From assembly GCF_002214465.1 (NCBI RefSeq), contig NZ_CP015101.1:627013-691012 (forward strand): a stretch of 64,000 bases of DNA, read 5' to 3'. Positions 1 to 64,000 of this stretch are shown in pieces (within the stretch, counting starts at the first letter, position 1; every line of letters begins with the position of its first letter). The notes below the pieces were generated by a model. That model was not told the DNA's origin. It did no database searches and was given only the letters and a program-made list of their open reading frames with translations. Both the position numbers and the translations under genes were made by a program. This DNA comes from Thermococcus barossii. Its GTDB lineage: Archaea; Methanobacteriota_B; Thermococci; Thermococcales; Thermococcaceae.

Positions 1-299
1 CGGAGTCCGCCGACTTCCTCCTCCGTCTGGAGGGTATAACGACGGTTCTGGTGTTTGGAATCGTTGACGACAGAATAGAGATATCTGCGAGAACCCGCGA
101 TGTACGGGTCAACATCGGAACCGTTCTCAGGGAGGCCTTTGGAGACATAGGTAGCGGCGGAGGACACGCGCAGTCAGGTGGTGCCAGAATCCCGCTTGGA
201 ATATTCAAGCTCGCAAAGGACAAGAACTCTCTCCTCAGACTGGCGGAAGAGGCCATAACAGAAAAGTTCCTGGACGCGCTAAAAGTTAAAGAGGGCTGA
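1..299 (+). CDS. DHH/DHHA1 family phosphoesterase, C-terminal part
   Basis: Only the last 99 codons are inside the window; the reading frame is open from base 3 and has no start here. The visible part carries the DHHA1 substrate-binding signature GSGGGHAQSGGA (about 52 residues from the end), typical of DHH-family phosphoesterases such as NrnA/RecJ-like nanoRNases and pAp phosphatases. The catalytic DHH half lies upstream and cannot be seen, so exonuclease, pAp phosphatase or cyclic-dinucleotide activity cannot be told apart. Its stop directly abuts the stop of the convergent PRC-barrel gene with no base between. Confidence 0.8.
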   Translation, partial: ESADFLLRLEGITTVLVFGIVDDRIEISARTRDVRVNIGTVLREAFGDIGSGGGHAQSGGARIPLGIFKLAKDKNSLLRLAEEAITEKFLDALKVKEG

Positions 300-509
300 T
301 TACTCCTCTTTTGCCTTTACAAGTATTATGTCCCCAATCGCGGTGACCCTGTCGTAGGGAACGCCCACTTTCTCCCCCGGGAGGCCCAGAGCGAGTATTC
401 TAGCTTGTCCCCTGTCAATTTCAATCAGTATCTCGTCAACGTACCCAATGTAGTAGCCTTTGGTGTTGTATATCTGCTTCCCGTAGAGCCTTGAGAGGCG
501 CATCACCAT
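300..509 (-). CDS. PRC-barrel domain protein
   Basis: A 69-residue protein that is essentially one PRC-barrel: the pattern LYGKQIYNTKGYYIGYVDEI near the start and VPYDRVTAIGDIILVK near the end is the usual beta-barrel signature. Small archaeal PRC-barrel proteins are thought to be protein or RNA binding adaptors; some act in cell division or with RNA-processing factors, but the sequence does not choose between these. The start at 509 follows GGTGATTAAA; a TATA-like CGTTTAAATACG lies about 30 bases further up. An alternative ATG is at 503. Confidence 0.75.
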   Translation of the reverse strand: MVMRLSRLYGKQIYNTKGYYIGYVDEILIEIDRGQARILALGLPGEKVGVPYDRVTAIGDIILVKAKEE

Positions 510-550
510 TTTAATCACCGGATTAGGTTATCGGTGAACGTATTTAAACG

Positions 551-1069
551 TTACCTCCGTGGAATGTTTCTGGCCATGTTGAAGGCCCACCTTCCAAAGA
601 CCGCGAAGAACGCGAGTATGGCTCCCATGACTCCAATCGTAAAAAGACCCACAACGGCTCCTTCGGTCCCCTGGAGTGGCTGATAGCCCTTAAAGACCAG
701 CATGGCAACGGCAAAGCCTCCGAAGTATGTCACGGGCACGAGGAACATGTCGAAGAAGCCGCTGGCTCCGACGAGCATCATAGCCACAATTACAATGGCA
801 AGGAACGCGTAAATGTCCCGGGATGCAACGGGCTTCACCATCCACAGACCGGCGAGGAGAGACGTGGCGGCAAAACCCAGCGGAAAGGCGTACGCCGATG
901 CCCTGCTCTCGATGGGGTACCTCGCTCCAATGAGGGCACCGAGCAACATACCCGCGTATATCAGGTACACGAAGTTTTCGTTCCCCATGGGAGAGTACAT
1001 GGCAACTGCCATTATGAACCCGAGGAAAGAACCAACACCGGCCCATGTTAGTATGGACTTCCAGTTCAT
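551..1069 (-). CDS. multi-pass membrane protein of unknown function
   Basis: 172 residues with about five to six hydrophobic helices (roughly residues 8-26, 34-48, 60-78, 86-106, 112-128, 138-160) and a short basic C-terminus. No catalytic motif is recognised. Its ATG overlaps the stop of the riboflavin kinase gene by four bases (1066-1069), so it is the distal gene of the translin/nfi/ribK run. This position could suggest a transport role linked to riboflavin, but the protein shows no clear likeness to known riboflavin transporters, so that is inference only. Confidence 0.6.
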
Positions 1070-1704
1070 CCTTTCACGACCCTCACCGTTATCCTGTCAC
1101 CGTCCCTCAGGCTGAGGACATCCCTCAGACAGACTGGGGCAACTATCTCTGCTATCTTGGGTGGATGAACCGTCCGCGACGGTATCACTATCGCCCCCTC
1201 GACGTCCCCTATCTGAACGCGGTAGGCCTTGACGTCACCGAAGGTTCTTCCCTCCTTCACGAATCCTGGAAGGATAACCGGCCTGACACCACAGAGTGCA
1301 TCGAACACGGTCTTTGGAAACAGCACCCTGATGTTGAGAGTTCCGGGATACGGTTCAAATCCCAGGTATTCTCTAATCAGGTGGGCATATTGCCTGACGT
1401 AGTACGCGCCCTCCCCTATTCCGGAGATGACCTCGCCTATTATTATCCCGTTGTAGAGGGCCTCTGAAATGGCTTCACACAGATTTTCAAGGAAAGTCAG
1501 ACCCTCATGGCTGATTTCCACGTACGTTTTTCTTCCCACCACCTCCTTGTCCACGAGCCCCTCTTCCTCCATCTCCTCAAGGAGCCTGAGAACGGACTGG
1601 GGAGAGGTTCCCAGCTCGCTGGCGAGTTCCCTGAGGGTAATTTTTATCTTCTTTCCAATGGCTCCCTTTCTGGCCAGCAGTATGAGCATCTCTATCCTCT
1701 TCAT
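1066..1704 (-). CDS. ribK: CTP-dependent riboflavin kinase with N-terminal HTH (RbkR type)
   Basis: A 212-residue two-domain protein. Residues 1-80 form a winged helix ([28 protein letters not shown]). Residues 90-212 are the archaeal riboflavin kinase fold with [15 protein letters not shown] and [15 protein letters not shown], the nucleotide and flavin binding motifs of the CTP-dependent enzyme that makes FMN. Fused proteins of this kind are known as RbkR, a riboflavin kinase that also represses flavin genes. Four-base overlaps join it to nfi upstream and to the membrane protein downstream. Whether this copy regulates anything, and its operator, is not visible here. Confidence 0.9.
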
Positions 1705-2270
1705 GAGCCTCCCCTCTTCGATAGCCTGTCGGCGAGCCTGAGTGGCTTTGGATAGCCTCTCTCAAGCAGGGGCTCGATGAGCCTCACCGCAGAGTCCAAG
1801 TCGATTAAATGGCCGACGCTTACATAAGCTTTTCCCACCTTCCTGAAGTCTTTTTCCGGGACTCCCCTCAGGGGCCTCTTGGCGACCCCTATCACGGGCC
1901 TTCCGAGGAGCAAACCGATGTGAGAGGCCAGTCCATAGCCCCTGGGATGCGCTTTCCCGTGACCCTCCACGAGCAGGAGGTCGAATTCTTCCCCCCTCAG
2001 GGCCAGCAGGATAGGCCGGGTCTCCCTCAGAAAAAAGAATGTGGGTATATAAGGGAACTGAACCTCGGTCTCTACGACCTTCGTCCTCATGACCTCGCAG
2101 TCCGGGTAGGAGCAGAGGACGAAGGCAGCTCTTGCGGTCTCTTCCCGGTAAGAGACATCGACCGCCGCGATTGTTTTTACACTTTCCTGCCCGAGCGGTC
2201 TCTCCTCTATCCTAGACGCCAGCTTTTCTTGGACCTTCCTGATCCTCTGGAGCTTCTTCTCGAATTCCAT
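1701..2270 (-). CDS. nfi: endonuclease V
   Basis: About 189 residues. The endonuclease V core is clear: AAVDVSY near residue 40 with the first catalytic Asp, [10 protein letters not shown] (the PYIPxxLxxRE wedge motif), [21 protein letters not shown] with catalytic Glu and the GxxHPR loop, and [12 protein letters not shown]. The family nicks DNA one base past deaminated adenine (inosine), important at high growth temperature. The start at 2270 is preceded by GGTGAT eight bases upstream; an in-frame GTG lies at 2276. It follows the translin-like gene by 31 bases and overlaps ribK by four. Confidence 0.93.
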
Positions 2271-2301
2271 AATCACATAATCACCGAATTATGTAATTAT
2301 G

Positions 2302-2925
2302 TTATCGTTTTCTCCCAATCGCTGTTTCCAGCTTCTCTTCCAGCTCCCTGCTCAGTTTGGCCCTCGTTAGGTCCTCAAGGGTTCTCTCAAGGATGTGTCT
2401 GGCCTGGTCCTGCTTGCTCCGGATGTTTACGAGCCCCTTTGGATACTCCAGATTCATCAGCTCTTCGTAGATTTCCTCCATGAAACGGTACACGTTCTCT
2501 GCCTTCTCGATGTCTCCCTCCAGGAGTAGTATCAGGAAGCGCCTCCTCAGCTCTCCGATGAAATCCCCTATTCCAAGTGCGTAGTCCGCGTGCGGTACTC
2601 CCAACTCTGCTGGAGAGGGGAACGTCCCGCCGGTGATGTATGCGAAAAACAGGCTCGCCTCCACGAACTCCTGGTGGGCACTCTGAACATAGCCCGTAAA
2701 GTATATGTCGGGATGTCCGCTGAGCTTTTCCCTCAGTTCCGTTACCCTTTCACCTGCAAGTTTGAGGCGGTCGAAGGCCTTTTCCGGTTCGCCGCGGTGG
2801 AGGGCCTTTATCGCGTCCCCACTCAGGCGGACTATCTCCCTCGTGAGCCTCAGGGCCTCTTCCCTCAGAACGTCCTTCTCGTCGAGAACCGTCCTTATCT
2901 CCTCGATTATTTCCTTCATCTCCAT
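2302..2925 (-). CDS. translin/TRAX-like protein
   Basis: 207 residues, almost wholly helical, with the translin-family stretch YFTGYVQSAHQEFVEASLFF around residues 75-94. In eukaryotes translin and TRAX form an octameric shell with RNase activity, and archaeal homologues form similar octamers. The longest frame runs to 4197 antisense to mat, but the real start is the ATG at 2925, preceded by GGTGAG. The conserved domain begins there. A T-rich stretch 2957-2963 lies about 25 bases before the likely transcript start and could be its TATA box as well as the end of the upstream H/ACA RNA. It heads an operon with nfi and ribK. Confidence 0.8.
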   Translation of the reverse strand: MEMKEIIEEIRTVLDEKDVLREEALRLTREIVRLSGDAIKALHRGEPEKAFDRLKLAGERVTELREKLSGHPDIYFTGYVQSAHQEFVEASLFFAYITGGTFPSPAELGVPHADYALGIGDFIGELRRRFLILLLEGDIEKAENVYRFMEEIYEELMNLEYPKGLVNIRSKQDQARHILERTLEDLTRAKLSRELEEKLETAIGRKR

Positions 2926-2960
2926 ACTCTCACCGGAGGATATTGGGAAGAACAGGTTAA

Positions 2961-3112
2961 AAATGTGGGCTTGGCCATCCCCCACCCTCATCGAAGGCTC
3001 CGCCACCCTCAGGCGGTCCGGAGACCAAGCCCTGTCCGCCCGGCATCGTCGCACCCCATCACGGCCGCCCGAAAGCTCCGGGGCCCGGGCCACCGGGCGT
3101 CGTCGGATGCCG
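2961..3112 (-). ncRNA. putative two-hairpin box H/ACA guide RNA
   Basis: A GC-rich island in an AT-rich gap. Read on the minus strand it has two hairpins, each followed by an ACA. Hairpin 1 has lower-stem arms CGCCCGG (3099-3093) and CCGGGCG (3043-3037), then G and ACA at 3035-3033. Hairpin 2 has arms GGGCTTGG (3032-3025) and CCAAGCCC (2974-2967), then ACA at 2966-2964 and a T run. Inside hairpin 2 two UGA elements can form a K-turn, the L7Ae site of archaeal H/ACA RNAs. A TTAAAA box (3140-3135) lies about 25 bases before the 5' end. Such RNAs guide pseudouridylation; the targets were not derived. Confidence 0.8.
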
Positions 3113-3134
3113 TATGGAGAATTTTCGAGAAAAA

Positions 3135-3141
3135 TTTTAAG
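3135..3141 (-). promoter_or_regulatory. TATA box of the H/ACA RNA
   Basis: Minus-strand CTTAAAA. Counting about 25 bases downstream gives a transcript start near 3112, just where the GC-rich folded segment begins. This spacing supports an independent transcript. Confidence 0.6.
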
Positions 3142-3191
3142 AGTTTTGGCGTTAATAACTCCCAGGAATATTCGACTTCCGAATTCATGCC

Positions 3192-3206
3192 GAAAAATAT
3201 ATAAAC
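3192..3206 (+). promoter_or_regulatory. TATA/BRE promoter of mat
   Basis: GAAAAATATATAAAC, a strong archaeal TATA box with purine-rich BRE. A start about 25 bases downstream leaves a leader of roughly 22 bases that contains GAGGGGTGA before the ATG at 3250. Confidence 0.75.
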
Positions 3207-3249
3207 TGATGAACAGAGCCGTCCATACAGACCTTGAGGGGTGACGCTC

Positions 3250-4467
3250 ATGGCGGAGAAGGTTAGGAACATAGTGGTTGAGGAGCTTATGCGAACTCCG
3301 GTTGAGATGCAGAAGGTAGAGCTTGTTGAGAGGAAGGGAATCGGCCATCCGGACAGCATAGCCGACGGCATCGCCGAGGCCGTCAGCAGGGCTCTCAGCA
3401 GGGAGTACATCAAGCGCTATGGCATCATCCTCCACCACAACACCGACCAGGTCGAGGTCGTTGGAGGAAGGGCCTATCCAAAGTTCGGCGGCGGTGAGGT
3501 TATCAAGCCGATATACATCCTCCTCTCGGGAAGGGCCGTCGAGATGGTTGACAGGGAGTTCTTCCCGGTTCATGAGGTAGCCATCAAAGCTGCCAAGGAG
3601 TACCTCCGTAAGGCGGTCAGGCACCTCGACCTTGAGCACCACGTCGTCATAGACTCCCGCATCGGACAGGGAAGTGTTGACCTTGTGGGAGTTTTCAACA
3701 AGGCCAAGGAGAACCCAATCCCCCTCGCCAACGACACGAGCTTTGGAGTCGGCTACGCCCCCCTCAGCGAGACCGAGAAGATAGTCCTTGAAACCGAGAA
3801 GCTCCTCAACAGCGATGAGTTCAAGAAGAAGTGGCCAGCGGTGGGAGAAGACATCAAGGTCATGGGTCTCAGGAAGGGCGACGAGATAGACCTCACCATA
3901 GCCGCCGCAATAGTTGACAGCGAGGTTCAGACCCCCGAGGATTATCTCGCGGTCAAGGACGCCATCTACGAGGCCGCCCGCTCCGTTGCGGAGGAGCACA
4001 CCGAGAGGAAGGTCAACATCTACGTGAACACCGCCGACGACCCCGAGAAGGGAATCTACTACATCACCGTCACCGGAACCAGCGCCGAGGCAGGTGACGA
4101 CGGAAGCGTCGGCAGGGGCAACCGCGTGAACGGCCTGATAACCCCGAACAGGCACATGAGCATGGAGGCAGCTGCCGGAAAGAACCCGGTCAGCCACGTG
4201 GGCAAGATATACAACCTCCTCTCGATGCTCATAGCCAACGACATAGCGGAGCAGGTTGAAGGGGTTGAGGAGGTCTACGTCAGGATACTGAGCCAGATAG
4301 GCAAGCCCATCGACGAGCCGCTCGTCGCGAGCGTTCAGGTTATACCGAGGAAGGGTTATAGCCTGGAGACCATCCAGAAGCCGGCCTACGAGATAGCCGA
4401 CGCTTGGCTTGCCGACATAACGAAGATACAGAAAATGATACTGGAAGACAAGCTCAACGTCTTCTGA
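3250..4467 (+). CDS. mat: archaeal S-adenosylmethionine synthetase
   Basis: 405 residues of the archaeal-type methionine adenosyltransferase family, which shares little sequence with bacterial MetK. It makes S-adenosylmethionine from methionine and ATP. Seen directly: [20 protein letters not shown] near the start, [36 protein letters not shown], and the glycine-rich [18 protein letters not shown] region, all typical of the family. An in-frame GTG at 3241 exists, but GAGGGGTGA sits at the right distance from the ATG at 3250. It is transcribed alone and supplies the methyl donor for the guided methylations inferred elsewhere in this window. Confidence 0.95.
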
Positions 4468-4498
4468 GCTCTTCCCTTTTTAAAGTTTTGAAAAGACT

Positions 4499-4714
4499 TC
4501 AAACGGCGGGATAACCGTTCTGCTTGAGAACCCTTATGAGCTTTGCCTCCTCCAGAGCGAGGGCGACCTTTTCCTTCTTGACCTTGGCTAGTTTCTTGGC
4601 GGCCACTTTTTTCTGGCGGGCCACCCTTATGAGCTTGGCCTCCTCAAGCATGAGGAGCTCTTTCTGCTTCTTCACAACGTGCAACTTTCTTTGGAGTAAT
4701 TTTAGCCTTTCCAT
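4499..4714 (-). CDS. small basic helical protein with an internal duplication
   Basis: 71 residues, about a quarter lysine or arginine, predicted to be continuous helix. It contains two copies of the element LEEAKLIRV (about residues 23-31 and 54-62), each preceded by a lysine-rich run, so it looks like a duplicated half. The start is set by AGGTGACACGAG before the ATG. No known family is recognised. A basic helical repeat could bind nucleic acid or ribosomes, but nothing in the sequence proves this. Upstream is an AT-rich box CTATATAG that may be its promoter. Confidence 0.65.
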   Translation of the reverse strand: MERLKLLQRKLHVVKKQKELLMLEEAKLIRVARQKKVAAKKLAKVKKEKVALALEEAKLIRVLKQNGYPAV

Positions 4715-4854
4715 CTCGTGTCACCTGCGTCTATATAGAAACTATAGCCCTTAAAAGGTTTTCGCTGAATGCTATATGTACATTCGACAATCAACGAGGA
4801 ACAAGCATATAAACTTCTGGCGACAAAATAAAGTGAGTTCTCGGGGGTAAATCA

Positions 4855-5397
4855 ATGATAATCGCCGTGAGTGGTACTCCCGGAGCCGGTAAAACCACGG
4901 TCTCCAGAATCCTGAGCGAAAGACTTGGGTACGAATACGTGAGCATAAAGGATTTTGCACTGGCAAAAGGCATCGGGGAGAGAGTGGGGGATGAAATCGA
5001 GATAGACGTGGATGAGCTTTCCCGGGCCATTGAGAGAGAGTTCTCCGGGAAGAACGTTGTGATTGATGGGCATCTGAGTCACCTGGTTTCGGCCGACGTT
5101 GTCATCGTTCTCCGTCTTCATCCCAGAATAGTGGCCGAGAGGCTCAACTTCAGAGGATACTCCCGTAAAAAGCTTGCAGAGAACGTTGAAGCCGAACTCG
5201 TGGACGTCATCCTCGTTGAAGCCATTGAAGAGAACGAAAACGTCATAGAAGTGGACACGACGGGGAAAACTCCCGAGGAAGTTGTTAGCGAAATCCTATC
5301 CCTCCTGGAGAAAGGGGTGAAGAGAAGAGTTGGAATAGTTGACTGGAGTCACGCCTACGATGACGTGGTTCAGTACCTAATGCTTGGAGGGGATTAA
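4855..5397 (+). CDS. Fap7-like adenylate kinase / ribosome maturation NTPase
   Basis: 180 residues with a P-loop GTPGAGKTT at residues 7-15, the Fap7-type motif DGHLSHL in place of the usual NMP-binding segment, and [10 protein letters not shown] near the C-terminus that matches the family's DWSxxYD ending. Fap7 (hCINAP) homologues show adenylate kinase and ATPase activity and assist final small-subunit ribosome maturation through uS11. CMP kinase is the main alternative but lacks the DGHLSHL element. A TATA-like CATATAAAC lies at 4807-4815. It is two bases upstream of htpX, so the two are probably co-transcribed. Confidence 0.8.
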
Positions 5398-5399
5398 AT

Positions 5400-6257
5400 A
5401 TGGGAGCCTTTAAATGGCTCAGGGTTCTGATCACTGTACTCATTGTTGCAATTGTTCCGGCCATCTTGGGATACCTTCTGTGGGAGAGGAGAGGCCTCAC
5501 TGCGGCCATCCTCGTGGTTCTCATCGCTTACTGGCTTGTCTACTGGTATGGTGACAGGGTTTTGATGAGATGGTACCGCGCAAGGCTCGTCGGTGAGGGG
5601 GATTACCCCTACCTGTATGCCGTGCTGAAAAAGCTGGCTTCCAGTGCCGGGATTCCGGTCCCCAGGCTGGCTTTGGCTCCAGTTGGGACCCCCAATGTAT
5701 TCTCCGCGGGTAAAGGACCCGGAAGCAGCACGATAGTTCTGACCTATGGTCTTCTCCGGGTTCTGGATCCCGAGGAGATAGAGGGTGCCATTGCCCATGA
5801 GATTGCACACATACTTAACAATGATACCCCTCTGCAGACTCTCGTTTCCGTTCTCACAGGATCCCTTCTGGGGGTGGCCTATTACATAGATCGTTTAATT
5901 CGTTCCACCTCCCGCACCAGAAGGAGTAACCCAAACGATGGACCCATTCTGAGGCTCTTTACACCTCTGGCGGGAATTCTCCTTCGTGTTGGTCTCAGCC
6001 CTTCACGTGAATATGCCGCTGATGAGCACGGTGCAAGGATAAGCGGAAAGCCCCTCGCCTTGGCCAGTGCCCTTCTTAAACTTGAGAAGGCGATCTCTTT
6101 CCGTCCAATGAGGGGAGGAAACCTTGCCACTTCTCCCGTCTTCATAGTCAACCCGTTCCGAGGTGAACTCGCGGACATGGTATCCACGCATCCCCCAACT
6201 AAGGACAGGGCCGAGAGGCTCCTGAAGCTCGCGGAGGAGATGAGCATCTACACCTAA
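5400..6257 (+). CDS. htpX: HtpX-like M48 membrane zinc metalloprotease
   Basis: 285 residues. Two N-terminal membrane helices (about 6-26 and 34-52), then the zinc motif HEIAHILNND near residue 135 and a second membrane pair, followed by LSPSREYAADEHGA, which supplies the third ligand Glu. The C-terminal STHPPTKDRAERL is typical of HtpX. The family degrades misfolded membrane proteins at the cytoplasmic face. It starts two bases after the Fap7-like gene and 12 bases before the phosphoesterase gene, suggesting a three-gene operon. Confidence 0.88.
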   Translation: MGAFKWLRVLITVLIVAIVPAILGYLLWERRGLTAAILVVLIAYWLVYWYGDRVLMRWYRARLVGEGDYPYLYAVLKKLASSAGIPVPRLALAPVGTPNVFSAGKGPGSSTIVLTYGLLRVLDPEEIEGAIAHEIAHILNNDTPLQTLVSVLTGSLLGVAYYIDRLIRSTSRTRRSNPNDGPILRLFTPLAGILLRVGLSPSREYAADEHGARISGKPLALASALLKLEKAISFRPMRGGNLATSPVFIVNPFRGELADMVSTHPPTKDRAERLLKLAEEMSIYT

Positions 6258-6269
6258 GGGGGTGATCCC

Positions 6270-6914
6270 TTGAGGTTCGTGGCGATTACCGATATCCATG
6301 GAAACTCCAAGAGGGCCCGCCAGCTCGCCGAAATACTGAGGGGCGAAGAATTTGAAGCTCTCCTCGTCGCCGGGGACATCACGCACTTCAGCGGCTCTGA
6401 TAAGGCCAGGGAGGTCCTGGAACCACTGCTTGAGCTAGGAATTCCCATGGTGGCGGTACACGGAAACTGCGATGGCAGGGACGTTCCGGAGCTCCTGACG
6501 GAGTTGGGCATAAATGCCCACAACAGACGGGTTGAGATTGGTGGAGTTGGCATAGTTGGAATCGGCGGCTCCAACATCACGCCTTTTCACACCGTGTGGG
6601 AGCTGACGGAGGAGGAGATCGGGGGGATACTTGAGAGAAACTACCGTGAGGGAGACATTATCCTCTCCCACGTTCCTCCACACGGAACGATCGCCGACAG
6701 GGTTCACTTCGGGAGGCACGTGGGAAGCCGGTCACTCAGGGACTTCATTGACGAAAAACAGCCTCCCCTGGTTATCTGCGGCCACATCCACGAGGGGAGG
6801 GGCGTTGACCGGGTTGGGAAAACAGTGGTGGTAAACCCCGGCCCGCTCTTCAGGAAGTACTACGCCGTGATAGAGCTCGAAGAAGAAATAAACGTGGAGC
6901 TGAAGAAGCTTTAG
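6270..6914 (+). CDS. calcineurin-like metallophosphoesterase
   Basis: 214 residues with all the metallophosphoesterase blocks in order: ITDIHGN (7-13), VAGDITHF (about 33-40), VHGNCD (about 65-70), LSHVPPHG and CGHIHEG. These supply the Asp, His and Asn ligands of a two-metal centre. The substrate is unknown; cyclic nucleotides, dinucleotides and phosphodiesters are all possible. It uses a TTG start after AAGGGGGTGATCCC. Its last four bases overlap the convergent aminotransferase gene. Confidence 0.85.
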   Translation: MRFVAITDIHGNSKRARQLAEILRGEEFEALLVAGDITHFSGSDKAREVLEPLLELGIPMVAVHGNCDGRDVPELLTELGINAHNRRVEIGGVGIVGIGGSNITPFHTVWELTEEEIGGILERNYREGDIILSHVPPHGTIADRVHFGRHVGSRSLRDFIDEKQPPLVICGHIHEGRGVDRVGKTVVVNPGPLFRKYYAVIELEEEINVELKKL

Positions 6915-8080
6915 ACGAGCTTCTTCTCCCTCAGCACCTTCTCCATCCTGTCCATGGCTTCCTCAAGCTGCTCGTATGCCGTCGCGTAGCTTATCCTGAT
7001 GTAACCCTCCCCGGCGCTTCCGAAGGCTGAGCCGGGAACGACCGCTACCTTTGCCTCCAGAAGCATCAGCTCGCTGAACTCCTTGCCGGTCAGGCCAGTG
7101 TCCCTGATGCGCGGGAATATGTAGAACGCTCCCTTCGGCTTCACAGTTGGCAGGCCCATCTCGTTTAGACGCTTCCAGACGAGATTCCTCCTCCTCTCGT
7201 ACTCTCTTCTCATCTCTTCGACGGCCTCCCAGCTCCTCTCGTCCTGCAACCCTTTGGCGGCCGCGTACTGGGCGAATGTAACGGGGCAGGTGGAGTTGTA
7301 CATCTGGAAGCGGGTCATCCTCTCGATTATCCACGCCGGAGCTGCCACGAAACCCAGCCTCCACCCGGTCATGGCGAAGGTCTTGGAGAAGCCGTTTATC
7401 GTTATCGTCCTCTCAAACATACCATCGAGTGAGGCTATACTGTGGTTTCTTGCACCGTCGTAGACGAAGTGCTCATAGACTTCGTCGCTGAAGACGATGA
7501 GGTCGTGCTCCACGGCGAAGTCCGCTATCTCCTCAAGGTCTTTCTTTGTAAGGACCGCGCCGGTGGGGTTGTTTGGGGTGTTTATTATGAGAGCCCTCGT
7601 TTTTTCGCTCACGTGCTTCTTAAGGTCATCAACGCTAAGCCTGAACTCGTTTTCCTCGTAGGTTGGCACCTCGACCGGCTTTCCGCCGGCGAGGATTACC
7701 GCTGGAGCGTAGCTGACGAACATCGGGCTCGGAATGAGAACCTCCTCCCCGTCCTTCAGAAATGCCGCCAATCCCATAAGAAGCGCTTGATTTGCCCCAA
7801 CGGTCACCATAACCTGGGTTTTCGGGTCAACCTCAATGCCGTTCTGCTCCTTCAGCTTCCACGCCAAAGCTTCCCGGAGCATCATCAAACCCGCGTTCGG
7901 CCCATAATGGGTCATTCCCCTGTCGAGGGCCTCCTTGGCGTATTCCTTGATATGCTCAGGAGTGTCAAAGTCCGGTTCACCTATTCCAAGTGATATCAGG
8001 CCTTCAACACCCTGGGCGAGGTCAAAGAGCTTTCTAATCTCAGAAGGGTTAACGAGTTCCAGCCTGTCGCTCAGCGCCAT
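6911..8080 (-). CDS. aromatic-type class I aminotransferase
   Basis: 389 residues of the fold-type I PLP aminotransferases. Seen are LGIGEPDFDTP (substrate arm), NTPNNPTGAV, SDEVYEHFVYDG, NGFSKTFAMTGWRLG with the PLP lysine, and YIRISYA with the carboxylate-binding Arg. The sequence is very close to what I recall of the Pyrococcus horikoshii aromatic aminotransferase PH1371, so phenylalanine, tyrosine or tryptophan with 2-oxoglutarate is the likely reaction, in peptide fermentation. GGTGAT precedes the ATG at 8080; the frame extends to 8092. A TATA-like GTTATAAAC is upstream. Confidence 0.88.
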   Translation of the reverse strand: MALSDRLELVNPSEIRKLFDLAQGVEGLISLGIGEPDFDTPEHIKEYAKEALDRGMTHYGPNAGLMMLREALAWKLKEQNGIEVDPKTQVMVTVGANQALLMGLAAFLKDGEEVLIPSPMFVSYAPAVILAGGKPVEVPTYEENEFRLSVDDLKKHVSEKTRALIINTPNNPTGAVLTKKDLEEIADFAVEHDLIVFSDEVYEHFVYDGARNHSIASLDGMFERTITINGFSKTFAMTGWRLGFVAAPAWIIERMTRFQMYNSTCPVTFAQYAAAKGLQDERSWEAVEEMRREYERRRNLVWKRLNEMGLPTVKPKGAFYIFPRIRDTGLTGKEFSELMLLEAKVAVVPGSAFGSAGEGYIRISYATAYEQLEEAMDRMEKVLREKKLV

Positions 8081-8159
8081 AAGCATCACCAAAGGAGTTT
8101 GGGGATAATGTTTATAACTTTACCTCAACGAAAAGATGTTCATCGAAGTGCTGAAAGGT

Positions 8160-9764
8160 TCACTGATGAACAGCAAACCCCTCGACCACAAGGACGTCCA
8201 GCTCAGCGGCTCTAAAGGTTCCCAGCGCGTCCCCGGGAGAGCAGACTATAGGCTCGCCGTGCATATTGAAGCTCGTGTTGAGAACTGCCCCGAACCCGGT
8301 TCTACGCTCAAATGTCTTGATGGCGTCGTAGTAAACCGGATTGACTTCCTTCCTCACCGCCTGGGGCCTTGTAGTGCCATCAACGTGGACCACAGCTGGG
8401 GCGAGCTCTCCGAACTCCTCACTCGCGGTGTAGCTCATCGTCATAAACTCGTTTGGCAGGCCGTTGAGGTCTTCGAGGTATTCCCCTGCCTTCTCCCACA
8501 GCAGAGAGGGCGCGAATGGCTGAAAGACGTCGCGTTTTAAGGCCACGTTGAGTCTCTCCTTCACGCGCTCATCGCGGGGATCTGCCAGAATCGAGCGGTT
8601 CCCCAAGGCCCTCGGCCCGAACTCCATTCTCCCCTGGAAGAAGCCGACGAGTTTTCCCTCCACCAGTGCATCAGCAACGAAGCCGGCATCAACCTCCTCA
8701 AACTCGAGGCCTTCCCTCCTCAGGAACTCCTCAACTTCCCCTTTCCCATAGGCCGGCCCCAGGTAGACGTGCTCAAGCTTAAAGGGCCTCCATCTTCCGT
8801 CGAGCCTGTCCATCTGAGCTTTCACGAAGACCGCCGCACCGAAGGCCAAACCTCCATCGTCCATCGCCGGAAAGACCCAGAGATTATCGTCTCCAAAGAC
8901 GTGGCGGAGGATTGCGTTCGCCTTGACGTTCTGGGCGACCCCGCCGGCGTAGGCCAGAGGAAGACCCCTTCCCTTCAGCTTAAGTCCCAGCTCCTCGATG
9001 AGCATCTCAAGGTGCCTTTGAGCGCTGGCCGCTATCGCTATGGCCCTTCTCTGGAGCTCGCCGTCGAGCTTCCCGCGCTTCATCTGATTTGCTATCTCCC
9101 TCGCCTTTGAGAATGGATAGTGGAAGAACTCCGCCAGCCTTCTCGTCGCTTCCACACCGATGGCCTTGAGGTGGTTGTCGAAGCTCAGACCGTTCAGCTC
9201 GATTATCGAGCTCAAATCGTAGGCCGGCCTTCCATAGGCGGCCAAGCTCATTACTTTACCCTCGTGGCGCATCGGCCTGAAGCCGAGCAGTTCAGTAACT
9301 GACGCATAGAAGTCGCCGAGGGAGTCGAGGTAGGTGCTCTGTGCTATTCTCACCATCTCCCCGTCTCTCGCCACGTATATCGAGGAGCTTAGCCCGTCGC
9401 CGGCCGCGTCTATGCTTATAGCCAAAGCCTCTCGCCAGCCCGAGGTGTAGTAGGCCGAGGCCGAGTGGGCTAAATGATGCTCGACGAAGATGACTTTCCT
9501 CTTGAAGCCCGGACCAAAAACGGCTTTTAGATTTTCCTCAAGTTCCAGAAGGCGTTTCTGCTTCCTGAATATGCCCGCAACGGCGATGATTTCGACGTCG
9601 TCTGGATCTGCCCCTGCCATCCTCAGGACTTCCCTCACGCTCAGGAGGGGAAAACCCCTGTACTTCTTGACCCTGTTGAGCCTCTCCTCGTTAACGGCGA
9701 ATACCCCTTTCCCATCAATGAGTACCGCGCCAGCGTCGTGGCCGTCGTGGATTCCCAGAATCAT
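8160..9764 (-). CDS. NodU/TobZ-family carbamoyltransferase
   Basis: 534 residues. The N-terminal ASKHA-type domain begins ILGIHDGHDAGAVLI, includes FVEHHLAHSASAYY (metal-binding HxxxH-like motif), SIDAAGDG and AYAGGVAQNVKAN. The C-terminal domain has GFFQGRMEFGPRALGNRSILADPR. The family transfers carbamoyl from carbamoyl-phosphate through a carbamoyl-adenylate onto small molecules or sugars; the acceptor here is unknown. An ATG at 9779 is possible, but a TTTAAAAA box (9793-9786) puts the transcript start close to the ATG at 9764, fitting a leaderless mRNA, and family members begin there. Confidence 0.85.
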   Translation of the reverse strand: MILGIHDGHDAGAVLIDGKGVFAVNEERLNRVKKYRGFPLLSVREVLRMAGADPDDVEIIAVAGIFRKQKRLLELEENLKAVFGPGFKRKVIFVEHHLAHSASAYYTSGWREALAISIDAAGDGLSSSIYVARDGEMVRIAQSTYLDSLGDFYASVTELLGFRPMRHEGKVMSLAAYGRPAYDLSSIIELNGLSFDNHLKAIGVEATRRLAEFFHYPFSKAREIANQMKRGKLDGELQRRAIAIAASAQRHLEMLIEELGLKLKGRGLPLAYAGGVAQNVKANAILRHVFGDDNLWVFPAMDDGGLAFGAAVFVKAQMDRLDGRWRPFKLEHVYLGPAYGKGEVEEFLRREGLEFEEVDAGFVADALVEGKLVGFFQGRMEFGPRALGNRSILADPRDERVKERLNVALKRDVFQPFAPSLLWEKAGEYLEDLNGLPNEFMTMSYTASEEFGELAPAVVHVDGTTRPQAVRKEVNPVYYDAIKTFERRTGFGAVLNTSFNMHGEPIVCSPGDALGTFRAAELDVLVVEGFAVHQ

Positions 9765-9854
9765 GGTGGTGCATTCCATCTTCCTTTTTTAAACGTTGGG
9801 GAAGGGAAGAATTTAAAAATCCGAGCGAATGAATAGGTGTCCGGGGGTGAAACC

Positions 9855-10250
9855 ATGAAGAAGGTTGTTGCAATCCTGGCCCTTTTCCTCCTGGTGTTCG
9901 TCCCCTTCGCAGGAGCGGTGAGTGCTGCGACGTGGAGCTATGAGAGTTTTATCAAGCAATCGATGGCTTGGTACTATCTGTATCAGAGCAATGAAGACAA
10001 GTTCAAGGAGCTCTATAACCTCAGCGTCCAGATGAACGTCAGCAACGAGACCCTTTCACTCGCGATGGAGCTCTACAACAACGCAAGCGCCGAGTACAAC
10101 CAGGCCCTGACCTACGGGATCCCGCAGGAGAGCCGTACCCTCAGCTGGGTCGTTTTCAGCGTCCACATAAGAAAAGCCTACATTTACATGAGTCAGGCGG
10201 TTGAGCTTCTTGAAAAGGCACTCGCCCCGCTTGAGAATCAGACAGCCTGA
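9855..10250 (+). CDS. secreted helical protein of unknown function
   Basis: 131 residues starting with a clear signal peptide (KKVVAILALFLLVFVPFAGAVSA, cleavage expected after the second alanine-rich site). The mature part is helical and tyrosine-rich, with several NxS/T sequons that could be N-glycosylated. No family is recognised. GGGGTGA precedes the ATG at 9855, and ATTTAAAAAT at 9811-9820 is a promoter that faces away from the carbamoyltransferase promoter. It is followed by a T-rich end shared with the convergent ProRS gene. Confidence 0.7.
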   Translation: MKKVVAILALFLLVFVPFAGAVSAATWSYESFIKQSMAWYYLYQSNEDKFKELYNLSVQMNVSNETLSLAMELYNNASAEYNQALTYGIPQESRTLSWVVFSVHIRKAYIYMSQAVELLEKALAPLENQTA

Positions 10251-10275
10251 TTTTCTTTTATCCTCTTTTTGAAAA
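10251..10275 (+). terminator. T-rich terminator after the secreted protein gene
   Basis: TTTTCTTTTATCCTCTTTTT begins right after the stop, the usual form of an archaeal oligo-T terminator, with A-rich sequence following that can serve the convergent ProRS gene. Confidence 0.55.
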
Positions 10276-10293
10276 ATGCTAAAAGAAAAGTCA

Positions 10294-11742
10294 TCAGTAG
10301 GTCCTCGCGAACCTCGCGATGAACTTGGCCTCCCTGCCGCAGACGGGGCACTTCTTACCCTCGGGAGCTTCGGCCTTCTCCTCCGGGTAGGGAGTTCCGA
10401 GCATCTTGGCGTCGAGTATCTCCTCCATCTTGAGGCCGCACTCCTCATCACCGCACCAGGGGATTTCCACTACCCCGCGCCTGTCCTCAAAGACGGCCCT
10501 GGCCTCATCTATGGTCTCGACGCGCTTTATATGGCTCTCAAGGAACTCCCTGGCCCTGTTGTAAAGGTTCTCGTGAATCTCATCGAGGGTCTTCCTGACT
10601 TCGTCAACGATGGCATCACGTTCCACGGTGACCTTCTCAAGGGTATCGCGCCTCGCGAGAACCGCTTTCCTGCCTGCAACGTCCCTTGGGCCGACCTCTA
10701 TCCTGAGCGGAACGCCCTTCAGTTCCCAGTCGTAGAACTTCCTTCCGGGTCTTATGTCGCGCTCGTCAACGTAGACTCTGAGGCCACCCGTTCTTAGCTC
10801 CTCGGCAATTTCCCTCGCGTAGGCGAATACATCGGCCTCGGCGTCCTTCTTGGGAATCGGGACGATGACGACCTGTATGGGGGCTATCGTCGGGGGCAGG
10901 ACCATCCCCCTATCGTCGCCGTGTATAGCTATAACTGCCGCGAGGAGGCGCTCGCTCATTCCGAATGTGGTCTGGTGGACGAACTCATGCTCGCCGGTTT
11001 CCGTCTCGTACTGGATGTTGTAGGCTTTAGCGAAGTTCTGCCTGTAGTTGTGCATCGTCCCTATCTGGAGTGTCCTGCCGTCGGGCATCATAACCTCTGC
11101 ACCGAGGGAGTAGTAAGCACCGGGGAACTTGTCCCATTCGGGCCTCCTGGAGACTATGTACGGCAAGGCCAGGAACTTCGCAAGCCTGTCGAATATTTCG
11201 AGATCCTCCTTTATCTGCCTCTCGGCATCTTCAAAGCTGTCGTGGGCTGTGTGGGCTTCAAAAAATCTGCTTATCTCCCTGACACGGATTAGAGGCCTCG
11301 TGTGCTTGGTCTCGTAGCGGTAAACGTTAACTATCTGATAGATTTTAAACGGAAGATCCGCGTGAGAGCGTATCCAGAGGGAAAACATTGAGTACATGGC
11401 GGTCTCGCTCGTTGGTCGCAGAATGAGCCTGACGTCGAGGGGGTCATGACCCGCATGGGTGACCCAGAAGACCTCACCCTCGAAGCCGGCTATGTGCTCG
11501 GCCTCCTTCTGAAACTCGGTCTCAGGAATGAGGGCCGGGAACAAAACCTCCTCGTGGCCGGTTCTTCCCATCTCCGAGTGTATGAACCTCTCAATGTTCC
11601 TCATGATTTTCAATCCGTACGGGAGCCAGATGTTCATTCCCTTGACCGGATAGCGTTTGTCCTGGATTCCAGCCGTCTCGATCAGCTCGTTGTACCACTC
11701 GCTGAACTCCTCGCTCCACTTCTTCCTCTCCACCTTGCTCAT
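10294..11742 (-). CDS. proS: prolyl-tRNA synthetase
   Basis: 482 residues of the archaeal/eukaryal ProRS class IIa family. Seen are the class II motifs [13 protein letters not shown] and [15 protein letters not shown], the prolyl-binding [11 protein letters not shown], an anticodon-binding domain (about 290-390), and a C-terminal zinc-type domain ending in WCGDEECG and CPVCG and a terminal tyrosine, typical of archaeal enzymes. Function: charging tRNA-Pro. The ATG at 11742 follows AGGTGGTG; upstream is CTTAAAAAC as promoter. Confidence 0.95.
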
Positions 11743-11866
11743 CCACACCACCTAAAGGGAGAAACCGGAAAAGTTTTTAAGTTTTCCCGGTGGCGGCTCG
11801 GCCTTTTGACGAATTCCATCAAAAACCTTATTAGGTCCGTTTCGACAACCATCTTAAGGTGGTACC

Positions 11867-12868
11867 ATGAGGCCGAGGGTGGCCGTTCTTTTTAAAATGA
11901 AGAGCAAACCCGTTGAAGAGCTGAAAAAGTACGCGGACGTCGAGTTCATTCTCTATCCAAGCGTGGAGGAGCTGAAGGAAAGGATAGGGGAGTTCGATGG
12001 GGTGATAGTTTCCCCGCTCAATACGCTCCCCGGTGATGTCATCAAGAGAGCCGGGAGGCTGAAGGTGATAAGCTGCCACTCGGCAGGCTACGATCACGTT
12101 GACGTTGAGGCGGCAACGAGGAAGGGAATATACGTGACCAAAGTGGCGGGAGTTCTCAGCGAGGCCGTTGCCGAGTTCGCCGTCGGCCTTACCATAGCAC
12201 TCCTCAGGAAGATAGCCTACGCCGACAGGTTCATTCGCTCCGGAAAGTGGGACTCCCACAGAACGGTGTGGGGTGGTTTCAAGGAGATAGAGACCCTCTA
12301 CGGCAAAAGGGTCGGAATCCTCGGTATGGGAGCGATAGGAAAAGCTATAGCCCGGAGAATGAAGGCGATGGGGACGGAGATATTCTACTGGTCGCGGTCG
12401 AGGAAGCCCGATATAGAGGAGGAAGTCGGTGCAAGGTACCTCCCGCTCGACGACGTCCTGAGGGAGAGCGAGGTCGTTATCTTAGCCCTCCCGGCCACGA
12501 GAGAAACCTATCACATCATCAACGAGGAAAGGCTGGAACTCCTCGAAGGCAAATACCTCGTCAACATCGGGCGTGGAACGCTCGTTGATGAGAACGCCAT
12601 CATGAAAGCCCTCAAGGAAGGGAAACTGAAGGGGTACGCGACGGATGTATTCGAGAACGAGCCAGTGCAGGAGCACGAACTCTTCAAGCACGAGTGGGAG
12701 ACGGTTCTAACGCCCCACTACGCCGGTTTGAGTAAGGAGGCCATGGAGGACATGGGCTTCCAGGCGGTGAGGAACCTCCTGGCTGTTCTCAGGGGTGAGG
12801 TCCCGGAGACGCTCGTGAACAGGGAGGTTCTCAAGATACGCCCACCCGAGAAGGTTAAGATGCTCTGA
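11867..12868 (+). CDS. D-isomer-specific 2-hydroxyacid dehydrogenase
   Basis: 333 residues with the Rossmann motif GILGMGAIGKAIARR (about 150-164) and the catalytic set of the family: Arg in NIGRGTLVDE, Glu in DVFENEP and His in LTPHYAG. Such enzymes reduce 2-oxoacids (glyoxylate, hydroxypyruvate) with NAD(P)H. The sequence differs enough from Pyrococcus glyoxylate reductase that the substrate is left open. It begins after GGTGGT, and the M42 peptidase gene begins ten bases after its stop, so the two are probably co-transcribed. Confidence 0.85.
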   Translation: MRPRVAVLFKMKSKPVEELKKYADVEFILYPSVEELKERIGEFDGVIVSPLNTLPGDVIKRAGRLKVISCHSAGYDHVDVEAATRKGIYVTKVAGVLSEAVAEFAVGLTIALLRKIAYADRFIRSGKWDSHRTVWGGFKEIETLYGKRVGILGMGAIGKAIARRMKAMGTEIFYWSRSRKPDIEEEVGARYLPLDDVLRESEVVILALPATRETYHIINEERLELLEGKYLVNIGRGTLVDENAIMKALKEGKLKGYATDVFENEPVQEHELFKHEWETVLTPHYAGLSKEAMEDMGFQAVRNLLAVLRGEVPETLVNREVLKIRPPEKVKML

Positions 12869-12877
12869 GGTGGTAGC

Positions 12878-13873
12878 ATGCTCGTCGATGAGCTGAGGGA
12901 AATCACCCGGATTCCGGGGATTTCCGGCTACGAGGAAAAGGTCAGGGAGAAGATTGCGGAGTGGGTCGAGCCGTACGCCGACTACACCGTCGATACCATT
13001 GGAAACCTGCTCGTCGAGCTCGGCGAGGGCGAGCTAAAGGCCATCTTCATGGCCCACATGGACGAGATAGGGCTTCTCGTGACGGGTATAAGGCCTGACG
13101 GAAAGCTGACCTTCAGGAAAATCGGCGGCATAGACGACAGACTGCTCTACGGCAGACACCTCGACGTGGTAACCGAGAGCGGGAAGCTCGACGGCGTCAT
13201 TGGCGCCCTTCCGGTGCACCTCAACCTTGAACGGAAGTTCGACACCGTTCCATGGAGCAAGCTCGCCATAGACATCGGGGCTGAAAGCAGAGAAGAGGCT
13301 GAATCACTCGGCGTTAAGGTTCTCGACTACGCGGTCTTCAAAAAGCACTTCGCGGTTCTTAACGGCCGCTACGTCTCCACCCGCTCCCTCGATGACCGCT
13401 TTGGGGTCGTTGCCCTCGTGGAGGCGATAAAGGACCTCGTTGACCACGACCTCGACGGGCGCTTCATCTTCGCCTTCACGGTCCAGGAGGAGGTCGGCCT
13501 CAAGGGCGCCCGCTTTTTGGCGGAGCGTTACACTCCGAGATACGCCTTTGCCGTCGATTCCTTCGCCTGCTGCGGTGAGCTTACGGGTAACGTTCGCCTC
13601 GGCGGGGGAGCAGTGATAAGGGCCGTGGACAACTCGGCCATCTACACGAGGAGGCTCGCCAGAAAGGTCACGGAAATAGCGTCGAGGAACGGGATTCCCC
13701 TCCAGATTGGCGTAACCGGCGGTGGAACCGACGCCTCGGTCTTCCAGGGGAAGAGCGAAGTCCTCGCCCTGAGCGTGCCCATAAAGTATCTCCACAGCGA
13801 GGTGGAGACCCTTCACCTCGGAGACCTTGAGGCCCTGACAAAGCTCATAGAGGCTATTGCCTTCGAACTGTGA
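12878..13873 (+). CDS. M42 (TET-like) aminopeptidase
   Basis: 331 residues of peptidase family M42. The metal ligands and catalytic residues are visible: AHMDEIG, STRSLDDRFG, TVQEEVGLKGA, AVDSFACC and the C-terminal YLHSEVETLH. Family members from Thermococcales assemble into 12-subunit tetrahedral TET particles that trim peptides to amino acids in the cytoplasm. The GGGTDAS motif matches TET peptidases; which TET type (acidic, neutral or basic specificity) it is cannot be read safely. A good GAGGTGGT site precedes the ATG. Confidence 0.88.
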   Translation: MLVDELREITRIPGISGYEEKVREKIAEWVEPYADYTVDTIGNLLVELGEGELKAIFMAHMDEIGLLVTGIRPDGKLTFRKIGGIDDRLLYGRHLDVVTESGKLDGVIGALPVHLNLERKFDTVPWSKLAIDIGAESREEAESLGVKVLDYAVFKKHFAVLNGRYVSTRSLDDRFGVVALVEAIKDLVDHDLDGRFIFAFTVQEEVGLKGARFLAERYTPRYAFAVDSFACCGELTGNVRLGGGAVIRAVDNSAIYTRRLARKVTEIASRNGIPLQIGVTGGGTDASVFQGKSEVLALSVPIKYLHSEVETLHLGDLEALTKLIEAIAFEL

Positions 13874-13901
13874 GTGTTTAATCAATGACGGAGGTGATTC
13901 C

Positions 13902-14666
13902 TTGTTCAAATACTTCTCCTACTTCGCAGTCGGGATATTCATCGGCATCCTCGCGGCGCTCTTTGGCCTCGGCGGGGGCTTCCTGATAGTTCCAACTCTC
14001 AACTTCCTCGGCGTTGAGATACATCACGCGGTGGGAACCTCAAGCGCCGCGGTGGTCTTTACATCCCTCAGCTCCGCCTTAGCTTACTCAAGACAGGGGA
14101 GGATACACTACAAGGCCGGCTTCCTGCTGGCTTCAACGGCCGTGATAGGGGCCTACATCGGTGCGTGGTTCACGAGTTTCATAAGCCCCGCCCAGCTGAA
14201 GGTCATCTTTGGCCTTGCCTTAATCGTCGTTGCCGTCAGGATATACCGCAAGAAAACTGCCGAGCCGACTGAGATCATGCTGAAAGACGTGGAGATCGAC
14301 TACAGGCTCGTTCCCCTCGGCGGCTTCTTCGCGGGAATAGCCAGCGGTCTGCTCGGCGTCGGCGGGGGCATAATCAACGTGCCGTTTCTCACATACCTTG
14401 GACTGCCGATTCACTACGCCGTGGCAACGTCAAGCTTCGCGATAGTCTTTACCGCAACCGCTGGAGCGCTCAAACACTACGCGATGGGCAACGTGGAGGC
14501 GCAGTGGCTGGTTCTTCTCGTCCCGGGGCTTATAATTGGGGCCCAGCTCGGTGCGAGGATAGCAAAGAGAACACGGGCGAGCAGTCTAAAGAAGGCCTTC
14601 GCCGTTGTCATGGGGCTCTTGGCCCTGAGAATGATCCTCAAGGGACTCGGCTTTCCGATTCCCTGA
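13902..14666 (+). CDS. TauE/SafE-family permease, copy 1
   Basis: 254 residues with about eight membrane helices arranged as two repeats. Each repeat starts with the glycine signature of the family: ALFGLGGGFLIVPTL and GLLGVGGGIINVPFL. The family exports or imports sulfite, sulfonates or sulfoacetate; the substrate is not known for archaeal members. It uses a TTG at 13902, well placed behind GGAGGTGA; upstream in-frame codons overlap the peptidase gene. A second copy lies at 15259, with a convergent membrane-protein gene between them. Confidence 0.85.
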   Translation: MFKYFSYFAVGIFIGILAALFGLGGGFLIVPTLNFLGVEIHHAVGTSSAAVVFTSLSSALAYSRQGRIHYKAGFLLASTAVIGAYIGAWFTSFISPAQLKVIFGLALIVVAVRIYRKKTAEPTEIMLKDVEIDYRLVPLGGFFAGIASGLLGVGGGIINVPFLTYLGLPIHYAVATSSFAIVFTATAGALKHYAMGNVEAQWLVLLVPGLIIGAQLGARIAKRTRASSLKKAFAVVMGLLALRMILKGLGFPIP

Positions 14667-15162
14667 GTTTTTCTTTCCTTCTTTCAACGAGGAGGGAAGC
14701 CCCGAGAAGTACTGCCACCGCGATTAGAACCAGCCACGCGATAACCAGCGGGCGGTCGTAGGGGTAGTACAGCTTCCCGATTAGGGCATAGACAAGGGAG
14801 GACGGGAGCAGCATCAGGGAGAGGACGAACCCGATTATGCCCCCAATAACAAAGGACACAAAGTTTCCGCTGCCGTAGCCCATCTCCCCGTCGATGGCGA
14901 GCTCCGCGCTATACCCGACCACCACGGTCAGAACCAGGACAACGGCGGAGAGAATGAGATTCGCCGAGCCAAGTTTTTTCCTTCCCCACTCGTACAGGCC
15001 GTAGGCGAGAACCAGAAGCAACCCGCCGGCTGAGGAACCGAGCCACACCGAGAGGTCCTTGTAAAAGCCATATGGAGCGTCCCAGTTGGCGAAGGCTATA
15101 GAACCCGGCTGGGTCACCACGAATGCAAGGACCACCAGGAGCCAGTACCTTTTCCAGCCCAT
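14638..15162 (-). CDS. membrane protein of unknown function
   Basis: 174 residues with four to five hydrophobic helices and a charged C-terminal tail. Its 3' end overlaps that of TauE copy 1 by 29 bases in convergent orientation. The ATG at 15162 follows GGGAGG; an ATG at 15177 is also in frame. AATTTAAACC just upstream would start the transcript between the two, which favours the inner start. No family recognised. Sandwiched by two TauE/SafE genes, it might be a partner of them, but nothing in it shows this. Confidence 0.6.
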   Translation of the reverse strand: MGWKRYWLLVVLAFVVTQPGSIAFANWDAPYGFYKDLSVWLGSSAGGLLLVLAYGLYEWGRKKLGSANLILSAVVLVLTVVVGYSAELAIDGEMGYGSGNFVSFVIGGIIGFVLSLMLLPSSLVYALIGKLYYPYDRPLVIAWLVLIAVAVLLGASLLVERRKEKLRESESRVP

Positions 15163-15217
15163 CGTCCTCCCAATCATTAACGACTCCGAGGTTTAAATTC
15201 CTGACGGAGTGCCGGCC

Positions 15218-15232
15218 AAAATATATAAACCC
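15218..15232 (+). promoter_or_regulatory. TATA/BRE promoter of TauE/SafE copy 2
   Basis: AAAATATATAAACC, a strong TATA box about 34 bases before the ATG at 15259, leaving a leader of roughly nine bases. The facing gene at 15162 has its own AATTTAAACC, so the two promoters are back to back. Confidence 0.7.
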
Positions 15233-15258
15233 CACCGGTAATACCGGCCCGATGCGGA

Positions 15259-16008
15259 ATGCTTAACCCGGTGATGGCGGTTTTAATCGGCGCACTCATA
15301 GGCACGGTGGCAGGCCTCTTCGGGGTTGGGGGAGGCTTCCTAATAGTTCCTTCACTGGTGTTCCTGGGACTGCCCATCCACCTGGCCATTGGAACGAGTC
15401 TCGCGTGCATAACGATAAGCTCCCTCTCATCGGCCTACGCCCACATCCGGGCCGGCAGGGTCCTCTACCGTGTGGCCTTTTTGAAGGAGGTCTTTTCGAT
15501 CCCCGCGGCGATGGTGGGGGCGTACCTCTCCGGAATGCTGAACCCAAACGTCCTGGAGGCAGTGTTTGGAGTTCTCCTGATGTACGTTGCCTATGCATTC
15601 GTCAGGAGGAACTCCGTGAGGGCCCGCGGCGACTTGAGGATAGACTACCGGAAGGTTCCACTTATAGGCGCCCTCTCCGGCCTGACCTCAGGACTTCTTG
15701 GAGTCAGTGGCGGCATACTGAACGTCCCGCTCTTTCACACCCTCGCGGGTCTCCCGGTGAACTACGCCGTTGGAACGTCCAGCCTCGCGCTCTTCTTCAC
15801 GGCCCTCGTGGGAACGGCCACCCACTACACCCTGGGCCAGGTGGACGTCGAGACCGCCCTGCTTCTCTCGCCCGGCCTCATAATCGGCGCCGCCCTTGGC
15901 GCCAGGCTCGTTCCGAGGCTGCACCCGCGGAGGTTCAAGCTTCTGTTTTCGGCACTCCTCGTGCTGGTCGCGATAAGACTCCTCCTCCGGGCACTCAAAG
16001 GTTTTTAA
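15259..16008 (+). CDS. TauE/SafE-family permease, copy 2
   Basis: 249 residues, eight predicted membrane helices, with the two family signatures GLFGVGGGFLIVPSL and GLLGVSGGILNVPLF. It is clearly a paralogue of the protein at 13902, sharing the order of motifs but diverged in most positions, so an old duplication rather than a recent one. Likely an exporter or importer of a sulfur-containing anion. The second repeat has Ser in place of a glycine in the signature (GVSGG), a small departure worth noting. Confidence 0.85.
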   Translation: MLNPVMAVLIGALIGTVAGLFGVGGGFLIVPSLVFLGLPIHLAIGTSLACITISSLSSAYAHIRAGRVLYRVAFLKEVFSIPAAMVGAYLSGMLNPNVLEAVFGVLLMYVAYAFVRRNSVRARGDLRIDYRKVPLIGALSGLTSGLLGVSGGILNVPLFHTLAGLPVNYAVGTSSLALFFTALVGTATHYTLGQVDVETALLLSPGLIIGAALGARLVPRLHPRRFKLLFSALLVLVAIRLLLRALKGF

Positions 16009-16038
16009 CCATACCCACCAACTTCCTCCGGTGAGAAA

Positions 16039-16320
16039 ATGAAGGAGCTCTTCGAGAAGGTCAAGGAAGAATACGGTGTTGAGATAGCCGATGAAAACGA
16101 CATGAGTGGCGCCTGGAAGCTGGTGGAGATGCTCAAGGAGAAGGGCTGGGTCGTTTACATCATCACCGCGAGAGGCCGCGAGCAGGTGGATGCCTGGCAC
16201 CCAAGCTATGGAAGCCTGTACGCCCAGTTCGGCGAGATACCCCACTTTGAAAGCGTGGTGGAGGGTATATGCCTGACTGCGCTCCATGTAAGGGAGCTTG
16301 AGAAGAATGGAACGCTTTGA
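16039..16320 (+). CDS. small conserved-looking protein of unknown function
   Basis: 93 residues, acidic, mixed alpha/beta, starting after GGTGAG. It contains GAWKLVEMLKEKGWVVYIITARG and a C-terminal ICLTALHVRELEK helix. The layout weakly recalls small 'phage ABA sandwich'-type proteins (Trp/Gly core, then a C-terminal Ala-Leu helix), but I cannot confirm this by eye. It follows TauE copy 2 by 30 bases and could share its transcript. Confidence 0.6.
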   Translation: MKELFEKVKEEYGVEIADENDMSGAWKLVEMLKEKGWVVYIITARGREQVDAWHPSYGSLYAQFGEIPHFESVVEGICLTALHVRELEKNGTL

Positions 16321-16381
16321 AACGTTCGTTCCATCGGATTCCTCAAATAACTCTAGCGCCTAGCCTTCATCGGTGATGTCC

Positions 16382-17587
16382 ATGGGAGATGCAAAGTTCG
16401 GGGCACTGGCCCTGGCAATGCTGCTGCTTGGGAGCATAATACCGCTGGGTCTGGCAGAGGGCAACAACACCACCGGCTCGTACACCGGAGCGCTTGACAA
16501 CAGCACGAGGGAGATCATGATAGCGGGCCAGTTGATTGACCAGCTTCAGAGACTGAGCAAATTTGCCGAGGAGAAGATTGAGCCCATAAAGGACAGGCTG
16601 CCCGAGAACTCCACCATACTCGTTCATTATGAGCTGGCGGAGGACTACAGGGATAAAGCCATTAGCGAGTATGAGGCTGGAGAATACTACGACTCGATAC
16701 TGGACAGCTTAACGGCTATGCACCACTACAAGGTTGCCCTCTCGGCGCTTAAGGAGGCCAAGGAGAAGGTTCAGGACGTGAGGGAACGCATTAAGATTGA
16801 AATCGAGCGCATGACGGAGTACTTCCGGTTCGTTGAGAGGACCATAAGACTCGCCGAAAACCAGGGAATAGACGTGAGCAATCTAACCAGGCTTTACAAC
16901 GAGACCAGGGACGCATACAAGACAGTCCTTGATGACCTCAAAGCTGGGGACTACGAGAAGGCGAAGGCCGACTATGAAACAGCCAAGGAGAAAAAGGCAC
17001 TCCTCGATGAGGAACTGAGGAGGGTCAGGGAAGAGCTTGCCTACGCGAACGCGGATAAGATAGTCCGGGACTTCCTCCTCAAAGGCGAGAAGGGTATGGA
17101 GATAGCCCAGCGGGCGATCGAAAAGGGACAGGAAAACGGTTATAACATGACCGAGCTCCAGGAGAGGCTCGACACCTTCAGGGAAGTGTACGACGAGGTG
17201 AAGGCCCTCGCCGATGAGGGCAGGTGGGAGGACGCTTTGAACGTCATGAAGGAGAACAGGGAAACTATAGTCGAATTCCACAACGCCGTTGGTTTCGTGC
17301 TCAGAAAGGCCCGCGAGAGGGAGCTTGAGGAGAAGCTAAAGGACGTACGCGCTTTCCTCAGGGAGATGAACGGCAGAATCCAGAGGGATTCCAAAGCTCT
17401 CAGGGAGCTCGGTAGGGAAGGCGTCGACACGACCCGCGCAGAGATTCAGCTGAGGGTGGCCGCCCAGGAGCTGAGGATAGGGGTCGAGCTCCTCAGGCAG
17501 GGAAGGCCGCTCCAGGCAAAGGCGCACTTCGCGATAGCACTGGACATGCTTCACAGGGTCGACGAGTTCATACTCGCCCACTCCTGA
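16382..17587 (+). CDS. secreted long helical (coiled-coil) protein
   Basis: 401 residues. An N-terminal signal peptide (hydrophobic core ALALAMLLLGSIIPLGLA) is followed by an Asn/Thr-rich linker with NxT sequons and then about 360 residues of charged amphipathic helix with repeated units of the form (Y/L)xxAxxxYExAKE, as in antiparallel helical bundles. No enzyme motif. GGTGAT precedes the ATG at 16382. The membrane-anchored HTH gene starts 34 bases later, so they form a likely pair of an exported helical protein and a membrane regulator. Confidence 0.7.
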   Translation: MGDAKFGALALAMLLLGSIIPLGLAEGNNTTGSYTGALDNSTREIMIAGQLIDQLQRLSKFAEEKIEPIKDRLPENSTILVHYELAEDYRDKAISEYEAGEYYDSILDSLTAMHHYKVALSALKEAKEKVQDVRERIKIEIERMTEYFRFVERTIRLAENQGIDVSNLTRLYNETRDAYKTVLDDLKAGDYEKAKADYETAKEKKALLDEELRRVREELAYANADKIVRDFLLKGEKGMEIAQRAIEKGQENGYNMTELQERLDTFREVYDEVKALADEGRWEDALNVMKENRETIVEFHNAVGFVLRKARERELEEKLKDVRAFLREMNGRIQRDSKALRELGREGVDTTRAEIQLRVAAQELRIGVELLRQGRPLQAKAHFAIALDMLHRVDEFILAHS

Positions 17588-17621
17588 ACCTTTTCCTTTT
17601 TCACCATGGAGGGATGCTTAA

Positions 17622-18455
17622 ATGAGGCTCGATTACCTCGCGGTGTTCATGGTAACCCTCATTCTTTTTCCCTGGGCTAGTTCCTATGCCGTCTCGTCCC
17701 TGGTTTTGACGGTTTACGATGACGGCTATGTCAAGGTTGAATACGAGATTCTCCCGGAGGAGTACTCCTCCCAGATTGAACTTCCCCTCCTCGGCGGCCA
17801 CTACGAAAACGTCATTGTTGAGGACGGAAACGGGAATCCTCTAAACTTCAGGCTTGAAAACGGAAGCATTCTCGTATACTCTGGAGAAGCGGACATCGTC
17901 AGGGTATCATATTACACCCCAGATCTGACCGTGAAGGAGGGCATCGTCTGGACGCTTCACGTTGAGACCAACGATTCCTTCACCGTGGTTCTGCCGGAGA
18001 ACGCCATAGTGGTTGACCTCAGCGACATACCGCTTGAGATAGCCGGAAACTCGATAACCATGCCCCCCGGCAACCAGAGCGTCTCGTACACCCTCAACGG
18101 CAGGGCGGTAGGTGAGGGGAACGAGGCCGGTAGCTTACCCTATCTTGCCCTCGTTGGTGGCCTCGCGGTGGCTGGAGCTTCCGCCTACATCCTCTGGAGG
18201 AAGGGCAGAGGGAGGTCGATGCCCACCAGGGAGGAGTTCGAAAGGAAGCTCGACAATGTGGACCTCAACGAGGAGGAAAGGCGCGCGTTGCTATATATCT
18301 TCGATAGGGGCGGAAGGGCGAGCCAGGCAGAGGTCAGGGAGGCGATAGGTCTGCCCAAGACGACAGCGTGGAGGATGTTCAGGCGCCTTGAGAAGAAGGG
18401 GCTGGTAAAGGTTCTGAAAGGGAGAAAGGAAAACTGGGTGGAGCTGAAGCTTTAG
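17622..18455 (+). CDS. membrane-anchored protein with extracellular domain and cytoplasmic winged helix
   Basis: 277 residues in three parts: a signal or anchor helix (1-24), a beta-rich outside domain (about 25-170) with several NxS/T sequons, a membrane helix near 175-195 (ALVGGLAVAGASAYILW), and a cytoplasmic winged HTH at 210-277 (ASQAEVREAIGLPKTTAWRMFRRLEKKGLV). This is the build of archaeal membrane-bound one-component regulators. The sensed signal and operator are unknown; the preceding secreted protein is a natural candidate partner. GGAGGG precedes the ATG. Confidence 0.75.
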   Translation: MRLDYLAVFMVTLILFPWASSYAVSSLVLTVYDDGYVKVEYEILPEEYSSQIELPLLGGHYENVIVEDGNGNPLNFRLENGSILVYSGEADIVRVSYYTPDLTVKEGIVWTLHVETNDSFTVVLPENAIVVDLSDIPLEIAGNSITMPPGNQSVSYTLNGRAVGEGNEAGSLPYLALVGGLAVAGASAYILWRKGRGRSMPTREEFERKLDNVDLNEEERRALLYIFDRGGRASQAEVREAIGLPKTTAWRMFRRLEKKGLVKVLKGRKENWVELKL

Positions 18456-18458
18456 CCC

Positions 18459-20681
18459 TCACCTTATCTTAGCACCCAGCTTTACCTCTTTATCCGGCAT
18501 AAGCAAAGCCACTTTTTCACCGTCATCGGCAGCCAGAAGCATTCCCTGGCTCTCAACGCCGCGAAGCTTCTTCGGCTCAAGGTTCGCTATGATGACCACC
18601 GTTTTGTTGAGGAGCTCGTCCTTGCTGTAGTACTTCTTCAAGCCGGCGACGAGCTGCCTGACCTCATCGCCCAGGTCAACCCTGACCACGTACAGCCTGT
18701 CGGCGTTCGGATGGTCCTCAACGCTTATTATCCTCCCGACCCTCAGGTCGAGCTTCATGAAGTCGTCAAAGCTGACGTATCCCATGTCCTTACCCTCCTT
18801 CTTGGCCTTCTCATTCTTTGAAGCCTTTTCAGACTTTTCGGTTTTGACCCCGATTTCATCACCGTAGATGCCCCTGAGGAGTGCTATCGCTTCCTCCCTC
18901 TTGGCCTCCCCGAAGCGCTCGATGACGACCTTTACAACATCGTCCCGCCTGTAGTACTTTTCGAGGAGTAGCCTGGCGCTCTCCGGGTTGCCCCTGGCTA
19001 TGTGGTTCACGATGAAGTAGATTATGTCCTCGTCGGTGACCTTCTTGAACATCGGGGTGGCCTTTCTAACCCTGTGGCCGGCCGGAACCTCGGTGAACTC
19101 CCAGCGCTTCAGCTCCTCTAGGTTGAGGAGGTGCCATATCTTCTCGCTCGCATCGGGCAGGAACGGTTCGAGGAGGATTCCGAGGGTCTTGACGAGCTGG
19201 AGGGATATGTTCACGGTTGTGGCAGTCCTTACGCGGTCGGTTTTAGCGGTCTTCCACGGCTTCTGGTAGTCGAAGTAGCGGTTGCCGAAGATGGCCAGCT
19301 CCATGACCCTCTTGAGGGCGTCCTTGAAGCGGTACTGACCTATCAGCTCCCCGACTTCCTTGAAGGCTCTCTCAATCTCCTCAAAGGCCTCCCTGTCGAG
19401 ATCGTCCAGCTCGCCCCTCTCTGGAACGATTCCATCGAAGTAGCGGTTGGTGAAGGTGAGCGCGCGGTGAACGAAGTTGCCGAGGTTGTTGACGAGCTCC
19501 TCGTTTATCTTGCTCTTGAAGTCGGCGAAGCTGAAGTCGCTGTCACGAGTTTCGGGCATTATCGCGGTGAGGTAATACCTCAGGTAGTCGGCCGGGAAGG
19601 CATCGAGGAACTCGTGGACCCATATCGCCCAGTTCCTGCTGGTGGAGAACTTCCTGCCCTCAAGGTTGAGGTACTCGTTGGCCGGGATGTCATGGGGGAG
19701 AAGCCACTCGGCCTCGGTTTCATCGTCCCTGTATTTACCGTAGGCCATGAGAAAGGCCGGCCAGAATATCGCGTGGAAGGGCACGTTGTCCTTGCCTATG
19801 AAGTGGATCACCCTAGTCTCGCCGTCGAGGTTGAGCCAGAACTTCTTCCACTCCTTCTCTTTTCCAGCCCTCTTGAGGGCCTCTATCGTGATCGAGATGT
19901 AGCCTATAGGCGCTTCAAACCAGACGTAGAGCACCTTCCCCTTAACGTCCTCGTCGTCGAGAGGAACCGGAATACCCCAGTCGAGGTCGCGCGTTATGGC
20001 CCTCTCCTCAAGCCCCTCGTTAATCCAGCCGAGGACGGTGTTCTTTACGTTGGGCTTCCAGTGCTGTCCCTCGACCCACTCCCTCAGCCTATCCTCGAAG
20101 TCCTTCATCTTGATGTAGTAGTGGGCCGAGTCCTTGAATGTTATCGGGTTGCCGCAGATGTTGCAGCGCGGGTTGATGAGGATTTCGGGCGTGAGCGGAT
20201 GACCGCAGACCTCACACTGGTCGCCGCGCTGGTTTTCTGCCCCACAGTAGGGGCAGGTTCCGATGACGTAGCGGTCGGGCAGGAACATCTTGTCGTGCTC
20301 GCAGTAGGCCTGCTTGGTGACCTTCTTGACGAGGTGGCCGTTCTCAAGGGCCTTGAGGAAGAACTCCTGGCTTACCCGGTAGTGGACAGGTAACTCGGTC
20401 CTGCCGAAGTAGTCGAAGCTTATCTTGGCCCTCTCGAAGGTCGTCTTTATGTGCTCGTGGAACTCGTCAACTATCTCCCTCGGGCTCCTGCCCTCCTTGA
20501 GCGCGCGGAAGGTTATCGGAGTACCGTGTTCATCCGTTCCGCAGATGAAGAGCACCTCTTCGCCTTTGAGGCGGAGGTAGCGCACGAAGATGTCCGCGGG
20601 GAGGTAGGCTCCCGCAAGGTGTCCCGCGTGTATCGGTCCGTTAGCGTAAGGGAGTGCTGAGGTTACCATGTACCTGACCAT
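18459..20681 (-). CDS. metG: methionyl-tRNA synthetase with fused tRNA-binding domain
   Basis: 740 residues. The catalytic Rossmann domain has HAGHLAGAYLPADI (HIGH motif), two zinc knuckles (CPYCG...CEVCG and CNICG) and KFSTSRNW (KMSKS counterpart). A lysine-rich linker (about 620-640) joins the C-terminal EMAP/Trbp111-like domain, LDLRVGRIISVEDHPNADRLYVV, which dimerises and binds tRNA. The ATG at 20681 follows GGTGG; an in-frame GTG is at 20690. The promoter box CTTATAAG is framed by an inverted repeat, described separately. Confidence 0.95.
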   Translation of the reverse strand: MVRYMVTSALPYANGPIHAGHLAGAYLPADIFVRYLRLKGEEVLFICGTDEHGTPITFRALKEGRSPREIVDEFHEHIKTTFERAKISFDYFGRTELPVHYRVSQEFFLKALENGHLVKKVTKQAYCEHDKMFLPDRYVIGTCPYCGAENQRGDQCEVCGHPLTPEILINPRCNICGNPITFKDSAHYYIKMKDFEDRLREWVEGQHWKPNVKNTVLGWINEGLEERAITRDLDWGIPVPLDDEDVKGKVLYVWFEAPIGYISITIEALKRAGKEKEWKKFWLNLDGETRVIHFIGKDNVPFHAIFWPAFLMAYGKYRDDETEAEWLLPHDIPANEYLNLEGRKFSTSRNWAIWVHEFLDAFPADYLRYYLTAIMPETRDSDFSFADFKSKINEELVNNLGNFVHRALTFTNRYFDGIVPERGELDDLDREAFEEIERAFKEVGELIGQYRFKDALKRVMELAIFGNRYFDYQKPWKTAKTDRVRTATTVNISLQLVKTLGILLEPFLPDASEKIWHLLNLEELKRWEFTEVPAGHRVRKATPMFKKVTDEDIIYFIVNHIARGNPESARLLLEKYYRRDDVVKVVIERFGEAKREEAIALLRGIYGDEIGVKTEKSEKASKNEKAKKEGKDMGYVSFDDFMKLDLRVGRIISVEDHPNADRLYVVRVDLGDEVRQLVAGLKKYYSKDELLNKTVVIIANLEPKKLRGVESQGMLLAADDGEKVALLMPDKEVKLGAKIR

Positions 20682-20693
20682 TTTAACCACCGT

Positions 20694-20729
20694 CCCGCAG
20701 TGGGTTTGGAGCCTTATAAGACCTGCGGG
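20694..20729. promoter_or_regulatory. inverted repeat around the metG TATA box
   Basis: CCCGCAG (20694-20700) and CTGCGGG (20723-20729) are exact inverted copies 22 bases apart, with the palindromic TATA box CTTATAAG at 20713-20720 between them. It may be an operator for a repressor that blocks TBP, or chance. Confidence 0.4.
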
Positions 20730-20786
20730 TTTTAAACATTACGGTGGGTTATTAAGTCGGGAGAAAAATATGCAGAGTTGGATATA

Positions 20787-21044
20787 TCACTTGCCGAGGG
20801 AGAGGTTCTCCGCCCTCACGAGGACGGCGCTTTCGGGTACCTCAACCTCCCCGCGGGTGATTATCAACGCCCCGTCGTAGGTGGTCATCGTCAGCCTGGT
20901 CTTCTTGAAACCTCCCGTCTCGCCAACTATGACGAGCGGCCTTTCCTTGAGCTCAAGGAACTTCCGGAACTCCTCGGGCTCAACGAAGACGAGGACGCCT
21001 CCCGCTATCACCCTGTTGGCGTCGACGGCCATCCCGCATCCCAT
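20787..21044 (-). CDS. small protein of unknown function (Thermococcales-type)
   Basis: 85 residues, beta-rich, starting MGCGMAVDANRVIAGG after a strong GGGGTGGT site. The frame continues upstream to 21293 but that part is antisense to the PTPS gene. Domains are not recognised. The protein ends near the metG promoter and is divergent from the PTPS-like gene, with a short shared promoter region 21045-21098 that contains GGTTTAAGG. Confidence 0.6.
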   Translation of the reverse strand: MGCGMAVDANRVIAGGVLVFVEPEEFRKFLELKERPLVIVGETGGFKKTRLTMTTYDGALIITRGEVEVPESAVLVRAENLSLGK

Positions 21045-21098
21045 GATACCACCCCAAAGGTTTAAGGTCTTCCCATTGATGTGGTTTTCGGTGGTGGA

Positions 21099-21446
21099 AT
21101 GAAGGCGAGGGTGGTTGAGCGCTTCAAGTTTGAAGCCGCGCACGCGGTCATAATCAATGGAAAGCCAGAGAAAATTCACGGCCACACCTTCAGGCTCGAG
21201 GTCGCGGTTGAAGGCGAACTCAGGAGGGGTTACGTGATGGACTTCATCGAGCTGAGAAGGCTCGTTGGGGAAGTCATTGGCAAGCTCGACCACGGGAACT
21301 TAAACGAACTCTTCGACAACCCGACTACCGAGAACGTTGCCCTGTGGATAGCGGAGGAGGTTGAAAAGCGCCTCCCCGATGGCGTGAGGCTGAAACGAAT
21401 AGTCCTCTGGGAGGGCGACGAGAACGGGGTGGAGTTTGAGTTTTAA
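21099..21446 (+). CDS. 6-pyruvoyl-tetrahydropterin synthase / QueD-family protein
   Basis: 115 residues of the COG0720 fold. Zinc ligands are seen in FEAAHA and HGHTF, then [17 protein letters not shown] (catalytic Asp-His) and [14 protein letters not shown]. The usual nucleophile of PTPS and QueD, Cys four residues before HGH, is missing: the local sequence is GKPEKIHGH, with Pro there and Glu next. This points to a non-QueD subgroup, possibly one acting on dihydroneopterin-type substrates, rather than a standard 6-carboxytetrahydropterin synthase. Start set by GGTGGTG. Its end overlaps the DUF192 gene by four bases. Confidence 0.8.
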
Positions 21447-21916
21447 GGATTCTCCGCTTTCACTTCCCCCACGCTCTCCGTAAAGGCCATCCCGTTGGTG
21501 CCCTTGTCGAATGAGAAGCCATCTGGAAGGGACACCTTCACCGGGACGGCCCGCTCCTTCTCCTCGCTCGGGCTCCAGCTTATGAGGTCGCCCTCCTCGA
21601 CGTCAAGCGCTTTTATAATCCCCACGGGGCCTTCGATTATGTATTTGGCCGGCTTTCTGGGAGCGTAGAGGCGCCACTTCCTGGCGGTCTTGAAATCGAC
21701 GACGCGCCTCGTCGAATCGAGCCATATCACGTCTATATCGCTCAGCATGAAGAACATGTGGATCGAGGCGTTGGCCTTGGTCTCGGCGGGAAGGATGAAG
21801 ACAAGGGCATGGTTGACGTGCCTTACCAGCATCAGCCCCCTAAAGCGCTTGAAAAAGCTGTCGGCAAGCTTTACGGGCCCGTGCCACGTCCGCTCTTTGG
21901 TCTCGTTGATGAGCAT
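21443..21916 (-). CDS. DUF192 family protein
   Basis: 157 residues. The DUF192 domain spans about 15-125 with [25 protein letters not shown] and [19 protein letters not shown]. The family's role is unknown; in halophiles similar small proteins attach to membranes through a lipid anchor, but no lipobox is visible here. The charged extra C-terminus (about 126-157) is not part of the usual domain. The ribosome site is weak. Its 3' end overlaps the convergent PTPS-like gene. Confidence 0.8.
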
Positions 21917-22013
21917 GTTCTTCTCTCGCGTCGGGAGTTAATAACCCTAACGGCGAAAAACTTTTAAATACAAAAAGTAACTAAAATATGAGAACGGGCC
22001 GGAGGTGGTGGGC

Positions 22014-22439
22014 ATGGCGAAGGTAAAGAGAACCCCCGAGAGGATACAGGACGAGATAAGGAGCTACCTCGGCGAGATAGAGTACCTCAGGAGCCAGGTC
22101 GGGGTCATCGACGCAACCATAAGCAACCTCCGCACCGTCGATGCGACGCTTGCCTACATCAAGGAGAAGGGCGAGGGCAAGGAGATATACATCCCGCTCG
22201 GCAGTGGCATAGCCATCAAGGGCAAGATAGAGAAGCCTGACGATGTCATAATGGACGTGGGAGCCGGCATACTGGTTGGGGCGAGCATCGAGGAGGCGAG
22301 GGAGAACATCGAGAAGCGCATAAACGCCCTGATGGAGCTGCGCCTTGCCCTGCTCAGGAAGATAGAGGAGGACGGCAGGAAGGTCACGGAACTCCTCAAG
22401 GAGCTTGAGAAGATGAAGCCCGAGGAGAAGAAGGAGTGA
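22014..22439 (+). CDS. pfdA: prefoldin alpha subunit
   Basis: 141 residues with two long coiled coils (about 5-45 and 95-141) flanking a small beta-hairpin core rich in Gly (IYIPLGSGIAIKGKI, VGAGILVGASIEEA). This is the prefoldin alpha pattern. The hexameric chaperone alpha2-beta4 delivers unfolded chains to the thermosome. GTG at 22005 is in frame, but GGAGGTGGTG places the start at the ATG at 22014. CTTTTAAATAC at 21961 is the promoter. A beta-like gene follows 27 bases later. Confidence 0.9.
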   Translation: MAKVKRTPERIQDEIRSYLGEIEYLRSQVGVIDATISNLRTVDATLAYIKEKGEGKEIYIPLGSGIAIKGKIEKPDDVIMDVGAGILVGASIEEARENIEKRINALMELRLALLRKIEEDGRKVTELLKELEKMKPEEKKE

Positions 22440-22466
22440 CCCTTCCTCTTTTTTGGAGGGTGGACG

Positions 22467-22760
22467 ATGGAGCTCGTGAGGGCGTACGAGAAGGAGCTTG
22501 AGCTCCAGAGGCTCAGGGAGCTGAGGGCCTCGCTGGAGCTCAAGCTGGCGGAGGTCAATGAGGCGAAGAAGTATCTTAAATCTGGGGACAGGAAGCTTTA
22601 CCGCCTTCTCTCGGGCCTCCTGGTGGAGGTGAGCGGGGAAGAGGCGAGGGAGCACCTTGAGTCAATCGAAATGGCCTACAGGCGGGAGCTGGAAAGGCTG
22701 AAAAGAAGGGAGGGAGAGATACTCGAGGAGCTCCAGGAGCTCAAAGCTCACCACTCTTAG
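22467..22760 (+). CDS. prefoldin beta-like protein
   Basis: 97 residues: an N-terminal helix, a short turn with KLYRLLSGLLVEVSGEEAREHL, and a long C-terminal helix. This is the order and length of prefoldin beta, whose core reads VYxxxGxLLVxxxxxxxxxxL. The N-terminal helix lacks the glutamine-rich heptads of ordinary beta subunits, so it looks like a divergent paralogue; Thermococcus species are known to hold second prefoldin sets. It sits 27 bases after pfdA and would be co-expressed. Its last 20 bases overlap the convergent oxidoreductase gene. Confidence 0.7.
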   Translation: MELVRAYEKELELQRLRELRASLELKLAEVNEAKKYLKSGDRKLYRLLSGLLVEVSGEEAREHLESIEMAYRRELERLKRREGEILEELQELKAHHS

Positions 22761-23301
22761 CCTTCTCCCCAAGTTCGAATCCCTTGTGAAGTGCCCTGAG
22801 GTTTATCTCCTCGGTCCCCTTGGGAACGGCGTCGAGAACGGCCTTTTCTATGGCCTCCCTGCTGACAACTCCCGTCCAGGCCGTCAGGATTCCCAGGGTG
22901 AGGATGTTCATCGTGAGGCTCAGGCCGGTCGTTTCTTCGGCTATCTCGGTCAGTGGGAGGGCTATCACGTTGAGCTTCTTCTCGAACTCCGCATCGCGGT
23001 GCGGGACGAGCTCTTCCTCCACAATGATTCTCGCGCCCTCCTTTACCGTGTGGAGGTACTTGTTGTACGCTTCCTGGGAGAAGAACACCGCGCAGTCCGG
23101 GTGGAGGGTCTTGGGGTAGTCTATGGGCTCGTCGCTTATGACGACCTCCGCCTTGCTTGCTCCGCCTCTGGACTCGGGACCGTAGGCCTGGGTCTGGACG
23201 GCGTAGAGCCCCTCGTAAACGGCCGCGGCCCTTCCGAGGATGACGCTGGCGAGTATAACTCCCTGACCGCCGAAGCCGCTGAAGAGTATCTCCTTCCTCA
23301 T
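22741..23301 (-). CDS. 2-oxoacid:ferredoxin oxidoreductase gamma subunit, second set
   Basis: 186 residues of the gamma-domain family: FSGFGGQGVILASVILG at the start, QTQAYGPESRGGASKAEVVIS, and SLTMNILTLGILTAWTG near the end. This subunit closes the active site beside the TPP-binding beta subunit. The ATG at 23301 overlaps the beta stop by four bases and has GGGAGGA before it. It is the last gene of the seven-gene cluster and belongs to the set that has no delta subunit. Confidence 0.88.
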   Translation of the reverse strand: MRKEILFSGFGGQGVILASVILGRAAAVYEGLYAVQTQAYGPESRGGASKAEVVISDEPIDYPKTLHPDCAVFFSQEAYNKYLHTVKEGARIIVEEELVPHRDAEFEKKLNVIALPLTEIAEETTGLSLTMNILTLGILTAWTGVVSREAIEKAVLDAVPKGTEEINLRALHKGFELGEKAKSGEL

Positions 23302-24143
23302 TCCTCCCACCCCATCATCTTCTTCGCTCTTTTCTTGTAGGCCTCATACTCCCTCACGAGCCCCGGTCTGTCCCTGTCGACGAACTCGCCAATGACTATC
23401 TTGCCCTCAAGCTCCTCCGGCGACATCTTCTTCGCCTTTGCGAGCGGAACGGTTATCTTCTGGTACCAGCGGAGAAGCTCCGGAGCCGTCTTCATCCTGT
23501 TTCTCCTTCCGAAGCTTATCGGACACGGCGAGAGGAACTCTACCAGCGTGAAGCCCTCCTTCTGAAGGGCCTTCTTTATGCTGTTGATTCCCTGGAGGTA
23601 GTTGAAGACGCTCCACCTGGCCACGTAGTTGGCTCCGGCAGAGACAGCGAGGTCAGCTATGTCGAAGGGGTTCTCAAACTGGCCGTAGGGAGCGGTCGTT
23701 CCGCGCAGGCCCTTCAGGGCGGTCGGTGCGACCTGGCCGCCGGTCATCCCGTAGGTGAAGTTGTTGATGAGTATCACCGTGACGTCGAGGTTCCTCCTTA
23801 TGGCGTGGATGAAGTGGTTTCCGCCTATTGCCGCGGCATCTCCGTCGCCCATGAAGGCAATTATCTTGAGGTCCGGATTGGCGAGTTTTATGCCTGTTGC
23901 AAAGGCCAAAGCCCTCCCGTGGGTCGTGTGGAGGCCGTCGAAGTTAACAAAACCGGGAACGCGGGAGGAACAGCCTATTCCGCTGACCCAGACTATCTCG
24001 TCCGGGTTGAGGCCGAGGTCGTCTATCGCGCGGAGCGTGTACTGTAGGGCCGAGCCTATCCCACAGCCGGGGCAGAATATCGTCGGGAGCATGTCCTTCC
24101 TCAGGTACTTGTCTCGAATATCGTAAGCGGACTTCAGGTACAT
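23298..24143 (-). CDS. 2-oxoacid:ferredoxin oxidoreductase beta subunit, second set
   Basis: 281 residues. The TPP-binding motif GDGDAAAIGGNHFIHAIRRN and NNFTYGMTGGQ are clear, as are FCPGCGIGSAL and the later Cys in SPCPISFGRRNR, which with an earlier Cys (GIGCS) supply the four ligands of the proximal [4Fe-4S] cluster. The enzyme oxidatively decarboxylates a 2-oxoacid to acyl-CoA with ferredoxin reduction. Compared with the first set, PTALKGLRGTTAPYG replaces PTTPFGARTTTSPYR, so the substrate may differ. It follows the alpha stop directly. Confidence 0.9.
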   Translation of the reverse strand: MYLKSAYDIRDKYLRKDMLPTIFCPGCGIGSALQYTLRAIDDLGLNPDEIVWVSGIGCSSRVPGFVNFDGLHTTHGRALAFATGIKLANPDLKIIAFMGDGDAAAIGGNHFIHAIRRNLDVTVILINNFTYGMTGGQVAPTALKGLRGTTAPYGQFENPFDIADLAVSAGANYVARWSVFNYLQGINSIKKALQKEGFTLVEFLSPCPISFGRRNRMKTAPELLRWYQKITVPLAKAKKMSPEELEGKIVIGEFVDRDRPGLVREYEAYKKRAKKMMGWEE

Positions 24144-25292
24144 TCAGCCCACCACCCTCTCGACTATCTCCATCGGAGTGTGAACCTCGCCGCCTATCTT
24201 GGGTATGAGCTCAACCTCCGCCTTCCCGTTGGCCCCTTCCTTGACGAGGTGGTAGAGCTGTCCGAGGTTCATCTCCGGGACGTATATCTTCTCAACCTGC
24301 TCCGCGAGCTCTTCAATCATGTCGAAGTCGAAGGGCCATATCGTGTTGAGCTTCAGCAGGCCCGCCTTGATTCCCTTCTCGCGGAGAATCTTAACCGCCC
24401 TCACGCCGGAGCGGGAAACGATGCCCGTGCTTATTATCGCTATCTCTGCATCGTCAAGCATGAACTTCTCGTAGCTTATGATCTCGTCCTTGTGGCTGAG
24501 GATTTTGTTGAATATTCTCCTTATGAGCCTCTCGTGGATCTCGGCGTCAACCGTTTTTGGCCTTCCGTACTCGTCGTGGGTCAAGCCGGTGACGTAGGTT
24601 CTGTATCCCCTCCCGAATATCGGCATTGGCGGTACTCCGTCGCCGTGGGGATCGCCGAAGGGAAGCTTAGCCTCCTCCTCATTTGCAGGAAGCTTTCTCT
24701 CGACAACCTCTATCTCGTCGGGATTCGGGATGTAAACCCTTTCACGCATGTGGGCTATCTCCGCGTCTGTGAGCAGAACCACGGGTGTCCTGTACCTCTC
24801 GGCCAGGTTGAAGGCCCTTACCGTGAAGTCGAAGGCCTCCTGAACGGTGGAGGGACTGAGGACGATGAGCATGTGGTCACCGTGGGTTCCCCATATGGCC
24901 TGCATTATGTCTCCCTGCGCCCCCAGCGTCGGCTGTCCCGTTGAGGGTCCACCGCGCTGGACATCAACGACGACGACTGGGGTTTCGGTCATTATCGCGT
25001 AGCCGATGTTCTCCTGCATCAGCGAGAATCCCGGGCCGCTTGTGGCGGTCATCGCCTTCGCTCCGGCCCAGGAGGCGCCTATTATGGCCGCCATACTGGC
25101 GAGCTCATCTTCCATCTGTATGCTCACACCATCAACCAGCGGCATGTAGAGGGCCATAGCCTCGAATATCTCGCTGGCCGGCGTGATCGGGTAGCCTGCG
25201 TAGAAGCGGCAGCCGGCGAGGATAGCTGCCCTCGCTATGGCCTCATCACCCTGAATAAAGTCGCTCTTACCAACCGGGAAGGGGTATCTCAT
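24144..25292 (-). CDS. 2-oxoacid:ferredoxin oxidoreductase alpha subunit, second set
   Basis: 382 residues. Motifs: FIQGDEAIARAAILAGCRFYAGYPITPASEIFE, EDELASMAAIIGASWAGAKAMTATSGPGFSLM, and VDVQRGGPSTGQPT, all usual for the alpha chain that holds the dimer and CoA side. About half of the residues match the first-set alpha at 26661, showing an in-place duplication of the alpha-beta-gamma block. The start at 25292 gives GGAGG its proper spacing. In Pyrococcus furiosus the same arrangement follows KGOR and has, as far as I recall, no assigned substrate. Confidence 0.9.
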   Translation of the reverse strand: MRYPFPVGKSDFIQGDEAIARAAILAGCRFYAGYPITPASEIFEAMALYMPLVDGVSIQMEDELASMAAIIGASWAGAKAMTATSGPGFSLMQENIGYAIMTETPVVVVDVQRGGPSTGQPTLGAQGDIMQAIWGTHGDHMLIVLSPSTVQEAFDFTVRAFNLAERYRTPVVLLTDAEIAHMRERVYIPNPDEIEVVERKLPANEEEAKLPFGDPHGDGVPPMPIFGRGYRTYVTGLTHDEYGRPKTVDAEIHERLIRRIFNKILSHKDEIISYEKFMLDDAEIAIISTGIVSRSGVRAVKILREKGIKAGLLKLNTIWPFDFDMIEELAEQVEKIYVPEMNLGQLYHLVKEGANGKAEVELIPKIGGEVHTPMEIVERVVG

Positions 25293-25801
25293 CTGCATCC
25301 CTCCTCATAACCAACCCTGAAGGCCTTGATGTTTATCTCCTCGGTCCCCTTCGGGACGCGTCTCCTTATGGCCTCCTCAACGTTTTCCTTCTTCACAACG
25401 CCGGTCTTAGCCACGAGATAACCGAGAGCCACCATGTTAACGGTCAAAGCGAGTCCCGTGTTCTCCTCGGCGAGCCTCGTGAAGGGGGCACCGAGGTAGT
25501 CCCTGTCCGGCTTTACGAGGTCTGTATCCACTATCAAAAGCCCATCCTTCTTCAGTTCGTCCTTTACGGTGTCGTAGCCGAGCTGGGCGAGCGCAACGAG
25601 AACGTCCGCCTCGGTGACAATGACATCGTAAATCGGCTCCTTCGAGATTATCACATCCGCTATGGAGTGACCGCCCCTGCTCGCGGAGCTGTAGTCCTGG
25701 GTCTGGAGGACGTTGAGACCCTCTATGGCTGCCGCCTCTCCGAGTATAACCCCGGCCAGGACGACGCCCTGACCGCCTATACCTGCGAACCTAACCTGCA
25801 T
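25289..25801 (-). CDS. korC: 2-oxoglutarate:ferredoxin oxidoreductase gamma subunit
   Basis: 170 residues, FAGIGGQGVVLAGVILGEAA at the start and QTQDYSSASRGGHSIADVIIS after it. It pairs with the alpha and beta genes just upstream and is joined to the next alpha gene by a four-base ATGA overlap. The ATG at 25801 follows GGAGG at ten bases; the TTG at 25810 would be too near. Known role: part of the KGOR heterotetramer making succinyl-CoA from 2-oxoglutarate during glutamate fermentation. Confidence 0.88.
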   Translation of the reverse strand: MQVRFAGIGGQGVVLAGVILGEAAAIEGLNVLQTQDYSSASRGGHSIADVIISKEPIYDVIVTEADVLVALAQLGYDTVKDELKKDGLLIVDTDLVKPDRDYLGAPFTRLAEENTGLALTVNMVALGYLVAKTGVVKKENVEEAIRRRVPKGTEEINIKAFRVGYEEGCR

Positions 25802-25806
25802 GGTTC

Positions 25807-26661
25807 TCAATCCTCCTTAAGGCCGAAATGCCCCTGAACCTCGTCTATCAGCTTGTTAAGTTCAGTGACGAACTCCGGCCTTTCACGGTTCACGAACTCC
25901 CCTATGACGAACTTACCCTCAAGCTCCTCAGGTGACATGTTTTTCGCCCTGCTGACCGGGACTGAGTTCTTGAGGAACCAGCGGAGCATCTCGGCCGGCT
26001 CCTTCATCCTGTTCCTCCTCCCGTACTGGACCGGACACTGGGAGATAACCTCGACGAGCGAGAAGCCCCTGACGTTCAGGGCCTTCTTTATGCTCTCAAT
26101 GAGCTGGTAGACGTGAGCTGTGGTCCATCTGGCGACGTAGCTGGCCCCAGCTGCCGCTATCGTCTCGGAGATTTGGAGAGGGTGTTCTATGTTCCTGTAG
26201 GGGCTGGTAGTGGTTCTGGCTCCAAAGGGCGTCGTCGGGGCAAGCTGGCCTCCGGTCATTCCATAGATGAAGTTGTTAACGAGGATGACCGTTATGTCTA
26301 TGTTCCTCCTCGCCGCATGCAGAAGGTGGTTCCCGCCTATGCTCGCCAGATCGCCGTCGCCGCTTATGACGACGACTTTCTTGTCCGGCAAACCGACCTT
26401 GACGCCGGTCGCGAAGGCTATCGCCCTCCCGTGGGTCGTGTGAAGCGTATCTGCGAGGAAGTAGGGCGAGGCTATCCAGGCGGAACAGCCTATGCCGCTG
26501 ACGACAACCAGGTCTTTAGGGTCGAGCTTGAGCTGGTCTATTGCGTTTGCAAAGGCGTTGAGAACGGTTCCACCGCCGCAGCCGGGACAGAGTGCCGTGG
26601 GCAGGGCCTCCTTTCGGAGGTACTTAACCATGGGGTAGGTTGAGTAGATTTCATTCGCCAT
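25807..26661 (-). CDS. korB: 2-oxoglutarate:ferredoxin oxidoreductase beta subunit
   Basis: 284 residues with LCPGCGGGTVLNAF, GIGCSAW, the TPP motif SGDGDLASIGGNHLLHAARRN, NNFIYGMTGGQLAPTTPFGARTTTSPYR and SQCPVQYGRRNRM. The cysteines supply the cluster next to TPP. The run PTTPFGARTTTSPY is characteristic of 2-oxoglutarate enzymes, supporting KGOR. ATG and the alpha stop overlap by one base (TGATG). Confidence 0.9.
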   Translation of the reverse strand: MANEIYSTYPMVKYLRKEALPTALCPGCGGGTVLNAFANAIDQLKLDPKDLVVVSGIGCSAWIASPYFLADTLHTTHGRAIAFATGVKVGLPDKKVVVISGDGDLASIGGNHLLHAARRNIDITVILVNNFIYGMTGGQLAPTTPFGARTTTSPYRNIEHPLQISETIAAAGASYVARWTTAHVYQLIESIKKALNVRGFSLVEVISQCPVQYGRRNRMKEPAEMLRWFLKNSVPVSRAKNMSPEELEGKFVIGEFVNRERPEFVTELNKLIDEVQGHFGLKED

Positions 26662-27851
26662 CAGGCAACACCCCTTATCTCGCGCAGAATCTCCTTAACG
26701 GTCAGGGGAACGCCGCCGATCTTGTTAACCCCCTTCAGCAGGACGTCGTCGTTGACGTAGCGCTCGACCTCGATTATCATCTGGCCGAGGTTCATCTCCG
26801 GGACGAGGATTACCCTAACGCGCTTTCCGAGTTCCCTCATTCTCTCACCGGGGAACGGGTGGACGGTCTTCGGCACGAAGAGGCCGGCCTTTATCCCTTC
26901 CTCCCTCGCCTTCAGAACCGCACCGAGGGCCGGACGGGCTGTCACACCCCAGCTGACGACGAGTATTTCAGCATCGTCCGTGAAGTGCTCCTCGTACCTC
27001 TCGTAAACTTCGCGGTTCTTCTCTATCTTCCGGTGGATTCTCCTCACGAGCCTGTCGTGGACCTCTGGCGTGTAGACGTCCCTCAGCCCGTTCTCCTTGT
27101 GGGTAGAGCCGGTGACGTGGGTGAAGTAGCCGTGGCCGAAGAGCGGCATCGGTGGGACACCGTCGCCGTGGGGGTCGCCGAAGGGAAGCTTAGCCTCCTC
27201 CTCATTTGCAGGAAGCTTGCGGTAGGTTATCTCCACCTCCGAGACGTCCGGAATCCTTATCTGCTCCCGTGTGTGGGCGAGCACTCCATCGAAGAGAACC
27301 ACAACCGGAGTTCTCAGCTTTTCGGCGATGTTGAAAGCTCGTATCGTCTCCCAGAATGCGTCCTGCCCGCTGGTCGGCGAGAGTGCAACTATCGGATGGT
27401 CGCCGTGGGTTCCCCATCTGGCCTGGAAGAAGTCGCCCTGGGCACCCTTCGTCGCCTGTCCCGTGCTCGGCCCGCTCCTCTGGACATCAACGAGGACGAG
27501 CGGCGTTTCCGTCATCACAGCGTAGCCGAGGTTCTCCTGCATTAGGCTAAACCCGGGTCCGGCCGTTGCCGTCATGACCTTGAACCCGGTCCAGGAGGCT
27601 CCGACCATCGCCGCTATGCTCCCAATCTCGTCCTCCATCTGGAGGTAGTACCCATGAAGCTTCGGAAGCTCGCGTGCCATCGTCTCGGCGATTTCGCTGG
27701 ATGGGGTTATAGGGTAACCGGCATAGAAGCGGCACCCCGCGAAAAGCGCGCCATAAGCGACCGCCTCGTTACCCTGCATGAAGTAGTTGCCCGGCTTGTA
27801 GAGCTTTCTAAGGAGCCTGAGCTGTTCAGGCTCATCACCGCGAATAATCAT
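26661..27851 (-). CDS. korA: 2-oxoglutarate:ferredoxin oxidoreductase alpha subunit
   Basis: 396 residues: YFMQGNEAVAYGALFAGCRFYAGYPITPSSEIAE, EDEIGSIAAMVGASWTGFKVMTATAGPGFSLMQEN, VDVQRSGPSTGQAT. The longest frame goes to 27977 but runs into the ferredoxin-like gene; the ATG at 27851 follows GGTGGTGA and comes two bases after that gene's stop. The N-terminal 20 residues before the motif (RGDEPEQLRLLRKLYKPG) are present in KGOR alpha chains and absent from the second-set alpha. Confidence 0.9.
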   Translation of the reverse strand: MIIRGDEPEQLRLLRKLYKPGNYFMQGNEAVAYGALFAGCRFYAGYPITPSSEIAETMARELPKLHGYYLQMEDEIGSIAAMVGASWTGFKVMTATAGPGFSLMQENLGYAVMTETPLVLVDVQRSGPSTGQATKGAQGDFFQARWGTHGDHPIVALSPTSGQDAFWETIRAFNIAEKLRTPVVVLFDGVLAHTREQIRIPDVSEVEITYRKLPANEEEAKLPFGDPHGDGVPPMPLFGHGYFTHVTGSTHKENGLRDVYTPEVHDRLVRRIHRKIEKNREVYERYEEHFTDDAEILVVSWGVTARPALGAVLKAREEGIKAGLFVPKTVHPFPGERMRELGKRVRVILVPEMNLGQMIIEVERYVNDDVLLKGVNKIGGVPLTVKEILREIRGVA

Positions 27852-27853
27852 GG

Positions 27854-28126
27854 TCACCACCTTACGGCTATGGCGAAGTCGGGGCAGAGGAGCTCGCAGA
27901 GCTTGCACTTGACGCACTTCTCGGCGTGAACGGGAACGGGGTAGTGGACACCTTTCTCGCTTAGCTCTTTGCTCCACTCAAAGACCTTTCTGGGGCACAT
28001 CTCGACGCAGATACCGCAGCCCTTGCACAGAAAAGTGTCCACGTCGATTTCAACGATTCCTTCCGCCTTGCCGGTCACGAGGTAGTCAGACCTTTCGACC
28101 ACGGTTTTCCCTTCGACATCTGACAT
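27854..28126 (-). CDS. korD: 2-oxoglutarate:ferredoxin oxidoreductase delta subunit (2x[4Fe-4S])
   Basis: 90 residues with two ferredoxin motifs, CKGCGICVEMCP and CVKCKLCELLCP, which hold two [4Fe-4S] clusters and pass electrons from the TPP centre to soluble ferredoxin. It is the first gene of the cluster and the only delta in it. GGGTGAT precedes the ATG at 28126. The promoter is CTTTAAATG near 28170. Confidence 0.9.
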   Translation of the reverse strand: MSDVEGKTVVERSDYLVTGKAEGIVEIDVDTFLCKGCGICVEMCPRKVFEWSKELSEKGVHYPVPVHAEKCVKCKLCELLCPDFAIAVRW

Positions 28127-28183
28127 AAGCATCACCCGAGATTTGTTAAGCCCTTTTACGTTTGTCAACATTTAAAGCTTTCG

Positions 28184-28201
28184 TGGGTGCGCATAAATGT
28201 G
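28184..28201. promoter_or_regulatory. near-palindrome upstream of the kor promoter
   Basis: GTGCGCATAAATGTGCAT reads TGC-GCAT-AA-ATGT-GCA on both strands with one mismatch. It lies just before the TATA/BRE of korD, where archaeal activators bind. Weak support. Confidence 0.3.
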
Positions 28202-28276
28202 CATCAAAGAATCACGAGGGGCGTTATAAAAAGGGCGAAAAGAAAGCATGAAAATTCTTTCAAAAGCGAAATAACT

Positions 28277-29251
28277 TCACCACGTCATCAGCTGCCAGTC
28301 GAGGAGGCCGTTCTCGACTATGTAATCCCATTTCTCGCGGCACTCGGGCTTGAGATTCTCGATGTAGCTGATGTCCTGAGTCGCGGAGAACTTCTTTATT
28401 GCCCTGCCTATGACCCTGTCGTAGTCGGTGAGGCAGTTGTGGGGTCCCCTCTTTGAACCAGCTCCCACCGGGTCGCTGAGGATCCTCTTGTTCGGGAAGC
28501 GCTTCTTAGCCCAGATTAGAACCTCGACCGCACTCCAGAGCCAGGGCGGGCGGTATTCACCTTTTTCCCATAGCCTCTCGTAGAGCGTCCCCTTCTGGAT
28601 GTCCGTGATGTTTATCGAGAAGGTATCAGTGTAGGGTTCTGCCTTGATTATGCTCTCCTTGATGTCCTCAATTCCATCCCTCTCGCCCAGGAAGATGGGC
28701 TTCAGCAGGAGGTAGGTCTTAACCTTCGCTCCTGCCTCGTGTGTTATCTCCGCCGCCTTAACGAAGTCCTCGAAGGTGTTTCCCTTGTTGATTGAGACGT
28801 CGGCAATATCGTCGTTTGCTGTCTCAAGGCCGATCGCAACCTCAAAGTGCTTACCGGGGACTATCTCGGCCAGCTCCTTAACGGCATCGTAGCGAACCAG
28901 CTCGCTCCTACTCTCTATAACTATCTCCTCGACGTTGTCCATCTTCGCCAGGATTTCAAAGATTCTCCTCCTCGTCTCGGGTTTAAGCTCACCGTTGTCA
29001 AGGAACGAGCCCGAGGTGAACATCCTCACGGCGAAGGGACCCTCCTTTCCCTCAATCTTCTTCAAAGCCTCTCTCACGTAGTCCACTATCGCGTCCTGGC
29101 TCCACCTAACCTTGGGCGCTGCCGTTGGATATGCGCACATGTAGCAGGCCTGGTTAATCCTGAAGCGGTAGCAGCCTATAGTCGGGAGTATGATGAACAG
29201 TGCCGTTCCCGGCTTTCCAGCGACGTTGTCCTCGCTCGTCCAGTAGGTCAT
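28277..29251 (-). CDS. RaSEA-type radical SAM protein of archaeosine synthesis
   Basis: 324 residues. The cluster site is the unusual GCYRFRINQACYMCAYP (C27, C36, C39), not the common CxxxCxxC. Then FTSGSFLDNGE, VIESRSELV, GLETANDDIADVSINKG and KTYLLLKPIFLGE follow the layout of TIM-barrel radical SAM proteins. This set matches the archaeal family that, with ArcS, converts lysine-bearing preQ0 in tRNA to archaeosine. The TGT that begins the pathway is also in this window at 54986. GGTGAGAGA precedes the ATG. Confidence 0.82.
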   Translation of the reverse strand: MTYWTSEDNVAGKPGTALFIILPTIGCYRFRINQACYMCAYPTAAPKVRWSQDAIVDYVREALKKIEGKEGPFAVRMFTSGSFLDNGELKPETRRRIFEILAKMDNVEEIVIESRSELVRYDAVKELAEIVPGKHFEVAIGLETANDDIADVSINKGNTFEDFVKAAEITHEAGAKVKTYLLLKPIFLGERDGIEDIKESIIKAEPYTDTFSINITDIQKGTLYERLWEKGEYRPPWLWSAVEVLIWAKKRFPNKRILSDPVGAGSKRGPHNCLTDYDRVIGRAIKKFSATQDISYIENLKPECREKWDYIVENGLLDWQLMTW

Positions 29252-29278
29252 TCTCTCACCTAAGCCTCGCTGGAAGTT

Positions 29279-29292
29279 AGGGTTTTTAAAGG
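29279..29292. promoter_or_regulatory. single AT box serving divergent RaSEA and SurE genes
   Basis: GGGTTTTTAAAGGT. Read on plus it lies 25 bases before the surE ATG, which has no leader or ribosome site. Read on minus it lies about 34 bases before the radical SAM ATG, leaving nine leader bases with GGTGAG. One TATA-like palindrome could serve both. Confidence 0.5.
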
Positions 29293-29311
29293 TGAGGGCT
29301 TAACGGAAACC

Positions 29312-30091
29312 ATGCCAAGGATACTCATCACGAACGACGACGGGATTTATTCCAGGGGCTTGAGGGCCGCCGTCCAAGCGGTGGCAGGCCTTGGGGAGGT
29401 TTACGTTGTCGCGCCCCTCTATCAGATGAGTGCGAGCGGAAGGGCCATGACCCTGCACAGGCCCCTCAGAGCCAAGCTCGTTGACGTCCCGGGGGCGAAG
29501 ATAGCATACGGCATAGACGGAACTCCAACGGACTGTGTGATATTCGCCCTAGCGCGCTTTACGGAGTTCGACCTGGCGATAAGCGGCATCAACCTTGGGG
29601 AAAACCTGAGCACCGAGATAACGGTCTCGGGAACAGCTTCGGCCGCCATAGAGGCCGCCACCAATGGAATTCCAAGCATAGCGATAAGCCTTGAGGTCAG
29701 CAGGGAGAAATACAAATTCGGGGAGGGAAACGAGGTTGACTTTTCAGTGGCCTCTTACTTCCTGAGAAAGGTGGCCCGGGCGGTTCTGAGGAACGGACTT
29801 CCAGATGGCGTTGACATGCTTAACGTGAACGTTCCAAGCGATGCCAGCGAGGAAACAGGGATAGCGGTCACGAGGCTCGCCCACAGAATGTACCGGCCTA
29901 CCATAGAGGAGCGCATAGACCCCAAGGGTAACCCCTACTACTGGATAGTCGGCAGGAAATGCAGGGAGTTCGAGCTAGGAACTGATGCCTACGCCCTGAA
30001 GGTTGAAAGAAAGGTAAGCGTAACGCCCATAAACATCGACATGACTGCGAGGGTTGATCTTGAGGACTTATACGAACTTTTAGTCATTTGA
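29312..30091 (+). CDS. surE: 5'-nucleotidase SurE
   Basis: 259 residues. The SurE metal site is complete: ILITNDDGIYSRGL (Asp-Asp), APLYQMSASGRAMT, GTPTDCVIFAL and SGINLGENLSTEITVSGTASAAIEAA. The enzyme removes phosphate from nucleoside 5'- or 3'-monophosphates and short polyphosphate. The mRNA is probably leaderless. It stands next to no obvious nucleotide gene, though a nucleoside importer is 2 kb away. Confidence 0.93.
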   Translation: MPRILITNDDGIYSRGLRAAVQAVAGLGEVYVVAPLYQMSASGRAMTLHRPLRAKLVDVPGAKIAYGIDGTPTDCVIFALARFTEFDLAISGINLGENLSTEITVSGTASAAIEAATNGIPSIAISLEVSREKYKFGEGNEVDFSVASYFLRKVARAVLRNGLPDGVDMLNVNVPSDASEETGIAVTRLAHRMYRPTIEERIDPKGNPYYWIVGRKCREFELGTDAYALKVERKVSVTPINIDMTARVDLEDLYELLVI

Positions 30092-30216
30092 CACATCTTT
30101 ATGTCTCCTAGCATGCAATTGTATCCATCAGGTTCGGTTTGGGGAAGAGTAACGTGCCGGCGTATTAATTTCTGTCCACACAAAGGTTATTAAGTGTTTC
30201 CGGATATGTCCAAACA

Positions 30217-30339
30217 GTGATTCCCGTAAAGATGCCTGTACTTGATGCTCTTCACAGCACTATTAGGGAGTTGGTAAGACGAACGGAAGGCTTGGTGCAC
30301 ACCTGTAAAGGTAACCCCAGAGGTGTGGTAAATCCATGA
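30217..30339 (+). CDS. possible 40-residue small protein overlapping the next start
   Basis: A GTG-started frame of 40 codons, reading MIPVKMPVLDALHS at the start and ending NPRGVVNP with a TGA that overlaps the ATG of the next gene (ATGA). Such overlaps are typical of translational coupling here. There is no good ribosome site and no family match, so it may be a decayed gene or chance. Confidence 0.25.
   Translation: MIPVKMPVLDALHSTIRELVRRTEGLVHTCKGNPRGVVNP
30298..30327 (+). promoter_or_regulatory. hairpin that can mask a ribosome site
   Basis: CACACCT (30298-30304) pairs with AGGTGTG (30321-30327), which is the ribosome site of the gene at 30336. In RNA this would hide the site. It may be chance. 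Confidence 0.3.
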
Positions 30340-30806
30340 AGCTTCGTTCGCTCCTTTATCCCTTCCTCTTTCCTGCGTGGGAGTTCCTGCTCATGGTTTC
30401 ACTCCCTTCGAGGTATTATGTTAAAGCATTCTGCCTTCAAATACACCCATATCCAATCTGCGACTTTCACTTTGGGCCGTCAGCAACTTTCGTCCTTTTC
30501 GCAACAGCACCGTTCCTAATCGCAATCATCCTCGGCCTCTGGAAGAAATGGGGCAAACTCGTAGCATTTGGAGTTCCTTCCCTTGCCGTCGTTTTAATAA
30601 CGATTCTTCTCCTGGACATCTTCGAAAGGTCATGGATTTCTTTTTTCGTACCTGCAACGGTCTCGGTGGTCCTGTACAGCCTCCCAGGTATAAGACTGGA
30701 CGGCCAGATAAGAAGAGTGGAAAGGCTGATATGGATAGCCACGTCACTCATAGTCTCGTTTATCCTCTGCCTTATGGTGTGGGGTGGAACATCTGTCTCG
30801 GTATGA
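30336..30806 (+). CDS. membrane protein of unknown function
   Basis: 156 residues with four membrane helices (about 45-65, 75-92, 100-118, 130-150) and a Cys/His/Phe-rich loop near 33-47. No family recognised. Its 244-base upstream region is more AT-rich and less tightly packed than the rest of the window, which may mean recent insertion or decay there. The ribosome site is AGAGGTGTGG. It ends six bases from the convergent ftsY end. Confidence 0.55.
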   Translation: MKLRSLLYPFLFPAWEFLLMVSLPSRYYVKAFCLQIHPYPICDFHFGPSATFVLFATAPFLIAIILGLWKKWGKLVAFGVPSLAVVLITILLLDIFERSWISFFVPATVSVVLYSLPGIRLDGQIRRVERLIWIATSLIVSFILCLMVWGGTSVSV

Positions 30807-30812
30807 AACGTT

Positions 30813-31718
30813 TCACCCCTCTCCAAAAATCCTCTCCACGAACCACTTCTCGTCGAAGGGTTTGAGGTCGTCGTAGCCCTGACCGACGCCGACGAAGAGT
30901 ATGGGCGCGCCTATAGCGTGGCTTATGCTCAGCGCCGCACCGCCCCTCGCGTCCGCATCGAGCTTTGTGAGAATTACTCCGTCTATCTTAACAGCTTCGT
31001 TGAACTGCTTCGCCTGCTCGACGACGGCGTTTCCGCTCAGGCTGTCGCCGACGAATATCACCAGGTCGGGCTTGGTTACGCGCGCTATCTTCTTCATCTC
31101 ATCCATGAGGTTTCTGTTCAGCTCGTTCCTCCCGGCGGTGTCTATGAGAACGACATCAAGTCCTCTGGCCTTCGCGTGCTGGATTGCATCGTAGGCTACC
31201 GCCGCTGGGTCGGCACCGTAGGAGTGCTTTATGACCTTGACCCCGACGCGCTTTGCATGCTCCTCGACCTGCTCTATTGCCCCGGCACGGAATGTGTCGC
31301 TCGCCGCTATTACGACGCTCAGCCCGTTCTTTTTGAGCCAGTGGGCGAGCTTGGCTATGGTTGTCGTCTTCCCGGAGCCGTTGAAGCCCACGAAGGCTAT
31401 GACGAAGGGCTTCTCCTCTTTGGAGCGTATCATCTCCAGGAGGTCAATCTTTTTTTCAGGCGTGAGAACCTCCAGGACCGCTTCGCGGACGGCTTCCTCA
31501 ACCAAAGCCTTCTTGTTGGTTCCTATCTTGACCTTCTGGCCGACGAGCTTTTCCTTTATCCTCTCCTTCAGCTCCTCGACGGTCTCAAGTGCAACGTCTG
31601 CTTCGAGAAGCTCTATCTCCAGGTCCCAGAGGGCGTTCTCGACGTCCTTCTCGCTTATTTCAGTCTGTGAGACTTTCTCAACGAATGAGCCTAACTTCTC
31701 CTTGAGCTTTCCAAGCAT
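30813..31718 (-). CDS. ftsY: signal recognition particle receptor FtsY
   Basis: 301 residues. An N domain (helical, 1-95) leads into the G domain with [15 protein letters not shown] (P-loop), [29 protein letters not shown] and [13 protein letters not shown]. It docks ribosome-SRP complexes at the membrane. The start at 31718 has GGTG six bases before it. The archaeal form lacks the long acidic N-terminal A domain of E. coli. CTATATAATT (31750-31759) is its promoter. Confidence 0.95.
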
Positions 31719-31770
31719 GTTCATCACCTGATGAGCGAGGGACTTATGCCTATATAATTATTATGAAGAT

Positions 31771-31828
31771 GCCCTCGGCGATAGCTGGTGTCATCATACT
31801 TCAGACCCGAAACCGCTCGTCATCGGGC
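31771..31828 (-). ncRNA. box C/D sRNA with two 23S rRNA antisense elements
   Basis: Minus strand, 58 nt. Order: stem GCCC, C-like GATGA (31824-31820), element CGGTTTCGGGT, D' CTGA (31804-31801), AGT, C' ATGATGA (31797-31791), element CACCAGCTATCG, D-like CCGA (31778-31775), stem GGGC. The first element pairs with ACCCGAAACCG and the second with CGATAGCTGGT; both strings occur, as I remember, in domain II of 23S rRNA. TTATAAA at 31851-31857 lies about 26 bases before the 5' end. Spacing of three bases between D' and C' and 11-12 base guides fit archaeal 2'-O-methylation guides. The outer boxes deviate from RTGATGA and CTGA. Confidence 0.82.
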
Positions 31829-31848
31829 GGTTCAACTCTATCCGAACC

Positions 31849-31858
31849 TCTTATAAAC
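31849..31858 (-). promoter_or_regulatory. TATA box of the C/D sRNA
   Basis: Minus-strand GTTTATAAGA just after the stop of the gene at 31859. About 25 bases downstream gives base 31828, the start of the predicted terminal stem. Confidence 0.7.
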
Positions 31859-32308
31859 TCAGTACCTCCTGACGTAGGTTTTGCTCTCCACCACCCTGCC
31901 GTTCTCAAGGCGCACGACGTCCACTCGTTCGAAGCCGACGGTTTCCCTCTTGTATGCTATTAAATAATCAATGAATTCCCTAATTCCATAGCGGGTTATT
32001 GAGTCCTTCACGTACTTGTGCTCGTAGAGCAGAACGAGTCTGTCCCTGTGACTCCCCAGCCATTCCCTGAGCTTTGCCCTCTCAGCCTTTGACCGTGAGA
32101 GCGGGTTGACTATGAGGTAGACATCGAAGTCGTCGCTCTCGAAGGGTGAGCCTATGTAAACGTCACCGTCGATCTGAAACGGCAGATACTCCGCAAGTAT
32201 GCGCCTTCCCGTTTTCCCCCATGCACTCAGGTATATTCTCGCGAGTCTCTTCCCGTCGCCGGTAATTAAAACCGCTCCCGAATTTAATTCGGCTATTTTC
32301 TTCAGCAT
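31859..32308 (-). CDS. conserved-looking protein of unknown function
   Basis: 149 residues, mixed alpha/beta, with SGAVLITGDGKRLARIYLSAWGK near the start and VYIGSPFESDDFDVYLIVNPLSRSKAERAKLREWL. GTGATGACC supplies the ribosome site for the ATG at 32308. I do not recognise the family; the middle (SDDFDVYLIVNPLSR) looks like the end of a Rossmann-like sheet. It is divergent from the nucleoside importer operon. Confidence 0.6.
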   Translation of the reverse strand: MLKKIAELNSGAVLITGDGKRLARIYLSAWGKTGRRILAEYLPFQIDGDVYIGSPFESDDFDVYLIVNPLSRSKAERAKLREWLGSHRDRLVLLYEHKYVKDSITRYGIREFIDYLIAYKRETVGFERVDVVRLENGRVVESKTYVRRY

Positions 32309-32374
32309 GGTCATCACAAAAAACTTTTACTCCGAGGTTAAAATTCTTTCTCAAATTTTCGGCTCCCAGAGAAC

Positions 32375-32389
32375 CATAAAGTATATATT
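32375..32389 (+). promoter_or_regulatory. TATA/BRE promoter of the nucleoside importer operon
   Basis: CATAAAGTATATATT. A start about 25 bases later leaves a 22-base leader with GGGGTGTT before the ATG at 32432. It would drive the four-gene operon. Confidence 0.65.
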
Positions 32390-32431
32390 GCGTTTTAATG
32401 CTATACCTTTGAAAACTCGCGGGGTGTTAGC

Positions 32432-33664
32432 ATGAAGAAGCTGTTTAGCCTGTTTTTAATTGGCCTCTTGGCTCTCGGCGTAGTGGCCAGCGGATGTATT
32501 TCTCCAGGAAAGGAAGAAACTCAGACCAAGGGTGCCATTGCCATAGTTTACGATGTCGGTGGCAGGGGTGACCTGAGCTTCAACGACATGGCCTACCTTG
32601 GAGCTTCCAAGGCCGCAAAGGACTTCAATCTGGAGCTGGTGGAACTCCAGAGCAACAGTGAGGACGACTACGTCAAGAACCTTGAGACCCTCGCAAGCCA
32701 GAAGAAGTACCTCGTTATCATAGCCGTCGGCTTCATGATGACCGACGCGGTTAAGCAGGTTGCCGATGAGTATCCGGACCAGAAGTTCGCCATAATCGAC
32801 GGTTACATTCCTGACAAGGACAACGTCATGAGCATCCTCTTCAAGGAGAACGAGGGTTCTGCCCTTGCCGGTGCGCTCGCTGGCCTCATAGCGGCCAACG
32901 ACGGCAAGGACAAGGTCGGAATCGTCCTTGGAATGGAGATACCTGTTCTCTACAAGTTTGAGGCAGGTTACCGCTTCGGTGTCAAGTGGGCTGAGGACTA
33001 CTACAAGCAGAAGACCGGAAATGACGTCAGCATAGACGTCATCTACCAGTACACCGGAACCTTTAACGACGCAGCCAAGGGTAAAGCCGCTGCCAGGGCC
33101 CAGCTCGCCCAGGGAGCATGGGTCATCTATCAGGTCGCCGGCGGAACCGGACTCGGTGTCTTCGACGCCGTTTCAGAGGTTCTCGACTCCCAGGGCAAGA
33201 AGATGGGTCCGCCGTTTGCAATCGGTGTTGACTCTGCCCAGGACTGGATCAAGCCGGGCGTCATAATAGCCAGCATGATGAAGCGCGTTGATGTCGGTGT
33301 CTACACCGCCGTTAAGGATGCCGTGGAAGGCACCTTCAAGGGAGGCATAGTCGAGCTCGGCCTTAAGGAAGACGGTGTCGGCATAAGCAGCGTTGACGAC
33401 GTCATGGCAATGTTCAACTCTCTCCCGGAGGACACCCAGAAGCAGAAACTCAAGGACCTCGGCTTCAACAGCAAGGACGAACTCAAGCAATACCTTGAGC
33501 AGACCAGGGCCCAGGTTCCGGCCTGGATATGGGAGGCCGTCAACGACCTCAAGGGTAAGATAATAACCGGAACTATAAAGGTCCCGGCTCCGATGGACAA
33601 GGAAGGCATAGAGAAGGTCCGCGCCGCCAAGACCTGGCAGGAAATGATGGAGCTCGCCAAGTGA
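32432..33664 (+). CDS. BMP-family nucleoside-binding lipoprotein
   Basis: 410 residues. A lipoprotein signal ends in the lipobox VASGC (Cys 22). The mature part is a BMP/PnrA periplasmic-binding fold, with the purine-nucleoside binding features GRGDLSFNDMAYLG near the start, GFMMTDAV, DGYIPDKDNVMSILFKENEGSALAGALAG and VIYQVAGGTGLGVFD. It captures purine or other nucleosides outside the cell for the ABC importer encoded next. Thermococcales have a pseudoperiplasm in which such proteins sit. Confidence 0.92.
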   Translation: MKKLFSLFLIGLLALGVVASGCISPGKEETQTKGAIAIVYDVGGRGDLSFNDMAYLGASKAAKDFNLELVELQSNSEDDYVKNLETLASQKKYLVIIAVGFMMTDAVKQVADEYPDQKFAIIDGYIPDKDNVMSILFKENEGSALAGALAGLIAANDGKDKVGIVLGMEIPVLYKFEAGYRFGVKWAEDYYKQKTGNDVSIDVIYQYTGTFNDAAKGKAAARAQLAQGAWVIYQVAGGTGLGVFDAVSEVLDSQGKKMGPPFAIGVDSAQDWIKPGVIIASMMKRVDVGVYTAVKDAVEGTFKGGIVELGLKEDGVGISSVDDVMAMFNSLPEDTQKQKLKDLGFNSKDELKQYLEQTRAQVPAWIWEAVNDLKGKIITGTIKVPAPMDKEGIEKVRAAKTWQEMMELAK

Positions 33665-33707
33665 GCTCTTAACCCCTTTCTTTTCTCCACTTTAAGGGGG
33701 TGCTGTA

Positions 33708-35246
33708 ATGGAGAGGACGCCAATAATCGAGATGAAGGGAATCGTCAAGGTCTATCCCGACGGCACTAAGGCCCTTAAGGGCGTTGACCTTACAGTGTAT
33801 AAAGGTGAGATTTTGGGTCTCCTCGGTGAGAACGGCGCCGGAAAGACCACCCTTATGAAGATCCTTTTCGGCATGCTTCATCCAACCTCGGGTAAAATAT
33901 TCATAAGAGGTGAGGAGGTCAGGTTTAAGAGCCCCTCCGATGCTATAGCTCATGGCATCGGCATGGTTCACCAGCATTTCACGCTCGTTGAGGTTTTCGA
34001 TGCCCTCCATAACATAATTCTCGGCATGGAGGGCCACGGGCTGTTCTCAAAGATTGATGTTGATAGGGCCACAGAAAAGCTTCAGAAGCTCATGGAAGAC
34101 CTAAACTTCAAAGTCCCCCTGGACGTTCCGGTTGAGGACCTCCCGGTGGGAGTCCAGCAGAGGATTGAAATCCTCAAGATGCTCTTCAGGGACGTTGACG
34201 TTCTGATACTCGACGAGCCGACGGCCGTGCTGACGCCCCTTGAGGTTGAGGAACTCTTCGCCGTTCTCAAAAAGCTGAAGGCCGAGGGGAAGACGATAAT
34301 CTTCATCAGCCACAAACTCAACGAGGTCATGGAGCTCACGGACCGCGTTACGGTTATCAGAAAGGGCGAGGTTATAGGAACAGTCAACACGAGTGAGGCA
34401 ACGCCCCAGCTGCTGGCAAGGATGATGGTGGGAAGGGACGTCGTTCTCAGGATACAGAAGCCGCCCAAGGAGCCTGGAGAGCCCATACTTGAGATACGGG
34501 ACCTCTGGGTGAAGGGTGACAGGGGCGAAGAAGCCGTCGGGGGGCTGTCATTTGAGGTACGGGCCGGCGAGATATTCGGGATAGCAGGTGTTGAGGGCAA
34601 CGGTCAGACAGAACTCATCGAGGCCATCACCGGACTCAGAAGGCCCGAAAAGGGACAGATTCTTTTAAACGGAGTGGAGATAACTGGCAGGAGTCCAAGG
34701 GAACTCTATGAAGCTGGAATGGCTCACATCCCTGAAGACAGGACCCATATGGGGCTGATACTTAACATGACCGTCACGGAGAACGCGATACTCGGTCTCC
34801 AGTGGATGAAGGAGTTCCAGCGCTGGAAGGGGACGATAGACTGGAACAGGGCCAGGGAGCACACCAGACGGCTCATAGAGGAGTTCGAAATCGTCGCTCC
34901 GGGTGTTGATGCCCCCGTCAAGAGCCTCAGCGGCGGCAACCAGCAGAAGCTTATCGTTGCAAGGGAGGTCAGCAAGAAGCCCGTGCTCATAGTGGCTTCC
35001 CAGCCTACAAGGGGCGTTGACGTCGCCTCCACGGAATACATCAGGAACTACCTCGTGAAGCTCAGGAACGAGGGTAAGGCGGTTCTCCTTGTATCCGCGG
35101 ATCTTGACGAGGTCGTCCAGCTCAGCGACCGGATGGGAATAATATACGAGGGCGAGTTCATGGGCATTGTGAAGCCCGAGGAGGTCACCACAGAAGAGAT
35201 TGGTATGATGATGGGAGGTATCCGCTATGAAGAAATCAGGAAGTGA
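33708..35246 (+). CDS. nucleoside ABC importer ATPase (two ATPase domains)
   Basis: 512 residues with two ABC domains in one chain. The first has GENGAGKTT, a signature in the unusual form LPVGVQQRIEILK and Walker B VLILDEPTAVLTP. The second has GVEGNGQTE in place of a strict P-loop, LSGGNQQKL and a degenerate Walker B (LIVASQPTRGVDVAS). This one-active, one-degenerate build is normal for sugar/nucleoside ABC importers of the RbsA/YufO type. A GGGGGTGCTGTA site precedes the ATG. Confidence 0.92.
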   Translation: MERTPIIEMKGIVKVYPDGTKALKGVDLTVYKGEILGLLGENGAGKTTLMKILFGMLHPTSGKIFIRGEEVRFKSPSDAIAHGIGMVHQHFTLVEVFDALHNIILGMEGHGLFSKIDVDRATEKLQKLMEDLNFKVPLDVPVEDLPVGVQQRIEILKMLFRDVDVLILDEPTAVLTPLEVEELFAVLKKLKAEGKTIIFISHKLNEVMELTDRVTVIRKGEVIGTVNTSEATPQLLARMMVGRDVVLRIQKPPKEPGEPILEIRDLWVKGDRGEEAVGGLSFEVRAGEIFGIAGVEGNGQTELIEAITGLRRPEKGQILLNGVEITGRSPRELYEAGMAHIPEDRTHMGLILNMTVTENAILGLQWMKEFQRWKGTIDWNRAREHTRRLIEEFEIVAPGVDAPVKSLSGGNQQKLIVAREVSKKPVLIVASQPTRGVDVASTEYIRNYLVKLRNEGKAVLLVSADLDEVVQLSDRMGIIYEGEFMGIVKPEEVTTEEIGMMMGGIRYEEIRK

Positions 35247-36279
35247 GCTCCTCAAATCCCTGAACTTCCGTCCGTTCATCGAGAGCCTCATAGCCATATT
35301 CGTCGGCTTCCTCATAGGTGCGATAGTTCTTCTGGCTTTCGGCTACAACCCCTTCGAGGCCTACTACTGGCTCTTCCAGGGTGCGCTTGGCTCCACCCGG
35401 GGAATCGCCTCGACCCTCAAGTACGCAACGCCCATAATGCTCACGGCACTGACCTTTGCGATAGGCACCAGAACGGGAATATTCAACATAGGTGCAGAGG
35501 GCTCCTTCTACTTCGGTGCAATAGCGGCGGTGATATTCACCAACGTCTGGGACAACATGCTCTTCGGCCTTGTCATGGGCATGCTCCTTGGAGCGCTCTG
35601 GGCGCTTCCGGCCGCGGTTCTCAAGGTTTATCGCGGCGTCCATGAGGTCATATCCACGATAATGCTCAACTGGATCGGCTGGTTCTTCGTGCTATGGCTT
35701 ATAGTCGGACCATACGCCAACCCCAACGACCCCAACAAGACCATCAGGATTCCTGTCGATGCTAGACTCCCGGAGATTGGCTACGGCCTTTCAATAGCCA
35801 TCATAATCGCGGTGGTAGCGGCCCTGCTGACGTACTTCCTGCTCTGGCACACAACAATGGGCTTCGGAATGCGCGCCAGCGGAATGAACGAGAAGGCGGC
35901 ACGCTACGCCGGAATGAACCCCAAGATGGCCGTTATGTGGTCTTTCCTCATCGGCGGTCTGCTCAGCGGACTGGGAGGTGCCATGAAGATCATGGGTGAA
36001 GGCCCCACCTATGCCATCAGTCAGGGAGGAGCTAACATCTACGGCTTCGGTTTTGACGGTATCGGTGTCTCTCTGGTCGGCAGAAACCACCCGCTCGGAA
36101 TAATCCTCGCGGCGATATTCTTTGGAATGCTCCGCGCTGGAACGGCCCTGATGCAGGCTCAGGCACAGGTTCCGCTCGAAATCATCAAGGTCATCCAGGG
36201 AATCATAGTCATAACCGTTGCCATTCCGAGCCTCTACGACCTGATTAAGAAGGCCATTCACAGGGGGGCTGCCCAATGA
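35227..36279 (+). CDS. nucleoside ABC importer permease 1
   Basis: 350 residues with about nine to ten membrane helices of the BPD-transp_2 family. Family features include AIGTRTGIFNIGAEGSFYFGAI, VHEVISTIMLNWIG and ANIYGFGFDGIGVSLVGRNHPLG. The first 20 bases overlap the ATPase gene in another frame; GGGAGG lies eight bases before its ATG, so the overlap is real. It forms the channel with the second permease. Confidence 0.92.
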   Translation: MKKSGSELLKSLNFRPFIESLIAIFVGFLIGAIVLLAFGYNPFEAYYWLFQGALGSTRGIASTLKYATPIMLTALTFAIGTRTGIFNIGAEGSFYFGAIAAVIFTNVWDNMLFGLVMGMLLGALWALPAAVLKVYRGVHEVISTIMLNWIGWFFVLWLIVGPYANPNDPNKTIRIPVDARLPEIGYGLSIAIIIAVVAALLTYFLLWHTTMGFGMRASGMNEKAARYAGMNPKMAVMWSFLIGGLLSGLGGAMKIMGEGPTYAISQGGANIYGFGFDGIGVSLVGRNHPLGIILAAIFFGMLRAGTALMQAQAQVPLEIIKVIQGIIVITVAIPSLYDLIKKAIHRGAAQ

Positions 36280-37169
36280 ACGTTGGTGACGTCCTCACAA
36301 TACTGTTCACCTCCCTCATGGCCATGGTGCCGATAGTGCTTACCAGCGTCGGCGCCGCCTGGAGCGAGCGCGCCGGTGTGGTCAGCATCGGCTACGAGGG
36401 TGTTCTCCTGATGAGCGCATTCTTCGGCGCGATATTTGCAGAACTTGCGCACAACGCCATAGTTGGCCTCGTCGGCGGAATAGTCGTTGGCGTCCTGCTT
36501 GGCATGCTCCACGGCGCCCTCACGGTGTACCTCAAGGGAGACCACGTCATTCCGGGTATAGGCATCAACCTCCTGGCGCTCGGTGTGGTTCCCTTCGGCA
36601 TACTGGCCTACTGGGGAACCGCCGGGCAGCACCAGCTTCCCGATGACGCGCAGATGTGGCACATCAGAACCCCATACGGCGAGCTGAGCCCCATGGTCTT
36701 CGTGACAATAGCGATAGCCATAGTAACCTGGTGGGTGCTCTTCAAGACGCCACTCGGTCTGCGCGTCCGCTCCGTCGGTGAAAACCCCGAGGCGGCAGAC
36801 GCGCTGGGCATCAACGTCGAGAAGTACAGGTTCTGGTCCACAGTTTACGGACACGCCCTCGCCGGTCTCGGTGGGGCTTTCATGAGCGTTGACTGGCTCG
36901 GCCTGGTTCACAAGACGATGTCGGGAGGCAGGGGTTTCATAGCGCTGGCCAACATGGTCTTCAGCGGCTGGAACCCGCTCGTGTCCCTGATAGGCGGCTG
37001 GCTCTTCGGATTCTTCGACGCCCTCGCCACGTGGCTGGCACCGAAGCACATAATCCCCGGGCAGTTCATCCTCATGCTGCCATACATAATGACCATTATC
37101 ATCGTGGCGGGAATCATCGGCAAGGCCAGGCCGCCGAAGTGGGACGGAAGGCCATACAAGAGGGAGTGA
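36276..37169 (+). CDS. nucleoside ABC importer permease 2
   Basis: 297 residues, about eight to nine membrane helices, with the permease pattern TSVGAAWSERAGVVSIGYEGVLLMSAFFGA and SVGENPEAADALGIN (EAA-like loop that touches the ATPase). Overlaps permease 1 by four bases (ATGA). It ends the operon; T-rich sequence follows its stop at 37170-37190. Confidence 0.92.
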   Translation: MNVGDVLTILFTSLMAMVPIVLTSVGAAWSERAGVVSIGYEGVLLMSAFFGAIFAELAHNAIVGLVGGIVVGVLLGMLHGALTVYLKGDHVIPGIGINLLALGVVPFGILAYWGTAGQHQLPDDAQMWHIRTPYGELSPMVFVTIAIAIVTWWVLFKTPLGLRVRSVGENPEAADALGINVEKYRFWSTVYGHALAGLGGAFMSVDWLGLVHKTMSGGRGFIALANMVFSGWNPLVSLIGGWLFGFFDALATWLAPKHIIPGQFILMLPYIMTIIIVAGIIGKARPPKWDGRPYKRE

Positions 37170-37227
37170 TTACCCTTCTTTTTCCATTTCTGTTTGCCCC
37201 ATTAAGAAAAGTGAAAACAAAGACCCA

Positions 37228-38208
37228 TCACTTCTTCAGTATTACCCCCAGGGCCGTTCCAAGAACGAGGCCAACGACGAGCGAGATTACCACGTACTGG
37301 GTGACGTCGCTTCTCTGTGTGGGTATCTTTTCCGGTGGCTTTCCTCCGAGGGCTTTGACGACGGCGGCGCTGTTCTCCGTGAGGACTTTCGTGTAGGGCT
37401 CGTCCTTCCAGAAGACCCTTATCTCCGCGGACGGCTTTCCGCTCTTGGCTGCCAGTTCCCTCGCCGCGTCCTTTAGCTGGTCTGGGCTGTCCACGGCGTA
37501 GACCACGACGTCTGCCTTGGCCGCTGTGGGGACAAGTTCATCCACCCCTATGGCCGGCACTTCCTCCTCCGGCTTTATCGAGGCGATTGCTTTGATTCCA
37601 AGCCACTCCAGAGCGTACTGGTCTGGGGGCATCTGTATAACCGCCGTGAGGTTCCCATCAACAATGGCCAGGTACGCCTCCGTTATCGCCCTTACCCTGG
37701 CTTCGAAATCTCTGTACCCGGCAAGGTACTTCTCTGCGTTTGCGGGGTCGGTCTTTTCCAGGACCTTTTCGGTGGCTCTGGCGATGGCCAGAGCGTTCGT
37801 GGGGTCAAGCCAGACGCCGTGTGGATTGTCCTTGCCCCCGTACCAGTGCTCCGGGAGGTACCTGAAGCCCTCGCGTTTGTAGTCGTCAATGAAGAGCGCC
37901 TCGCCCGTTATCGTGCCCTCCTCCTTCAGCTCCGCTATCTTCTTCTCCACCGGGAGATGGCCGCCGGTCGTTACGATGACGCTTGCCCCCCTCAGGAGTT
38001 CTATCTGACTTGCCGTGAGCTGGTACTCGTGGGGATCTGCTCCCGGGGGAATCAGGTAGACCACCTCCACCGAGTCACCGAAGGCGTCCTGAACTATTGC
38101 CGCCAGTGGTGCGATGCTGGTGACGACGAGCGGTCTATCATCCACGGCGCCGGTGAACGGTGCGATTATGCCCGTGAGGAGCATCATGATTACCAGCAGC
38201 CTCTTCAT
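37228..38208 (-). CDS. zinc-type ABC binding protein with C-terminal membrane anchor
   Basis: 326 residues. A signal peptide (1-21), then a cluster A-I / ZnuA-like fold: VTSIAPLAAIVQDAFGD, PPGADPHEYQLTASQIELLRGA (first His), TGGHLPVEKKI, GVWLDPTNALAIA and VPAIGVDELVPTAAKADVVVYA. A hydrophobic C-terminal helix (about 302-322) probably anchors it to the membrane in place of a lipid. The matching permease and ATPase are not in this window, so it is either an orphan or works with a distant system. Confidence 0.82.
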   Translation of the reverse strand: MKRLLVIMMLLTGIIAPFTGAVDDRPLVVTSIAPLAAIVQDAFGDSVEVVYLIPPGADPHEYQLTASQIELLRGASVIVTTGGHLPVEKKIAELKEEGTITGEALFIDDYKREGFRYLPEHWYGGKDNPHGVWLDPTNALAIARATEKVLEKTDPANAEKYLAGYRDFEARVRAITEAYLAIVDGNLTAVIQMPPDQYALEWLGIKAIASIKPEEEVPAIGVDELVPTAAKADVVVYAVDSPDQLKDAARELAAKSGKPSAEIRVFWKDEPYTKVLTENSAAVVKALGGKPPEKIPTQRSDVTQYVVISLVVGLVLGTALGVILKK

Positions 38209-38219
38209 TTTCGGTCACC

Positions 38220-38232
38220 CTAATTCGATTAG
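38220..38232. promoter_or_regulatory. inverted repeat at the start site of the metal-binding protein gene
   Basis: CTAATTCGATTAG, two five-base arms around TCG. The minus-strand TATA box CTTTTAAAG (38242-38250) places the transcript start near 38221, inside the repeat, where a metal-dependent repressor could bind. Confidence 0.4.
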
Positions 38233-38311
38233 TGTGCCGGGCTTTAAAAGCTGTCGGAAAAGGCGGAAAAGGTTTATAAGCGTGTAAAACTAAATACTCT
38301 GGGGTGGCGTC

Positions 38312-40120
38312 ATGAAGAGACTGGTAGCATTAATAATAGTTTTTTTCCTTGCCAGTACTGCCATTCCAGCCGGTGCGTACAGCCTTGATTCCCAAACGAC
38401 CGTCGCCATTCCTCAGAACTATGAGTTCCTTGGAATTGTTTACTACTTGGCCTATGGGCCGCAGGACCCGTTCGTAACCTATCGCGGGCAGTACCTCAAC
38501 GATGTCGAATCGTGGTTCGGCCGGTACAGGAATCATAAAGTCGTGGGAATGCTGAGGGAGTATCTAGCAGACGCGAACTCCATATCGGAGAGGGACTACC
38601 GCCTCCTATACCTTGATCAGGTGGCCCTTTCCCTGCCTCCCGGGATGCAGGTGGGTGTTCCGCCCTCCCAGATCAAGAACCTCGCATGGTTCCTGGGGGT
38701 TGATACGGAGTGGATGTCCGAGTTCCTTACGGCCCTGAGGGACTTCGCGGAGGAAACGGACTTCTCGGAATTTTACAGCCTCCATGAGGCGTACTATCAA
38801 AAAGATATAGATCTCTACGCGGGTGCCCTGCGACTGCTGCCTCCCAAGGACTTTATGGGCAGGTATATGGATTTAACCGGCATTGAATTTAAGTTCCTCC
38901 ACCCTTACCTGGTGGCGTTCCATGCCCATGCGTACAGGCCTAAGGGGGTGTATGGTCTCGCCGGGATTCAGCCCCTTGTACGACGCATTCCTCAGAGAAC
39001 TCTGTGGAGCCTCAAAACTGCGAGGGACACGATGTTTGGCCTGCCTCTCAACAGGGACTGCCTCAACAATCCCGGCCTGGACAGGCTTAACTACCTAGGC
39101 ATGGTGTACCATGAGCTGGGACACGACATATCGACTCGGGAGCTTAACCTTTACGATTCCCTCCCTGAGGAACTCAGCTATCTTGAAAGCACAATTGAAG
39201 AGGACATGCCGTATCTGGCCGTCTATGACATACACTTCTGGGGCGACTCTGGTATGGTATACGAAGGCTTCGCGGATGGCTGGGAGGATTTCGCGATTGC
39301 GAACGTTGACCCAGAATACTCCGAACTCGCCATGTGGATGCAGAGGGGATGGGGTGAGTTCTGGATCGATGATATGGTTGAACTCTACGGGAAATATGCC
39401 AACGAGTCGGTCCAGAACAACGGGGATATCCGGATGTACATCCGGGATATTGCCGAGGAGCTTAAGGAGAGAATTCCTGAGGAAAATTCCTCCGTTCTCT
39501 ACCATCAGCGCGTCCCTGTGACCCCACTGAGGGCGTTTGACAGGGGCGCCGTTACCGGAAAGGTTGTGGTGGTCTACGGAACGCAAAACCCGGACCCGAA
39601 GGGAACGGAATACGACAGAGAAACCGCCGAACTTATAGCCAACAACCTAAAGACCTTCTACTCCCAGTGGAACGGAAGCGTGGAGATAGTCGTTAAGGCC
39701 GACGTGAATGTAACGGATGATGAACTCGGGGAGAACCTCGTTCTCGTTGGAGGCCCCGCCGCGAACTCGATTGTCGCTGAAATGCAGGAGCACTTCCCAC
39801 TGCGCTTTGTGAAGGAAGGGGACTACTGGGTGATTGAGCACAACACCAACTGGAGCGTCGATTCGTTCATAATAACGGAGAACGAGAGCGATCCGGTACT
39901 GAAGGGCCGGCTTGACCTGAGTGACGACCTCACGGCAGCGCTCCTGCTGGCAGTAAGAAACCCCGATGACCCCGAGAACTACATCGTCTGGATAGCAGGG
40001 GCGGACCGCTACGGTACGAGGCTCTTCAGAAACCCGACCTACTACCTGTCAAGCTACGAGATATTTACAGGAAAAGAGATAGAAATGGGCTTCTACGTTC
40101 AGCCGCTGGCATCTTCGTGA
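38312..40120 (+). CDS. secreted HELGH zinc metalloprotease-like protein
   Basis: 602 residues. Signal peptide 1-22. A helical domain resembling DUF4932 carries YHELGHD (H267, E268, H271) and YEGFADGWEDFA about 50 residues on, where E318 could be the third zinc ligand as in gluzincins. The C-terminal part (about 420-600) has VVVYGTQNPDPKGTEYDRETAELI and LVGGPAANSIV, like the dinucleotide-like sheet domain seen on archaeal S-layer and secreted proteins. Several NxS/T sequons. Promoter GTTTATAAGC at 38273-38282. Likely surface peptidase. Confidence 0.7.
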   Translation: MKRLVALIIVFFLASTAIPAGAYSLDSQTTVAIPQNYEFLGIVYYLAYGPQDPFVTYRGQYLNDVESWFGRYRNHKVVGMLREYLADANSISERDYRLLYLDQVALSLPPGMQVGVPPSQIKNLAWFLGVDTEWMSEFLTALRDFAEETDFSEFYSLHEAYYQKDIDLYAGALRLLPPKDFMGRYMDLTGIEFKFLHPYLVAFHAHAYRPKGVYGLAGIQPLVRRIPQRTLWSLKTARDTMFGLPLNRDCLNNPGLDRLNYLGMVYHELGHDISTRELNLYDSLPEELSYLESTIEEDMPYLAVYDIHFWGDSGMVYEGFADGWEDFAIANVDPEYSELAMWMQRGWGEFWIDDMVELYGKYANESVQNNGDIRMYIRDIAEELKERIPEENSSVLYHQRVPVTPLRAFDRGAVTGKVVVVYGTQNPDPKGTEYDRETAELIANNLKTFYSQWNGSVEIVVKADVNVTDDELGENLVLVGGPAANSIVAEMQEHFPLRFVKEGDYWVIEHNTNWSVDSFIITENESDPVLKGRLDLSDDLTAALLLAVRNPDDPENYIVWIAGADRYGTRLFRNPTYYLSSYEIFTGKEIEMGFYVQPLASS

Positions 40121-40422
40121 GGAGATTCTTCTTCCCCGTTATTTCCATTTCCGTTGCTCTTGATGTGGGGCTTTCCTATGGCTATTGTGAATCCCTTGAA
40201 GCTGTCGTCCTTCCTGTTGAACTCTATCGCCAGCGGGAGGCCGTTGTCCTCGTTGAAGACTATGCGCACTATCCTCGCCCGCGAGTGGTCGTTCAGGTAG
40301 TCCTCCTTGAGGTCGTCGTAATCTTCGAGAACCCTGTCTATGCTGTCGCTGTGCATATCGTATATCTCCCGGGCGTAGATGCTGTGATTTTTGATCTCCT
40401 CGACCTTTTTCTCCTTATTCAA
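40099..40422 (-). CDS. small acidic protein of unknown function
   Basis: 107 residues: a charged helix first, then a short beta segment (RARIVRIVFNEDNGLPLAIEF) and a low-complexity Asn/Gly/Glu tail. The tail is encoded by the 22 bases that overlap the 3' end of the convergent protease gene, so it may be a late extension into the neighbour. No family known. It lies 21 bases after the phosphoribosyltransferase stop, probably in one transcript with it. Confidence 0.5.
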   Translation of the reverse strand: MNKEKKVEEIKNHSIYAREIYDMHSDSIDRVLEDYDDLKEDYLNDHSRARIVRIVFNEDNGLPLAIEFNRKDDSFKGFTIAIGKPHIKSNGNGNNGEEESPHEDASG

Positions 40423-40443
40423 GCTACCACTTCCCGGACTTCA

Positions 40444-41091
40444 TCATGCCCTGCGCCAAGCACCCTCCCTGAACTTAAAAATCTTCCTCCTTTCAGCCAT
40501 GCGGAGGGCTTCCTCAAGCCTGCCCTTCGGCACCTCGATGCCGTGGAGCTCCTTGAACAGCTCGATGATTTCATCGGTTGTTAGTGCCTCCTTCTCCTCA
40601 AAGAGGTTGTTCACGAGGTTTATCATGTCCTCGACGAAGTTCCAGGGAAAGATTATCCAGGCCCAGTCTATTTCCTCGCCGTAGTAGTCCGGCTTGAAGC
40701 GCGAGCCCTTGATCGTGAGGAGTGTCGCAACCCTCACCTCTGCCGGCTTCTGCCCCTCGACGTAGTTCTTTGCGAGCGTCAGGCTCTCTCCGGTGTCGCT
40801 GATGTCGTCCACGATGAGAACCTTCTTTCCACCCAGGTCGTAGTTGCTGCCGTACTTGAGCCTTGCCTTTCCGTCTGGAGTTGCTGTAACACCCCAGTGT
40901 TCCACCTTGAGGCTGACGAGGTCTTTGATTCCCAGGTAGTCGCAGTAGAGCCTTGCCGCAATCCAGCCGCCCCTTGCGAGACCGACTATAACGTCGGGCC
41001 TCCAGCCCTCCTCCAGAACCTTCCAGGCACCTTCCTTTGCCCACCTTTCTATGTCGTCCCAAGAAGCGAGATAAGCCGGAAACTTCTTCAT
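40444..41091 (-). CDS. purine-type phosphoribosyltransferase
   Basis: 215 residues. The PRPP loop VLIVDDISDTGESL (about 92-105) is decisive, with DVIVGLARGGWIAARLYCDYLG before it as the PPi loop and IDWAWIIFPWNFVEDM as the hood typical of xanthine-guanine or hypoxanthine enzymes. After residue 160 there is an extra small helical, winged-helix-like domain (LTTDEIIELFKELHGIEVPKG). Purine salvage fits the nucleoside importer 3 kb away. The base used is not certain. Promoter CTTAAATATAACC upstream. Confidence 0.85.
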   Translation of the reverse strand: MKKFPAYLASWDDIERWAKEGAWKVLEEGWRPDVIVGLARGGWIAARLYCDYLGIKDLVSLKVEHWGVTATPDGKARLKYGSNYDLGGKKVLIVDDISDTGESLTLAKNYVEGQKPAEVRVATLLTIKGSRFKPDYYGEEIDWAWIIFPWNFVEDMINLVNNLFEEKEALTTDEIIELFKELHGIEVPKGRLEEALRMAERRKIFKFREGAWRRA

Positions 41092-41181
41092 TGCATTTCC
41101 CTTAACGGAGCAAGGGGAAGGTTATATTTAAGCGTTACGCTCGGAGCTTTGACGGGAAGATGGCAAAAGAAGGTTGAGAAA

Positions 41182-42612
41182 TCAGACCTTAACCCTCTTC
41201 CACACCGTTCCCTGCGGTGTGTCCTCCAGCTGAATGCCCATTTCCCTGAGCTCGGCCCTGATTCTGTCCGCCAGGGCGAAGTTCCTCTCCTTCCTCAGCT
41301 GGGCACGGACATCTATGAGGAGCCTTATCAGCTCTTCCTCCTCGCCCGCCCTCTGCTCCCTGAAGTAGTCCTCGAAGATTCCGAAGACCTCGCTAACGAT
41401 TCTGAAGAACTCCATAGCCTTGCGGAGGATGCTCTCCTTCGGCCTCTCGACCTTTGTCAGGTATCTGTTAACGGCGTTGCTGACCTCGAAGACGGCCTTC
41501 ATGGCTTCGGCGGTATTGAAGTCGTCGTCCATCGCCTCGTAGAATTTTTCCCTCGCGCTCCTTATGGCCTCGTAGGCCTCGAACTCCTCCTCGCCCCACT
41601 TGAACGATATCTCTGCCCTCTCCATGGCCACGCGGATGTTCTCAAGTGTGTTGTAGAGCCTCTCAAGGTTGTTCTTGGCGTGCTCCATGCCCTCCTCCGT
41701 GTAGTCGAGGGGTGAGCGGTAGTGCCTCTGGAGGACGAAGAGCCTTATCACCTCGGGGTCGTAGCGCTCCAGCATCTCCCTTATCGTCACGAAGTTGCCG
41801 AGGCTCTTGCTCATCTTCTCCCCGTTCACCATCAGGAAGCCAGTGTGGAGCCAGTAGCGAACCCACTCGTGGCCGGTGCAGGCCTCGGTCTGGGCTATCT
41901 CGTTCTCGTGGTGCGGGAAGATGAGGTCGTTGCCGCCGCCGTGGATGTCGAAGCTCTCGCCGAGGTACTTGGTGCTCATCGTGGAGCACTCGATGTGCCA
42001 GCCCGGCCTTCCCTTGCCCCACGGTGAAGACCACTTCGGCTCGCCTGGCTTGGCCTTCTTCCAGAGCGCGAAGTCCTCCGGGTTCCTCTTGCCTTCCCCG
42101 GGCTCGACTCGTGCTCCCTTTCTGAGCTCATCGAGCTTTATCCCGCTCAGCTTGCCGTAGTCCTTAAACCTCTGAACCTCGAAGTAAACCCCATCGCTCC
42201 CCTCGTAGGCGTAGCCCCTCTCCTGGAGCTTTCTCACGAACTCTATGATGTCCTCTATGTGCTCGGTAACGCGCGGGTATATGTCCGCCGGCTTGACCTT
42301 TAAAGCCTTCATGTCCTCAAGGAAGTAGCGGAGAAACCTCTCGGCCAGCTCCTTTGGATCCTCGCCGGTCTCATTCGCGCGCTTGATGATTTTGTCGTCT
42401 ATGTCCGTGAAGTTCATGACCATGAGAACGGTGTAGCCCCTGTGTTCCAGATAGCGCCGGATAACGTCGAAGGCTATGTACGTTCTGGCGTGACCGAGGT
42501 GAGTGTAATCGTAAACCGTAGGCCCACAGACGTACATCCTGACCTCATTATCCCTCAGGGGCCTGAACTCCTCCTTCCGCTTCGTCAGGGTGTTGTACAC
42601 TCTTATGGCCAT
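41182..42612 (-). CDS. cysS: cysteinyl-tRNA synthetase
   Basis: 476 residues, class Ia. MYVCGPTVYDYTHLGHART holds the first zinc Cys and HIGH-type motif; HIECSTMSTKYLGESFDIHGGGNDLIFPHHENEIAQTEA supplies other zinc ligands; KMSKSLGNFVT is the second signature. The longest frame begins at 42639, but GGTGGTGAG precedes the ATG at 42612. Its presence means Cys-tRNA is made directly, not by the SepRS/SepCysS route. Confidence 0.95.
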   Translation of the reverse strand: MAIRVYNTLTKRKEEFRPLRDNEVRMYVCGPTVYDYTHLGHARTYIAFDVIRRYLEHRGYTVLMVMNFTDIDDKIIKRANETGEDPKELAERFLRYFLEDMKALKVKPADIYPRVTEHIEDIIEFVRKLQERGYAYEGSDGVYFEVQRFKDYGKLSGIKLDELRKGARVEPGEGKRNPEDFALWKKAKPGEPKWSSPWGKGRPGWHIECSTMSTKYLGESFDIHGGGNDLIFPHHENEIAQTEACTGHEWVRYWLHTGFLMVNGEKMSKSLGNFVTIREMLERYDPEVIRLFVLQRHYRSPLDYTEEGMEHAKNNLERLYNTLENIRVAMERAEISFKWGEEEFEAYEAIRSAREKFYEAMDDDFNTAEAMKAVFEVSNAVNRYLTKVERPKESILRKAMEFFRIVSEVFGIFEDYFREQRAGEEEELIRLLIDVRAQLRKERNFALADRIRAELREMGIQLEDTPQGTVWKRVKV

Positions 42613-42767
42613 CTTCTCACCACCGGGGGAACTTTGCAAGGCTCTTTTATTAGGTTATCGCCTTCGCTCCGGGCAAGTTTGGGCATGACCTTTAACATTT
42701 CCGAACCCGGCAAAAGCTTAAAAACCGACCCCTTCAATCGGGGTTAGAGCAGTGAAAGGAGGTTACG

Positions 42768-43829
42768 ATGATGAAGGTTCAGAAGGGAGACGTCATAAGG
42801 CTCCACTACACCGGAAAGGTCAAGGAGACCGGTGAGATATTCGACACCACCTTTGAGGATGTCGCCAGGGAGGCGGGCATATACTCGGAGAATGGAATCT
42901 ACGGCCCGGTTCCAATAGCCGTTGGGGCGGGTCACGTGCTCAAGGGTCTCGATGAGCAGCTTGAGGGCCTTGAGGTCGGGGAGAAGTACGAGATAATAGT
43001 CCCCCCCGAGAAGGGCTTCGGCAAGCGCGACCCCAAGCTCATAAAGACCTTCACCCTCGGACAGTTCAGGAGGCAGGGCATCTACCCGTTCCCGGGAATG
43101 CCGGTTGAGATAGAGACCGAGGGCGGGAGGAAGCTCAAGGGCAGGGTCATGACCGTAAGCGGCGGCCGTGTGAGGGTTGACTTCAACCACCCCTACGCGG
43201 GCAAACACCTCGTCTACGAGGTTGAGATAGTCGAGAAGATTGAGGACCCGATAGAGAAGGTCAAGGCCCTCATAGAGCTCCGCATGCCAAGGGTTGACAC
43301 CGAGAAGGTCATCATCGAGGTCGGTGAGAAGGACGTCACCGTTGACTTCGGTCAGCTCATCAACGAGGTCGACAGGAACACCCTCGTTCTGGGTGAGATA
43401 CTCCTTGAGAGCGACCTCAAGTTCATCGGCTACGAGGAGGTCACCTTCAAGCCCTCCGTTGACGAGCTCCTCAAGCCGCCCGAGGAGGAAGTGGTGGAGC
43501 TCGAAGAGGAGGTCAGCGAGCCTCTCGTGGAGAAGACCGAGGAGAAGGAGGCCGAGGAAGAGGCGGCTGAAGAGACCACGGAAGAGCCAGTGGATAAGGC
43601 GGAAGAGGCCGCCGCAGTTGAAGAGGCACCGGCGGAGGCAGGAGACGTTGAGGTAGCCGAGGAAAAGAAGGAAGAGGTCACCGAGGAGGGCGAGGAGGAG
43701 AAGCCCAAGAAGAAGACCACGAGAAAGAGCACCAAGGGCAGGAAGACCAGGAGAACGACCACAAGGAAAACAACCAGCAAGAAGAAGGCCAAGGCCGCCG
43801 AGGAAGTCGATGAGAAGAAGGAGGAGTGA
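42768..43829 (+). CDS. SlyD-type FKBP peptidyl-prolyl isomerase with charged tail
   Basis: 353 residues. FKBP domain with IRLHYTGKVKETGEIFDTTF, the chaperone insert in the flap (KRDPKLIKTFTLGQFRRQGIYPFPGM) and DFNHPYAGKHLVYEVEI. A middle alpha/beta domain follows (about 165-235). The last 110 residues are first very acidic (Glu/Ala) and then basic, with KKKTTRKSTKGRKTRRTTTRK-like Lys/Thr repeats and an acidic end. Long archaeal FKBPs have the first domains; the histone H1-like tail is unusual. Start after AGGAGGTTACG; ATG at 42771 is an alternative. Confidence 0.85.
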   Translation: MMKVQKGDVIRLHYTGKVKETGEIFDTTFEDVAREAGIYSENGIYGPVPIAVGAGHVLKGLDEQLEGLEVGEKYEIIVPPEKGFGKRDPKLIKTFTLGQFRRQGIYPFPGMPVEIETEGGRKLKGRVMTVSGGRVRVDFNHPYAGKHLVYEVEIVEKIEDPIEKVKALIELRMPRVDTEKVIIEVGEKDVTVDFGQLINEVDRNTLVLGEILLESDLKFIGYEEVTFKPSVDELLKPPEEEVVELEEEVSEPLVEKTEEKEAEEEAAEETTEEPVDKAEEAAAVEEAPAEAGDVEVAEEKKEEVTEEGEEEKPKKKTTRKSTKGRKTRRTTTRKTTSKKKAKAAEEVDEKKEE

Positions 43830-43862
43830 AAGACTTTTATTCTCCTTCCCCAACTTTTCTCC

Positions 43863-44465
43863 ATGAGGTTCAGACGAAACCCCTATGTTCTCTACGTTAT
43901 CTCTCTTCCTTTCATCCTTGCAGTTAGGTACAGTGATGGTGGAATTTTCCGCTGGGCGGGCTACAACTTTCTCTTCTACTTTGTCGCCCCCCTGCTACTT
44001 GCAAGGGCGATGGGTTTTGAACGAAATGAGCTCGGCGTTGGAATTGGGAAGCGTACCGGCTACATGTGGGCGCTCGTTCTCTTCATCCTCACCGTCCCGC
44101 TGAGCCTCTACGGGACAACGATACCCGCGATGAAGGAGTATTATCCCATATTCGAATACTCCGGCTGGGGTGACTTCGTCCTCAAGGAGCTGGCCATTGG
44201 GCTGATAATGTTTTCCCACGAGGCATTTTACAGGGGTATTATTCTCTTCCCCCTCGCCAGAAAGAACGAATGGCTCGGCATTCTCGCCCAGGATGTGCCA
44301 TACGCGCTCGTTCACATTGGAAAGCCCGGCATAGAGGTTCCATACTCGTTCGTGGCCGGGATAATCTTTGCCAAGCTTGACCTCAAGGGCGAAAGCTTCG
44401 TTCCAAGCTTCCTCCTCCACTGGCTTGGGTCGGTTCTCTTTGACCTGCTCTGCGTCCTTCTCTGA
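43863..44465 (+). CDS. CPBP-family membrane protein with altered first motif
   Basis: 200 residues, about six membrane helices. The CPBP (Rce1/Abi) motifs are recognisable: motif 1 reads HEAFYRG (119-125) where the family has EExxxR, so the first Glu is His; motif 2 YALVH ends in His151; motif 3 HWLGSVLFD has His186. Family members cut prenylated proteins or act in bacteriocin immunity; here the substrate is unknown and activity is in doubt because of the change. Promoter TTTTAT near 43834. Confidence 0.7.
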   Translation: MRFRRNPYVLYVISLPFILAVRYSDGGIFRWAGYNFLFYFVAPLLLARAMGFERNELGVGIGKRTGYMWALVLFILTVPLSLYGTTIPAMKEYYPIFEYSGWGDFVLKELAIGLIMFSHEAFYRGIILFPLARKNEWLGILAQDVPYALVHIGKPGIEVPYSFVAGIIFAKLDLKGESFVPSFLLHWLGSVLFDLLCVLL

Positions 44466-44503
44466 GCGAAAGTCCTATTTAGTATGAGGTATAAACCCGT
44501 TCT

Positions 44504-45250
44504 ATGTTCGGCTCCGAGGTGTACATCGACCATCGCTACTGGGAGATAGACCTGCTCCGCGGCATCGGAATAACGATGATGGTGGTGTCAAACTTCGTCA
44601 CGGACCTCCAGCTGTTTCTCAATTACTCGTCCCACAGAACCTTCTGGATGGCCTTTGCCATAACAACCGCTACAATATTCGTGTTCGCCTCGGGCCTCTC
44701 CATGTGGATAAGCTATTCCAGAACGCTGGAGACTACCCCAAAGCCGTACGGAAAGTACCTCCGGCGATTCTTCAAGCTCTTCGGTCTGGGAATGCTGATT
44801 ACGGTCATCACGTACTCCCTGGGAATGACCATACATTTCGGGGTTCTCCATCTCCTTGGAACCGCGACCCTCCTTGGAGTGTTTTTTTACCGGTTTGGCA
44901 GATTCAACGCGCTCTGGGCGGCGTTCTTTATCCTCGGATACCTGGTCGTCAGGAACCTCCACGACGGTATCTGGCTCCTGCCGGTTGGGATAATGCCGGA
45001 GAACTACTCTGCCCCGGATTACTTCCCGATATTCCCCTGGTTCGGGGTCTTCCTCCTTGGAATGTCTTTAGGGAGCTTTCTCTATCCCAACGGGAGGAGA
45101 AAGAAGGAGATGGCTCTTCCCTCTAATCCGCTGATTCACTTCCTCGCCTTTGCAGGGAGGCACACCCTTTTCATCTACCTGATCCATCAGCCCATCCTCG
45201 TTGGCCTGCTGAGGCTCATTCACGGCCCCCTTCCGGGTATCCCGGTTTAG
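44504..45250 (+). CDS. DUF1624 / heparan N-acetyltransferase-like membrane protein
   Basis: 248 residues, about seven membrane helices, with the family start YWEIDLLRGIGITMMVVSNFVTDL and FVFASGLSMWISYSR, then FGVLHLLGTATLLGVFF and FPIFPWFGVFLLGMSLG. The related HGSNAT family moves acetyl groups from acetyl-CoA across membranes onto amino sugars; DUF1624 proteins are thought to acylate cell-surface sugars. The last 35 bases overlap the convergent ATPase gene. Promoter CCTATTTAGT about 28 bases before the ATG suggests a leaderless mRNA. Confidence 0.78.
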   Translation: MFGSEVYIDHRYWEIDLLRGIGITMMVVSNFVTDLQLFLNYSSHRTFWMAFAITTATIFVFASGLSMWISYSRTLETTPKPYGKYLRRFFKLFGLGMLITVITYSLGMTIHFGVLHLLGTATLLGVFFYRFGRFNALWAAFFILGYLVVRNLHDGIWLLPVGIMPENYSAPDYFPIFPWFGVFLLGMSLGSFLYPNGRRKKEMALPSNPLIHFLAFAGRHTLFIYLIHQPILVGLLRLIHGPLPGIPV

Positions 45251-47135
45251 CCTGAAGCCGGGCAGTCCCGTAGCCCACGAAGAGGACTTTATCTGGGTCA
45301 AGGGCCTTGAGAACCTCCGGCCGGTGGGTGATTATTAGCGCGGTTATCCCTGCCTCGCGGATTATCTCGGCGACCTTCTTCGCAACGCGCATGGCCGTGA
45401 GGGTGTCGAGGTGAGCCGCGAACTCGTCTATCATGAGAAGGTTGGGCTTCTCTGCCAAAAGCGACGCTATTCTGGCCCTCTCCTTCTGCCCAGTGCTCAG
45501 CTCACTGTACCTGGCCCTGTAGAGAACCGCGTCGCTCAGCCCGGCCCTGTTGAGTATCTCCACCGCGGCGTTTATGTCTTTAATCTTCCTGTAAACGTGC
45601 TCCAGTATACTCTCTGAGCCAAAGCCCGGCTCGAACTCGCCGGGAATCATGACGGAGACATTGACGTTCTTGGGCATCTCGATTTTTCCTTCCGTCGGCC
45701 TGAAGCGCTCCTCCCACCAGCCGTTCGCAGAGCCGAGGATGAGCCTCAGCAGTGTCGTCTTCCCGGCACCGCTCGCGCCAACAACGGCTATAAGCTCCCC
45801 GGGCTTTATCTCGAAGTTGAGGTTCCTCAAAATCGGCCTCTGAATGACGCGGTGCCTGACCCCGAAGGCCTTCAAAAGCTCCTGAATCTCCTCTGGCAGG
45901 CCCTTGATGTCCAGCTCGCTCTCAAAAACTTTTGAGACGTTTCTGAAGATTATCGGCCCCTCCAAAGGCTCGACCTTTCCGTAGCTCGGCCTCCACAGCC
46001 TTCCGTCCTCGGGAGCATAGGGATCCTCGCAGAGGAAGCGCTCGATGTACTCCCTCGCCTCTTCGGTTAGAGGATAGAACAGGACGGGCCTTCCGCTCGC
46101 GGTCTCCCAGAGGAACTTGAAGCCGACCTTCTCGAAGAAGGGGTTGTAGCGGGCCATCTGGGCGATGGTCTCGACTACGTGCTTTCTCTTCCGCATCTCC
46201 GGAACCCTACGCTCGGCTATCCACTCAAGGGCGGCCTTGACGCTCAGCTGTCCGAGCCCGTCGGAGCGGTAGTCAGGGTGAACGACAACGCGCGCGATTC
46301 TGGCTCCAGCGGTGTTGGTTTCAGCTAAGGCCTTCCACTTGGCCTTTTCCCACAGGTAGGAGCGGGCGACTCGTTTTCTGTACTTCTTCCTGAGCTCCTC
46401 GTAGAGTTCCTTCATTATGCGCTCTGGCCAGAAGGCGGGGTGGAACCACTCTTTAGGAAAGACCCTCTCGCGGATGTTCCTCTCGATTTCGCCGTTCGGA
46501 AGCCTGCGGTGCATCAGCGGTATCGGCGGGTCAACGCGGACGTAGCTCAGAATCCTCGGCTCGTACTCCTCGCGCTCAACGAGCTCAAGGATGAGGAAGC
46601 GCGAGGCCGGGGTAGAACCTTTGATCTCCAGGATGTGGCTTTCCGCACCGCATACAGGACAGGCCTGCTTGGTGTTGGCCTCGAAGATGTGCCCGTTCTC
46701 ACAGCGCCAGAGGGCGACCTTCTCCTTCTGGCTCGCGTAGTGGTACTGTTCGAGCTCGGCTATGGCTTCGAAGTCGCTCTCGTATTTAGCCTCCCTCGCC
46801 CGGAGCTTGTAGGTGTAGAGAAGCTCACCGGTGAGCGAGGAGTAGCGCTTGGCCTCAACGGTTTTCTCAAAGAGGGGCCATACAGGGATTCTGTCCCCGC
46901 CGTGGAACTTCCAGAGGCGGTAGTCGTCGAAGTCGAGAACTTTAAGCCCATCCTTCTCCTTCGGCTCGCTTAGAACCTCGATCTCGACCTCGTCCCCGCT
47001 CAGGAACCACTGCGCCACGTTGCCAGTCATGTAAAGGGAATACCTCTCTCCCTCCGCCTCCACCTCAAGGATTCCGAACCATCGGTGCTTGAAGCGCGGG
47101 ATTTCGCTTCCGACGACTTCCCCGCGTAGCATCAT
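45216..47135 (-). CDS. fusion of zinc ribbon, GNAT acetyltransferase and ABC ATPase (COG2401 type)
   Basis: 639 residues. An N-terminal beta domain (1-110) with a zinc-binding set C145, H149, C159, C162 (CENGH...CPVC); a GNAT-like domain around 275-350 with ARIARVVVHPDYRSDGLGQ; then an ABC ATPase with GASGAGKTT (453-461), LSTGQKERA (546-554) and LLMIDEF. No membrane helix, so it is a soluble ABC protein. The combination was named long ago in genome surveys (ABC ATPase fused to a predicted acetyltransferase) and remains without a function. GGAGGTGG precedes the ATG at 47135. Confidence 0.8.
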   Translation of the reverse strand: MMLRGEVVGSEIPRFKHRWFGILEVEAEGERYSLYMTGNVAQWFLSGDEVEIEVLSEPKEKDGLKVLDFDDYRLWKFHGGDRIPVWPLFEKTVEAKRYSSLTGELLYTYKLRAREAKYESDFEAIAELEQYHYASQKEKVALWRCENGHIFEANTKQACPVCGAESHILEIKGSTPASRFLILELVEREEYEPRILSYVRVDPPIPLMHRRLPNGEIERNIRERVFPKEWFHPAFWPERIMKELYEELRKKYRKRVARSYLWEKAKWKALAETNTAGARIARVVVHPDYRSDGLGQLSVKAALEWIAERRVPEMRKRKHVVETIAQMARYNPFFEKVGFKFLWETASGRPVLFYPLTEEAREYIERFLCEDPYAPEDGRLWRPSYGKVEPLEGPIIFRNVSKVFESELDIKGLPEEIQELLKAFGVRHRVIQRPILRNLNFEIKPGELIAVVGASGAGKTTLLRLILGSANGWWEERFRPTEGKIEMPKNVNVSVMIPGEFEPGFGSESILEHVYRKIKDINAAVEILNRAGLSDAVLYRARYSELSTGQKERARIASLLAEKPNLLMIDEFAAHLDTLTAMRVAKKVAEIIREAGITALIITHRPEVLKALDPDKVLFVGYGTARLQAKPGYPEGGRE

Positions 47136-47160
47136 GAGAACCACCTCCTATGAACTCGTC

Positions 47161-47185
47161 GTGAGGGGTTATAACGTTACCTCAC
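47161..47185. promoter_or_regulatory. inverted repeat between divergent ATPase-fusion and oligopeptidase genes
   Basis: GTGAGG and CCTCAC, 13 bases apart, enclose TTATAACGTTA, which includes the minus-strand TATA box of the fusion gene. The oligopeptidase promoter (CTTTTTATAC, 47190-47199) starts just after. A shared operator is possible. Confidence 0.4.
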
Positions 47186-47228
47186 AACCTTTTTATACTT
47201 ACAGTTCAACGTTCAAATGGTGGTTTTC

Positions 47229-49073
47229 ATGAAGGACCCCTACCTGTGGATGGAGAACCTGAGGGACGAGCGCGTTCTGAGACTGGTCGATGAGGAGAAC
47301 AAACGCTTTGGAGAATTCATCGGAGGGCTGAGTGATGAGCTCTTCCCCGAGGTCTGGGAGTACTACTCAATTCCGACGCTTCACCAAGCGAGGCTGACGG
47401 AGGAAGGCGTAATAGCGATGTACCGCGAGAGGGATAGACAGGTCATCAGATGGCTCGGAGAGGAAGTGATAGTTGATTCAAAGGAGCTCGAGAGGGAACT
47501 CGGCGACGAGGTTCTCCTCCAGGGCTTCACAGCAGATGAAAAGGGGAAGCTCCTCGCCTACAGCTTTTCGATAGGCGGGGCGGACGAGGGGGTAACCAGG
47601 ATCATCGACCTCGAAACCGGGGAAGTAATCGACGAGTTCAAGCCCTCCGTCTGGAACGTGACCTTCCTCGGGGACGGCTACTACTTCTCCCGCTTCTACA
47701 GGCACGGCGAAACCCCAGACGGCGTTAAGGCACCGGCGGTGAGGCTCTTCTGGAAGGGGGAAGAGGGGGAGAGGCTCGTCTTCGGCAAAGGCCTTGGCTC
47801 CGGCCACTTCATCTCGCTCATGAAGAGCACCGACGGAAGGACCGCGATGATCACCGTTACTTTCGGCTGGAACAGTGCCGAAATCTATGCCGGGCCGATA
47901 GACAGGCCAGAGGAGTGGAGGAAAGTTTACTCAGCTGGGGTTCCGGCACAGCCGATAGACGTTGTCGATGGAAAGATCTACATTCTCACGAAGGAAGGAG
48001 AGGGCCTTGGAAAGGTCATCGCAATCGAGGACGGCGAAATCGAGGAGGTTATTCCCGAGGGCGAGTTCCCCCTTGAATGGGCAGTTCTCGTTGATGGCAA
48101 AATCCTCGCCGGCAGGCTCGTCCATGCGAGCTACCGCCTTGAAGTCTATTCGCTGGACGGTGAAAAGCTCGGCGAGATAACCTTCGATCTTCCAGGAAGT
48201 GCCCATCCCCTCGACACCGATGGGAAGAGGGTGCTCATAAGGTATGAGAGCTTCACCGTTTCGTACAGGCTCTACGAGTTCGACGGCAGGCTTAACCTCC
48301 TCGATGGAAAGGAAGTCAGGGGCGAGTTCACGGTAAGTGAAGACTTCGCCATCTCAAAGGACGGCACGAAGATACACTACTTCCTCGTGAAAGGCGAGAG
48401 GGACGAGAGGAAAGCGTGGGTCTTCGGCTACGGCGGCTTCAACATTGCCCTAACCCCGCGCTTCTTTCCGCAGGTGATCCCCTTCCTGAAGCGGGGCGGA
48501 ACCTTTGGAATGGCCAACCTCCGTGGCGGCTCCGAGTACGGCGAGGAGTGGCACAGGGCAGGAATGAGGGAGAACAAGCAAAACGTCTTCGACGACTTCA
48601 TAGCCGTGCTTGAGAAGCTCAAGGGTGAGGGCTATCGCGTTGCCGCCTGGGGCAGGAGCAACGGAGGGCTTCTGGTTTCCGCTACGCTCGTCCAGAGGCC
48701 GGACGTGATGGACGCGGCGCTGATAGGCTACCCCGTCATAGACATGCTCCGCTTCCACAGGCTCTACATCGGAAGCGTCTGGATTCCCGAGTACGGCAAC
48801 CCCGACGACCCGAGGGACAGGGAGTTCCTGTTGAAGTATAGCCCGTACCACAACGTCAAGCCAGCGAACTACCCACCGACGCTCATCTACACGGGTTTAC
48901 ACGACGACCGGGTTCACCCTGCTCATGCGCTCAAGTTCTTCACGCTCCTGAAGGAGGTAGGTGCCCCCGTTTACCTCCGCGTTGAGACCAAGAGCGGTCA
49001 CATGGGTGCGTCACCCGAAACTAGGGCGAGGGAGCTGACCGATTTGCTTGCCTTTGTCCTCAGGACGGTTTGA
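47229..49073 (+). CDS. prolyl oligopeptidase
   Basis: 614 residues, nearly the same length as the Pyrococcus furiosus enzyme, which it resembles along its whole length. N-terminal cap plus a seven-blade propeller (about 70-370), then the hydrolase domain with AWGRSNGGLLVSATL (nucleophile Ser), HDDRVHPAHALKF (Asp) and ETKSGHMGASPETRA (His). It cuts peptides after proline inside the cell. GGTGGT sits before the ATG at 47229; the frame opens at 47217. Confidence 0.95.
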   Translation: MKDPYLWMENLRDERVLRLVDEENKRFGEFIGGLSDELFPEVWEYYSIPTLHQARLTEEGVIAMYRERDRQVIRWLGEEVIVDSKELERELGDEVLLQGFTADEKGKLLAYSFSIGGADEGVTRIIDLETGEVIDEFKPSVWNVTFLGDGYYFSRFYRHGETPDGVKAPAVRLFWKGEEGERLVFGKGLGSGHFISLMKSTDGRTAMITVTFGWNSAEIYAGPIDRPEEWRKVYSAGVPAQPIDVVDGKIYILTKEGEGLGKVIAIEDGEIEEVIPEGEFPLEWAVLVDGKILAGRLVHASYRLEVYSLDGEKLGEITFDLPGSAHPLDTDGKRVLIRYESFTVSYRLYEFDGRLNLLDGKEVRGEFTVSEDFAISKDGTKIHYFLVKGERDERKAWVFGYGGFNIALTPRFFPQVIPFLKRGGTFGMANLRGGSEYGEEWHRAGMRENKQNVFDDFIAVLEKLKGEGYRVAAWGRSNGGLLVSATLVQRPDVMDAALIGYPVIDMLRFHRLYIGSVWIPEYGNPDDPRDREFLLKYSPYHNVKPANYPPTLIYTGLHDDRVHPAHALKFFTLLKEVGAPVYLRVETKSGHMGASPETRARELTDLLAFVLRTV

Positions 49074-49157
49074 CATTACAACCATTTTCCTTTTGTTCCA
49101 GTAAGCTCGAAAAGTTCTTATATCTGAGAATGAGAGTAATAACCTAGGGGCGGAATC

Positions 49158-49862
49158 ATGTACGGCAAAAGGATATCAACGGGTATCCCAGGACTCGATG
49201 TCATGCTCAGGGGCGGATTAATACCCGGAAGGACGTACCTGGTAAAGGGTGCTCCTGGTACGGGCAAAACAACACTCGCAATGCATTTTGCGATGGCAGG
49301 CATCGCCAACGGGGAAAACGTCCTCTATGTGACGCTTGAAGAGCCAGCCGAAAACCTGAGGGCGGACATGGCGAAGATGGGCTTTAGAATCAACGACAGC
49401 CGATTCACGCTGATAGATGCAACGCCGACCTCGGAGAGGTACGTTCTCGTGGAGGATTTCTTTGAGTCTTTTGCCGGCAGTCTGGAGAAGATGACGAACG
49501 CGATAAAGGAGCAGATACGGGAAAGGCACTACACCAGGGTCGTGCTTGACCCGGTGACCATGCTGAAGCTTACCACCCCCGATGAGATGGAGTACAGGAA
49601 AGCATTTCTTGGGTTCATAAAGTCTATGATGCGCATGAGGGCCACAGTTCTGATGACATCAGAGCTCCAGAAGACGGACATCGAGGAGTACCTGGTGAGC
49701 GGGGTCATGGAGCTGAGAATGTTCGACATTCAGGGGACGCTGTACAGGGGACTGAAGATACTGAAGTTCAGGGGCAGCAGTTTTGACTGCAGCATGCGGC
49801 CCTACGAGATAACGGACAGGGGAATCGTCGTTTATCACGACCGCGTCATTTCCCTACCTTGA
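49158..49862 (+). CDS. KaiC-like RecA-superfamily ATPase
   Basis: 234 residues, one KaiC domain: STGIPGLDVMLRGGLIPGRTYLVKGAPGTGKTTLAM with Walker A GAPGTGKTT, VLYVTLEEPAENL, and Walker B-type RVVLDPVTML. It follows CTTATATCTG at 49119 and GGGGCGG before the ATG. Archaeal single-domain KaiC-like proteins are thought to act in signalling or motility; the short length excludes the double-domain clock protein. The C-terminal GIVVYHDR is as in other Thermococcales members. Last nine bases overlap the helicase gene. Confidence 0.82.
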   Translation: MYGKRISTGIPGLDVMLRGGLIPGRTYLVKGAPGTGKTTLAMHFAMAGIANGENVLYVTLEEPAENLRADMAKMGFRINDSRFTLIDATPTSERYVLVEDFFESFAGSLEKMTNAIKEQIRERHYTRVVLDPVTMLKLTTPDEMEYRKAFLGFIKSMMRMRATVLMTSELQKTDIEEYLVSGVMELRMFDIQGTLYRGLKILKFRGSSFDCSMRPYEITDRGIVVYHDRVISLP

Positions 49863-52454
49863 TGCTTCTATCATCGCCATTATCTTTCTGTGCAGCTGCT
49901 TGATGAGCTCCCTTCTGTCCTCCATTAGAACCACGTCACTTGAACCTATCACTTCGAGGTTGAAGGCGAACGGACTCGGCAGCTCGTTGTGCTCGATCAC
50001 AACCTTAACTTTCCCGTCGCGAACCCACTTCAGGAACTGCTCTGCGCTCTCGACGTCCATCTTGTCCTCCATTATCTCGCGGTAGACCTCCTTGAGCAGG
50101 GGAAAGTTCGGATGGTTCTCCTTGAGCACCCTAAGGAGCGCCACCGCCATAACCTGCTGCCTTCCGAGCCTCTTGCTCCTTCCAACGTAGCGCCTTAAAA
50201 TGAGCAGGCCCCGGTTTGCCACATGTCTGAACCTTCTCTTCAGCAGTTCGGTGTTGTCGAGGGCCCGCTTAAGGGTCTCCCTCAAGTCCCCGATCTCAAA
50301 GAGCGCCCGTATTTCCTCCTCGCTCAGCCTTTTCTCGGGAGGAAGGAGCAGGGCGAAGCCGTTGTCGTTTATCGCTATCCCAACGTTGCACTTCTTCCAT
50401 TTGCTCACAAGGTAGGCAAACGCCCTGCTCAGGGCATCGTTGGCCCTCCTCCCGATGAGCGTGTGGAAGAAGTAGCGGTTGCGCTTTTCTCCGAGAACTT
50501 CCTCCACCAGAACCGTTTCGTCATCAGGAACGGTTGAGTACTTCGCCTGCTCTCTGAAGTACGCCAGGACTGCCTTTGCGGCCCTCTCGTCTATGCCGTA
50601 CTTCCTCATGAGAAGGCTCTTGGCGCGCCGGTTATCGAGAAGCCCTGCGACTTCTCTCCTGAAGCGCTGAACGTCGAGGGCGAGGTCAAAGCTCAAAGGC
50701 AGCATCTCCGAGAACCAGGCTGGGATAGTTGGCTTAGCCCCCTCGCGGGGAATCACGTAAATTTTGTTACCCCTGCTCTTGACGAACTCGTAGGTTCTTC
50801 CGGCCAGGACGAAGATGTCCCCCGGCATAAGCCTCTCGGCGAACTCCTCCTCCACCGTTCCAATCATCTGCTTGTCCATAGTGTAAACCCTGATTTTTGC
50901 TTCATCCGGTATCGTGCCGGTGTTCATGTAGTAAATCGCCCTCGTCATCTTCCCGCGCCGTCCAAAGCGCCCGTCCTCCAGCCATATCTTGGCGTAAACC
51001 TTCCTCTCCTCCAGGCCGGCATACTCCCCGGCGAGATAACGGAGAACACTCATGAAGTCCTCGAATGGAAGGTCGCGGTAGGGATAAGCGCGCCTTACGA
51101 GCCTGTATGCGTCCTCAACGTCCCACACCTGGTTGAGCGCCATGCCGAGGAGATGCTGAACGAGGACATCGAGGGGGTTCTTTGGAATCCGTATCCGGTC
51201 GAGCCTTCTGTTCCTCGCGTTGTGGGCCAGAACCGTTACCTCAACCAGGTCGTCGCGATCTAGGGCAAGGATTACGCCCTTGCTGACGTCGTGGAGCCTG
51301 TGGCCGGCCCTGCCGATCCTCTGCAACGCGCGGTTCACGCTCTTCGGTGAGCCAATTAAGACGACGAGGTCGATCGTGCCGATGTCTATGCCGAGCTCCA
51401 GGCTCGTCGAAGTGACAACTGCCTTAAGCTCCCCTCTCTTGAGCTTCTCCTCGACGTCCAGGCGAACCTCCCTCGACAGGGAAGAGTGGTGTGCCTCTAT
51501 CAGGCCCTCAAACTCCGGAAAGCGCTTCTTCAGGTTGAAGGCGACCCTCTCGGCGCCGCTCCTCGTGTTGGTGAAAATCAGCGTCGTTCTGTGCTCCCTG
51601 ATAAGCTCGGCCAGACGGCTGTACAGGGCATTGCTCATCGTTCCAGCGTCGGTGTAAACGAGGTCATCAACCACGCTCTCGACCCATATCTTCGTCTGCT
51701 TGGCGAAGCTCACGTCAACTATCAGGCCAGGCCTCGGCTTTCCATCATCGTCAAAGCCGAAGACGAACTTTGCAACCTCCTCAAGCGGATGAATCGTCGC
51801 GCTCAGGCCTATCCTCACGAACTCGTTTTCCGCCCAGTGGGCGAGCCTCTCGACGCTGAGTGCGAGGTGGGAACCGCGCTTGTTCTCTGCCAGGGCGTGA
51901 ACCTCATCGATGATGAGGTACTTTACAGTTCTCAGCCTCTCGCGGAACTTTGGCGCATTGAGGGCTATGGCGAGGCTCTCTGGAGTCGTGATCAGGATGT
52001 GCGGCGGCTTCTTCACCATCTTGCTCTTCTCGTAGCTCGACGTATCGCTCGTCCTTATTCCAACCCGGATTTCAGGGAGTTCGTAGCCGAGCTCCTCTGC
52101 CACTTCCTTTATCTCGGCTAAAGGCCCCTCAAGGTTCCGCTTGATGTCGTTGTTGAGTGCCCTCAGCGGGGAGACGTAGAGCACGTAGATTTTATCCTCA
52201 AGCTTTCCTGCCTTTCCAAGGAGAATGAGCTCGTTTATTGCCGCGAGAAAGGCTGAGAGGGTCTTTCCGGAACCTGTGGGAGAGGAGATGAGCACGTTTT
52301 CGCCCCTGTGGATTTCAATAACCGCGTAGCGCTGGGGAGGGGTGAAGGTTCCAAACTTCCGCTTAAACCACTCCCTAACCGGCTCGCTCAGTATCTCAAA
52401 TATCTCCTCGTCGGTGTATTCTCTCCCGGCGTAGCGTATCCTCTCCCCGCTCAT
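49854..52454 (-). CDS. Lhr-family superfamily 2 helicase
   Basis: 866 residues. Core motifs: SSPTGSGKTLSAFLAAI (I), LYVSPLRALNND (Ia), TTPESLAIAL, IIDEVHAL (II), SATIHPLEEVAKFVFG (III), FTNTRSGAERVA, TSLELGIDIGTIDLVV and QRIGRAGHRL (VI). Then a winged helix and the Lhr C-terminal domain (about 540-866). Lhr-type enzymes of Thermococcales (aLhr1 and aLhr2) unwind or anneal RNA:DNA hybrids and DNA forks; the length fits the core form. A GTTTAAAAATCC box puts transcription near the ATG. Confidence 0.88.
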   Translation of the reverse strand: MSGERIRYAGREYTDEEIFEILSEPVREWFKRKFGTFTPPQRYAVIEIHRGENVLISSPTGSGKTLSAFLAAINELILLGKAGKLEDKIYVLYVSPLRALNNDIKRNLEGPLAEIKEVAEELGYELPEIRVGIRTSDTSSYEKSKMVKKPPHILITTPESLAIALNAPKFRERLRTVKYLIIDEVHALAENKRGSHLALSVERLAHWAENEFVRIGLSATIHPLEEVAKFVFGFDDDGKPRPGLIVDVSFAKQTKIWVESVVDDLVYTDAGTMSNALYSRLAELIREHRTTLIFTNTRSGAERVAFNLKKRFPEFEGLIEAHHSSLSREVRLDVEEKLKRGELKAVVTSTSLELGIDIGTIDLVVLIGSPKSVNRALQRIGRAGHRLHDVSKGVILALDRDDLVEVTVLAHNARNRRLDRIRIPKNPLDVLVQHLLGMALNQVWDVEDAYRLVRRAYPYRDLPFEDFMSVLRYLAGEYAGLEERKVYAKIWLEDGRFGRRGKMTRAIYYMNTGTIPDEAKIRVYTMDKQMIGTVEEEFAERLMPGDIFVLAGRTYEFVKSRGNKIYVIPREGAKPTIPAWFSEMLPLSFDLALDVQRFRREVAGLLDNRRAKSLLMRKYGIDERAAKAVLAYFREQAKYSTVPDDETVLVEEVLGEKRNRYFFHTLIGRRANDALSRAFAYLVSKWKKCNVGIAINDNGFALLLPPEKRLSEEEIRALFEIGDLRETLKRALDNTELLKRRFRHVANRGLLILRRYVGRSKRLGRQQVMAVALLRVLKENHPNFPLLKEVYREIMEDKMDVESAEQFLKWVRDGKVKVVIEHNELPSPFAFNLEVIGSSDVVLMEDRRELIKQLHRKIMAMIEASR

Positions 52455-52544
52455 CGAAGGGTGGTTCGGCTTTGGATTTTTAAACTATTCGGTTGCCCTA
52501 ACAAACTTTTTAAGTGCCGAGTCTGAACTGAAAGCGGTGGGACG

Positions 52545-52856
52545 ATGGAGGAGAAAATCGAAAAACTCGGAAAGGTTCTCAAGGAGTTCAACAGGCTTCA
52601 CGGGAGCGAGGCGAAGGCGAGAATACTGGAACTTCAGGGGGATGAAGCTATCATCGAGTTCGAGGGCTCCTTCTGCGCCACTTGCGGGCTCTACGACTAC
52701 TTCGACGACATCAAGTGGGAGGCGATGGACTTCGGCCTGGAAATTGAGCCAGTCGAGGTTCTGGAGGCCGAGGAGGACGACTTCGAGCACGGTCGCTACG
52801 TCGTGAGGTACAGGGTTGGAAAAGTGCCTTCCTCCCAGCTTTCAGATAAAGGTTAA
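52545..52856 (+). CDS. small CxxC protein of unknown function
   Basis: 103 residues. A helix (1-20), a beta hairpin RILELQGDEAIIEFEGSFCATCGLYDYFDDI with one CxxC (44-47), and an acidic end. The fold recalls the NifU C-terminal or DUF59-type small iron-sulfur carriers, but the Cys spacing differs, so no function is given. GGTGGGACG precedes the ATG and CTTTTTAAG is the promoter. The glycosyltransferase gene follows in 25 bases. Confidence 0.6.
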   Translation: MEEKIEKLGKVLKEFNRLHGSEAKARILELQGDEAIIEFEGSFCATCGLYDYFDDIKWEAMDFGLEIEPVEVLEAEEDDFEHGRYVVRYRVGKVPSSQLSDKG

Positions 52857-52880
52857 AAGCTCCCTCTCCGAGTTCCAACC

Positions 52881-53930
52881 ATGAACCCGCTCCTCCTGGG
52901 CCTGGCGGTGGTCTTCCTCTGGGACGGTTACTTCTTCTTCAATTACATAATTAGCCTTTTCCACAATTACGGAATTAGGGAATGGACGCCGAAGGTCTCC
53001 ATAATAATCCCCGCCTACAACGAGGGGAAGAGGGTTCTGAGGGCCATCAACTCGGCCCTTGAGCAGGATTACCCCGACCTCGAGGTCATAGTAGTCGACG
53101 ATGGAAGCGAGGATAACACCTTCGAAGTGGCTTCCTCCGTAAAAGACCCCCGTCTGCGGGTCTACCGGAAGGAACACGGCGGAAAGGCAAAGGCTCTTAA
53201 CTTCGGCCTATCAAAGGCCATTGGAGAGATTATAATCACAACCGACGCCGACAGCTATCTCGAACGGGATGCCATTAAGGAGCTGGTGAGGCGGTTCTAC
53301 TCGGATGAAGTCCTCGGCGTCGGCGGTCAGGTTCGTGTCGCCGGAAGCTCATTCCTTGAAAGGGCCCAGGACGCGGAGCACCTCAGGATAGCGATGTTCC
53401 GCAGAGCCAAAGAGCTCGACGACCTGAGCCTCGCGCCCGGTCCGGTAGCGGCCTTCCGCAGGGAGGCCCTTGAGAGGATCGGCGGCTTCGTCGAGGATAT
53501 CGTTGAGGACTACGCGACGACGAAGGCCGTGAAGGAGCTCGGGAAGGTGGTGTACGCCCCGCGCGCGAGGGCCTGGACCGAGATGCCGAGGAGCCTATCA
53601 GCCCTCTGGCGCCAGAGGAAGCGCTGGTTTCTGGGAGACCTGAAGAACCTCGGTGGTGGCTTCACCAAGGACCTGACCTTTCTGCTCGCCTCGGACGTCG
53701 TGGCCTTCCTCGATGTAGTTGTGCCACCGCTTCTCCTCATTACCGGCAACTTTGCCCTCTTCGCCCTCTGGTGGTTCTTCGAGACCTTCACGATGCTTTT
53801 ACCCACTCTCTTCGAAGGCGGCAGATTGATAAACGCACTCCTCTTTCCGCTCATTGTCTGGTTCTGGGCGGCCTTTTACCTGACGCTCCACATCTACGGT
53901 TATCTCTCAGTGCTCCTGCGAAGGGTATGA
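52881..53930 (+). CDS. membrane-bound family 2 glycosyltransferase
   Basis: 349 residues. A hydrophobic start (1-20), then the GT-A domain: VSIIIPAYNEGKRVLRAINSAL, VIVVDDGSEDNT, TTDADSYLERDAI (DxD), and WRQRKRWFLGD, the QxxRW-type processive motif in a variant form. Three to four C-terminal membrane helices (about 270-345). It likely extends a polysaccharide or glycolipid at the membrane; product unknown. Confidence 0.85.
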   Translation: MNPLLLGLAVVFLWDGYFFFNYIISLFHNYGIREWTPKVSIIIPAYNEGKRVLRAINSALEQDYPDLEVIVVDDGSEDNTFEVASSVKDPRLRVYRKEHGGKAKALNFGLSKAIGEIIITTDADSYLERDAIKELVRRFYSDEVLGVGGQVRVAGSSFLERAQDAEHLRIAMFRRAKELDDLSLAPGPVAAFRREALERIGGFVEDIVEDYATTKAVKELGKVVYAPRARAWTEMPRSLSALWRQRKRWFLGDLKNLGGGFTKDLTFLLASDVVAFLDVVVPPLLLITGNFALFALWWFFETFTMLLPTLFEGGRLINALLFPLIVWFWAAFYLTLHIYGYLSVLLRRV

Positions 53931-53973
53931 GACGATGCGGGGCGAAACCCTTTTAAGCGCCCACTTCCGTGCT

Positions 53974-54015
53974 ACATAGACTATATAGATTATTGGGCAA
54001 CAAATAGACTATAGT
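53974..54015 (+). promoter_or_regulatory. direct repeats flanking the phosphate permease promoter
   Basis: ATAGACTATA occurs at 53976-53985 and again at 54004-54013, 28 bases apart; the first copy overlaps CTATATAG, a TATA box. The second lies before the ribosome site. A phosphate-sensing regulator could bind both. Confidence 0.45.
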
Positions 54016-54023
54016 GATGCGCG

Positions 54024-54944
54024 ATGATTGTGTTGGTGCTCCCGGCGGTGTTCATGGCATGGGCGATAGGCGCGAACGACAGCGCGAAGGCCGTCGGAAC
54101 CGCCGTTGGTTCAGGCGTGCTCGGCTTTAAGAGAGCCGTGCTGCTCATAGGAATCTTCACAACGCTTGGCGTTCTTATAGGCGGTTCTGGTGTTTCCGGA
54201 ACGATTTCTGGGCTCGCCGAGGGTATGTCCGCGGGCGAGGTCGGTCTCGTCCTCTTCAGCGCCGCCTCAGCGGTAACGCTCGCAAGCCTCTGGGGGAGGC
54301 CAATCTCGACCACCCAGTCCATAATCGGCGGCCTCGTCGGGGCTTCCCTTGCCCTTGGACTGCCGGTCGACTGGTGGACGGTTGGAAGGATAGCATCGGC
54401 ATGGGTTCTCTCACCGCTCGTCGCCGCGCTCTTTGCAGTGATGGTCTACAGGCTTTACAAGCCCTTGCTCAGGAGAATAAAATGCCTGCGGAACCTTGAA
54501 CTGACCCAAAAGTGGCTCGTCTTCACGGCGGCGGCTTTTTCCGCCTTCAACCTCGGTGCCAACGAGCTTTCGAACGTCGCCGGACTGATGGAGGGCCTGG
54601 GAATTAACGGCCCCTTCAAACTGGTTCTGGCCATTACCCTCGCTCTGGGAGCGCTAACCTTCAGCTACGAGGTCATGATGACCGTCGGGAGGGATATCTC
54701 ACCCCTCGGTCCGACGTCGGCCTTTTCAAGCCAGTTCGGTGCATCTCTGGCGGTGAGCGCGGCAAATCTGATAGGTTTGCCGGTCAGCTCCGGTCAGGCC
54801 ATAGTTGGAGCCATCAGCGGCCTCGGCATCTACAAGGGGGAGCGCGTGAACCTCAAACTCATCGCCGGAATCGTGAAGGGCTGGGTGGTAGCCCCGGTCT
54901 TCGCCGGCGCTTTCTCCTACGTCCTCGTCGCGCTTCTGGCTTAG
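54024..54944 (+). CDS. inorganic phosphate transporter, PiT family
   Basis: 306 residues, about nine to ten membrane helices. The twin PiT signatures are present: AIGANDSAKAVGTAVGSGVLG at the start and FNLGANELSNVAGLMEG in the second half, with the Asp/Glu and Asn that bind phosphate and cation. It follows GTGATG. No PhoU-like gene accompanies it, unlike many bacterial loci. The promoter carries direct repeats. Confidence 0.92.
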   Translation: MIVLVLPAVFMAWAIGANDSAKAVGTAVGSGVLGFKRAVLLIGIFTTLGVLIGGSGVSGTISGLAEGMSAGEVGLVLFSAASAVTLASLWGRPISTTQSIIGGLVGASLALGLPVDWWTVGRIASAWVLSPLVAALFAVMVYRLYKPLLRRIKCLRNLELTQKWLVFTAAAFSAFNLGANELSNVAGLMEGLGINGPFKLVLAITLALGALTFSYEVMMTVGRDISPLGPTSAFSSQFGASLAVSAANLIGLPVSSGQAIVGAISGLGIYKGERVNLKLIAGIVKGWVVAPVFAGAFSYVLVALLA

Positions 54945-54985
54945 GCTTTTAAACCGACCGCCGAAGGTTCTTGAGGTGTTGCGAG

Positions 54986-56728
54986 ATGGTCGAGTTTAAG
55001 TTTGAGGTAAAGGCGAGAGACGCCGCGGGAAGGATAGGAAAGCTGACCGTTAACGGGAAAACCGTGGAGACCCCCGCCATAATGCCGGTCATCAACCCGA
55101 AGCAGCTGATAGTGACGCCGAAGGAACTGAAAGAGATGGGTTTCGATATGGTCATCACGAACTCCTACATAATCTACAAGACGCCTGAGCTGAGAGAGAA
55201 GGCGCTTGAGATTGGCATCCACCAATTACTCGACTACGACGGCATCATTGAGGTCGATTCCGGCTCCTTCCAGCTCATGCGCTACGGCGGCGTGGACGTT
55301 ACAAACAGGGAGATAATCGAGTTCCAGGAGAGGATAGGCGTCGACATAGGCACGTTCCTCGACATTCCAACGCCTCCCGACGCACCGAGGGAGAAGGCCG
55401 AGGAGGACCTGAGGATAACCCTCGAGAGGGCGAAGGAGGCCGAGGGGGTCAAGAACATTGCAATGAACGCGGCCGTGCAGGGCTCGACCTACCCCGACCT
55501 GAGAACCTACGCCGCGAGAAAGCTCAGCGAGATGAACTTTGAGATACACCCTGTTGGGGCAGTCGTCCCGCTGATGGAGAGCTACCGCTACAAGGACCTC
55601 GTTGATGTTGTAATAGCCTCGAAGCTCGGCCTCAGGCCCGACAGGCCGGTTCACCTCTTCGGTGCCGGCCACCCAATGATTTTTGCCCTGGCCGTGGCGA
55701 TGGGGGTTGACCTCTTCGACTCAGCGAGCTATGCCCTCTACGCCAAGGACGACCGCTACCTGACGTCCGAAGGCACCAAGAGGCTTGAAGAGCTGGAGTA
55801 CTTCCCCTGCTCCTGTCCGGTTTGTTCTCGCTACACACCCCAGGAGCTCCGCGAGATGCCGAAGGAAGAGAGAACGAGGCTTTTGGCCCTTCACAATCTC
55901 TGGGTGATCCGCGAGGAGCTGAACCGGGTGAAACAGGCGATAAAGGAGGGAACGCTCTGGGAGCTCGTGGACGAGAGGGCTAGGAGCCACCCGAAGATGT
56001 TCGCCGCCTACAAGCGGTTGCTGGAGTACAGGGACTACCTTGAGAGGAACGAGCCGGTGACCAAGGCGAGTGCCTTCTTCAAGGTGAGTGAAGAATCTTT
56101 GAGCTGGCCGATAGTCCAGCGCGCCAGAGAGAGGGCTGAAAGGGTTGCCAAAAAGTTTCCCGAGAAAGTTAGCCACCCCATCTTCGGCGAGATTCCGAGG
56201 TATCTAATCCTGAGCTATCCCTTTGCCCAGAGCGAGGGCGAAGAGGATTTTACCATAACCAAGCCAAGGAAGAACGAGGCGAAAAAGTACGTCATGGCCA
56301 TAGCGGAGTATCAGTTCGGAGAAAGGGCCGGCGAGGCTTTCAAAGATGCCTTCGTCGAGCTTTCAAGGAAGACAGGAATGCCGAGGCAGATAAAGGCCAA
56401 GGGCAGGCACCTCGCGACCTTCAGGGCTGAAGATGGCCTCTTAACGCTCGGCATCGAAGGGGCGAAGAGGCTTCACCAGATACTCCCGTTCCCGAGGATG
56501 CGTGTGGTGGTGAACTCAGATGCAGAGCCCTTCGCGAGGAAGGGCAAGAACGTTTTCGCCAAGTTCGTGGTCGATGCAGACCCGGTGATAAGGCCCTACG
56601 ATGAGGTTCTCGTTGTCAACGAGAGGGACGAACTTTTAGCGACGGGACAGACGCTCCTGAGTGGTGAAGAGCTGAAGGTCTTCGGGAGCGGTCTGGCCGT
56701 GAAGGTTCGCAGGGGCGTTGAGAAGTAG
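54986..56728 (+). CDS. tgtA: archaeosine tRNA-guanine transglycosylase
   Basis: 580 residues, full archaeal form. TIM-barrel with EVDSGSFQLMRYGGVDVTNREIIEFQ, FLDIPTPPDAPREKAEED, MNAAVQGSTYPDLR, VHLFGAGHPMIFA and the zinc site CSCPVCSRY. The C-terminal C1-C2 and PUA domains (about 390-580) end in EPFARKGKNVFAKFVVDADPVIRPYDEV. It replaces guanine-15 of tRNA with preQ0, the first step toward archaeosine; RaSEA at 28277 acts later. GAGGTG precedes the ATG at 54986. Confidence 0.95.
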   Translation: MVEFKFEVKARDAAGRIGKLTVNGKTVETPAIMPVINPKQLIVTPKELKEMGFDMVITNSYIIYKTPELREKALEIGIHQLLDYDGIIEVDSGSFQLMRYGGVDVTNREIIEFQERIGVDIGTFLDIPTPPDAPREKAEEDLRITLERAKEAEGVKNIAMNAAVQGSTYPDLRTYAARKLSEMNFEIHPVGAVVPLMESYRYKDLVDVVIASKLGLRPDRPVHLFGAGHPMIFALAVAMGVDLFDSASYALYAKDDRYLTSEGTKRLEELEYFPCSCPVCSRYTPQELREMPKEERTRLLALHNLWVIREELNRVKQAIKEGTLWELVDERARSHPKMFAAYKRLLEYRDYLERNEPVTKASAFFKVSEESLSWPIVQRARERAERVAKKFPEKVSHPIFGEIPRYLILSYPFAQSEGEEDFTITKPRKNEAKKYVMAIAEYQFGERAGEAFKDAFVELSRKTGMPRQIKAKGRHLATFRAEDGLLTLGIEGAKRLHQILPFPRMRVVVNSDAEPFARKGKNVFAKFVVDADPVIRPYDEVLVVNERDELLATGQTLLSGEELKVFGSGLAVKVRRGVEK

Positions 56729-56729
56729 A

Positions 56730-56742
56730 AAATTTTATAACG
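56730..56742 (+). promoter_or_regulatory. promoter of tRNA-Val
   Basis: AAATTTTATAACG immediately after the tgtA stop, about 25-28 bases before the tRNA 5' end. Confidence 0.6.
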
Positions 56743-56764
56743 TCCCTCCCTTCTCCTATCCCGG

Positions 56765-56841
56765 GGGCCCGTGGTCTAGATGGTTATGACGCCACCCTTA
56801 CAAGGTGGAGGTCCGGGGTTCGAATCCCCGCGGGCCCACCA
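56765..56841 (+). tRNA. tRNA-Val (anticodon UAC), CCA encoded
   Basis: A full cloverleaf: acceptor GGGCCCG with CGGGCCC, D arm GTC...GAC, anticodon stem CCACC / GGTGG around loop CTTACAA (anticodon TAC, reading GUA/GUG valine codons), T arm CGGGG-TTCGAAT-CCCCG, discriminator A and encoded CCA (56839-56841). No intron. It has its own promoter and is followed by a repeat-rich stretch. Confidence 0.96.
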
Positions 56842-57330
56842 GTTACAAACTTCGCCTGCGCGAAGTTTGATCAAGGTTCGTAGCTCCTTCTTGAAAGCTA
56901 AAATTTTGAGTGATTTTCTCTTTGAGTGACTGTTTTTAAGGTGGAACTTTTCAAAGTGCTTCTTTGGTGTGGGTTTAACCTTAAATCGACGCCCTTCGGG
57001 CGTCAGGAGGAAAGTAAACACCTTATCGGGGCTTACCTAACGTGTTCTCTTCTGGAAGATGGGCATTTAATGGGTAAAATCCTCCCCTGCTGGGCTTTTC
57101 GACGGAGAGCTACGAACTTTTGGTGAAGCTTTTTCCAAAAGCTTCCTTCGCAAGCGCTGGCGGAAGAACAAGTGCCATTTCTAAGTGCCTGTTTTGAAGG
57201 TTTTTTATCCCTTAAGTGCAATTTTTAGAGTGTTTCACTCTCCAAAGGCGCCCTTCGGGCGCAGAAAATAAAGCGAAACTTCTTGATGGGAATCGTTTGG
57301 ACAGTAAAACCCCCTCTTAGAATTGCAGTT

Positions 57331-57345
57331 TGATAGTGCACTATT
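57331..57345. repeat. palindrome TGATAGTGCACTATT, copy 1
   Basis: Core ATAGTGCACTAT (57333-57344) is a perfect 12-base palindrome. It matches the copy at 57436-57450 in all but the two central bases and the last base. The centres are 105 bases apart. Confidence 0.6.
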
Positions 57346-57422
57346 GATTTTGCCAGCCCGCAAGAGACGCACTTTAAAAATTAAGATTCATCCAACAAGT
57401 CTACGGCATCGATGTGAGGCCC

Positions 57423-57462
57423 AACTACCGGGGGGTGATAGTATACTATCGGGGTGGTAGTT
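57423..57462. repeat. nested palindrome at the DUF763 3' end, copy 2
   Basis: GATAGTATACTATC (57437-57450) is a perfect 14-base palindrome, flanked by AACTACC (57423-57429) and GGTAGTT (57456-57462) in inverted order. The same stretch can also be read as an imperfect tandem repeat of CTACCGGGG and CTATCGGGG units. It ends seven bases before the DUF763 stop. Confidence 0.6.
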
Positions 57463-57468
57463 GCATAC

Positions 57469-58614
57469 TCAGGTCGCCCTCTTCTCTTCCTCGGGGAACT
57501 TCCAGTTCTTCGTTATCCGCGTCACGTTCCGGACGAGGGATCTTTCCTCCGGGTGCCTTGAAACCAGCTCCTCCAGGAAAGAGATAAGCTCGTCGTATGC
57601 GGGCTTGTCTATCGGGAACGGTACCCTATCCTTGCCGCCAACGGCGTAGGTGAACTTGAACGGGTCCGGCGGATGAGTGACCGGGTCCTTCCAGCTCGGA
57701 TGGACGTCGTAGACCAGCTCAAGGACGAGCGACAGGGCCCTCAGCGTGCTCGGACCGAGGCCCTTCAGGAGAAGGAACTCCTCGTAGTTATTTACGCTCA
57801 GCTCGCGGGCAAACTCTAAAGCTCGCTTGTTCAGCTCAAACCTTCCGAGGCTCTCGTAGCGCTTCAGCAGGGAGACCTCATCGACATCGCGGGGCTTGTA
57901 GTAGACGAGCGGCCGGTAGCCTCTCGCGAACGCTTTCAGGCTCTCCAACTCGCGCTCTATTTTAACTGGGCTCTCCTGAACCACGTCGAGGAGCGTCTTC
58001 TGATACTCCCTTGATTCTTTCGAGACCGTGTTCAGGGCGAACTCTTTCTTGAGACCGGAGATGGCCTTGTGAGGGTCGAGGGTGAAGGTTTCGGCGTCAA
58101 ACCAGTGGAAGCGCCTCGCCATCCTCTCCCTCTCGTTCATGCCCTGCTGTACCACCGCCCAGTTGCCCTCCTCATCGAGGAAGAAGACGTGGTGGTAGAG
58201 CTGGTAGCCGGTCTGGAGTGCAACCGTGTCAACTTTGGCCACAAGCCTCGATGTCCTCACGTAGGGTTCCGGGTCGAGTTCGTAGAGTTCGGCTATGGTT
58301 TTCAGCTCCTCTGGCGTGGCGCGGCTCTTCTTCCCCTTGCCCCCAGCTGCCTTGACGCCCAGCTCCTCCCTCCAGAGGGCGTCCTTTATCATGCCCGCCG
58401 TTACGGTCGTCGAGCCGGAGGAGTCCCAGTCCATTCCAATGACGTTGTTGAAGGCCTGGAACCACAGCGGGTCGGAGAGCCTCTCGAGGAGACCCTTGGT
58501 GCCGTACTCCTCAATCGCCAGAACCAGCACTAACCGGGTGAGTTTCCTCATCCTCTGCGCTAGCCACGCCGGAACATGGCCGCCGTGGAGGGGTAAATCA
58601 GCGACGTTTCTCAT
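57469..58614 (-). CDS. DUF763 family protein
   Basis: 381 residues of the DUF763 family, found in archaea and some bacteria. Typical parts: ADLPLHGGHVPAWLAQRMRKL at the start, DWDSSGSTTVTAGMIKDAL, HHVFFLDEEGNWAVVQQGMNE and LLLKGLGPSTLRALSLVLELVYD, a helix-hairpin-helix-like segment that may bind DNA. Function is unknown. Starts ATG at 58614; divergent from serK with a short shared region. Confidence 0.85.
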   Translation of the reverse strand: MRNVADLPLHGGHVPAWLAQRMRKLTRLVLVLAIEEYGTKGLLERLSDPLWFQAFNNVIGMDWDSSGSTTVTAGMIKDALWREELGVKAAGGKGKKSRATPEELKTIAELYELDPEPYVRTSRLVAKVDTVALQTGYQLYHHVFFLDEEGNWAVVQQGMNERERMARRFHWFDAETFTLDPHKAISGLKKEFALNTVSKESREYQKTLLDVVQESPVKIERELESLKAFARGYRPLVYYKPRDVDEVSLLKRYESLGRFELNKRALEFARELSVNNYEEFLLLKGLGPSTLRALSLVLELVYDVHPSWKDPVTHPPDPFKFTYAVGGKDRVPFPIDKPAYDELISFLEELVSRHPEERSLVRNVTRITKNWKFPEEEKRAT

Positions 58615-58709
58615 CGGTGGTTATTGGGCTCGAAACGATTTAACCTTTGCCACAAGCTTTTTATCCCCCGGCACGTTTACCCCATCGTAAACCCACGGGA
58701 GGTATGCTC

Positions 58710-59438
58710 ATGGGAGTTGAAAAGGTTCCGAAGTACGACATCCCCACCAAGAAGGTTGACTACGTTTTTATCGAGCTCGACAAGATGAAGCCCCACGAGC
58801 AGCTCGTTCAGAAGGAGCTTGAGGCCTTCATCGAGAGCGTTACCGGTAGCGGAATCTTCTGGAAGCCCATGCTCCTCGCCAAGGTTCCCGGTGAGGACAC
58901 CTACCTCATCGTTGACGGTCACCACCGCTGGGCCGGCCTCCAGAAGCTCGGCGCCAAGCGCGCCCCGTCGGTCATCCTCGACTACTTCAGCGACGACGTC
59001 AAGGTCTACACCTGGTACCCGGCCTTCAAGGGAAACCTTGAGGAGGTTCTTGAGAGGCTCAAGGCCGAGGGGCTTGAGGTTGTGGAGGACCCCAACGCTG
59101 AGGAGAAGGCCGAGAGGGGAGAGATAGCCTTTGCCCTCGTCGGCGAGAAGAGCTTTGCCATCCCCGGCGGCCTTGATGAGCAGAAGAAGGTCAGCAAGGT
59201 TCTCGACGAGATGAGCGTTGAGGGTAAAATCGAGCTCATCTACTACGGCCTCAAGGAGGACGCCAGAGAGGACATGGCAAAGGGCGAGATTGACTACGTC
59301 TTCATCAGGAAGGCGCCGAGCAAGGAAGAGGTCATGGAGCTCGTCAAGCGCGGCGAGGTCTACTCCCCGAAGACCACTAGGCACGTCCTCCCGTTCAACC
59401 CGGACAAGATTGACGTCAAGCTTGAGGAGCTGTTCTGA
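58710..59438 (+). CDS. serK: ADP-dependent L-serine kinase SerK
   Basis: 242 residues, the same length as the Thermococcus kodakarensis SerK and closely alike in sequence. The ParB/sulfiredoxin-like core has IELDKMKPHEQLVQKELEAF, the nucleotide and catalytic segment LIVDGHHRWAGLQKLGA and a C-terminal TTRHVLPFNPDKI. It makes O-phosphoserine from serine and ADP, feeding cysteine synthesis. The frame opens at 58647, but GGGAGGT fits only the ATG at 58710. Promoter GCTTTTTATCCC at 58656. Confidence 0.93.
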   Translation: MGVEKVPKYDIPTKKVDYVFIELDKMKPHEQLVQKELEAFIESVTGSGIFWKPMLLAKVPGEDTYLIVDGHHRWAGLQKLGAKRAPSVILDYFSDDVKVYTWYPAFKGNLEEVLERLKAEGLEVVEDPNAEEKAERGEIAFALVGEKSFAIPGGLDEQKKVSKVLDEMSVEGKIELIYYGLKEDAREDMAKGEIDYVFIRKAPSKEEVMELVKRGEVYSPKTTRHVLPFNPDKIDVKLEELF

Positions 59439-59439
59439 A

Positions 59440-59451
59440 ACCTTTTAACCC
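59440..59451 (+). promoter_or_regulatory. TATA box of the second C/D sRNA / HAD mRNA
   Basis: ACCTTTTAACCC right after the serK stop. About 25 bases downstream lies 59470, the 5' end of the predicted sRNA stem. Confidence 0.65.
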
Positions 59452-59468
59452 CTTTTTCCTATTCTCAC

Positions 59469-59527
59469 TGCCGATGACGAGGGATCAACCGGCTGATGGG
59501 TGATGACCAGTCCAGGAGGCCGAGGCA
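59469..59527 (+). ncRNA. box C/D sRNA with a 16S rRNA 5'-end antisense element
   Basis: 59 nt, same plan as the sRNA at 31771: stem TGCC, C-like GATGA (59473-59477), CGAG, element GGATCAACCGG, D' CTGA (59493-59496), TGG, C' GTGATGA (59500-59506), element CCAGTCCAGGAGG, D-like CCGA (59520-59523), stem GGCA. The first element pairs with CCGGTTGATCC, part of the well-known archaeal 16S 5' end. No target is recognised for the second element. The RNA ends on the A of the HAD start codon and contains that gene's ribosome site AGGAGG, so RNA and mRNA leader coincide. Confidence 0.75.
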
Positions 59528-60195
59528 TGCTGAAGGGTCTAATCTTCGATGTTGACGAGACCTTGGTTTACTACGAGGGCTACGATCACAGGGAATGGTA
59601 CGAGAAGTGGATAATGCCAGCGCTCATGAAGCATGGCATCAAGCTGGATTACGAGACCTACAGAAAGACCGTAACCGGTGAACTTCCGAGGAGCTACATT
59701 GAGCGCTTCGGCATAGACCATGTCGAGTTCTGGAAGATCGTGGATAGGGTGAACCTCGAATATCGCAGGTGGATGGCGGATAGGGATAAAATAACCCCGT
59801 TTCCAGATGTTGAGGCCTTGGGGGAGCTGAAAAAGATGGATTTGAAGCTCGCCGCGGTGAGCAACGCCTCCCAGGAGTGCACGGAGTTCGTTCTTGAACT
59901 GTTCAACCTCAGGGAATACTTCGATGTTGTTTATGGGAAGGACTACTCGAACCTCGACGGTGTCAAGCCCAGCCCGTATCTTGTGAAGAAAGCGCTGAAT
60001 GCTCTTGGTATTAAGCCCGAGGAAGCGATGATGGTTGGCGACAGCAGTCACGACGTCCTCGCCGGCAAAAGGGCCGGCATGAAGGTCGTCAACATTACCC
60101 GTTTCGGAAAAATCGAGGGTGCCGACTACTATGTCAGGGACCTGTGGGAGCTTGAAAAGCTTGTAAAAGAGATTCTGGGGAGTTACTCCCCGTAA
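59527..60195 (+). CDS. HAD-family hydrolase
   Basis: 222 residues, HAD type with helical cap. Motif I is IFDVDETLVYY (nucleophile Asp), motif II SNAS, motif III the Lys in GVKPSP, motif IV VGDSSHDVLAGKRAGM. It removes phosphate from a small molecule such as a sugar phosphate or phosphoglycolate; the partner is unknown. AGGAGG lies eight bases before the ATG, within the C/D sRNA. Upstream in-frame GTG/ATG at 59500-59503 are within the sRNA boxes and not preferred. Its end overlaps the convergent diiron gene by 13 bases. Confidence 0.83.
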   Translation: MLKGLIFDVDETLVYYEGYDHREWYEKWIMPALMKHGIKLDYETYRKTVTGELPRSYIERFGIDHVEFWKIVDRVNLEYRRWMADRDKITPFPDVEALGELKKMDLKLAAVSNASQECTEFVLELFNLREYFDVVYGKDYSNLDGVKPSPYLVKKALNALGIKPEEAMMVGDSSHDVLAGKRAGMKVVNITRFGKIEGADYYVRDLWELEKLVKEILGSYSP

Positions 60196-60956
60196 AATTC
60201 CTTCTCAAAGACGTCTATGCCCACTTCAAGGCCATCGAGCCAGTCGAGGAACCTGTCAACGTTCTCGTCCTGGAATATCGCCCCGTGCTGCGGTGCTATG
60301 ACCTTCGGCTTCAGCTTCCTGATTGAGCGAACCCATGCCCTCAGCGCCTTGGTTGAGCTCATGTAGCGCCTGTGGAAGCCCTCCATGTACTGTGCATGTT
60401 CATCAAAATCCTCGACGAACAGGTACCATTCACCCTCTGGAAAGGCAGCCGCCCCTATGTCCGTGCTGAAGAGTATTCCGCTCTTCTCGTCGTAGAACGA
60501 GAAGTTTCCAGGACTGTGGAGGTAGTGGGAAGGAACCGCCTTTATCTTGGAGTTTCCGAGCTGGAACTCTGCTCCTTTGTCGGGTATTCCAATCGTTCTG
60601 CCGGCACTCAGAACGGCCATGTGGGGGATGAAGCGGACCCAGAGTTCCGAGATGACGAGCTTTGCGAGGGGGGCGTACTCAAACCAGAGGTTCAATCCAG
60701 CCACAACGTCCGGGTCCTGATGGGAGTACATGAGGTACTTTATCTGAGTCGGCGGGATAACCGAGGAAACGTTCCTCAGAACCCTTGAAAACACAAAGAA
60801 CCCGCCGGGTTCCACGAGGGCCGCCTCGTTTCCATCTATGACCAAGTACTGGTTGGTGAGTATCCCCTTCTCGTCCTCGGCCTCTTCGATGCCGAGCCAG
60901 TAAACCTTGTGATTCCCATCATCATAGAGCGGGTAGATGTTCATGTTCCTTATCAT
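60183..60956 (-). CDS. diiron beta-lactamase-fold protein (ODP / flavodiiron type) without flavodoxin domain
   Basis: 257 residues. Metal motifs resemble the flavodiiron core: MYSHQDPDVVAGL (HxDxDV where enzymes usually have HxExDH), AVPSHYLHSPGNFSFYDEKSGILFSTDIGAA and IAPQHGAIF. This is the pattern of stand-alone ODP proteins, which bind oxygen or nitric oxide at a diiron site and act as sensors. The last His of motif 1 is Val. GGAGGTG precedes the ATG at 60956, one base after the stop of the SRPBCC-like gene. Third gene of an operon behind an 18-base palindrome. Confidence 0.8.
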   Translation of the reverse strand: MIRNMNIYPLYDDGNHKVYWLGIEEAEDEKGILTNQYLVIDGNEAALVEPGGFFVFSRVLRNVSSVIPPTQIKYLMYSHQDPDVVAGLNLWFEYAPLAKLVISELWVRFIPHMAVLSAGRTIGIPDKGAEFQLGNSKIKAVPSHYLHSPGNFSFYDEKSGILFSTDIGAAAFPEGEWYLFVEDFDEHAQYMEGFHRRYMSSTKALRAWVRSIRKLKPKVIAPQHGAIFQDENVDRFLDWLDGLEVGIDVFEKEFYGE

Positions 60957-60957
60957 C

Positions 60958-61752
60958 TCAAACACCTCCAACCGGAACCCAGACGTTCACCATGTATGCA
61001 CCTTCGACCTTGGAAACCAGTTCAAGGGCCTTTCTTGTTTCGGACTCACTGTCTACCTTAACCACCGTAATGCCCTCCGAATCACGGTATTCGACTGCCA
61101 GAATCTGGCTTCTCCTTAACAGGAGCTTGAATGACTTTGTACCATCCTGTGTGATGCCGGAGACATAGAGCACCTCATCCTGAAGGTTTCCCCTCAGCTC
61201 CATTATGACATCAAGGAGCTTCCCCTGCCCGACTATGTGAAGGCCGCTGTGAACCATCTTAGCCTTGGCCAGAAAATTGGCCACGCTCATTGGGTCTGCG
61301 AAATCCACGTCGAGAACCGTTTCGGCCGCTGGTGCGGTGGGCGCGGGAGGGCGCATGCTCTCCGACAGGTCCTTGAGGGCCTTTGCAACACCCTCGGCCA
61401 GGAGTTCCAGTGTCTTGCCCAGGAGGAATTCTCCCCTCCCCTTGTATGACAACTCCACCTCAGCGCTGACGTTCTTCTGCCATTCCCTCAACCTGACGAC
61501 GGCCGTGAGATGGCTCTTCTTTCCGATGCCTTCGTATATGTGGCTGTCGTAATCCTCGTGAAAGGTGAACTTGTAGGTGTCCCTGAACTTGAAGACAAAC
61601 CTCGGCAACATTATCTCCGCTTCAATGCCCTCCTTGGTGTTCACCCTTACAACGTAGGGCCAGTTCGTGATAAACTGGGCGGGATCGTTCAAAACTTCCT
61701 TGATGGTGTCAATACCAGCGTTTATTTCCACGTTGGCCGTTTTTCTCTTCAT
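60958..61752 (-). CDS. SRPBCC/START-like protein with extra C-terminal domain
   Basis: 264 residues. Residues 1-135 look like the Bet v1/START helix-grip fold (INAGIDTIKEVLNDPAQFITNWPYVVRV at the start, EVELSYKGRGEFLLG with long C-terminal helix). Then a Pro/Ala hinge (about 138-148) and a second alpha/beta domain (about 150-264) of no known family, with LHIVGQGKLLDVIMELRG. A lipid or small-molecule pocket is likely; ligand unknown. Start overlaps the first gene's stop by four bases. Confidence 0.65.
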   Translation of the reverse strand: MKRKTANVEINAGIDTIKEVLNDPAQFITNWPYVVRVNTKEGIEAEIMLPRFVFKFRDTYKFTFHEDYDSHIYEGIGKKSHLTAVVRLREWQKNVSAEVELSYKGRGEFLLGKTLELLAEGVAKALKDLSESMRPPAPTAPAAETVLDVDFADPMSVANFLAKAKMVHSGLHIVGQGKLLDVIMELRGNLQDEVLYVSGITQDGTKSFKLLLRRSQILAVEYRDSEGITVVKVDSESETRKALELVSKVEGAYMVNVWVPVGGV

Positions 61753-62066
61753 ACTGCACCCCTCAGTGCCTCGACTATTCTCAAATACGCTCCTTCAACC
61801 CCATCTCCGGCCCTTACGGGCAGTATAAACAGAACCTCATTTCCGTCCGCAAACACAAGTTCGGTTGGCCGCTCGTGGGCCACGGCACGTACCTCAAAAC
61901 TGACAATCCTTCCTGCGGAGATTCTGAGATTTCCAACCAGATGGGGAATTGCCTTTTCCCCTTCAATCTTGGCCACATCCGGCCATATTCTATAAAGCGG
62001 CTCGAACGGATTCACGGCCCAGGAAATGCTGAACCCTGGGCCATCGGACACAGTTTTGGTATTCAT
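61749..62066 (-). CDS. small protein of unknown function, first gene of the diiron operon
   Basis: 105 residues, beta-rich, with PFEPLYRIWPDVAKIEGEKAIPHLVGNLRISAGRIVSFEVRA. The N-terminus is like the WPxxxKI element of SRPBCC domains, so it may be a half-size relative of the next gene's first domain. GGGTGATT precedes the ATG at 62066; the frame continues further up but crosses the palindrome and promoter. Confidence 0.55.
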   Translation of the reverse strand: MNTKTVSDGPGFSISWAVNPFEPLYRIWPDVAKIEGEKAIPHLVGNLRISAGRIVSFEVRAVAHERPTELVFADGNEVLFILPVRAGDGVEGAYLRIVEALRGAV

Positions 62067-62086
62067 CTCAATCACCCATTGTTGAA

Positions 62087-62104
62087 TATCCAACATGTTG
62101 GATA
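62087..62104. promoter_or_regulatory. 18-base perfect palindrome, probable operator
   Basis: TATCCAACATGTTGGATA. The minus-strand TATA box GGTTTAAAACTC (62137-62126) predicts a start near 62107, so the palindrome covers the first 20 transcribed bases: the classic site for a dimeric archaeal repressor. It differs from the SurR motif GTTnnnAAC. Confidence 0.65.
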
Positions 62105-62235
62105 CTACAATCAATAGGCACATTTGAGTTTTAAACCTTCGGTTCCAACTTCGAAACCTAAGTCGTTTTAAGAGTTACACATGGAGAGTTTCATCTCAAA
62201 CACAGGGAAAAAGACTCTGAATTTCGAATGCGTCA

Positions 62236-62248
62236 CTCTTAAATACTA
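62236..62248 (+). promoter_or_regulatory. promoter of the zinc-ribbon protein pair
   Basis: CTCTTAAATACTA, about 37 bases before the ATG at 62279; the short leader contains GTGGTG. Confidence 0.55.
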
Positions 62249-62278
62249 AAAAGACGCCTAAGTATAAGAGTGGTGCCT

Positions 62279-63292
62279 ATGGAAGCCGGTTTTAGATGTG
62301 AGCGCTGTGGAGCTCCCCTTGAGGTTTCTCCGGAAACCATCGTTGCGATATGCCCTTACTGTGGTTTTCCAAACCACATAAGTGGCAACCTGAAGACTGA
62401 AAACATCCATATCGTCCCAACGATAGACAAAAACGCCATAGCCAAGGCCTTCTGGGATCGCGTTAACCGGGACTTCGACCTGAAGAGGATGAAGGAACAG
62501 ATTGAGATAGTTGACATCGAAGGCCACTACGCCCCGTACTGGGTGGGCGATGTTCACGTTGAGGGTGATGTCGAGTACATGGTGCGAGAAGAGGAGTGCC
62601 ACACCGATTCCGAAGGCGAAACCCACTGCCGTACCGTGGAGCGGTACTACCATGACTACGTTGATGAAACCCTCGGCCTAATAGGCCCCGCCAGGAGACA
62701 GGTCAAGAGCTTTGGCGTTGACGACATCATCGTCCACTACTCCCGCCACAGGCCGAAGGGGAAGAAGCTCCTTGAGCTGGACGAGGAGGAGTGGGGCAGG
62801 ATAAAGCTGGAGATACTCAACACCGAGATAGACGAAACCCAGGCCAAGATGATAATGAGGGAGGATGCCATAGACGTCATAAGGAACCGCTATTCGGCCA
62901 AGGCGGACAGAATAGAGCGCTTCGACATAACCGCCGACGAACCGAGGAACGTCTCCCTGATTCTCCTCCCGATGTGGACGGTCTACTATAAACACGAGAA
63001 CTCGATATACCACGCCGTCTTCGCTGGCTGGGACGGAAAGGACGTCGCCGCCACCGAGCCCATGCCAATCTGGAGACGCGCCCAGTATCTGACGGGCGTA
63101 GTCCTCGGCGTCCTGATAGGTGCCGCTGGAGCAGCTTACGGCGGTGCCAACGGCTCAGCACTGGTTTCGGTGCTCTCACTGATAATCGGCGCCGGCGCGG
63201 GAGGCTACTTCGGCTCGCTGGTTCTGGAGGGACAGAGGACGGAGAGGAGCACGGGGTTCATGGGAAACTTCATGGGAGGACTTAAGAGGTGA
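62279..63292 (+). CDS. zinc-ribbon membrane protein of unknown function
   Basis: 337 residues. An N-terminal zinc ribbon (CERCGAPL...CPYCGFPN), a middle domain with CHTDSEGETHC and IVHYSRHRPKGKKLLEL, and two C-terminal membrane helices rich in Gly/Ala (GVVLGVLIGAAGAAYGGANGSA and LSLIIGAGAGGYFGSLVL). The middle domain WVGDVHVEGDVEY...LLPMWTVYY suggests a cytoplasmic domain tied to the membrane. The next gene is a paralogue five bases later. The ATG at 62279 is preferred to the GTG at 62270. Confidence 0.65.
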   Translation: MEAGFRCERCGAPLEVSPETIVAICPYCGFPNHISGNLKTENIHIVPTIDKNAIAKAFWDRVNRDFDLKRMKEQIEIVDIEGHYAPYWVGDVHVEGDVEYMVREEECHTDSEGETHCRTVERYYHDYVDETLGLIGPARRQVKSFGVDDIIVHYSRHRPKGKKLLELDEEEWGRIKLEILNTEIDETQAKMIMREDAIDVIRNRYSAKADRIERFDITADEPRNVSLILLPMWTVYYKHENSIYHAVFAGWDGKDVAATEPMPIWRRAQYLTGVVLGVLIGAAGAAYGGANGSALVSVLSLIIGAGAGGYFGSLVLEGQRTERSTGFMGNFMGGLKR

Positions 63293-63297
63293 TTCAG

Positions 63298-64000
63298 ATG
63301 GAGGTTCAGTGTCCAACCTGCTCGGCCAGGTTCAAGGTTCCCGACACGGTGAGCGTGGTAACGTGCCCCTACTGCGGAACCACCTTCCACCTGGAGACCG
63401 GGGAAGAGGCCGGCGAGCACTTCTTCTTCCCGCCGATGAGAAAAGACGCCGGTGGTGTTCTGCTCAAGTTCCTCTCAAGGCAGTACGGCGCCCCGGCCGA
63501 CATAACCGGGGCAAAGGTGACTAAAAAGGAACTCCACTGGGTGCCGGTTTACTTCTTCTACCTTCACGGGAAGAGCAGGCGGTGGTCAACGATAGAGGAA
63601 GTCCGCTTTGTGGGAATACCAGCTGGTTCGCCGTTCCAGGGGCTTCTCAAGGACTACCCCTTCCCCATCAGGGGCAAGCGCTTCTTCGACGAGGCAGTGG
63701 TCAGGAAGGGCAGGTACTATGAGCCGGAGATGTCGAGGGAAGAGGCGGAGGCTATGGCGAGGAAGCTCATGGAGAGTGCATTGCTGAGCGAGGCTTCGCA
63801 GGAGGACAAATCCCTGGGAGACTTTGAGATAGAGGTGAAGTACCAGGGACTCGTTCACTATCCCCTCTGGGAGGTTCACTACGAGTACGGCGGAGAAGGC
63901 TTTGCCGGCTACGTCGACGGCACCGACGGGAGGGTCGTTCAGGCAGAGTACCCGCTCATGAGCGGGGCGAGGAAGAAGGCCAGCCTCCTGGGGGCAGGTG
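63298..64000 (+). CDS. second zinc-ribbon protein, paralogue of the preceding gene (cut by the window end)
   Basis: 234 codons are visible with no stop. It opens with a zinc ribbon VQCPTCSARFKVP...TCPYCGTTFHL and goes on with KKELHWVPVYFFYLHGKSRRW and HYPLWEVHYEYGGEGFAGYVDGTDGRVV. The order ribbon then VPxYxFYxxG/YPLWxVHY repeats that of the preceding gene, so they are tandem relatives. It starts after AAGAGGTGATTCAG. By analogy membrane helices should follow beyond the edge (the last visible residues ARKKASLLGAG look like a helix start). Confidence 0.65.
   Translation, partial: MEVQCPTCSARFKVPDTVSVVTCPYCGTTFHLETGEEAGEHFFFPPMRKDAGGVLLKFLSRQYGAPADITGAKVTKKELHWVPVYFFYLHGKSRRWSTIEEVRFVGIPAGSPFQGLLKDYPFPIRGKRFFDEAVVRKGRYYEPEMSREEAEAMARKLMESALLSEASQEDKSLGDFEIEVKYQGLVHYPLWEVHYEYGGEGFAGYVDGTDGRVVQAEYPLMSGARKKASLLGAG

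Follow-up and report, generated by a model that had tools for sequence, protein, structure and literature searches.

The RNA studied here has an orthologue in sR20 (alias Tko-sR20) of Thermococcus kodakarensis, a 62-nt RNA at 558818-558879 with a start site at 558914 (PMC9014305). In the wild type, 1,622 small-RNA reads are listed for sR20, together with 21 reads across circular junctions; the latter were absent without the RNA ligase TK1545 (PMC9014305). The RNA that bears the name sR28 in that work is a different one, located at 832364; here the name refers to the Rfam family RF01136. In Nanoarchaeum equitans, sR15 and sR17 each have guides directed to opposite strands of one helix in 16S rRNA, and a chaperone role was proposed rather than demonstrated for both (Dennis et al. 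2015, PMC4644070). Table 3 of that paper covers five species, none of them from the Thermococcales. In yeast, depletion of Prp43 traps the guide RNA snR39b in preribosomes (PMC2806949).

Here we analyse a 58-nt element of Thermococcus barossii that lies in a 64,000-nt stretch of the genome (the window). The results lead to the conclusion that the element is a real and largely ordinary feature, a member of the already known sR28 family. Each of its two guides is complementary to a different strand of the same long-range 23S rRNA helix, and the guides and the rRNA co-vary among the Thermococcales.

Results

Identity and layout of the element

A first-pass annotation, made from sequence, had proposed a 58-nt box C/D sRNA, and such an element does exist, on the minus strand of the window (31828-31771). 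It was identified by cmscan as an sR28 box C/D sRNA (RF01136) with 57.4 bits and an E-value of 3.6e-12, in a match that spans positions 1-55 of the 55-position model and lies over the gathering cut-off of 39 bits. This E-value and the presence of complete copies in 82 of the 94 Thermococcales genomes, counted as genomes and not as independent events, place the element far beyond chance. The mature RNA is probably about 58-63 nt long.

Read from 31828 to 31771, the RNA begins with the 5' arm of a terminal stem, GCCC (31825-31828), followed by a single G and the C box ATGACGA (31817-31823). The D' guide GCGGTTTCGGGT (31805-31816) leads to a D' box, read from the sequence as CTGA (31801-31804), the three bases AGT and the C' box ATGATGA (31791-31797). 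The D guide CACCAGCTATCG (31779-31790) is then followed by the D box CCGA (31775-31778) and the 3' arm GGGC (31771-31774), which pairs with the 5' arm to give a stem of 4 bp. The stem had been proposed earlier, as had perfect D' and C' boxes three bases apart; the arrangement CTGA-AGT-ATGATGA is canonical, with the few-base spacing of archaeal box C/D sRNAs. Two points of the earlier description required correction. Both spacers measure 12 nt from box to box, where guides of 11 and 12 had been given, and the D box is CCGA, not CTGA. The C and D boxes each deviate by one base from RUGAUGA and CUGA, and together they form a k-turn next to the terminal stem. The guides, lying 5' of D' and D, agree with the complementarity to rRNA of about 10-12 nt, with the target base opposite the fifth position, that is usual in archaeal box C/D sRNAs. 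The T. barossii genome also encodes fibrillarin (PF01269 match, 342.8 bits).

Weak second matches to RF01136 were encountered in most genomes. The one in T. barossii (locus L048, C1:6076-6127, minus strand) was read and set aside as a different box C/D sRNA with the guides GGGAAGTTTCGT and AACTCGCATGGG. Elsewhere in the window, the HgcE (Pab105) H/ACA RNA was matched at 2950-3070 on the minus strand (RF00060, 75.3 bits).

Co-variation within the k-turn

Position 5 of the C box, which is C and not U in T. barossii, faces position 2 of the D box in the 3b:3n pair of the k-turn. Among the 82 copies this pair is C.C in 45, U.U in 19, A-U in 13, C.U in 4 and C.A in 1, and every one of the 45 copies with a CCGA D box carries the C box ATGACGA. 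For archaeal box C/D k-turns in general, a strong U:U bias has been reported (Ashraf et al. 2017, PMC5689011). Since the two positions change together, the compared sequences indicate that the CCGA D box is a matched change, with U.U converted to C.C in concert, rather than decay. Additionally, a second concerted change was seen in the T. kodakarensis-like clade (L005, L007, L013, L014 and L015), in which a D' box CCGA goes with a C' box GTGAGGA and places C-G at the corresponding position of the internal motif. The same combination of D' and C' boxes is found in the unrelated sRNA at L048. The putative T. onnurineus genome (G025) has the D box CAGA.

Distribution and loss

Boxes and guides were delimited by reading all 82 complete copies. 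Pairs 1-4 of the terminal stem are kept in 82, 78, 72 and 66 of them, with swaps that include C-G to G-C and G-C to A-T. A phylum-wide search found no copies in other families of the phylum, and a two-guide pattern scan of the genome contig collection, from which near genomes were possibly left out, returned 13 records from the Thermococcales only. The control genome of Sulfolobus acidocaldarius gave an RF01136 score above the cut-off. In T. kodakarensis (G023) the sR28 match (558825-558876, minus strand) falls within the published sR20, and the target site in its 23S rRNA is contained in the 23S interval given in the same study (PMC9014305).

Two complete Thermococcus genomes, G014 and G034 (loci L102 and L103), lack sR28, which is therefore not essential in the genus. 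In both, the upstream gene and ftsY still stand side by side and the stretch between them is without the sRNA. The 11-mer of the D guide was found in these genomes only opposite the 23S target, apart from one stretch without boxes in G014, and no D' guide with boxes was found at up to two mismatches. G014 and G034 are thus natural knock-outs of sR28.

Promoter and neighbouring genes

The TATA box claimed for the element was borne out. Its sequence, TTTATAAG (31850-31857, minus strand), starts 34 nt ahead of the C box, so that the transcript would be expected to begin at the terminal stem or directly beside it, and a TATA-like motif occurs at the matching distance in 13 of the 16 genomes of the genus that share this guide type. 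The TATA box is immediately preceded by the stop codon (31859-31861) of a 152-aa protein gene listed among the open reading frames (31859-32317, minus strand), which is syntenic in relatives. The gene downstream is a homologue of ftsY, encoding the SRP receptor (30813-31727, minus strand). At loci with a GTGGC-type D' guide (L013, L014, L015 and others), the upstream gene reaches or enters the sRNA, with its stop codon apparently in the C box. The T. barossii clade differs in having a gap, with the TATA box, between the upstream gene and sR28.

Guide targets in 23S rRNA

The T. barossii 23S rRNA is encoded at C1:1412326-1415355 on the minus strand, and its positions are counted here from where the Rfam match begins. 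The D guide is an exact complement of 11 nt at 921-931 (CGATAGCTGGT), as the first-pass annotation had stated, and its fifth position faces the predicted target A925, which corresponds to A804 in an alignment with E. coli 23S. The D' guide pairs with 789-799 (ACCCGAAGCCG) by 10 Watson-Crick pairs and one U:G wobble, the latter 3 nt from the predicted target G793 (E. coli G674 by the same alignment). Thus two guides to domain II of 23S rRNA and the two fifth-base sites named earlier agree with the organism's own rRNA. An exact match of at least 10 bases, on which the earlier proposal had been made to depend, is present in the 11 bases of the D guide. The pairing given for the D' guide holds as to the site but not as to its sequence: the string ACCCGAAACCG given for it is absent from the T. 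barossii 23S, which reads ACCCGAAGCCG, with G at the differing position, and leaves the one wobble. The string ACCCGAAACCG occurs in putative Pyrococcus genomes and most other genera, and not in the genus Thermococcus.

Duplex energies, computed at 37 C, separate true from shuffled guides weakly; with RNAduplex, the energy of the D' guide was reached by 6 of 60 shuffled guides and that of the D guide by 1 of 60. With 16S rRNA as the target, the best value for the D' guide was -16.7 and that for the D guide, pairing at 16S 232, was -18.0. A further genomic copy of CGATAGCTGGT, at C1:1804878, is not part of the rRNA, and this 11-mer was put down to chance. Because the energy of the D' guide is only modestly better than that of shuffled guides, the call of the D' target rests on co-variation of guide and rRNA. 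Opposite the target G793, all 82 copies retain the pairing C of the guide. Where 23S position 796 is A, the guide has U in 22 of 22 genomes and the non-pairing C in none, and where it is G, the guide has C in 24 of 37 and U in 13 of 37. This co-variation implies selection on pairing. Positions 796 and 921 of the rRNA change together (A with A, or G with C) in nearly all genomes, the exceptions being G072 and G078.

The D' guide occurs in two types. In 47 genomes it is GCGGT-like, with C at position 2 and U at position 5, and in 35 it is GTGGC-like, with U at position 2 and C at position 5; the two positions always change together, never singly among the 82 genomes. Within the genus, a GCGGT or ACGGT guide is present in all 12 sR28-bearing genomes that have A in the rRNA site CCCCGAAGCCAC (703-714), and a GTGGC guide in all 24 other genomes with known rRNA. 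The split in guide type coincides with an rRNA change at the 703 site.

Geometry of the target sites

The sites had been described as neighbouring. Both do lie in domain II, but they are more than neighbours, since in the Rfam structure they form opposite strands of one long-range helix (790-802/915-930), which we take to be helix 32 by standard numbering. In the Rfam archaeal LSU structure line, converted to T. barossii numbering, C790 pairs with G930, C791 with G929, G793 with C927, and 797-802 with 920-915. One strand is covered by the D' guide (789-799) and the other by the D guide (921-931), and with sR28 bound 6 of the 9 helix pairs lose one or both partners. In the mature helix of this model G793 is paired and A925 lies in an internal loop. 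The geometry is that of the Rfam consensus structure and not of a minimum-energy fold; the long-range helix was absent from the minimum-energy fold of a 175-nt piece of the rRNA.

Discussion

T. barossii sR28 very probably guides the methylation of two nucleotides of 23S rRNA. The present analysis shows that the RNA belongs to a conserved family, that its guides are able to pair with the rRNA and co-vary with it, and how the targets are arranged in the Rfam model. Expression and circular forms are established for the T. kodakarensis orthologue sR20 (PMC9014305). No methylation data for the G793 and A925 sites in relatives and no published 2'-O-methyl maps of Thermococcales 23S were found in the literature searched; RiboMeth-seq data for P. 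furiosus are held under GEO GSE153501 (PMC7758197).

We propose that the sR28 gene would be transcribed from its own promoter and that, by analogy with the known archaeal pathway, L7Ae would bind the RNA at both the C/D k-turn and the C'/D' loop, followed by Nop5 and fibrillarin. Pairing of the D' guide with 789-799 would lead to 2'-O-methylation of G793, and pairing of the D guide with 921-931 to methylation of A925. The sRNP would hold both strands of the helix unpaired yet close together, and the long-range helix, with the roughly 110-nt subdomain that it closes, might form only after release of the sRNP. We have good confidence in this explanation taken as a whole, that is, in an sR28 with its own promoter, methylation at G793 and A925, and both helix strands held unpaired.

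Other explanations differ as to which guide works and where. It is conceivable, though we consider it unlikely, that the D guide (Am925) is the sole working methylation guide in the clade and that the D' duplex serves binding or folding. The D guide matches without exception and hardly varies among copies, and the D' guide has its U:G wobble in T. barossii and falls to about 9 bp of pairing in relatives from some other genera. However, the wobble lies three positions from a target G whose guide C is never lost, the D' guide and the rRNA co-vary in a manner that implies selection on pairing, and the site that Dennis et al. (2015, PMC4644070) discount contains three G:U pairs and not a single one. 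That the D' guide acts mainly at the other 23S site, 703-714, is very improbable for T. barossii, although it would be possible for the sister clade. In relatives with the GTGGC-type guide GTGGCTTCGGGT the 703 site does pair better than the 789 site (-23.6 vs -20.8 kcal/mol), but the 703 site of T. barossii reads GCCAC, which leaves an internal mismatch with GCGGTTTCGGGT, and this guide favours the 789 site (-20.5 vs -17.7 kcal/mol).

A further reading makes the element a cis-acting, L7Ae-responsive k-turn in the 5' leader of ftsY rather than a trans-acting guide. sR28 and ftsY do share a strand, with the sRNA immediately before the gene, and L7Ae is known to bind a k-turn in the leader of an archaeal mRNA (PMC6298567). 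Yet ftsY has its own TATA box downstream of sR28, at about 31750-31757, and both sR28 guides are conserved and match rRNA. Furthermore, the linkage is absent in relatives, in which sR28 and ftsY are about 2 kb apart (T. kodakarensis) or about 17 kb apart on opposite strands (G004, putative P. abyssi). We rejected cis-regulation of ftsY for this lack of linkage and regard it as hardly credible.

The D' guide may have changed its target within one genus. A change from GCGGT to GTGGC would move the best D' site from 789 to 703, and sister species would then differ in methylation; we put this forward tentatively and think it somewhat doubtful. The split in guide type fits a single retargeting event at one branch, to judge from the sequences compared, and shared descent with drift is also possible. 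If retargeting is true, the same gene would give different methylation patterns in sister species, and two species have lost the gene altogether.

sR28 is a clean natural test case for the working of archaeal guide RNAs. Both strands of one ribosomal helix are covered by one sRNA, whose guide tracks changes in the rRNA. The genus contains two guide forms and two natural losses and includes the genetically tractable T. kodakarensis, so that a role as methylation guide and a role as folding chaperone can be directly tested against each other.

sR28 is not an unrecorded kind of feature, because the family is already in Rfam and the T. kodakarensis orthologue has been sequenced (PMC9014305). The T. 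barossii RNA agrees with RF01136 in its full-length match, both guides, the D'/C' spacing and the order of the boxes; it differs in having the D box CCGA and the C box ATGACGA, where the consensus has CUGA and U at the matching C-box position. With sR20/Tko-sR20 (PMC9014305; Jaeger et al. 2014, PMC4247193) it shares an identical D guide and the same C-D'-C'-D layout (L015). In contrast, sR20 has a GTGGC-type D' guide and the D' box CCGA with the C' box GTGAGGA. No TATA box was found for sR20 at the matching distance, and its transcription has been mapped to begin 35 nt before the RNA, whereas the TATA distance in T. barossii and its nearest relatives would make the start coincide with the 5' end of the RNA itself. 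Yeast snR39b is a eukaryotic guide whose site, 25S Gm805, we presume to be perhaps the equivalent of G793.

The likeness to N. equitans sR15 and sR17 is that the two guides address the two strands of a single rRNA helix, although those RNAs act on helices 30 and 28 of 16S rRNA and sR28 on a domain II helix of 23S. With its guides so placed, sR28 would keep both strands covered, in agreement with the chaperone model put forward for other archaeal sRNAs; by this analogy and in the Rfam model, sR28 may help the 790-802/915-930 helix to fold. We therefore regard sR28 as a further example of the dual-guide chaperone idea, backed by co-variation of guide and rRNA over 82 genomes.

Follow-up and report, generated by a model that had tools for sequence, protein, structure and literature searches.

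Several described systems come close to the arrangement reported here. According to the summary of Tripp et al. (2017) in PMC7994747, about 7% of the box C/D sRNA genes studied overlap the start of another gene, and in reporters such overlaps reduced its expression; in T. kodakarensis, 11 potential snoRNAs were located in 5'-UTRs (PMC4247193). The sRNA sR15/Tko-sR16 of the same species was recovered with 1.63 million small-RNA reads, and 698 reads were circular, the circles being dependent on RNA ligase TK1545 (PMC9014305). L7Ae acts as a repressor of its own and of other mRNAs via k-turns near Shine-Dalgarno (SD) sequences (PMC5539422). No archaeal U3 is known (PMC8339473).

We analysed a window of 64,000 nucleotides of the Thermococcus barossii genome (contig NZ_CP015101.1, positions 627,013 to 691,012), in which a box C/D sRNA of 57 bases occupies 59470-59526 on the forward strand and the start codon of a HAD gene stands at 59527. 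The features, in window coordinates, are as follows:

58710-59438, forward strand: serK, coding for ADP-dependent L-serine kinase, the gene constantly found upstream of the sRNA (NCBIfam NF053625, 2.5e-122)
59437-59448, forward strand: BRE/TATA element GAAACC-TTTTAA, which overlaps the serK 3' end, its position kept in the 23 abutting species
59470-59526, forward strand: box C/D sRNA, ortholog of T. kodakarensis sR15/Tko-sR16, which is also the HAD 5' leader
59470-59472, forward strand: 5' strand of the closing stem, GCC, pairing with 59524-59526
59474-59480, forward strand: C box, AUGACGA
59481-59492, forward strand: D' guide, 12 nt, GGGAUCAACCGG, pairing with 16S nt 4-15, N+5 target U8
59493-59496, forward strand: D' box, CUGA
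59500-59506, forward strand: C' box, GUGAUGA
59507-59519, forward strand: D guide, 13 nt, CCAGUCCAGGAGG
59514-59519, forward strand: SD of HAD, AGGAGG, the last part of the D guide
59520-59523, forward strand: D box, CCGA (CUGA in several relatives)
59524-59526, forward strand: 3' strand of the closing stem, GGC, adjoining the AUG
59527-60195, forward strand: HAD-family hydrolase, 222 aa, ATG start (Pfam HAD_2, 1.3e-29; orthologs)

Read in order, the sRNA is GCC GAU GACGA GGGAUCAACCGG CUGA UGG GUGAUGA CCAGUCCAGGAGG CCGA GGC, with the AUG of HAD next. As in an archaeal box C/D guide sRNA, the boxes C, D', C' and D follow one another, and C and D form a k-turn with a stem, a 3-nt bulge (GAU) and tandem G.A pairs. 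Box C and box D are one base each off consensus, and the same variants are found in the Rfam-recognised sR28 of the window (31773-31827, reverse strand). Several Rfam C/D models matched 59470-59526 end to end, among them sR14 (E=2.1e-7, 33.9 bits) and snoPyro_CD (5.7e-4). No family attained its curated score there (for sR14, 33.9 bits against a gathering score of 38), the gathering score being a library threshold and not a biological feature; the orthologous sRNAs of three genomes (G011, G015 and G056) exceed the sR14 threshold with 38.3-38.9 bits. The Rfam matches, the conservation of the leader and a guide of 12 pairs confirm that the match to a C/D sRNA is more than chance. An earlier note on this DNA had proposed such an sRNA with the HAD start codon at its edge, and both proposals held: boxes, stem and Rfam matches are all present, and the AUG directly follows GGC, U59469-A59527 extending the closing stem by one pair. 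Elsewhere in the window, the H/ACA RNA HgcE (Pab105) was matched at 2950-3070 (reverse strand, 75 bits).

The sRNA thus overlaps the leader of the ORF that follows it in the same orientation. Its AGGAGG lies 7 nt from the HAD AUG and is the sole good SD for this gene, as the earlier note had it. Upstream, a TTTTTAA or TTTTAA stretch stands about 30 nt before the C-box GATGA in 23/23 abutting species, right after the serK stop codon. The predicted transcription start falls at or beside G59470, where the k-turn stem begins, and the spacing from the TATA box to this base agrees with the published TATA-TSS distance (PMC4247193). A separate HAD promoter had been named beforehand as grounds for refutation; by reading, we found no TATA-like element between that TATA box and the HAD AUG, and therefore HAD would rely on transcripts started at the sRNA or on serK read-through also containing the sRNA. 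Folding the leader at 37-80 C gave no stable structure hiding the SD at high temperature. As an alternative HAD start we considered the in-frame GTG 59500/ATG 59503 in the C' box and rejected it, since homologs that lack this leader start at the same Met and the extension consists only of C'/D-guide sequence. These codons lie 8-9 codons before the true start (59500-59526), so that automated gene calls may set the start of HAD within the sRNA. The sR28 of the window precedes ftsY (start near 31727) with a TATA-like stretch in between, and ftsY, in contrast to HAD, apparently has its own promoter.

From this anatomy we consider it fairly probable that sRNA and HAD form a compact shared transcription unit in which sRNA maturation is set against HAD translation, and not a dedicated regulatory switch. 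The serK-linked guide sRNA would be transcribed from its own promoter, starting at the first base of the RNA; HAD, directly downstream and lacking a promoter of its own, would be expressed from read-through transcripts that serve as HAD mRNA, with the sRNA as leader. Upon maturation, 3' trimming would deprive the message of its SD and perhaps of its AUG, with L7Ae, Nop5 and fibrillarin covering the D guide; an unmatured transcript would be read as HAD message, so that HAD output would equal what escapes maturation. The unit would be kept by both constraints, guide and leader. Guide and message fates should exclude each other on one molecule, because the matured RNA is without the HAD frame and the protein-bound RNA has the SD in its guide region. 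Shared transcription and mutually exclusive fates are accordingly well supported by the anatomy, whereas read-through and competition are what we infer from it, and regulation by the overlap is unproven.

A counterpoint to the shared unit is that read-through from serK could also reach HAD. HAD might even be expressed chiefly in this way, the sRNA promoter yielding sRNA only and the overlap being an accident of tight packing: serK and HAD are co-directional and 88 nt apart, and a species without the sRNA (G022) has HAD directly after serK. However, the sRNA promoter lies between serK and HAD in 23/23 species, and a serK-HAD message would bear the same sRNA fold and SD, with the conflict persisting, so we regard this explanation as unlikely.

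As a guide, the sRNA points to the 5' end of 16S rRNA, in agreement with the earlier note. The D' guide forms 12 consecutive pairs with 16S nt 4-15, 11 of them Watson-Crick, and the fifth base upstream of the D' box, the position that defines the target of a guide of about 12 nt, stands opposite U8, which corresponds to E. coli U13 by alignment of UUGAUC. Judged from this register, the sRNA probably directs 2'-O-methylation of 16S U8 (Um8). Changes in the D' guides of orthologs are almost all C-to-U, with a G-U pair kept, or fall at two D'-adjacent positions, with single exceptions in G036 and G042. Two genomes (G005 and G008) carry a divergent C/D sRNA before HAD that keeps the D' U8 register despite differing at these two positions (L009, L012 around 1431, reverse strand), and whose D guide pairs over 11 nt with 16S around G48; in both, an sR15-type copy was seen downstream of HAD. 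The D guide of T. barossii had no target at threshold in 16S or 23S; in a search of 44 tRNA genes the only hits fell in flanks, and 5S, SRP and RNase P RNA gave no convincing match. Apart from the sRNA itself, a single place in the genome, not a tRNA gene, has the exact complement of CAGTCCAGGA. Orphan guides make up 28% in Pyrobaculum (PMC7994747).

The stretch 16S nt 4-15 comprises the helix 1 strand and the loop forming the central pseudoknot; in eukaryotes, the region aimed at by this guide is protected by U3. Given that archaea have no known U3, the overlap is intriguing, but it may just be an ordinary methylation site. No second 16S site was found for the D guide, nor a second pairing to the other pseudoknot strand. 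That the sRNA acts as a U3-like folding guard on nt 4-15, its maturation in HAD-abutting species trading ribosome-assembly demand against HAD synthesis, strikes us as highly improbable.

We then compared the locus across the genus, using one genome per species. Of 61 genomes, 56 yielded a HAD ortholog and the other five weak HAD paralogs only. Exact abutment, meaning a D box followed by GGC|ATG (always 3 nt), AGGAGG in the D guide and one TATA box about 25 nt upstream, was found in 23/56 species with the ortholog, T. onnurineus and T. cleftensis among them; in 6/56 the sRNA stands 10-44 nt before HAD, in 11/56 a DUF835 gene lies between the two, and in 16/56 the sRNA was not recognised within 900 nt upstream of HAD, although G053, counted among these 16, has the sRNA behind serK, its D box being odd. 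Whatever gene follows, the sRNA nearly always sits 36-70 nt after serK; at such a near-constant distance, serK and not HAD is its fixed partner. The abutting state changes at least 10 times on the HAD tree, and rearrangement around the sRNA has therefore been frequent. Two lineages without the sRNA keep HAD with another leader (G022 and G047); in the former, sister of an abutting species, HAD has its own SD, GGTGG. Abutment is thus not obligatory, and the coupling is missing in about half of the genus. The earlier note's suggestion that rRNA modification capacity is tied to expression of one enzyme is, with this and with the sRNA syntenic with serK, a conjecture. Between sRNA and DUF835, CACCTACAYARCCACYTACAAAAA is conserved upstream of the TATA box of the DUF835 gene on different branches (L002, L003, L022, L034, L036 and L147) and resembles a regulator site.

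Where the overlap exists it is closely kept, and its conservation in relatives, set beforehand as a check, was borne out. Across 16-17 species, identity was 94% in the leader, 80% in the promoter stretch and 49% at four-fold sites of HAD. Box order is intact in all 23 abutting species, the D box being degenerate in two (G042, CCGG; G044, CGGA), both of which retain the SD. GGAGG is present in 23/23 HAD-abutting sRNAs versus 3/7 sRNAs with the same guide and no HAD after them (Fisher p=0.0013, relatedness ignored). In four of the genomes with same-guide sRNAs lacking HAD downstream (G010, G014, G017 and G043), CAGUCCAGGA is kept; the last bases of the D guide vary where HAD is not downstream (AUA, AAA, AAU, AGA). 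Since GGAGG tracks HAD adjacency and the SD outlasts the D box, the 3' end of the D guide is held by translation and the rest by something else. Six abutting species (L011, L014, L015, L019, L023 and L027) have an additional GC-rich hairpin in the D'-C' interval, which would make the k-loop a stem-closed k-turn.

The position of the SD, directly adjoining the D box of the k-turn (59514-59519 and 59520-59523), also fits a dedicated switch in which L7Ae binding to the leader hides the SD and free L7Ae represses HAD, as with the l7ae mRNA, and the earlier note had offered L7Ae on the k-turn as a translation block. Against this, the k-turn has C:G at -1b:-1n and C.C at 3b:3n in 14/23 species (T. 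barossii and 13 others), and A:U in six, so that no switch property is conserved. C:G at -1b:-1n together with 3b = C leads to folding in metal ions alone, and l7ae leaders avoid both (PMC6298567). By these rules, which derive from duplex k-turns while the closing stem here has 3-4 pairs, the k-turn is predicted to fold without L7Ae, unlike those of known L7Ae switches, which makes such a switch less likely. The coupling is moreover missing in about half of the genus, HAD is without a link to L7Ae or rRNA modification, and a guide conserved as a guide already accounts for L7Ae binding; we therefore rate a dedicated switch as quite unlikely, slightly more so than expression chiefly from serK, and retain the shared transcription unit.

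Genome G011 is presumably that of T. kodakarensis KOD1. Its sRNA at 316134-316188 coincides with the published sR15/Tko-sR16 (316130-316191), which establishes it as a real and abundant RNA in T. kodakarensis. Circular sR15/Tko-sR16 extends 6 nt beyond its D box (junctions +/-5 nt) (PMC9014305). By analogy, the same 3' end in T. barossii would include GGCAUG, and the mature sRNA may carry off the HAD start codon. As a parallel in T. kodakarensis we considered the HAD gene TK0058, for which a circular C/D RNA is listed, and discarded it, since that RNA lies on the other strand, at the TK0058 3' end.

Processing also bears on the earlier claim that excision costs HAD its ribosome site. The geometry makes the two fates exclusive, which sustains the claim in part, but cutting at GGC|AUG might yield a translatable leaderless message, and there it falls short. 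Endonucleolytic excision at this point would give an AUG-first HAD mRNA, sRNA and message being made together and not in competition; the stem ends at the very base preceding the AUG in 23 species, and leaderless mRNAs are known from T. kodakarensis (about 14%, PMC4247193) and T. onnurineus (117 genes, PMC5316973). However, an SD with 7-nt spacing, superfluous for a leaderless message, is kept in 23/23 species, an end about 6 nt past the D box, as in the T. kodakarensis circle, would remove the AUG, and exonucleolytic 3' trimming would destroy the message, so that we give this alternative little credence.

On the shared transcription unit, one stretch of RNA is under two constraints, that of a guide and that of a leader binding the ribosome, in an arrangement that is evolutionarily replicated, and sister species supply natural counter-examples in which HAD is detached, the sRNA is lost or the D box has decayed. 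Competition between maturation and translation is directly testable in genetically tractable Thermococcus.

Compared with known systems, the sRNA resembles T. kodakarensis sR15/Tko-sR16 (PMC9014305) in its position after serK, its D' guide core and its box order, whereas the latter has the D guide AUCGGUCUUG, is followed by a DUF835 gene with its own promoter, and has HAD elsewhere. With the L7Ae autoregulatory leader (PMC5539422, PMC6298567) it shares a k-turn next to an SD in an mRNA leader, but its k-turn is part of a complete two-guide sRNA and is predicted to fold in metal ions. Like eukaryotic U3 snoRNA, it is a box C/D RNA that base-pairs with the SSU rRNA 5' end over one strand of the central pseudoknot, and unlike U3 it is by register a normal D' methylation guide. 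Closest are the 5'-overlapping C/D sRNA genes (PMC7994747, PMC4247193), which likewise share sequence with the start of a downstream gene and have a start codon just beyond the D box; in contrast to those, the D guide here doubles as the HAD SD, with a junction that is base-exact in 23 species. Overlaps of sRNAs with gene starts are a described archaeal class, of which the HAD leader is a new and unusually well-conserved member.
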